A program made the translations under genes and the position numbers. This document shows, piece after piece, positions 1-29,485 of a stretch of DNA of 29,485 nucleotides. The notes under the pieces are model-generated. The model worked only from the letters and a program-made list of their open reading frames with translations, made no database searches and had not been told where the DNA came from. The stretch is from the NCBI GenBank assembly GCA_013115145.1, contig JAAPAO010000188.1, positions 20,352 through 49,836 of the forward strand. The letters run 5' to 3'. Within the stretch, counting starts at the first letter, position 1. Every line of letters begins with the position of its first letter. The DNA comes from Perkinsus chesapeaki. Taxonomy: Eukaryota; Perkinsozoa; Perkinsida; Perkinsidae.

Positions 1-151
1 ATTTTAACTTACAACCTCTAAAGCCTATCTGTTCTATTTTAACTTACAACCTCTAAAGCCTATCTGTTCTATTTTAACTTACAACCTCTAAAGCCTATCT
101 GTTCTATTTTAACTTACAACCTCTAAAGCCTATCTGTTCTATTTTAACTTA
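1..151. repeat. 35-bp tandem repeat, 4.3 copies
   Basis: Four identical 35-bp units start at 1, 36, 71 and 106. A fifth copy breaks off after 11 bases (141-151). The unit begins ATTTTAACTTACAACC and ends ATCTGTTCT. The window starts at a unit boundary, so the array probably continues to the left. There are no unique spacers between units, so it is a simple minisatellite and not a CRISPR array. Confidence 0.95.
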
Positions 152-1326
152 TCATAATAAAACATCTCATTCTCATGTAACAACATCTTTTCATTTCTCT
201 AAATTATCAACATATGAGTCATTCTTGTTGAATACAGCAGCAAGCAGCAGCAGCCAAGTTCAGATCTTCAAGTGTTGTTATATTGACAAGTTGTCCAGGT
301 GATGATTCTTAAAACCGATTCTAGCCTTTAACTGAGCCCAGCGCACTCCTCCAGAAGTTTGATAATCCTGGTAAAATATCATCTATGACTACTTGATAAT
401 TAAATTGAATAATTTGTAAATAAAGCGTTGATTTACACAAAACTACTCCTAAAGCACTTTGGAAAATTACTACCACATTTCCTACAAATCTCCTCCACAG
501 ACGAAACCGTCAAACGCCAAAAGCTTCCCTGTCTTTATTACAATTTAGCTTTAATTTTGCAGCCATCTTTAAGGCTGTCTCGCTGCGGCACGCCTTCATT
601 CCGGGTTTGGGATGTAAATATCTGAGAAAAGACGTATTTTATTTGATAATTTTACTTAACACTTAAACATTGGAATGAATGATGATATCTGTTCAACGTC
701 ATGCATATAACAGTGATGATCTTATACGCTATTAACACAACTGCTATTACAGAGAAAACTACTTTTCCGAACCATAATAAGTTTCAGCATCGTCGACCCT
801 CAAATGTTCAGCGATACTCCGCGCAAAACGCCCCCCCGAAGCTGACGTGTCATATTAACTCTCTTCAAAGGAATGTGATTAAGTTAGGGCTCGATCAAGA
901 CATACTTGAGGGGAGCGGTGGTAAAGTTACAGCAGCGGGCTCCCTACGAAGCCAATCTATATTAATTATTATATAAAAAATAATATTCAGTTGAGCCATA
1001 AATAGTACTACAAATCATACAACATATTTAATTGTAAATAAAACCACGCTCCTTCCAACTTCGGCTTCAACTCGTAGGGATACCTTTATTAAGCATTGCC
1101 CGGCGGTAAAGCTAGTCCCTATAAATTATGATATATAACAAATATAAGTGTAAAACCCAATAAAGCTATAACTGTGGTATTATAAACAAACCAATATAGA
1201 TCAACGCCGAGAAGTAAACCCTTCTCTTCCCCGAGCTTACTGCGCTTAATAAGGTGATAATACCAGTTATTATTTTCCATACGAATTGAAATTGCCACAC
1301 CAGAAATAAGTTGAAGTATTTATTAG
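152..1326. other. AT-rich region without a recognised gene
   Basis: I see no convincing coding exon here, although upstream exons of the gene ending at 1697 may lie in 1080-1320, where short open stretches end at possible donors. An imperfect inverted repeat flanks an AT-rich core: TCCCTACGAAGCC near 944 and GGCTTC(AACTC)GTAGGGA near 1062-1079. It could be the ends of a small non-autonomous transposon, but no target-site duplication was recognised. Confidence 0.4.
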
Positions 1327-1697
1327 AGAACACGGGATAAGGTTTGGCCAGCTTGGAGGGCACCGCTGCCAATCTTGCCGATGGTTTTGTATATTCCACT
1401 GTCATTGTGGTTGGCTAGACAAAAAAGAGTAAGAGACTGGGACTGTGATTATTAAAATGTAAAACATGAAGCGCTTCGCTCCGCTGTGACGCGCGATCGA
1501 ATTGTACATTAGCCGTGATTGTGTGATTAATAAGCAATTTGAAAAATAATGAAAATGATTCTTCATGTTGGGAAAAACTGAAGCCGAAAAGTGGTGTGAT
1601 AAACTGGCTTTTAAAAGTGTATAATAAGTCCGAAAAACACGATGGTTCCGAAAAAGAAAAGATTTTCTGGAGTATTGAGGGCGCCATTCCGACCTAA
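1327..1697 (+). CDS. 3' end of an unknown gene with one membrane segment
   Basis: Two exons can be joined in frame: 1327-1428 (acceptor TATTAG, donor GTAAGA) and 1584-1697 (acceptor CTGAAG, stop TAA at 1695). The first encodes a hydrophobic stretch (PLPILPMVLYIPLSLWL) followed by basic residues. The second encodes a Lys/Glu-rich tail ending WSIEGAIPT. The intron would be 155 nt. The 5' part is not resolved and must lie further upstream. The stop is only 19 nt before the ATG of the acyltransferase, so the genes are extremely tightly packed. No family is recognised. The reading rests on frame continuity and plausible splice sites only; a minus-strand open frame also covers 1415-1687 but looks less protein-like. 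Confidence 0.45.
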
Positions 1698-1716
1698 AAA
1701 GTATCTTTGATTAACT

Positions 1717-4659
1717 ATGTCTATTCCTGATAACTCCAACTCGGGGGAAAGCTCTGAAGAGGAGGAATATCACAAACCATCGACTGACTTAACGACAAAC
1801 AAGATTCTCCATGTGTCGATTTACAGGAAGCTCGACGCCTTTATTAGGGGAATGCTCTTTGTGGCCCTCTTTGTCACATCAGCGCCCTTTATATTCACAT
1901 TGTTGGCTATGGTATCTATAGGTCGAGCGTGCAAGATACGAAATAGGTTGACTTCAGGTCTACTTTCTGCCAGAGAAAAGTCACTTAAAGAAGCGTGTTC
2001 GCGCATATTGCTGCGTTGGAGTTGGAAGAATGGCGATGGCTGCCACCGGAGTTGAATTATCCGTGCAGAATCAAGAAGTAAGGTAGAAACCGATACTGAT
2101 TTATTATAAAAAGGAATGGCTCCCTCGGAGGGGGATATAAAATATTGTCAAATATTTCCAAACCGAGAATGCGGAAAATGATACTCCAGTCGGGCCGAGA
2201 TAATTTCGTTTAATAACAACCTCGTAGTTGGGTGCAAGGGTTGTGATACAATAATGAAATTAACAATCATGGAATTCGACACTTGCACCATCTCCGAGCT
2301 TGGGATTGCAGAGATCTCCCTCCGCTCAGTTGCTGAAGTTGTGAAAATAAGACGTTTTGACCGAAGAGGAATAGTAATCGATATTACGTTAAAAATATTG
2401 CTCGGCAATATTGTCGAAAATAACTGAAATCCTGTAATGTGTGCAAATTGATGGAATGAGTATTATCTTCGTATGGTGATGATTTGTCAGATGCTTGAGA
2501 AACTACCTCATATGGATGATAACGGCGTATTAATGTTATTCACTCACGCTAGTAATCTTGATGGATTCGCGGTGGCTGCGTGCTTTAATATGTTCTCAAA
2601 GGTAATAATAGGCGGCTTTATGACAACCCCTAATAGAGTAGTCTAGTCGTCACTTAACCATTATTCCCTAAATTCCCTGTCATCTATCAACCCCTTATAT
2701 AGTATATTTTTCTCAGTATCAACTTCCCCTAGGCGTTGTCGCCAAGAAGAGCCTCTTCAAGATACCCATTTTCGGTACGCTCTTTCGCTTAACTGGCGTT
2801 GTTGCCCTTGATAGTAATACCGTTTTTTTCTCATTTTTGTTTGATTTTTTCTCATCAGGAACCAAGCACACTGAAGCCATCAACTCGCTGGATTCCGCGG
2901 TAGTTCACATTGATAGCGGATATGTCGTTGGAATCTCACCGGAGGGAACTCGCCGAAGAAGTAGTAACATGGCCCGAAAATGCGGAAAAATTCTGGCTTT
3001 TCTGACACGGAATTGATTTTTCCCGTCTTCTAATATTGCCACTGGAAATAAATAATTCTCATCAGTGCCGAAGTCGGCTCAAGCATTCATCAGTGAAAGT
3101 GGACGGGAAAATGGTAAATCAAAATCATTTTGTTATTTTTGTAACCTCGTCCGTATTGAGATTCCGTTTACCACTTTAAAAATAAGGCACCAGTAGGTTG
3201 TCTTGAGATACATTTTTTCAGAGGACGCCTGTATTTAATATTACTAGATTAGATTATGGTTAATTTCATTCCGAAGTGGTTATTAATTTTCGTTGATTTT
3301 ATTATTCGTATCACCTTGATCACTTAGCCGCACTATTTGTATGATAGTTTGTATGACACTCAATGTCGGATAATGATAATATATACTTTTAAATATATAT
3401 GATTTATTTTACTTTGTTGAAATTCTTACGTAGCAATATAATTGACAGTATTATATATGTAACATACAGACATGTTTATATATGTTATTCGGCTGAGAAG
3501 TCGAACTGCGCTTTTTGCCCTCCCCTTTGTGACACGGGAAGTTCATCAAGTTTGTTCGGCTTCATCCTCGCCAATGGTGGGTTCAAGGTTGGAGTAATGT
3601 AGTGTGAATATAGAAATAGTTCTAATATTATGTATATGTAGTTTATCTACAGGGCGTCCCCCCAAAAATGTGCTTTTTTGAATAACTTTCTCAGGAGGGC
3701 GAATATTTCAACGACACGTGCGACGTTCGAAAGCCCTCGAGAAGGACCTCCTAACGGTATACGGCCCATGATGATATTCGATTGGGTTGGCGAGAATTTC
3801 GAATCTGAAAATTCCAAAAAAATCGGTTTCAATGGAAGAGGTCAGATTTTGCCAGTTGTAAAAGTTGTTTCATACCCTGCTGAGAGGTTGGTAATAGATA
3901 ATCTTCAGCTGTCAGCGGTGAGATGTCCACTTTAAAGAAACTCTAAAATGAAGCACATACACAGGAGACACACACTGACAGGGAGTCACCGCCTCGAAAC
4001 ATATTCTCCAGAGAGGGGAAAGTGTTCCTAATACGGAGAAGATATAATGCAAATTTTGGTAGATAGCAATATGTTTCCACGTCATCATCAAAAGGATGAT
4101 GCGCCTTCTGTCTGACCTAGCATCCGATCATCCTGCACATATTGGTGATGGCGGACCTGTGTGTATATTTCAAGAGGTATAATTGTTATACATAATAATT
4201 ATTGCCTTGAAACTGCCGTTCTGGCATGTCTCTGAGAGACTACGCTTTTGAATAGAAATCGACAAGCGGTTGTAATTTTCGAAAGGTTGTTATCTTTTCT
4301 TCAGCTCCATCTTGGGGGCCGGACCAGCTGAAACCGTTCAAGAAGGGGCCCTTCCACATGATAAGACAGATTAAAAGCAAGACGTTCATGCCTGTGGTAG
4401 CGACGTTTGTTTTAGGTTATTTTTGTATCGGTTGTTTTTAGACTTTATTTGGCGCTAACGCAGCGTGGCCACCGGGATGTCTGTTTCCAATTCCAGGATC
4501 GAAAGTTACTGTTAGATTTGGTAAACCTATTAAAGTTGATCCAAGTAAAGACGTGACGGAGGTGAGAGGAGGTGAAGGGTGAGATGGTGTGAATTATATT
4601 TCATTTGGTAATGCTGACTCACTTTTTAGCGGACCATGGTGCGCGCAAGTGATGTTTAG
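1717..4659 (+). CDS. 1-acyl-sn-glycerol-3-phosphate acyltransferase (PlsC/LPAAT family)
   Basis: Proposed exons are 1717-1911, 1958-2077, 2491-2601, 2717-2813, 2859-2960, 4305-4408, 4442-4561 and 4630-4659; all phases agree and give about 292 residues, normal for the family. An acidic Ser-rich N-terminus precedes a membrane segment (about residues 45-66). The acyltransferase motifs follow in the expected order: HX4D as HASNLD (124-129), KIPIFG with a downstream Arg, EGTR (203-206), PFKKGPFHM, and MPVVATF. The product would transfer an acyl chain to lysophosphatidic acid, making phosphatidic acid at the ER or another endomembrane. The last exon (10 codons) is the least certain. Introns are 33-115 nt except those of 413 nt (2078-2490, holding a 57-codon ORF at 2254-2427) and 1344 nt (2961-4304). 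The family call is strong; the exact acyl acceptor is not shown by sequence. Confidence 0.85.
2961..4304 (+). other. outsized intron of the acyltransferase gene
   Basis: This intron lies between the exon ending at EGTR-R (donor GTAGTA at 2961) and the exon that starts just before GPDQLKPFKKG (acceptor TTTCTTCAG). It is 1344 nt, over ten times most of its neighbours. It contains AT-rich stretches around 3350-3480 and a possible transposon end at 3649. Open frames at 3399-3602 and 3678-3935 show no recognisable family. An insertion into a once small intron is the simplest explanation. Confidence 0.5.
3649..3835 (+). mobile_element. possible DNA-transposon end or MITE relic
   Basis: The sequence CTACAGGGCGTCCCCCCAAA begins this stretch. 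It resembles the CAGGG(T/C)GTCCC-type termini often seen on mariner-like and other DNA transposons. No matching inverted end was found nearby and no transposase is visible, so this is a weak call based on one terminus and on its position inside an abnormally large intron. Confidence 0.18.
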
Positions 4660-4904
4660 CAGCACAAGTTCGCACAAGGGCTGTAAAGCGGACAATTTCC
4701 GCCTAAAGATTTCGATAAATCTACGACTTATAGCATTTGGGTTGGCCTCCTCCTCCGCTTTAGGGAGCCGCGGTGTGCTGCTGGCTTTGAACCGAGATGG
4801 TTTTTAGTATACCTGTGTTCGTGGAAGCGTTTGATGTGGTTAAGTATTCTTGTTAGATACAAAGCGAGGCGCGAGAAGTTTTCAAGCAAGAGATAGTAGC
4901 CGGC

Positions 4905-5270
4905 ATGGCGAATAAGCCATATTCTCAAGAATTGGCGTTTAGTCTAGGCAAGAGGATGCCACGTCCGCTCCTCTGGGCTAGCACTGGGCTACTTTACCTA
5001 CCCCTACTGGCTATCTGCATATCGGTGATAGTTGTGCGTCATCATCAGCGGTAATTGTTGTTAAGTAAAAAGAAACCATTGAATACTTAGTGTTTCTAGT
5101 CATGTGGTGCTGGAGTGGTGTTTGCCATGGTTATTGGTGAGAAGCTAGTATCATATATGTTTCACGGTCCAAGGCTTATATTGTCCAGAGCTATACATGA
5201 ACGATGGGTAGTATATACTAGCCTAGTATTACTAGGTATACAGTATATACTGAGTATATACTACGATTGA
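4905..5270 (+). CDS. possible small membrane protein, two exons
   Basis: Exon 4905-5024 (ATG start, 40 codons) ends at a donor GTGATA. Exon 5100-5270 follows the acceptor TGTTTCTAG in the same phase; the 75-nt intron contains an in-frame stop. The 96-residue product begins MANKPYSQEL and has two or three hydrophobic segments (LLYLPLLAICIS, GAGVVFAMVI and the C-terminal VVYTSLVLLGIQYIL). Its last 20 codons run through a palindrome cluster and the stop lies in a 22-bp palindrome. The true gene may therefore splice onward at 5208 (GTAGTA) into an open frame containing VIHLAGVVTTLLWVQI (about 5320-5365). No family is recognised. Confidence 0.33.
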
Positions 5271-5284
5271 CCCGGGTCAATCGT
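5209..5284. repeat. cluster of short perfect palindromes
   Basis: The palindromic core AGTATATACT occurs three times (5209-5220, 5241-5252 and 5253-5264, each with its own flanking base). Between them is CCTAGTATTACTAGG (5222-5236). The cluster ends in a 22-bp perfect palindrome centred on CCCGGG (5263-5284). Such sequence can form cruciforms or stem-loops and may be a transposon end, a transcript-end structure or a binding-site array. Confidence 0.8.
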
Positions 5285-5285
5285 T

Positions 5286-6050
5286 GTGTGCTGCTGTCCC
5301 CTCCTTTGTGCATGCGTGCACGGGTTATTCATCTGGCTGGTGTTGTCACAACACTGTTGTGGGTCCAGATTGATCCCCATCTTGTTAAATTGCTGGTTTC
5401 CAAGCAACCTGTTATGTCCCGAAGGACCATCTGATGTATTAAACCTTCGCCATTCCCTTTATAGCTGTCGAGCCGGTACAAGTATTCGGTACATCACGTT
5501 TCAAGATGTTTCAAGGCTCGTGTTGCATATCAGGAACAGTTCAGCAGGAGAGATTGCAAGTGTGTTACTATTATTATTATTTTCCTCGAGAGAGATCCCT
5601 CTTCGATATCCGGTCGTCGAGGTGAGTCTTCTATGTTGAATTCATCCGACTTCTTTAATCCAAGCGTGTTTCACCCGAGTCGCTGCGTACATTCCATGTC
5701 ACTGAAGATGGGACTTTCCTAGCGTGCTTATCTTCTGTCTATATGCCTAAACTTTGCCCCTGGCCAGCTTCTAGTAGGAGCCTCCTTCTCCTGGAACACT
5801 GCTTCTGAAATGCCTCTTGCTCGTACCTGTCTGCCATCGGCTATTCGATTATCATTAACGGAGTTGTTCCAGTATTTCTGCTGGTGGGTCGATACACTAG
5901 CCTTGAGAGCTTTGACTATTAGTTGGTGTAGACCTTTCTGCAGATGTTGCGCCTCGTAGTAGAATGATCCTAGGGCTGCGGCAACGAGTGACACAGGACG
6001 ATTAAGCAGTTTACGGATGGTCTCAAGGAATGCTCTTCTTCAACATTCGA
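5286..6050. other. ambiguous region, open frames on both strands
   Basis: On the plus strand, protein-like stretches occur in several frames: RYITFQDVSRLVLHIRNSSA (about 5490-5550) ending at a donor GTGAGT (about 5621), RVSPESLRTFHVTEDGTFLA (about 5666-5725), and a stretch reading NFAPGQLLVGASFSWNT (about 5750-5800) that stays open to 5970. On the minus strand one frame is open from about 6045 to 5731 and includes LLNRPVSLVAAALGSFYYEA. I could not join them into one consistent model. It may be the rest of the gene at 4905 or part of a minus-strand gene. Confidence 0.2.
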
Positions 6051-6059
6051 ATGAGCGAA

Positions 6060-6367
6060 TTGATGATGATTTACTGGGTGATTTGATTATCTTGTATATA
6101 ATTATATATCCTACAATAACCGAACCACATCTAACAACAGTTGTGTATGAATGCTTTTGGGTTGTCCCTTCGTTATTGTAAAGTTCTTGACAACTCTTCA
6201 CTTTGTGTTGGTCTTTGTTAACTCCTCTGCTGGTGAAACTGCGTCAACTGACTCATATGGTAAACTTGGTTATCTTGATGAAATAGATATCTGAGCCGCA
6301 CCCAACAACAGTTTCATACGAGTTCATTTGAGTAGCTCATTTGTTAGTGTAACGTTGTTGTTTCACT
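6060..6367 (+). repeat. imperfect direct duplication upstream of the symporter genes
   Basis: Two segments of about 75 nt, near 6119 and 6293, resemble each other. Both contain CC(a/g)CA-C-AACAACAGTT followed by an ATACGAGTT/ATGAATGCTTTTG-like stretch and a GTTA(G/T)TGTAA block. The second lies directly before the first symporter ATG. It looks like a diverged duplication of a 5' untranslated or promoter region; no further gene is seen in this interval. Confidence 0.35.
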
Positions 6368-7912
6368 ATGGCATATCGCCTCCCTCTTCTTTGGGGCTAC
6401 CTACTGCTCTACATCACATTAGCCGTCTTCGCCATCCTAGCATACATCCTTCTTGTGTTTCGCTATAAGTTCATGAAAGAGTCCTCCACAGGAACTGATT
6501 CGCAACAAGATTTCTACGTCGCTCGAAAACGCTTTACTTGGTTGTGGATTGGAATGTCGTATTTCGCCAGCGGCATGGGGACGTGGGTCGTGTATGCTGC
6601 CCCGGAGGTTGGCACATTCCTTGGTTGGTGGGGAGTCATCGGCTACGCTTTGGCATGTATCTTACCGTTGGCTTTGCTCTTGATCATCGGAGTGAAAATC
6701 CGGGAAAATATCGATAAGTTGATCGGTGCCGATAGTGGTTATGCAGCAACAGATTGGATACTCGCCAGGTTCGGGCGAGTTCTCCAGGTCTACTCTGTCC
6801 TTGTTTCGATCTTCATAATGTGGATCGGCATAGTCGCCGAGTACACTGCTGTTGGGCAAGTGCTGGAGATGTTCACTGGCATTCCCACGTGGCTCACCAG
6901 CCTTTCTGTTGCCGTTGTGACTCTCAGCTACACTTTGGTCTCGGGTCTACCGATCTCGATTTTAACTGATATGGCACAGGGCTTGGCCGCCATTGGCCTT
7001 ATAATATTCGCTGTCATTGCTACTTCATCTCAAGTAACGGTCACCCAACCTGACTGGGAAGCAGTAGCGAACTGGAGCACTCTGGGCTTTGAAAGTCTAG
7101 TCACACTCATCTTGGCGATTCTGAGCGCGCAATTGTTTGATATGGTCGTCTGGCAAAGAGTTTGGGCTGCCAGGAATGACACTGACTTAAGATGGGGCTT
7201 GCTGTATGGTGGCACGCTGGTCTTTCTCACCATGATGGCCTTTGGTGTGTTGGGTATGTTGGCAGAAGCTCAAGATCGAGCCCGGGCAGCGCCACATCTC
7301 ACCATCGACCCGTATACCAAATACTTGGCCTTTTTCGATCTCCTTAGCGCACTGCCCAACGCTGCTGTCGGTTGTGTTCTGGTGCTTGCTGTTTGCCTCT
7401 CTACTTCGAGTGTCGACTCCCAGCAATCCGCTCTTTTATCGGTCTTTGCCGCCGAGTTCGTTAAACGGAATTGGAGTCTACATTGGGCACGCGTGCTACT
7501 GCTCGTCATGAACGTGCCAGCAGTTATCCTAGCAATGCGGCAAATATCCGTCCTCAATCTTTTCCTCATCGGAGACCTCATCGCGGCAACAGTATGTCTC
7601 CCTGTCTACTGTGGCCTTCATCCAAGCATCACTTCTCTTGGGGCCGTCTCTGGTGTTGTTGCTGCTAACCTGACGGTTCTTGTTTGTGGTTGGAGTTGGT
7701 ATGGCACTTTCCTCGGAGGTTTCCAGATGTACGCGTTGCCCGCAGGCTTGTACTCGTCTGCTGCTATGATTGTTTTTATCGTTGTTATGTTGACAAGCCT
7801 ATTCGTTACTGTCGGCGTTTCCGTCCTACAAATGAGATTCTATCCCTCTTCCGAAAGCTTCCTTTCTTGGGGTAGGCTCATGGCATGTCGAGTGCAAAGC
7901 GAGAGCAAGTAA
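6368..7912 (+). CDS. sodium:solute symporter family (SSS) transporter 1
   Basis: A single uninterrupted 514-residue frame starts at an ATG followed by hydrophobic residues. It has about 12-13 membrane segments. Family hallmarks are the TM2-like SYFASGMGTWVVYAAPE, the motif TLVSGLPISILTDMAQG (the SSS T-x-x-x-G-x-x-x-x-x-x-TD-x-x-Q pattern), and STSSVDSQQSALLSVFAAE, which corresponds to the ion-binding TM8 region. Such proteins import small solutes such as urea, sugars or amino acids using a Na+ or H+ gradient at the plasma membrane. The overall style resembles the fungal/plant DUR3-like branch, but the substrate cannot be read from the sequence. It lacks introns while most neighbours are intron-rich, and it forms a co-directional pair with the next gene, its paralogue. 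Confidence 0.88.
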   Translation: MAYRLPLLWGYLLLYITLAVFAILAYILLVFRYKFMKESSTGTDSQQDFYVARKRFTWLWIGMSYFASGMGTWVVYAAPEVGTFLGWWGVIGYALACILPLALLLIIGVKIRENIDKLIGADSGYAATDWILARFGRVLQVYSVLVSIFIMWIGIVAEYTAVGQVLEMFTGIPTWLTSLSVAVVTLSYTLVSGLPISILTDMAQGLAAIGLIIFAVIATSSQVTVTQPDWEAVANWSTLGFESLVTLILAILSAQLFDMVVWQRVWAARNDTDLRWGLLYGGTLVFLTMMAFGVLGMLAEAQDRARAAPHLTIDPYTKYLAFFDLLSALPNAAVGCVLVLAVCLSTSSVDSQQSALLSVFAAEFVKRNWSLHWARVLLLVMNVPAVILAMRQISVLNLFLIGDLIAATVCLPVYCGLHPSITSLGAVSGVVAANLTVLVCGWSWYGTFLGGFQMYALPAGLYSSAAMIVFIVVMLTSLFVTVGVSVLQMRFYPSSESFLSWGRLMACRVQSESK

Positions 7913-7969
7913 CTTTGTTATTTAATATTCCACAATTTCTTTTCATTCTTTCTCGTGTTTTGGCTCCGG

Positions 7970-7986
7970 GTTATTCTTCTCCTCAG
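7970..7986 (+). promoter_or_regulatory. likely trans-splice acceptor before symporter 2
   Basis: The 82-bp gap between the two symporter genes contains a pyrimidine-rich GTTATTCTTCTCCTCAG ending 8 nt before the second ATG. There is no upstream exon it could serve in cis, so it looks like a spliced-leader acceptor. Just 5' of it (7957-7970) is GTTTTGGCTCCGGG, reminiscent of the 3' end of the dinoflagellate/Perkinsus spliced leader (TTTTGGCTCAAG). The role is inferred. Confidence 0.5.
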
Positions 7987-7994
7987 CATTTGTC

Positions 7995-9578
7995 ATGTCG
8001 AAAGATGCCCTAGGTTTCAGCATTGACAATGCGACAGTCTATGCTCTTTTAATCCCGGTATTTTTCTCATTCGTAACTGCTGCGACCGTCTATGCTATGA
8101 TGAAACGGTTCAGGAGCTCCTCAAACGCCTTGGACTTCGCTGATGACTATTACACGGCTCGAGGTCGATTCTCTGGTCTTACAATTGGTCTGTCTTTCTT
8201 CGCCAGCAGTATGGGGTCTTGGGTCGTATTTGCCGTCCCTGAGGCTACGGCCACTATCGGTTGGTTCGGTCTTATTGGCTACTCCTCCTCATCTGTAGCT
8301 GTGTTAATAATATTCATGTTTCTAGGCGTGGAAGTGCGTACTAGAATGAAGGAGTACGCATCTGCTGGTTATACTTCTCATGAAGGCTTCGCTTTAACTG
8401 ACTGGGTGTTGGCTAGATATGGCCATGGTATGCAGTATATAACAGCGATAGCTTGTCTATTTTATCTCTGGTGTCTTATGACTGCCGAGTATACAGCTTT
8501 CGGTTATCTGATAAGCTTGCTTTGTACCATTCCAGTATGGATCGCACAATTACTATTATGTCTAACAACAGTCCTTTGTACCCTAATAGCTGGAGTTGCC
8601 GCTTCTGTTGTTACCGATGTTGTACAAGGATTCTGTATTGTAATTCTCACCGTTGTCGCCATTTGTATGATTGCCACACAAGTCAGTATCGTCTCTGATG
8701 ATTGGCAGTCAGTGGCCAACTTCGATTCAACTAATATTGTAGCTGGAGGTTCACTATTTTTATCTGTTATTAATGCCGAACTGTTGAACATGATATCTTG
8801 GCAACGAGTCTGGGCTGCAAAGAACCCCAAGCAACTTCGCTTGGGTTTGGTCCTCGCCGCTGTCCTGACTTTTGTAGTCATCTTCGCATTCGGTCTTATT
8901 GGGATGCTGGCAGCTGCGGAAGACCGAGGGCGTGTTGAACCACTACTGGAGAATAAGTCGCTGGCATTCTTAGTGTTGTTGCGCTCCCTGCCAACCGCGG
9001 CTGTTATCACGGCGATCTTGTTGACGATATTATTCACCACGTCTACGGTGGACTCTGCTCAAGTTGCCGTTATGACGCTGGCGGCTTCTGAGCTTCTGAA
9101 ATTTGGTAAAAGCTCTAAGTGGGCGCCAATCATTCTGATACCGTTAAACGTGTCGGCGCTACTTGCTACTATGTTAAATGTATCAATATTGGACTTGTAC
9201 TTGATAGCAGATTTGGTACTGACTACTGTATGCCCCTCGTTAATGCTTGGTCTTGATCCGTCCATGACGCCATTGGGCGCCTTGCTCGGTGTAATAGCAA
9301 GCAACTTATCTATTATGGTATTCGGGTGGTGCAGTTTTGGTACGTTCTTGGGTGGCTTCAAGATGTACCTTATCCCCGGTGACTTTTACTCTGTACAGAC
9401 TGTGCTTCTGTTTCTTATAGCTATGTCTGTTGGGGCTTTTGTGACCCTAGTTGCATCTCTAGTGCAAAGGGGCTATTATTTATCTTCTGTCGGCGTTCTT
9501 GGCCAAGGTTCCTTTACAGAACGCTTGGTCTCCGCTCATGTGGAGAACTCCCAGTACAGAGCACCGTTCAGTATATAG
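7995..9578 (+). CDS. sodium:solute symporter family (SSS) transporter 2
   Basis: A single 527-residue frame is clearly paralogous to the upstream gene. Matching blocks include SFFASSMGSWVVFAVPEA, TLIAGVAASVVTDVVQG, FTTSTVDSAQVAVMTLAASE and GTFLGGFKMYLIPGDFYS. About 13 membrane segments are predicted by eye. The family couples Na+ or H+ flow to solute uptake; the substrate is unknown. Identity between the two is moderate, with conserved spacing, so the duplication is old and both copies are intact, suggesting distinct substrates or expression. The gene is intronless. The start codon is the first ATG, directly after a strong 3' splice site, which supports this choice if the transcript is trans-spliced. 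Confidence 0.88.
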   Translation: MSKDALGFSIDNATVYALLIPVFFSFVTAATVYAMMKRFRSSSNALDFADDYYTARGRFSGLTIGLSFFASSMGSWVVFAVPEATATIGWFGLIGYSSSSVAVLIIFMFLGVEVRTRMKEYASAGYTSHEGFALTDWVLARYGHGMQYITAIACLFYLWCLMTAEYTAFGYLISLLCTIPVWIAQLLLCLTTVLCTLIAGVAASVVTDVVQGFCIVILTVVAICMIATQVSIVSDDWQSVANFDSTNIVAGGSLFLSVINAELLNMISWQRVWAAKNPKQLRLGLVLAAVLTFVVIFAFGLIGMLAAAEDRGRVEPLLENKSLAFLVLLRSLPTAAVITAILLTILFTTSTVDSAQVAVMTLAASELLKFGKSSKWAPIILIPLNVSALLATMLNVSILDLYLIADLVLTTVCPSLMLGLDPSMTPLGALLGVIASNLSIMVFGWCSFGTFLGGFKMYLIPGDFYSVQTVLLFLIAMSVGAFVTLVASLVQRGYYLSSVGVLGQGSFTERLVSAHVENSQYRAPFSI

Positions 9579-10447
9579 GGTTTCTATAGACTTATTGTAT
9601 CTTACACTAGATTATGTGACCCTTTTCGCTGCTAATAGCAGCTTGTGAGAGCTTTCGCGGCCCTCTTCAGAGTTATTTCGGGAAGCTTATCAAGTCTTTG
9701 ACACGTGCAATGTCTACTCGTACTTGGTTTACCAAAGTCAATGTTGGGTTGAAGATTTAGTGTTTATAAAGCCATACCCGACGGACTCTCATTGTCTGAA
9801 CTCAAGGCACGACAGTGGGAGCAGTAGACACGCATAATGCACACCCGGTGAATCGCAAACTAACTAGTGTACACCTTTTCAACGCCTATTTCGACAATAG
9901 TAACTTCTATTTCGACAGGCGAGCGAAATTTATGTTAAGATTCTCGTTTAGTAATTTCAATGTACCATGGGAGGTGCTTCACTAACTTCAATTTCGCTAC
10001 ACTTGTCTAGGAAATACAATTTCGCAACTTTAGTGAAAACAATTTCGCATGTAGGAAATTCAATTTCGACGCATACTCCCAAACTCGATCTCTCATCACA
10101 TCATACATCATATCTCACATCTCACATCTCTGATCGATTCTTGAGCACCTATTGACATTCCTTACGAATCTAACGTTCAAGTGCGCTCCAGGGATCTTAA
10201 GCTTGAGAAGGAATGTGCCAACCGGAACATGAACTTTGAGAGAATTTCGGGCCCCCATTCAGTTCATCACTGTTGGCAAGGAGTTTGGCAGCCTAACTCC
10301 CTCTCTGGAGCCTCTTGCGGTATAGTTAGTTGATAACTAATAGTTATTATCAATACCACTCATTGCTTCAACTCAGCTTAGTTGTTTCTCTACCCTCAAA
10401 AACCACGAACTGCTAGGAACAATTTGTGCTCAGTATTACTCTCTCAA
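9579..10447. other. intergenic region with dispersed AATTTCG motifs
   Basis: No coding exon is supported. Between about 9885 and 10080 the heptamer (A/T)ATTTCG followed by A or C occurs about six times at irregular spacing. A CATCACATC/CTCACATCT-type simple repeat follows at about 10095-10135. The region just before 10448 holds the 5' untranslated part of the next gene; an in-frame extension upstream of the ATG exists but has no ATG. Confidence 0.5.
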
Positions 10448-12961
10448 ATGGACACTGACAAAGTTACGCTAAGTTCGGAGCAACCTTGCCTTCGCGATGC
10501 CGAGGCTGTGCCAAGTTCACTGAACCAGAACACAAACGATTGTCCCGATAATTCGGCTGACTTCAACGAGTTGGTCGAAGAAATCGACGGGCTGATCAGA
10601 GAACGACAGATGAAGTTCCTAGGCGATAAAGCAATGAACGCGTCAGGGAAGAATGCAGGCATCGATCTTAACGACCTGAAATTCCCAGACCAAGTGGAAG
10701 TCTACTTGGCACCGGATGTTTATAACTATTTCCGCATCCGCATTCCTACATCTGCAACTTGTTCACAGTTCGGCTACGGCTTGAGGTTGAGGGTGGGAAT
10801 ACGGTGCCATGCAAAAGATACTCGGGTTTGGGCCTATGGGAGCCACATAAGCTATAAACCCTCCGCGAAGAACAACTGCTGTTCCATAGAAGATAAAGAG
10901 CTCGGTGTGCTGACTTGGGTAGAGTCCAATAGTAACATCAGTGAAGCCGATGAAGATGAGACAACTTTCACAGTAGCTGTTACTCTGAAGAGACGCGAAT
11001 CTCCAAACGAGAAAGAGTTCGGCAATGAAAACCGGCGAAAAGTAGTTCTCATCACGCAGGCCGATAAGATCCATTTGGGACTGGAGTGGCGGAGCAGTCG
11101 AATCACGCATGGAACCGAGCTAGTTAAAGACAAGGAGGCAAGGTGGAAGCGCGGTCCCAAAATATTTGCCCAGAGCAGGTCGAGGAACGCGTCGCGAGGA
11201 TTGTAGCTGCCAAGAAGGAGCGGCAACGGAAGGCCAGTCGAGCCAGTGGCGATAAAGTGAAAGAGAACGCTAAAAGGTGTTCGGCCCAAGATCCGATTGC
11301 ACGATGGATGGCGCAATGCGAACGAACCATTAGAAGGGAAATGAGGTGAATTCGTTACGTAGGGCTGAGATGTATAATCTCTCGGAAATCTCGGCTTACG
11401 TTTCGGTTCGAGTGATATGATGCCTGGCATTATGTTCAGTCATTCTGTTTGGCTTGTATCATACTGAGTGCAGGTGTAGGAGTAAGAGTGGGTTAGGACT
11501 CCTATCTCCTAAATCAGGGGATAGCAGCCTCCTTGCATTTAGACATTACACGACCGCCGAGAGACGCAAACTCCTACTGAAGAGTAAAGAGGATGAAAGA
11601 AACCAACGATTAGAACGAAAGGCTGCTCGACATCCTGGCATAGCAGAAATAGGTGGGCTCTCGTCGTGACGGAAGCGACACCGCGAATGTTGATAGAGTA
11701 GGGCGGCCTCTTTTAGTAGCAAGCGCCTCGACAGGTATGGATCAGTTGCTGAAAGCCAGGCGGCCTCTCACACAAAACTCTTATGACAAAGTGACCCTGA
11801 AATTCACTGCGGTACACAAGGCGTTAATGACTTTGTATGCGATCGTGGGCATGGTCGAAATGCATGCTCTATTAAAACGTGAAAATAAAAGGAAAAAACA
11901 GGAGGCTATACGAGAGTGCGCCGCAAAGAAGATCCAGGCATCATATAGACGATTGGTACATGACAGGAGAGTTGAAGCGCTGCGGACCAACGTAGTGCGG
12001 CTCAAAGTAGCTGTTAGAGCATTTGCGAGGATCGGGCGGCTTAAGGATGAGATTGAACATGCCAAACGTTTGAGAACATTTTTAATCGGAAGTCTGGCAA
12101 AGGACGGTGACACGGGGCCTGAGCGAAGGGAGATCAGGAAGGCGATTCGGATGTACTTGTCGAAAGTAAGGCGCAGAAAACAAGAACGTCGACCCATATA
12201 TTTCCGATCAAATATTTACGGTACATGTGAGCCAGGCGTAGAGGATCATAGTGTTATCTGGAAAGGAATCGAGAAAAGTCTATCAGGAATTTTCTTGGAG
12301 TAGAAGGCTTTCACCTTCTGTATGTCCCCAACAGTTGTGGCAATTTCATGATAGTACACCCTATTATAGTAGATTTCGTACTTCATTGGTATAGGAATCT
12401 TCATTTTAGCTGTGGGAGCCTTCCTGTAGCCCTCGTATTCTAGAACAAAGCGCACCCTTCAGATCAAACTAGTACAGAGGCGATGGCGTGCAACGTTGCA
12501 GACACGAAAAGCAAGAGTAGAGATTCTACGATGGAGGGTGGAACGGATGGCTGCAAAGGGAACTGAGAATCAGGAAAAGTCACTTCAGGTGGGGAAATAT
12601 ATTACACACGTCATGCTTATTAGTATCAGATCGCTCCACAAGGCCGAAGAAGGGTGTCATCGTCAATGTTCGAATCTGTTATCGACATCCCTGTTGTGAG
12701 GAGAACGATCAGGGTAGACGTCATGGAAGGGTAAGTATTGAGGATGCTTTGCTGCGATCACTTGCGGTCTCTGATTGACGAGGAAGGTGCCGCGGCAACT
12801 GGAGTAAAATTTACTCAGTAAATCACCATAGCGGTATCCGTGTACGTAATGCTCCATTAGACTAACTTAGTGGGCAGCAGCAAGTCATGATTGAGTTACC
12901 AACTAATCTGGATTTTATACAACTTCTATGCTTCAACAAAACCTTGCTCAACACCCTGTAA
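10448..12961 (+). CDS. IQ-motif protein of unknown function, about 7 exons
   Basis: Proposed exons are 10448-11122, 11179-11345, 11474-11652, 11717-12237, 12463-12588, 12630-12730 and 12871-12961 (about 619 residues). Phases agree throughout; introns are 41-225 nt. The first exon encodes an acidic N-terminus and a possible beta-rich domain (PDQVEVYLAPDVYNYFRIRI onward). The rest is basic and helical, with an IQ-like motif KKIQASYRRLVHDRR in exon 4 and a second, LVQRRWRATLQTRK, in exon 5. IQ motifs bind calmodulin or related EF-hand proteins, so a cytoskeletal or Ca2+-responsive role is likely but inferred. If exon 4 is not spliced at 12238 it ends at a stop at 12301. Exon 7 could also splice on at 12957 (GTAAAG) into the next gene, making one larger protein. 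Confidence 0.65.
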
Positions 12962-13091
12962 AGACTTTTGTATAAGACGAATCTTTATAGACCCCCGATC
13001 ACGTCATCCGCGCTCCGGCAATTTGAGACTGCCATTCTCTTAGCCTTCCGACGTCATTTTGTGGGAGTCTGGTCAACGAAGCCTATCTGTT

Positions 13092-14913
13092 ATGAACACG
13101 CTTCGCCAACAGTCTCATTTTTTGCCGATCTTCGTGTCAATTTTTCGGCAATCTCTGTGGCGCTTCCAGATCTCAATATCGGATCAATGTACGGAGCCAC
13201 GGGCTGAGGTCCATAGAATTAATGCCCACTAAGTTCCTTAGGGCACATCCCTCTCGGAGCATCAAGGAAATAATAGAGTCGTCACCTTTGCTAATAACGC
13301 GGTATGTACTCTACAAATACGTGGTAGCTCTACAGAAGATGGAAATAAAGGATGCACGATCGTCGATGAGGTAACGAGTAGTGATATGCCACATGACGTG
13401 AATCAGCGATTCAGAATCGACATATGCTTTTAGGCGCCGAATGATGTCTCAAAGGGGCCACGAAATGGACTGGACAGTTGCAGGCAAGTGTGCTATGTTT
13501 TAGCGTAGAGAGTCTACATGCTGGGGGGCGGGGCTCGTTCTCTCTGGCGGCCACGCAGAGACTGAAAGAGTGGTTAGTACGGAAGGCTGTGTATGAAGGT
13601 CACAGTGAAACTCGTCTCTCGGTATGGCATATATCGAAGCTCAATCTAAACGGAACTCGTGCATCCATTGAGCAGCCTGTTCATCCTCGCTGTTCGTCCC
13701 CATTCCTCCGGGTGTTTCAAAGAGTTATCCCGAGCACGGTGGCGTCTATCACCCAATCTACTTGCACTATATAGTCTATGTCACCCGGGCGTCACTAACG
13801 CGATAAACCTACCTACACTGGACGTTGAGTCTTACATGCTCCCTGTAAAGATATGCTTTCCGTATAGGTGCTCCATTTGATATAACCACCTCACCCTCTG
13901 AAATTGTTAATTACGACTCTGCCAGTGATGTTCGAAGCGAAGTAAGAAAGTACCACGATGCGTTGAATGAGTCCAGCACACCACGCAAATGGTGCAATAA
14001 TCCTCGACACGGTCGGGCTGTCGTTATGCCATATCACTTATACCGCTAAAGCCGGGAAAATTGCCGGTCCCTAGTTTCGACCCGGAGCTTCAAGGTATAG
14101 CTCGACACCTAAAGGTTTCTTCTACATAGTTGAAAGCCGTAGCTTACATCATTTCATCCGAATGATATTGTCTCGATAAACTTTAATAAGATTCCCCTCA
14201 GGCATGGATGAAGTTCCTACGCGGCGAACAAGACTTTTCGGATACCCTTGTTTCACTCCTTACCTTCTACAAAAATGGAAAATTATCTAGTAAGTTCCAC
14301 AAGCACAAGTGAGCAGCTCTCACAGTCCGTGAGCAATTATGAGGGTGGAGGCTATCGCCCGGAGGTTCCTTTTAGATGCTCATGAAGGCCACTGCCTCGC
14401 GAATATCCTTCGAGTTGACGACTCGGAGCTAAAATGGCTAATGGAGCTTCAGGATTTCGCCATGCAGTCCCGGACATTCAAGGTCGGATGGTGTGTGCAA
14501 TAAATCTACGCCCAACAGTATGACTTGAAGTTCGCTCGCTGAGCCTGCTTAACTCGACCATGACGTTTTTATGACGCTCGACCCAGTCATTGTCTAGCTG
14601 CTCAATATCTCAGGATATGACTCATCGTTATATCTACACTTGCCGGAAAGTTGTACTGAAATGGAGGAGTATGGCTCGCTCCCGACAGAGAGTACCGAAC
14701 CAAAACCGTCAACGAGCAACTAGAACTGCAGAATTGAGAATGAAGGTCTTCCATAGCACTTTATTGTAGTGTTCACTTCCGTGTTGTGTAATACTCAATT
14801 TTAAGGTGAGTCGGGACACCCTGGAACGCGTGACTACCCAGCAACGAGCGATACAGGAACAGCAGAAGTTTGGCCAAAAAGAAGGAACGTTCTTCGTGTT
14901 TCATTTCGGTTGA
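13092..14913 (+). CDS. multi-exon protein of unknown function, helical, coiled tail
   Basis: Supported exons are 13092-13208, 13234-13370, 13504-13621, an exon of about 13867-14019, 14052-14114, 14202-14289, 14334-14482, 14614-14745 and 14806-14913 (stop TGA). The joins at 14289/14334 (44-nt intron), 14482/14614 and 14745/14806 keep frame and read as protein, for example FLLDAHEGHCLANILRVDD. The stretch 13622-13866 has protein-like pieces in more than one frame and is not resolved. The product is helical and charged, with a basic WRSMARSRQR segment and a Gln-rich coiled tail (TTQQRAIQEQQKFGQK). No family is recognised. It may be the C-terminal half of the IQ-motif gene upstream, since the gap is 130 bp and the style similar. 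Confidence 0.5.
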
Positions 14914-15233
14914 ATAACACTTGTGATCCCTGTTCTGCTACTCAGCAGACCTACTAGGCCAGTAGCACTAAGTGACGCTAGCTCAACTGCATAGTGTCAG
15001 CTCATCGTCAGCTCAGCCTCGCGCCCTCGTATCCACAAGGGGTCCTAAATTGTATGCCTTGTACTGTCACAGTACTACTGTGTGACTACAACTCAGTTGA
15101 TAAATTAGTGGAAAATATCTGAAGCGACCTGTGACAAAAGTAATAATAGTTGATGATAGTTGCTGTATCATACAGCCTGTATGTGATAAGGTAACTAATA
15201 GAGGTGAGAAATGCCGCAATGGCTGAAACATCT
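14914..15233. other. convergent 3' flank with small hairpins
   Basis: This is the gap between two convergent genes. It holds a perfect 7-bp stem with a 1-nt loop, GTACTGTCACAGTAC (15061-15075), and an imperfect palindrome around 15167-15188 (TATCATACAG...CTGTATGTGATA). Nothing in it looks coding. The hairpins could mark transcript ends. Confidence 0.5.
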
Positions 15234-15975
15234 TTACACAGGACAAGTCGGTACATGATTGCAAACTTCTTTTTTTGCAAGGTGGTATTGTTCCCCATTC
15301 CCCAATGATAGGATCATATAAGGTTCCTTCCAGTCTTCACGGTGAGTAATGGTCCAAGGGGCGTACATATATGGGAATTTATCCTTGCTCCAACCGTCGG
15401 CCACGATAGTCTTGTCGCTCGCGAGCGTCGCGTTACAGAAGGAAACCTTGAAGACTTCGACCGTTCTCGGGCCAGTACGAAGATAAGAGAGCATACGGGC
15501 ATCAAATTGGCCATCACTGTACATTGTCACATGAACTCGAAAACCGATATCATCATTTGAGTAACAATATAATACGCTCCGGAGGAACGGCTTCGGGGAA
15601 CGAAGCGCGCAGGGGAGGATGGGAGCCCAGTACCTCTGTGAAAACGTGTGGCTTCTGAGGGTGATGCTGAAGAAGTACGGCATCCTTCTTCTTTGTTTTA
15701 TACGTGAGATTGAAACCTGGATCGATGTAGGGGAAGTAGTTGATGAAGTCAGAGCGGTTCATGATAATGTCGAGACCATGGGTCTTGTATTCGGCGAATG
15801 GTAGCGAATAGAACATGTTTTTGGTCCGGAGCACTAGCTTCAAAGTGTCGGGGTGATAGTCGAAGGTCATGGCCGAATGTATCTCTCCATCATAGGCGTA
15901 GAGGTACTGCTTGCGCTGCTTCTCGATCTCCTGGCCAGCGGCGAGGACCAGCAAAAGAGTGCACGATGACAACAT
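15234..15975 (-). CDS. secreted protein, NLTY family, two exons
   Basis: Exon 1 is 15975-15634 and exon 2 is 15590-15234, separated by a 43-nt intron (donor GTACTG, acceptor CCGAAG; phase 0). The 232-residue product starts MLSSCTLLLVLAAGQEI, a typical signal peptide. The frame is open upstream to 16089 but has no further ATG; an acceptor TTATCACAG near 16064 could be the trans-splice or exon boundary. The middle block NLTYKTKKKDAVLLQHHP matches NLTYVKAKDEVLLNYPK of the gene at 24793, so they are diverged paralogues with a shared N-glycosylation sequon. Four or five Cys suggest disulfides. Function is unknown; a secreted or surface role follows only from the signal peptide. Confidence 0.7.
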
Positions 15976-16252
15976 TACCACAAGTGTTATTAAAGCCTGC
16001 TTTGGAGTGTTAGCTTTGGAGGGATCCTTACTCAGCCTGAGTTCGCGTACCGCGTCGCCTTCTTCCTGTGATAACCACACAATGAGCAATGTCCATATTC
16101 ACTCATCTGTCGTGAACCTATTGTTGTATGTTTCAAGCTTATAAGAAATTGTCATGAAGCTGCACTAAGCATTTGTGTGGTTGTTTAATGGCTGCTAAGT
16201 TGTTTCTGATAATCTGATCCTTCTTTTAACACAACCTTGAAGCTTCACGCAC

Positions 16253-16441
16253 ATGCTCACCCTGCACGTCCGACATGAGCTGTGCCACCGTGTGGCAAGG
16301 CGTACGCGAGTCGATGTGCACTTGTACATTAACTCGGTTCCGGCGAACAAGCCCGTAAAGAGTCTGCCTTATGGGCATGCACATCCGCTTGCGTTTATAG
16401 GCTTTGTGTTATTCTATTTTCACGAGAAACGAACAACTTAA
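16253..16441 (+). CDS. possible small tail-anchored protein (62 aa)
   Basis: The ATG frame is basic in its first half (VRHELCHRVARRTRVDVHLY) and ends in a hydrophobic segment PLAFIGFVLFYF followed by HEKRTT, the layout of a tail-anchored membrane protein. A pyrimidine-rich stretch lies about 20-35 nt upstream. No homologue is recognised, and an ORF of this size can arise by chance. Confidence 0.28.
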   Translation: MLTLHVRHELCHRVARRTRVDVHLYINSVPANKPVKSLPYGHAHPLAFIGFVLFYFHEKRTT

Positions 16442-16633
16442 GGCTCACGCACTGCGTCGCATGATACGTATCCCTTAAAGGTTCAGAGCCGAGCTCTTCG
16501 TCGGCGCGAGATATTCTTAGCAATCGCAGCTTAAAATGCACGCAAAGACTCCCACTTTGTAAGAAAGAATATTAAGGAGGTTCATTAAGGCTACGCCAGG
16601 TACGTCGGTCAGAAACATCCACTACTAAATGAC

Positions 16634-16846
16634 ATGGGATTCTCAACTGAGAATAGCCCCAGCCAGGCGGACTATGCTTGGTGGACTAACCTAACAGAAC
16701 CAGTCACCAGCGTTTCGCTGGCAACTTACGTTTTTGAAGCTGTGACTGCTAAAGATATGTTGCGCAGCGTATACAGTACTGAAGCTCCGAATTCAAAGAA
16801 AGGCTCTCTGGGGTTCGAACCCGCGCCGAAAATATCACATGGATAA
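16634..16846 (+). CDS. possible small protein (70 aa), unknown
   Basis: The ATG frame encodes a mildly acidic protein starting MGFSTENSPSQADYAWW. Near its 3' end the DNA contains GGTTCGAACCC, a perfect Pol III B-box-like sequence, read as GFEP. No cloverleaf could be drawn around it. Nothing else supports or denies coding; it may be an isolated exon. Confidence 0.22.
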   Translation: MGFSTENSPSQADYAWWTNLTEPVTSVSLATYVFEAVTAKDMLRSVYSTEAPNSKKGSLGFEPAPKISHG

Positions 16847-17567
16847 TGAGATTTTGGTTTATCGCTCTCCTCGTTTCACTAAAACGCCTCTTAAGTTCAA
16901 GCAAAAGAATCAACCCGGTGAGTCACCGGCGGTGACCCTCGACTACCAGTAACTGACATTTTCTTTCACAATTTCCTAACCATCAGTTACTCGTTGTTCT
17001 CGAAGCGGTCCTCGTTGTACCATAATTTGACAATAGTATTAATCGCCTCTCTCAACACTAATCCCTATTAAACTGACAAATGTGTCCATAATCTGGACAT
17101 GTGTTAACCATCACAAACTTAACAGATCAAGTGAGGCTCGAATTTACACTCAATCATAACATTATCATCGATATTCAGTTATTTACATATAACGATCTTG
17201 ATTGAATTCATATCAATACTCGGCGGTCTCAATCTTCTAAGTCCTCCGAATGATTCTGTAGCCTTGGTGTTCTCTGTGGTATCTATTTTATAATGTGCAT
17301 TATGTCCCTCTGTGGGGCAACTTCGGAAGTCTCTTGCCGGTCTTCCGACTCTCTTCGCTTAGGACGCAATGTGGCTGACCACTTGCATTTTGCTATCGAC
17401 GCTTTGCTGTGCTATGCTACGCTTTGCTATTTTGCTATGGGCGAGCTAGTTCTGCTCGATATCGACGCTCTTCCATAGGAGGTTGTATCTGCGCTTCAAA
17501 GATCGTACCCCTCAGTAATGGTTCAATCGACCTGGTTAAGTATCTTTACACTCAGTTGTCGTTACTA
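16847..17567. other. intergenic region upstream of the methylthiotransferase
   Basis: No gene is recognised. At 17395-17440 there is a short degenerate run of GCTTTGCTAT/GCTATGCT units. The frame of the downstream gene is open from 17409 but contains no ATG before 17568, so 17409-17567 is taken as 5' untranslated sequence. Confidence 0.5.
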
Positions 17568-19202
17568 ATGAGCTCTGATTCCTCCCCTTCAACAGCTTTG
17601 AAGGTCGCAGCTGCCGGTGGGGCACTTTTGGCCACCTCGGCGTATCTTTACTATGTTTGGTCAACTCGACCTCTCCCGGAAGATGCCTCTTGCGGGTGTT
17701 GTTCGAACGAAGATGATCAGGAATCTTGCGGGTGCGGTGGAGAATCTTTTACAACTACTACTGGTATGCCGGAGCTTGAAGATTTGGATCTGTCGGCGGA
17801 CTTGACGCCTGTAGCGAGCCGAAGGTCAACGAGGACTGCCGAGGTTGCTCGCAAGCGACCTCAAAGGGAATCTTTAGAGAGAGACGAAAATCTTCCGGGT
17901 GCGGGTCAAAAGATATTCTTCAAAACTTTCGGGTGCAGCCACAACACCAGCGACTCGGAATATATGATGGGTCTCTTGTCGAGCTATGGATACGATTTTA
18001 CAAAGCAAATGTCGGAGGCGAACGTCGCGGTTTTAAATTCTTGCACCGTGAAGAATCCCAGTGAAGATGCTTTGGTCACCCTGGTGAGAGCGGCGGAGAA
18101 GGCAGGTGTGCCTTCGGTTGTGTGCGGATGTGTCCCGCAGGCTGATAAGAGGAATAAGGCACTGCAGAAATCGAGTTTGGTGGGAACAAGTCAGATTGAT
18201 AGGATTGTGGAAGTGGTTGAGGAGACGTTAAAGGGGAATCGAGTGACATTGTTGCATAGTAAGAAATTGCCAGAGCTCCGGGAGCTTCCGAAGATTCGGC
18301 GCAATCCGCTGGTCGAGATTGTCCCGGTCAACACGGGATGTCTGGGAAAATGCTCATATTGCAAAACTAAGTACGCCAGGGGGTCCTTGGGGTCCTATAG
18401 TAGGCAAGATATAGTTGCACGCGTGCGCATGGCTCTGTCGGAGGGGGTGCAGCAAATCTGGCTCACATCAGAGGATTTAGGGGCGTACGGATTGGATATC
18501 AATACGAACATCGCGGAGCTGCTGAAGGAGATCGTGGTCGAGCTGGAAAAGTATCCTGAGTCGATGATGAGGTTGGGCATGACGAACCCGCCTTATATTT
18601 TGGAACACGCTGAGGAGGTAGCTAAGATTCTTGCGCACCCGCAAGTTTTTGAGTTCATCCATATCCCAATTCAATCCGGCAGCAATGACGTGCTGAGGCA
18701 TATGATTCGGGAATACACCGTCGAGGACTTCGATCGGCTTGTGGGTATCTTACGGGCTCGAGTGCCGAACTTGACGGTGGCGACGGACATCATTTGTGGA
18801 TTCCCGACTGAGTCGGAGGAGAATCATAAGGAGACGTTGGACTTGATAGAACGTCACAAATTCCCGGTAATTAATATAAGTCAGTTCTACGCGAGACCGG
18901 GGACGTCGGCCGCCAGAATTCGACCGAGAATCCCAGGGAAGATCATCAAGGCTCGCAGCACTGAGGTGACGAATCTTTTCATGTCTTACTCTTTAAATGA
19001 CAGCCTTTATCGAGTCGGGGAGATCCTGGATATCTGGTTTGATGAGTTGGACAGCAGAAGGGGACAGACAATTGGGCACACAAAGAGGTATACTAAGGCG
19101 ATAGTGATTGGAGAAGAGAGCGGTATGATCGGGAAGCGGAGGAGAGCTCGAGTGGTTGACAACAGCTCCAAATGGCACATTGTAGTATCTGTAGTTCACT
19201 GA
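17568..19202 (+). CDS. CDKAL1-type tRNA threonylcarbamoyladenosine methylthiotransferase
   Basis: The frame of 544 residues is intronless. Enzymes of this radical-SAM family convert t6A37 of ANN-decoding tRNAs to ms2t6A. The N-terminal UPF0004 domain shows the three cluster-binding Cys: KTFGCSHNTSDSE (C123), NSCTVKNPSED (C159) and VVCGCVPQ (C188). The radical-SAM motif CX3CX2C is GCLGKCSYC (C258, C262, C265). Downstream family blocks such as IPIQSGSNDVLRHM and the C-terminal TRAM domain (about residues 480-544) are present. Animal CDKAL1 has a C-terminal membrane tail; here the C-terminus is soluble, and instead residues 10-31 form a hydrophobic anchor followed by a Cys-rich segment (CGCC-x8-CGCGG, residues 42-58). 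ATG 17568 is the first in frame. The family call is firm; the localisation is inferred. Confidence 0.93.
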   Translation: MSSDSSPSTALKVAAAGGALLATSAYLYYVWSTRPLPEDASCGCCSNEDDQESCGCGGESFTTTTGMPELEDLDLSADLTPVASRRSTRTAEVARKRPQRESLERDENLPGAGQKIFFKTFGCSHNTSDSEYMMGLLSSYGYDFTKQMSEANVAVLNSCTVKNPSEDALVTLVRAAEKAGVPSVVCGCVPQADKRNKALQKSSLVGTSQIDRIVEVVEETLKGNRVTLLHSKKLPELRELPKIRRNPLVEIVPVNTGCLGKCSYCKTKYARGSLGSYSRQDIVARVRMALSEGVQQIWLTSEDLGAYGLDINTNIAELLKEIVVELEKYPESMMRLGMTNPPYILEHAEEVAKILAHPQVFEFIHIPIQSGSNDVLRHMIREYTVEDFDRLVGILRARVPNLTVATDIICGFPTESEENHKETLDLIERHKFPVINISQFYARPGTSAARIRPRIPGKIIKARSTEVTNLFMSYSLNDSLYRVGEILDIWFDELDSRRGQTIGHTKRYTKAIVIGEESGMIGKRRRARVVDNSSKWHIVVSVVH

Positions 19203-19911
19203 AACGTATTGGAGGTATTTTCCGAATGATAAGGTTTTAGTTGCATTCTAGAGGGAGGGCTTCATTCGGGGAGCTGGTGGTCTGGAAATTAATTAGATTT
19301 AGGGAAGTATATTTTGGTAACCTCATAGGGATTGCCAAGAGTTCGTAAAGGATCGGCAGGAGTTGGGCATGTATTCCATGTCTACTCTTGCTCTTATATC
19401 CTCTTATCTGGAAACGCATCTGTGAGGTTGGCGCTTGAATAGTTATTCAGATCATTGTAGGCTATTGCGGAAGTTCACGGTGAGCCCATTTCGAGCTCAC
19501 CAATGGGGTAAGTATCAGGCATAAATCCGTCGTCCACTTGTGGGAGCTCGAAGCTGGGGGTGCAGTTTATGTTGCTGGATTCCTCATAACGATAATTTAT
19601 ATTGAGCTGAGTGTCGCAATTCAAAAGATTGAGTGAAGGCCTGAATTCTCTTTGTAGCGTCCATGTTGCCTCAGTTTCATTATTATGATTTCTAAGCTCA
19701 CATCGTCGACGAGACTGTCATATGGGGGAGTGATGCGATTGAGGTACTAGTGGAGATTGAACGGGGAAATGTCCGCAAAATTCCTGGAAAAATTATTGGA
19801 AAATTTTTAGGTTTTTTGAAAACAAACTTCATGAAATAAGGCGGAGGAGGTAGTTGCTGAGCGAATAGTGGAAGATATTTTCTGGGAAATTTTCGGAAAT
19901 TTCTGGCTCAA
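19203..19911. other. intergenic region with hairpin and A/T-rich degenerate repeats
   Basis: This is the 3' flank of the methylthiotransferase and the 5' flank of the next gene. A perfect 6-bp inverted repeat, GTGAGC...GCTCAC, lies at about 19480-19500. From 19780 on, degenerate GGAAATTTT/AAATTTTCGG units recur and reappear in intron 2 of the next gene (about 20310-20345). No coding exon is supported. Confidence 0.4.
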
Positions 19912-22900
19912 ATGGGAAAATATAAAATTCGTTCCAGCCGAAAAGTACTTCTTAAATTTCGGTGCATTTCTCATACCGATTTTTCTTCAAAAAAGGTAGC
20001 GGGCATACTTCGATTTCCCGTGAATTTTTTGCCGAGCTTATTTTTAGTCGCGTCTTGCGAAATGAAGCTGCCGTCGCTGTTGAGGTGCAAACCAGAGATT
20101 GGGTGTCTCAAGTTGAATATGAATCTCTAGATAGTATCATTAATACCGCCTATGCGATGGCGAAGGATGATAGGGATAGTTTTAAAAAGGTACGTATATC
20201 ACGGAGCATTTGCTTCCTCGGCCGGGCGCGAAAGTTTTCTCACGGATTCGGAAGTCTAGGAAATGGACGGCTCGCAGAGCCACCATGGCTGTTGGATGCC
20301 TTGGATGAATTTCCCGAAAAATTTTCGAGAAGTTTCTGGAGATTTTTTTGGTTAATTGTATCATATGATCGAGGGTAGGAAATATCTATCGCCGGGACTT
20401 CCGGAGATATTCAATAGCCTGAAGTGATTTGCCAAAATGACAGTTCTACAGAGTCTGGAGATCGAGCTTCAAGTGTTGTAGAGGTGACCCTTTTCTTTCT
20501 CTTTGGGCTGTCTTGGGAAGTGTAGGAAAATGTTGCGCAAAAATGTCGGTACCGGCGATTGAACCTCTAAGACCTGGACGGTCTTAGTCGAACTGATAAC
20601 TCCTGAAGGACGGGATATGGCTATTTCAGAGGATCGTGCCGTTGATTAATAATCATCATTCGTTGTCGGCTCACCACGCCTTGGTGTTGTTATCGATGAT
20701 GAACGAGAATGGCTGTGTTGATAGAGTAATGGGTGAAAAGATACTCGAGGCTGTGGAGAATAGGTAGGAGCAAGTAAGATACAAAATAGGTTAAGTTCTG
20801 GACATCTCAGGTATTTCTCATCGGAGACGTTCTTTCCTCCGAGAGAGGCGGATCCGCGGCAGGCTGAGTGGATAAGGGGGATGCTAGTGTCGCAAATGCC
20901 AGGTGAGAAGCGAAAGGCCGTGGGTTCAAATCCTGGTGAGGGCATTTCAGGTGAATTTCAATCCTTTCCGGATTTCCTTTCCTTTGTTCGACCTGATCAA
21001 CTAGCTAAGCTCATCATTGCAGACGATCTTCGTCTTAAAGATGACTACAGGGAGCCTCTGAAACATGTAAGAGCTATTCGTTTGCGTAAAGTAAATGATG
21101 ATCTTTCTCGTGCTGAGTCGATGTGGTGGTGAAGTCGCCGGTTCGATTCCCATGTTCGGCATTTTTATCGAGAAACAACGAACGGGATTATTGGAAGGAA
21201 ATTATAAAGTTTTGACTCTGTAAAGAGAAACTAACAGATTGCTCCATGGTCACTTGAAACGGCAACGTTGGGTCACGGTGTGGCTTCATTATGGCAAGTG
21301 TATTGTCAGAGACCGCAGTCAACAGTGCCGTCGAAGGAGAAGGTCACTACACGATGGAAAACAATGGACCCAGTGGATATGGAGGTAAGTAGCTGAGCAG
21401 GTAGAGCAGCCTGCTTCATATGTGGAGGTCGGTGGTTCTATTCCTGGTCATGGTATTTTAGGCTTGGGAGAGGGATAGGTTTTTAAAGGCGCAAATTCCC
21501 TTCAAAAGGATGCGACATGTCGAAGCAGATGCGCAGAAATGGAGGATGCGACCGGGGAACAGGTAGCCAGTTGTTTAGTAATCTTTGGTAATTCCGGAGG
21601 TCAGATTGAGGCCAGCATTGGGAGTGCAACTCACCGAGCTGATCGAGAAGAGCAATAATATCGTCACCTTAGCGCACTTGATGTCGCCTATCTGTTATGT
21701 GAGCGAGTAAAACTGCCGAGTTCCGGGATCGAACTTGGGACCTTTGGGTTGGTAGACACTCTCTCTTCCGAGGGGACTATAAAAGAACTGCAGCGGACGT
21801 GTGCGCTAAAGCTGTTATGAAGATGCAGAAGAAGAAGTTGGAGTCATGCATTGTGGTGATTGCACTGGTAAGTGACTTGGGAAACACTGTAAGTGTTAGA
21901 AATTACAATTATCTAACTTATGAAAGGTCAGAAGGGATTCTCATCTCTCTGGCGCGAAGTGGCATAAATCATCCTTCTGAGGATCTGATTATCATGCCTG
22001 GTAATCTTGCTCAGTCACTCTCACGGTTGTCCTTAACACCGGATCTCCACAAGGTTTGGGATGCCGTACTCTTGCCGTCTATTGGCAAGTTGAAGGTCAA
22101 GGATCTCACGTCACAGGTGACGAGTGTCTTCGCGTCACGTCACACGTATGCCATCCCTGTCAGGCCGTCTTACCCCCGCATCTTCGACTGAGCTCGTCGA
22201 GTTCGGTCGAGTTTGATTTGTCAGTTCTGCTCTTCAGAGCATTGGTTCAGTCTGGGTTCGTACCGAGGACGTCTACGGGCATTGAGGTGAGGTCATCGCC
22301 TCGCCGACGTGATCGATTGCTCTGCAGAAAATCTGCGGGTTGCTAAGTAAAACGTTGAAGTCAAGTGAGGTTGTCCGAGTCGAATCAGTGTCGATGCTGG
22401 TTCGTTTAATGTTGAGGGCGGAGATCAACCATAAAGGTTTGAGGGAGCTGCTTATGGGTAGTTGTCCTCGGTGGGAACCGAAGGAAGCTAATTCGAAGGT
22501 AAGGGTGGTACTTTACACCGATAGTCGCGGGCACATGGGCTTAATGCAGTGCGAGGCGTAAAAAGGGCCGCGTTGTTTCGCGTGCTTGTTAGTTGTTCCG
22601 AATCTCTTACTGGCCTCACTTGGGAGGAAGGTGTGCTCCTTTGCCAATAATAGAAAGTCTGATACCTCGCTGGAAGGCGCTTTCGGAGAGCCTTCCTGAT
22701 AGTTGCCAACGTTTTGGTGAAGTTGATGTTATCTCAGTTGCTTGTTTGTAACTTGTAAGTATCTTGGCAGAGCGATAAAATTGTAATTATAAATTTTGCA
22801 GAAGCTGAGGATCCATGAAATTCAAAGAATGTTCGCTGCCTAAAGTTTAGTGATTTTGTGGCGCGCGACATTTTGGGAGCAGTTGCCTTGGTTGAAGTCA

Positions 22901-23581
22901 GTAAACCGTGGAGGAATGCAGATTCAATTTTTCTTGAGGAGAAGATTTCCCATCTGTATTCATATAATATCTCCTCATTAGTAACAAACTTTAACGGTGA
23001 AAGTTTGTTGCGAGATTGAAAATTTCACTCTCAGAGATCACACTTCCGTGAGACGTGGGTCCACTGTTGTTGGTGGGCACTGCCCAGGCATGTTTATGAT
23101 AGGAAATGGCAGTAGCAACTGGCTCGTTGATATTCTTGAGAGTTCATTTCGATAAGAAACCTTTAACGAAGAAGGAGCTTGAAACAGTGTTGGCCTTGTG
23201 GAACAGTTGTAAGACGGCTGTGGACGACTTGGCTCAGGTGAGGTCGTTGGTTCGATCCCGGGGAGGGGTATTTTAATTGTATTTATTCAGGGTGAAAGGC
23301 TTTTATTGTTGAACGCTATTCATGCTACGGGTCACCCAGATATACTAGAAGGCGACGAAGACTACGAAACTGCACTGAGAAGGCATCTTCTTCCGAAGTA
23401 CTCATACCGCTCTCTCGATTTCTTCTTGAACTTTGTCGGTATACCGCACTCGGCACTTTTGGTTAGGCAAACAGCAGCCGTTATTCTTCCTTTTCAGCCC
23501 GGACTTCTCGTTGGAAAATCTTGGACAAGTCGGTACATGGCAGGAAGGAGGCGGCTTAGAGCATTGAGCAACTGTGCATGA
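19912..23581 (+). CDS. about 17-exon helical protein of unknown function with tRNA-like introns
   Basis: Phase-consistent exons are 19912-19995, 20037-20189, 20418-20483, 20630-20763, 20811-20902, 20951-21066, 21238-21384, 21462-21562, 21605-21706, 21786-22116, 22212-22286, 22328-22457 (or to 22498), 22550-22630, an unresolved piece near 22654-22740, 22828 (or 22846)-22996, 23113-23237 and 23291-23581. The product, at least 720 residues, is mostly amphipathic helix (for example HHALVLLSMMNENGCVD, FDLSVLLFRALVQSGF), suggesting a helical-repeat scaffold. The N-terminus (MGKYKIRSSRKVLLKFRC) is basic with no acid and could be an organelle-targeting sequence. The ATG directly follows TTCTGGCTCAA, similar to a spliced-leader end. 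About six introns carry tRNA-like sequence (listed separately). Exons 12-15 are uncertain, with a possible frameshift near 22631. No family is recognised; helical RNA-binding proteins of alveolate organelles are one possibility. Confidence 0.6.
20540..20585 (-). repeat. tRNA-like 3' half inside intron 3
   Basis: On the minus strand this reads AGGTTCAATCGCCGG (B-box-like) followed by TACCGACA and TTTTT, as at the 3' end of a tRNA gene with its Pol III terminator. An 8-bp hairpin (CTAAGACC...GGTCTTAG) lies just 5' of it. It is within intron 20484-20629. No correctly placed D arm is visible. Confidence 0.5.
20861..20947 (+). repeat. tRNA-Leu/Ser-like sequence across exon 5 and intron 5
   Basis: GGCTGAGTGGATAAGG (A box and D loop typical of type II tRNAs) starts at 20862 and a B box GGTTCAAATCC is at 20923-20933, 62 nt apart as expected for a long variable arm. 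It is followed by TGAGGGCATTT. No anticodon or acceptor stem forms. The donor AG|GTGAGA at 20902/20903 falls inside the unit, so its 5' half is translated and its 3' half is the 48-nt intron. Confidence 0.55.
21110..21166 (+). repeat. tRNA-like fragment inside intron 6
   Basis: A D-arm-like GTGCTGAGTCG is followed, with about 14 nt missing relative to a standard tRNA, by AGTCGCCGGTTCGATTCCC (B box at 21140-21150) and GTTCGGCATTTTT, an acceptor-like end plus a T run. It lies in the intron between exons ending at 21066 and starting at 21238. Confidence 0.5.
21383..21461 (+). repeat. whole tRNA-like unit forming intron 7
   Basis: Intron 21385-21461 (77 nt) is one tRNA-sized unit. The A box TAGCTGAGCAGG begins at 21390 (tRNA position 8) and the B box GGTTCTATTCC at 21434 (position 52), exactly 44 apart. 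In tRNA numbering the invariant A14, G18, G19, A21, T33, T54, T55, C56, A58, C61 and A73 are all present, followed by TTTTAG, which supplies the 3' splice site. Acceptor, anticodon and T stems do not pair, so it is not a working tRNA. Flanking exons join in phase. Confidence 0.7.
21707..21786 (-). repeat. whole tRNA-like unit, inverted, forming intron 9
   Basis: Intron 21707-21785 (79 nt) is a tRNA-sized unit on the minus strand. The A box (TAGTCCCCTCGG, degenerate) has position 8 at 21779 and the B box AGTTCGATCCC has position 52 at 21735, again exactly 44 apart. G18, G19, A21, T33, A37, G53, T54, T55, C56, A58, C61 and A73 are in register; anticodon positions read ACC. Then comes GTTTTAC, whose complement gives the donor GTAAAAC. 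Stems are largely unpaired. Confidence 0.68.
23230..23274 (+). repeat. tRNA-like unit with deleted anticodon arm at intron 16
   Basis: TGGCTCAG (D-arm/A-box-like) at the end of the exon is followed by GTGAGGTCGTTGG, the B box GGTTCGATCCC (23249-23259) and GGGGAGGGGTATTTT. The spacing is 25 nt shorter than in a tRNA, as if the anticodon arm were lost. The donor CAG|GTGAGG lies in the D-loop position. The 53-nt intron (23238-23290) separates two strongly coding exons. Confidence 0.5.
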
Positions 23582-23605
23582 TTTCAGCGATGTGTTTCTG
23601 AATAA

Positions 23606-24644
23606 TGCTTCCTGAAGCTTTGAGTTTTCAAGTCGAGAACCGCCCGGATTGAGACTTGAACAAGCGAAGTATTACGGGCCGAACACCTACCAAGTAGCCT
23701 AGCCGAAAGGCAACGGACACTTCTATTCGACGAACTATACAGTGGCAACCGCAGTACGGGTATCGAACACACTCCTCAGTTGCACGCATTGCCTGAATAG
23801 ACTAATTCAGCCCTGTTCAGCGCTGCACAGTGAACTCACAGCGCGGCAGAGAGGCTTTATCGAGGTTGAAGATTCCTAGTGAAATAATCCCCAAAACCTC
23901 TGGGTTTAGAAGCATATGGGCCCAAGTAGTGGTAGTCATATCGCTGGATGGTGAGCTCAACATATCGTACTATTTTGCAGGGCTACTGCCATGCTCGTGA
24001 ACATGCGCCTGTCGGAACTCTGGTGAAGCACAGTCGGATGCGAACAATTATTATAAGACTGTTTGTTTCGACAGTTGAAAGTAACAGCTTTCACCTCGTT
24101 AATAAATTCATCTTTTACTTGCCAGACGGCGGCAAACGAGGCACGTACTTTGATAAGGGATATACTTACGTCAATTATCAAGATTGATTCTGGCCTAATA
24201 TCGACCTTATTCGACGGCACAGCAACGAGAACCAATCTCGAAGGCTCTCCTCCCACTAGCGACAACATAACTGCTCTGTACTTGTCTCTCGATGTCCTGA
24301 AACAGGACAATAACAATCATCCATAGATAGCTTGCCTGCACACTTAGTAAGTGGTGTTTGGCGAGATAGTGTTTAGCACGTACCTTGGTTCAAGGTCCTT
24401 GAACACACCGACGTGGTATAAAATACTCAACTTCGGTACGCAACCTGCGTCACGCCAAATCTGCATCAGAGCTGAGTCACATTCAGGCACCACAAACGAA
24501 TACGATAAAGCCCGTTCCATCATACCAATGCGTGGCATGCCGGGCATTATCCTCAGAGACATGCTGACGCCCTTCATCAGCCATCAATGCGGCGGACGAT
24601 CAAATAAGGGACAAATCGTTGGTCACAGCACTGTGACGTATTAG
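23606..24644 (+). CDS. unresolved coding region, probably a multi-exon gene
   Basis: Three plus-strand stretches look like protein. One is 23666-23800 (contains LAERQRTLLFDELYSGNRS, stop TAG). The second is about 24100-24326 (contains ANEARTLIRDILTSIIK and DNITALYLSLDVLKQDNNN). The third is about 24351-24644 (contains WYKILNFGTQPASRQICIR, stop TAG). They lie in different frames and I could not find a unique set of splice sites joining them. They may be further exons of the 19912 gene or a separate gene. A minus-strand frame is open at 23957-24316 but reads less convincingly. No family is recognised. Confidence 0.35.
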
Positions 24645-24792
24645 TTAAGATGCGGCTTGATTAGTAGCGTTGAGTGTACGCGAGCGATTCCAGAGTAGCA
24701 CTCGGGCCTACCGCTGTACCGACTACCATGGTATTTAGAACATACTGCTTCAGAGTATTCGTGAACCCTGTTTGATTATTCTGCATTTTACA

Positions 24793-25554
24793 ATGATCCA
24801 CGCCTTGTTCATGTGGTCTATCTGCTGGTGGATTTGCAACTGTGCCCACCGCAACCACCAGATACGAGATGGGACATATTTCAACCAAGAAGCAGGGATT
24901 TGGGTGTATTTCAACCATGGGAAAGTATCAGCTCTCCTTAATGGAGGGATGAGCATATTCAAGATGGACTACACTACTTACAAACTCGACGAGAAGACTG
25001 GTTTCATCACCATTGATTCCCCAGCTCTTCGTGAGGATGCCTACAAGTCATTTCCTTTTGTTAAGCCACTTTGGAACTTAACTTACGTCAAGGCCAAAGA
25101 TGAAGTGCTACTCAATTACCCAAAAGCTAAGGAACCTATTCACCTTACGAAGGATGGCAGCCAATATGTAAAGCATCATCGTCCCGGTAACTTAACTTAC
25201 AAGACTTTCTGTGCATCTACTGATCAAAAAAGGCAGGATGTGGATGCTACTATCATGTTCGCGCATCCTACTGCGCCACTCGGTGTATTGACGCTAACAA
25301 AAGGTATGTGGATGAGCATGCACGGTGACTATCAGCTACGTGATGGTCCCTCTGAAGAGCTCAAGCGTATTTGGACTGAGACAATGGACAATTATACTAC
25401 TCTCGATGATACCCCTTTCATGGAATTTTCGACAATAATGTATTATAATACTAAATTGGATGTTATCAACATGAGCAGCAAATCATCTAACGACTTTTGG
25501 ATTTTCGAACCTAAAGACATGTCTACCTGTACTCCGTGGGGGGTTGCCCAGTAG
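24793..25554 (+). CDS. secreted protein, NLTY family, intact copy
   Basis: The 253-residue intronless frame starts at ATG 24793 with MIHALFMWSICWWICNCAH, a signal-peptide-like start. The open frame extends 7 codons upstream without an ATG. Two NLTY motifs (N-glycosylation sequons) occur, the first in NLTYVKAKDEVLLNYPK, which aligns with the minus-strand gene at 15234. Cys are few. The C-terminus is FWIFEPKDMSTCTPWGVAQ, with no GPI signal or membrane segment seen. Function is unknown; export is inferred from the N-terminus. The 3' two thirds (25023 onward) are almost identical in DNA to the broken copy 1.6 kb downstream, whereas the first 75 residues differ strongly. Confidence 0.72.
   Translation: MIHALFMWSICWWICNCAHRNHQIRDGTYFNQEAGIWVYFNHGKVSALLNGGMSIFKMDYTTYKLDEKTGFITIDSPALREDAYKSFPFVKPLWNLTYVKAKDEVLLNYPKAKEPIHLTKDGSQYVKHHRPGNLTYKTFCASTDQKRQDVDATIMFAHPTAPLGVLTLTKGMWMSMHGDYQLRDGPSEELKRIWTETMDNYTTLDDTPFMEFSTIMYYNTKLDVINMSSKSSNDFWIFEPKDMSTCTPWGVAQ
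25023..25515 (+). repeat. near-identical tract shared with 26667-27160 (donor or acceptor of conversion)
   Basis: This coding stretch matches 26667-27160. The first ~310 nt, AGCTCTTCGTGAGG to GGTGACTAT, differ at one base (the stop mutation). After that there are about eight substitutions and a 4-nt deletion in the other copy. Sequences on both sides are much more diverged. Confidence 0.85.
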
Positions 25555-26437
25555 AACAGGCTTTAGAATAGTCGACTCCTGTGAATGTCACGAGTGTATG
25601 GCAATTGTAAGTCGACTAAACAAGTCAAGTCCTTAAATTATTGTCAGATCAACAACATAATATCACTTCTTTGTATCCCTATTAAACTTCTTCTATGACA
25701 AGGATTGGAATTTGAGTTCAAAGGCGAATAATCAAGTATAAATCGAATACGAATACTCTCTCCGACATACCATAAAAATACATGATCTTTCTTGGAGGTA
25801 TATCACTCCGGCATTGTGCAGGGCACATTGCTCGACAACAATGACTGAAAACGGGAATTTCGGTTTGAGTTATCGGAAGCAGGCTTTATATTTTTAGAGT
25901 CCCATTGAAAATAATATCTAACAATTAAAGACTATGTAACGGTTAGATAATCTCTACTAGCCTAGACAGAGGCTAGTTACTAACCTAGTACTGTACTTAT
26001 AGTGTAGTAGCAGCTGTTCATGCACCTACATGACAACGTGAGATACAATTGTTGCCGCGAAATCCGTTACGGCATGTTTCTATCAGATCTGTCACATAGA
26101 ACCGGTGCCACATTGTCAAGCAATTCTGAATGAACATTGAGCAAATATCTATCACTGATCCAACGATCGGTTACGGAGCTTACAAGAGAAGCTGGTTGCC
26201 AAAAGCACTGTTTGGCAGCCTTAGTATCATATATTTGCCACGGACTTGGAGTCGGGAGTCGTAGTGTTATCAGCTCTTTCTTCTATACATGCACTACCCG
26301 GGTTCCTCTCTGGAGTCCAGAGAAGGACGTGGGTAGTGCACGAGAACTGCCCAGTCAAAGCGTCCGCTGCGCTCAAGTATTTTGAATGTACTTTTTCAGA
26401 GCATTTATCAATCTGTTTAAATATAAAGGGTTCCACA
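25555..26437. other. intergenic region between the two secreted-protein copies
   Basis: No gene is supported. The first ~270 bp are the 3' flank of the intact copy; 25705-25800 aligns loosely with 27195-27290 behind the broken copy (TTTGAGTTC...CGACATAC...ACATGATC.TTCTT). A 7-bp inverted repeat CTAGCCT/AGGCTAG lies at 25957-25976. A long hairpin at 26290-26340 is listed separately. Confidence 0.5.
26290..26340. repeat. 51-nt near-perfect hairpin
   Basis: TGCACTACCC (26290-26299) is the exact reverse complement of GGGTAGTGCA (26331-26340). Inside, TTCCTCTCTGG and CCAGAGAAGGA also pair with one mismatch around a 3-nt loop. It lies about 100 nt upstream of the broken copy's ATG. Confidence 0.85.
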
Positions 26438-27192
26438 ATGATCCGCGCTTTGCTCATGTGGTCTATTTGCTGGTGCATTGGCTACAGTGGCCACCACAAG
26501 CCCCCGATAAGCGATAGAGTGTACTGTAACAGAAAGTATGGGGCTGAGGTGCATTTCGCTAAAGGGATAGTGTCGCCCTCTCTTGACGGAGAGAAGATCA
26601 CCTTCGGCCAATACCAAACCGATTACAAATGCGACAAGAAGACTGGTTTCATCATCATTAATTCCCGAGCTCTTCGTGAGGATGCCTACAAGTAATTTCC
26701 TTTTGTTAAGCCACTTTGGAACTTAACTTACGTCAAGGCCAAAGATGAAGTGCTACTCAATTACCCAAAAGCTAAGGAACCTATTCACCTTACGAAGGAT
26801 GGCAGCCAATATGTAAAGCATCATCGTCCCGGTAACTTAACTTACAAGACTTTCTGTGCATCTACTGATCAAAAAAGGCAGGATGTGGATGCTACTATCA
26901 TGTTCGCGCATCCTACTGCGCCACTCGGTGTATTGACGCTAACAAAAGGTATGTGGATGAGCATGCACGGTGACTATGTGCTACGTGATGGTCCCTCTGA
27001 AGAGCTCGTATTTGGACTGAGGCAATGGATAATTATACTACTCTCGATGATACCCCTTTCATGGAATTTTCAACAATAATGTATTATAATACTAAATTGG
27101 ATGTTATCAACATGAGCAGCAAATCATGTAAGGACTTTTGGATCTTCGAACCTAAAGATTATCAAACATTTTTCTCCCATCGCGTTAATTAG
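26438..27192 (+). pseudogene. secreted protein, NLTY family, broken tandem copy
   Basis: Homologous to the gene at 24793. It keeps an ATG and a signal-peptide-like start (MIRALLMWSICWCIGYSGHH). Residues 20-75 differ widely from the intact copy, and from about 26665 the DNA becomes nearly identical. Two breaks are visible: a nonsense codon TAA at 26693-26695 where the intact copy has TCA, and loss of 4 nt (AAGC) after 27007, which shifts the frame. The ancestral frame would have stopped at TAG 27190-27192, with a different C-terminus from the intact copy. A truncated 85-residue secreted peptide could still be made from the 5' part. Confidence 0.8.
26667..27160 (+). repeat. conversion-like tract matching 25023-25515
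   Basis: Almost identical to the corresponding part of the intact copy (see that entry). Both the upstream coding part and the 3' flank of this copy are far more diverged, so the tract has clear edges. Confidence 0.85.
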
Positions 27193-27291
27193 TGTTTGAG
27201 TTCGGAGGAGGGATGTCAATAAGAATACAAACAACGAACACTATTTTCGACATACGGCAGAAGACACATGATCGTTCTTCGGAGGTGAGCA

Positions 27292-27744
27292 TTTCCCTGT
27301 GTAGGTATAATACCTGATAGCCATGATGTGAAGCCGCAACCCATAGGTGTTCTTACGCGTAACAATGCAACCGCCCATACCCGCTTGTCGAGGATCTTTA
27401 GAGCTTATGATAAGACTGAGGATCGATTACTACTCAAACATCCGAATGGCAAGGAAGCAATTCTTTCCAAACCAAGTCAATGTGGTTACCCGAGTCACGG
27501 AGGGTCTCGTTGTATAGTCAAACAGGGCAGTCCCTTCGTTGAATCATCCCGTGCTTCACCGGAACAAATATCCAAGTTTACAGATATGCATTTGAGATGG
27601 ATTGGGAAAGGTTTCTTCGACCCTTTAATCGGCAGAAGTCTATTCTGGAACTGCGCGGGGAATACGAGCTACGCAACGCTTCCTTATTCGAGCCTATCGC
27701 TCACAGCTGTCAACGCTTTTCTCCGTTGTTATCATGTTGTATAG
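27292..27744 (+). pseudogene. possible third, decayed NLTY-family fragment
   Basis: A frame open from about 27292 to TAG at 27742 (no good ATG; a GTG at 27328) contains YDKTEDRLLLKHPNGKEAI, which resembles the NLTY-family block (K-x-K-x-E-V-LL-x-YPKAKEPI). Nearby PIGVLTRNN recalls APLGVLTLT. No signal peptide is present, and a possible acceptor (GTGTAG) precedes it. It may be an exon of another family member or a remnant. The similarity is short and could be chance. Confidence 0.3.
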
Positions 27745-28834
27745 TTCAAGGCTCAATTCGTTAACGACTAATTATTCCAACACCAGGGAGCATTATATCC
27801 TTCAAAATCTGATCGACAAGGCGAGATAGCGTCGCGTTGTCTGAGAATATAGTACAGGCAGTTTGATCCCAGCTACACTGTTAGCCGAACCATCCAGTGA
27901 GCAGAGTAGAACCAGCTTTTGTACTTGTGCGAGTCGAATGCCGGAACGGCTTAGTCTGACAACCAACTCTATGCACTTGTACTGGAGGGGTTTGATCGAA
28001 TTATCTGTTTATCACTCTATTGTTCCCCAAATAAGAACGTAACAGGTGTCTGGCACTGTCATGCAAATGTGCTTTTGCACACCCCTTTCGAACTTCGTGC
28101 AAGATGATGGGCTTTTGCTCTCTGAATGACTCAATGCACTCTTGAGCCTTCTAGGGGCGGGATTTACTTGCCCATGCCTGCCAGTGAGAGCCATAATTAA
28201 ACGAAATATGCCAAATGTGCCAGACTGAACATCTGATGTGTTCATCGGGATGGATCCACTTATTTTCACATGAGAGTTTTGCTGATACTCGACCTATAGT
28301 CAGCTACGATATGGACATTAGTGTCCTCGACAACAGTCCTCGCAACTGTTCTTGGACTCCAGGCCCTGGAGTTCAGGGCAACACAAGCCCCAAAGAGAAA
28401 GAACCACCTTTTGATAAGTAAAGATTAGGGGATCAAACTTTTGTGATGAAAGCGTATCACATATCGCCGTTGCTGGCAGCTTCTTATATTAACTATCATC
28501 ATGGAGTTTTCTACTCTGTCATAATGATGACCCTTTGCGTTGTGAGGAACATTTCCCTTAACGCTGTTATGCTGCAAACGCAATTTTTTACAGCCGATGT
28601 GGAAATGAGAACACTTACACGCTTTTCCTCAGGTGTTAGCCTATGACTAACGCCTGACAACTTTATCCATAACGTTCAATCGCTCTAACTCAAGGCTATA
28701 TAAAGTCTCACACTGACATGCATGATTAGAATAATGAATGCTGAATCGGTAACCGACACATGAGTTGTTGATTATCCCAGTTTTAGGGGGCTTAAGAAAG
28801 AATACAAAACGAATGACGGAAAACAAATTAGTGT
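27745..28834. other. intergenic region, nothing recognised
   Basis: Short open frames exist, for example 28215-28421 (ending NTSPKEKEPPFDK) and 28443-28646, but none has splice, start or family support. No RNA gene or repeat was recognised. Confidence 0.5.
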
Positions 28835-29482
28835 TTACTTGCAGTAGGGGCTGCCACAGAGCTGATCACCCCCTTGGCACGTCGGAGGGTCCTTCCACAC
28901 TTTGCAATACGAACCTATGCCATTCAGCGCAGTACAAATAGAAGAGCAGTCTTGCAGTGTATCGTCAGAGTCATTGGACAGTATTACCGAACATGCACTG
29001 CTGTCACCACAGGGTTGATTACCTCCTTGACAGACAGGGAAGGCTGTCCACGACTTGCAGTATGACGCGGGGCCGTTCAGTGACTTACACATGCCGTCAC
29101 AGTGACGCTGCTGCGCCTTGGTGGAAGTCGAACTATGAATTTGTGGTGCAGTGGTTGAAATGTCAAGAGACTGGCAATTCGCGAGGGAACCACATGGTTG
29201 ATTACCATACTGGCATACAGGCGAAGGAAGCCAGTCCTTGCAATAGGATGCCGGGCCATTAACATGCTTGCAGTAATGACCACATACAAGACGACTATCT
29301 ACGGTGGAAACATCAATTGTTGTAGTGGAGAGCGTAGCTGGCCTAGTGGTTGATGCTGGGGACGTTGCACTCATTTCGGCTCTAGTTGTCGTACTTGTTC
29401 TAGTTGTTGTGGTACTTGTTCTAGTTGTTGTGGTACTTGTTCTAGTTGTTGTGGTACTTGTTCTAGTTGTTGTGGTACTTGT
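28835..29482 (-). CDS. Thr-rich protein with three Cys-rich domains, 5' part missing
   Basis: The frame is open from 29482 to the stop at 28835; the first ATG is at 29374, but no signal peptide follows it, so upstream exons beyond the window are likely. The N-terminal part is a repeat of TSTTTTR heptads and further Ser/Thr-rich sequence, mucin-like and a probable O-glycosylated stalk. Three domains follow, counted from the ATG at about residues 31-67, 90-127 and 140-178. Each has six Cys (C-x3-C-x9-C-x8-C-x6-C-x4/5-C) around the core NGPASYCK and CQGGNQPCG (third: NGIGSYCK, CQGGDQLCG). The domain is not one I can name; extracellular adhesion or carbohydrate binding is a guess from architecture. 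Confidence 0.65.
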   Translation of the reverse strand, partial: TSTTTTRTSTTTTRTSTTTTRTSTTTTRTSTTTRAEMSATSPASTTRPATLSTTTIDVSTVDSRLVCGHYCKHVNGPASYCKDWLPSPVCQYGNQPCGSLANCQSLDISTTAPQIHSSTSTKAQQRHCDGMCKSLNGPASYCKSWTAFPVCQGGNQPCGDSSACSVILSNDSDDTLQDCSSICTALNGIGSYCKVWKDPPTCQGGDQLCGSPYCK

Positions 29483-29485
29483 TCA
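29383..29485. repeat. 21-bp coding tandem repeat
   Basis: Four exact 21-bp units (29401-29421, 29422-29442, 29443-29463, 29464-29484) follow one 18-bp variant (29383-29400). Each begins TAGTTGTTGTGG on the plus strand and encodes the heptad TSTTTTR on the minus strand. The last base of the window (A at 29485) departs from the repeat and would make a TGA in the minus-strand frame, so the exon may begin here or the array ends. Confidence 0.9.

What the first reader, a model, noticed from the sequence alone, without database searches (positions are those of the whole stretch)
20484..23290. A set of introns in one gene built from decayed tRNA-like units
Six introns or intron edges of the 19912-23581 gene contain tRNA-like sequence: 20540-20585 (minus), 20861-20947, 21110-21166, 21383-21461, 21707-21786 (minus) and 23230-23274. 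Two are decisive. Introns 21385-21461 (77 nt) and 21707-21785 (79 nt) are in opposite orientations, yet both align gap-free to canonical tRNA numbering: A-box to B-box distance is exactly 44 nt, invariant loop bases (G18, G19, A21, T33, T54, T55, C56, A58, A73) are in register, and a TTTT run follows position 73. The T run or its complement forms the splice site (TTTTAG| or |GTAAAAC). Stems no longer pair. Flanking exons are coding and in phase. No other gene in the window shows this. The simplest reading is that a tRNA-derived mobile element (SINE-like) created introns, an introner-like process; I know of no described tRNA-type introner in this lineage.
Basis: partly seen in the sequence, partly recalled or inferred. 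Interest (0 to 1): 0.92.

Follow-up and report, generated by a model that had tools for sequence, protein, structure and literature searches.

The report
Introns made from tRNA-like 3' ends
In a Perkinsus shellfish parasite genome, a family of short introns each consist largely of the back half of a tRNA-like sequence, in either direction, which suggests that tRNA-derived mobile DNA has been turning into new introns.

Summary
Largely confirmed, with corrections, and genome-wide. The host is a Perkinsus species near P. olseni. All six sites match a 36-nt tRNA-like unit (scores 18-41; Markov resamples about 0): tRNA positions ~42-73 plus TTTT. Its exact core occurs 390 times, 0 in the reversed control; 1172 vs 12 with up to one mismatch. 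Of 85 units not chosen for introns, 69 lie in predicted introns (44 sense, 25 antisense) vs 27.6% of null windows; 41 fit the intron within 20 nt at both ends vs 5.9%. Orthologue and Pfam alignments support splicing. T-stems do not pair above chance; no target-site duplications were found. Best reading: a tRNA-derived, mostly 5'-truncated, introner-like element. Insertion is inferred, not shown.

The parts
21385..21461 (+). intron (77 nt), full-length tRNA-like unit, sense; D-arm-like 21390-21408, T-arm/B box and ATTTT within 21424-21459, TTTTAG at the 3' splice site
   Evidence: orthologues continuous across the junction; matrix 32.1; D-arm 17/19, 0 of 20,000 shuffles
20903..20950 (+). intron (48 nt) holding a 3'-half unit (20913-20948), sense
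   Evidence: P. olseni reads HGEFQSF where this gene reads P|GEFQSF, with a 2-residue gap close by; the read-through residues are absent there; matrix 32.0. The gene finder had put the acceptor at 21004
21067..21309 (+). intron (243 nt) holding a 3'-half unit (21130-21165), sense, exact core match
   Evidence: P. olseni reads VKTRPKST where this gene reads LKH|RPQST; matrix 34.5; listed
21707..21755 (+). intron (49 nt) made of a 3'-half unit in antisense (unit 21710-21745 minus); 5' splice site GTAAAAC is the complement of the T run
   Evidence: P. olseni HALFRGDYK aligns to the codons from 21756; matrix 30.0
23238..23290 (+). intron (53 nt) holding a 3'-half unit (23239-23274), sense, exact core match
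   Evidence: own gene finder; matrix 40.8; listed; no orthologue checked over this junction
20540..20575 (-). weakest unit, inside a predicted 440-nt intron 20190-20629
   Evidence: matrix 18.3; gene finder; P. olseni P0002 reads NFEKRLIPLINEHHSL where this gene reads SFKK|RIVPLINNHHSL (sequence, compared by eye)
20951..21066 (+). coding exon
21310..21384 (+). coding exon
21462..21562 (+). coding exon
21605..21706 (+). coding exon
21756..21866 (+). coding exon (HSLFRGDYKRTAADVC...), conserved in P. olseni; its true 3' end was not settled

Best explanation
These introns are copies of a small tRNA-derived (SINE-like, Pol III-type) element, mostly cut off at its 5' end near the variable loop, that became introns where they landed in coding exons. 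Shown by sequence: the unit (tRNA positions ~42-73 plus TTTT) forms most of many introns of about 45-55 nt, occurs in both orientations, interrupts conserved proteins in a way that splicing would repair, and is found genome-wide. In sense, the T run lies at or a few nt before the 3' splice site, usually with a GTRAG-like donor 0-14 nt upstream of the unit. In antisense, the complement of the T run (GTAAAA) can serve as the donor. Inferred: the units inserted as RNA copies of Pol III-type transcripts ending in U's, by target-primed reverse transcription (3' end fixed, 5' end variable), and copies lying next to usable splice sites survived as introns.
For: Core pattern 390 exact vs 0 in the reversed control; 1172 vs 12 at up to one mismatch. 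119 aligned units share tRNA 42-73 and TTTT. 69 of 85 units in L070-L149, fetched for the core pattern only, lie in predicted introns vs 27.6% of null windows; 41 of 85 fit the intron to within 20 nt at both ends vs 5.9%. In 44 of 69 unit introns, taking away the 36-nt unit leaves under 32 nt, the shortest intron my gene finder allows; unit introns (median 54) are no longer than the 113 others in those loci (median 55). GTAAG lies 0-25 nt upstream of 63 units genome-wide where about 10 would be expected for some 400 units (own arithmetic). Both orientations occur. Pfam matches span unit junctions in Ras, Pantoate_transf, Sec1, L12 and NatA proteins. P. olseni P0005 runs without a gap through three unit junctions of L048, one antisense, and through a fourth with a 3-residue gap. 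P0001 runs over four unit junctions of the window gene. Three Rab paralogues read WDTAGQER(F/Y) unbroken where L060 has the intron. One full-length tRNA-like intron in the window.
Against: No target-site duplication above permutation (70 sense, 21 antisense). T-stem outer pairs are no commoner than in permuted data (49-65: 37% vs 45%; 50-64: 72 vs 71; 51-63: 45 vs 48; all five pairs in 14 of 128), so these do not look like fresh copies of working tRNAs. A box at class-I spacing in only 13 of 150 vs 4.1 shuffled, so no active full-length source was found. No RNA data and no empty orthologous site. Of the other Rab paralogues, C132 matches in two pieces that meet near the same position and the C179 match begins there, so the L060 position may not be new.
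Confidence: 0.6

Rival explanations
1. tRNA-derived elements inserted into pre-existing introns, which then shrank or were the only tolerated sites.
For: Exon insertions are usually harmful, so enrichment in introns alone is expected. Some unit introns are long (21067-21309 in the window; 90th percentile 212 nt). Two Rab paralogues may have an intron near the L060 position.
Against: Unit introns are not longer than others (median 54 vs 55), in 44 of 69 the remainder is under 32 nt, and 41 of 85 units sit within 20 nt of both splice sites. Three Rab paralogues lack the L060 intron.
Confidence: 0.18
2. The B box plus T run is kept by selection in introns for a present function (TFIIIC or extra-TFIIIC site, or an RNA-processing signal), whatever its origin.
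For: B box and ATTTT are intact while T-stem pairing is absent and 66-72 shows 117 distinct strings in 128 units. Introns fall nearly into two classes: in L001-L038 275 of 285 score below 0 and 3 score 12 or more; in L070-L149 109 of 177 below 0 and 65 at 12 or more; 7 and 3 lie between.
Against: Units were found through the B box and T run, which biases the first point. Both orientations occur, which a splicing signal would not explain. Only 3 of 285 introns in L001-L038 carry one.
Confidence: 0.15
3. They are ordinary tRNA genes or tRNA pseudogenes nested in genes, with no role in making introns.
For: A few loci hold apparently intact tRNA genes in or beside predicted introns (L045 Val, L046 Trp, L090 Arg), and at least one tRNA-like case (L085) stayed in my counts.
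Against: ARAGORN and Rfam find no tRNA in the window. Most units lack the 5' half and T-stem pairing. Unit edges tend to be the intron edges.
Confidence: 0.05
4. Chance resemblance.
Against: 0 reversed-pattern matches vs 390.
Confidence: 0.01

Closest known systems
Introners / introner-like elements (Gozashti et al. 2022, PMC9860276; Amoebophrya, PMC7789003; passages of both seen)
   Same: A family of similar sequences whose edges coincide with introns in many genes, in an aquatic protist. Amoebophrya is a dinoflagellate, and a passage of PMC9399869 calls Perkinsozoa the sister lineage of dinoflagellates.
   Different: The repeated part is a tRNA-like 3' half with B box and T run. The 2022 abstract calls most introners consistent with DNA transposition; its main text has 0 occurrences of 'tRNA', 'SINE' or 'Perkinsus' (supplements not read). 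Amoebophrya introners carry inverted and direct repeats; here direct repeats were not found and inverted repeats were not tested.
p-SINE1-like intron of the rice CatA gene (Iwamoto et al. 1999; seen only as a reference-list entry in PMC3151243; that p-SINE1 is tRNA-derived is recalled)
   Same: An intron resembling a tRNA-derived SINE.
   Different: As far as I know a single case; here a genome-wide family of minimal 3'-half units.
tRNA-derived SINEs and tRNA retropseudogenes (recalled)
   Same: B box kept, T run at the end, 5' truncation, stems decayed.
   Different: No body beyond the tRNA part is conserved in the aligned units, no duplications were found, and most copies sit as introns.

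Membership tests
Introner | many introns in unrelated genes sharing sequence | tested here: met
   128 intronic units over many loci; 390 exact cores genome-wide
Introner | element edges coincide with intron edges | tested here: met
   41 of 85 within 20 nt at both ends vs 5.9% null; the other 44 do not fit so closely or are not in introns
Introner | recent gain: position empty in relatives | tested here: inconclusive
   three Rab paralogues lack one intron, two others may have one nearby; no sister DNA available
Introner | insertion hallmark (target-site duplication) | tested here: not met
   no excess over permutation; not shown by every introner family (a figure legend of PMC9860276, describes Alternaria introners without features of known DNA transposition)
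tRNA-derived SINE | A and B boxes of a tRNA promoter in the same copy | tested here: inconclusive
   B box in the units (mostly by selection); A box at class-I spacing in 13 of 150 vs 4.1 expected
tRNA-derived SINE | dispersed copies ending in a T-rich or A-rich tail | tested here: met
   A73-TTTT at fixed distance from the B box, 390 exact
tRNA-derived SINE | Pol III transcription and LINE-driven mobility | not testable with these tools
   needs RNA data and a partner LINE
functional tRNA gene | cloverleaf with paired stems | tested here: not met
   no ARAGORN or Rfam hit in the window; T-stem pairing at the permuted level in 128 units

The most novel reading that the evidence does not exclude
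The introns themselves are the mobile lineage: B-box/T-run introns keep what a Pol III-type mobile RNA needs (B box, discriminator A, terminator) while the rest drifts from copy to copy, so a tRNA 3' half has become a self-renewing intron-making element without an intact tRNA as source.
Probability: 0.2. Interest if true: 0.92.

Novelty: new variant of a known kind. Interest (0 to 1): 0.8.

Why it matters
Where spliceosomal introns come from is a long-open question. Known introners are mostly ascribed to DNA transposons (abstract passage of PMC9860276). A family in which a tRNA-like 3' half supplies the body and often part of a splice site of the intron, in both orientations, would add a Pol III-derived route and make it testable by comparing Perkinsus species.

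Tried and rejected
Rejected: full-length tRNA reading for 20861-20947 and 21707-21785 (coding sequence conserved in P. olseni); class-II A-box spacing (17 of 150 vs 10.9 shuffled at the threshold of 5); target-site duplications; decayed relics in ordinary short introns (351 short introns without a unit: excess 0.50, standard error 0.31, on each strand); T-stem conservation. Little or nothing came of the DNA search with one intron (self hit only), the homologue search for L041 (no hit), (trailing N's were ignored, so the pattern was too short to use; first gene finder, no minimum intron length, over-split). Limits of the gene finder: trained on the window and L001-L069, which include unit introns; it seems to predict too many introns; it misplaced one acceptor (21004 for 20950); its minimum intron of 32 nt was set by me. 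L070-L149 were not in its training, except where they overlap trained loci (L088 with L041). The unit matrix was built from L040-L149, so it is not independent of them.
Full report
The organism. The window is C99:20352-49836 of a 35.4-Mb, 884-contig genome with spliceosomal introns. Its gene at 19912-23581 matches P. olseni proteins P0001 and P0002; with corrected exons P0001 is 84% identical over 195 positions. Another gene (L048) is 89% identical to P. olseni P0005 over 341 positions. I take it to be a Perkinsus species; which one is not known. The neighbouring gene at 17379-19202 matches UPF0004 and Radical_SAM.

The observation. ARAGORN finds no tRNA in the window, and Rfam finds none at the gathering score or at E up to 10. 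A search of the whole genome for a B box followed by ATTTTAG gave 31 matches and 0 for the reversed pattern; 26 of the 31 have exactly 10 bases between. Without the AG, the exact core GGTTCGANNCC-N10-ATTTT occurs 390 times vs 0, and 1172 vs 12 with up to one mismatch. The step from 390 to 782 one-mismatch copies would fit about 14% change per fixed position and some 2,900 units if mismatches are Poisson. Independently, 7 units at matrix score 12 or more in 110.8 kb of loci fetched for kinases and tRNAs (tRNAs masked, some loci overlapping) scale to about 2,200; 4 of the 7 are in predicted introns and 3 in predicted exons. Both totals are extrapolations. Of the 390, 23 have AG right after the four T's (my count), about what chance gives, so TTTTAG is not a fixed part of the unit.

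What the unit is. Aligned, 119 units share tRNA positions ~42-73 and the T run; positions 66-69 are nearly random, 70-73 mostly GGCA or GGTA, and no A box or T33 stands out. Of 150 units not overlapping an ARAGORN tRNA, 13 have an A box at class-I spacing (4.1 in shuffles, 3 in an upstream control). Of the five window units in that test only the one in 21385-21461 stands out; its D-arm-like stretch matches 17 of 19 recalled consensus positions, one of them free. The unit is therefore mostly a 3' tRNA half with a variable 5' end.

The units are the introns. I wrote a gene finder and trained it on the window and L001-L069 (785 introns, median 62 nt). L070-L149 are 80 stretches round places among the first 100 listed of the 390; places already held for AG and the last few listed were left out. 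There 71 of 88 units (score 20 or more) fell in predicted introns, 10 in exons, 7 between genes; after removing ARAGORN tRNAs, 69 of 85 (44 sense, 25 antisense; 9 exon, 7 intergenic) against 27.6% of 20,000 random windows in the same loci outside units and unit introns, and 41 of 85 fit the intron to within 20 nt at both ends against 5.9% (binomial p 1e-24 and 7e-28). One tRNA-like case that ARAGORN did not call (L085) is still counted. Unit introns have a median of 54 nt, the 113 other introns in the same loci 55; in 44 of 69 the intron minus the unit would be under 32 nt. An exact GTAAG lies 0-25 nt upstream of 63 units genome-wide; the reversed whole pattern gives 0, and my own arithmetic for chance is about 10 for some 400 units. 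After the T run, AC (giving GTAAAA in antisense) is the commonest dinucleotide, 14 of 82, AG 9 of 82. Close-fitting cases are listed (79 sense, 27 antisense, drawn from all loci including those chosen for AG, with a few true tRNA genes among them).

Independent support for splicing. In L060 the intron splits the Rab motif WDTG|GQERF and the spliced protein matches Ras; in L062 (Pantoate_transf), L069 (Sec1), L059 (L12) and L046 (NatA) Pfam matches run across unit junctions. For L061 the match ends one residue past the junction; for L047 (Adaptin) it spans both junctions with much unaligned protein. In L048, P. olseni P0005 runs without a gap through the junctions at residues 27 (antisense unit), 102 and 180, and has three more residues exactly at 302; its alignment ends before the other two. 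In the window P0001 runs over 20903-20950 (a 2-residue gap close by), 21067-21309, 21385-21461 and 21707-21755. These are predicted proteins, not RNA: they show conserved coding on both sides and none in the unit.

Origin. Three other Rab genes here read WDTAGQER(F/Y) straight through; C132 matches in two pieces meeting near that place and the C179 match begins there. That is at best weak support for gain; I put the main reading at 0.60 rather than 0.62, and the old-intron rival at 0.18 rather than 0.17, after adding C179. No direct repeats flank the units beyond permutation.

The puzzle. T-stem outer pairs are not formed above permutation, while B box and T run are intact, which is partly forced by the search. 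36 of 231 pairs of variable positions are associated at z above 3, many of them neighbours, so there is some subfamily structure. Introns are close to two classes, with a unit or without a trace (short introns without a unit show no clear excess). Units cluster: 23 of 351 non-central introns in L040-L069 vs 3 of 285 in L001-L038 carry one (p 0.0004), though the two sets hold different kinds of genes. A lineage that must keep its B box and terminator to move, and little else, would explain this; so would selection on the intron. I cannot separate them.

Print. Searches in the open-licence PMC library listed, by title and start of abstract, no paper on tRNA-derived introners or on introners in Perkinsus; two searches showed 20 of 24 and 12 of 21 papers. 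Subscription papers and preprints are mostly not held. In PMC9860276, PMC7789003, PMC9399869 and PMC3151243 I saw passages only.

Noticed in passing
16796-16831 (minus): A seventh tRNA-like unit (matrix 22.2) outside predicted genes.
   Followed up: partly
17379-23581: P. olseni P0002, named a threonylcarbamoyladenosine tRNA methylthiotransferase, runs from the end of the radical-SAM protein into the gene studied here, and my gene finder joined the two as well; fused gene or mis-annotation.
   Followed up: no
28835-29482 (minus): Open frame with repeats of the type SYCKxW...VCQxGxQxCG beside a TST-rich stretch; no search was run on it.
   Followed up: no
24739-25554 and 26225-27079: Neighbouring near-identical open frames (YVKAKDEVLLNYPKAKEPIHLTKDGSQYVKHHRPGNLTYKTFCAS...), an apparent recent duplication.
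   Followed up: no
6353-7912 and 7926-9578: Two adjacent long open frames of similar, apparently multi-pass membrane proteins, a likely tandem pair.
   Followed up: no
L048: 19 predicted introns in 3 kb, six of them tRNA-like units in both orientations, the densest case seen.
   Followed up: partly
L045 1507-1579, L046 2382-2455, L090 233-305: Apparently intact tRNA genes (Val, Trp, Arg) inside or beside predicted introns, possible links between tRNA genes and unit introns.
   Followed up: no
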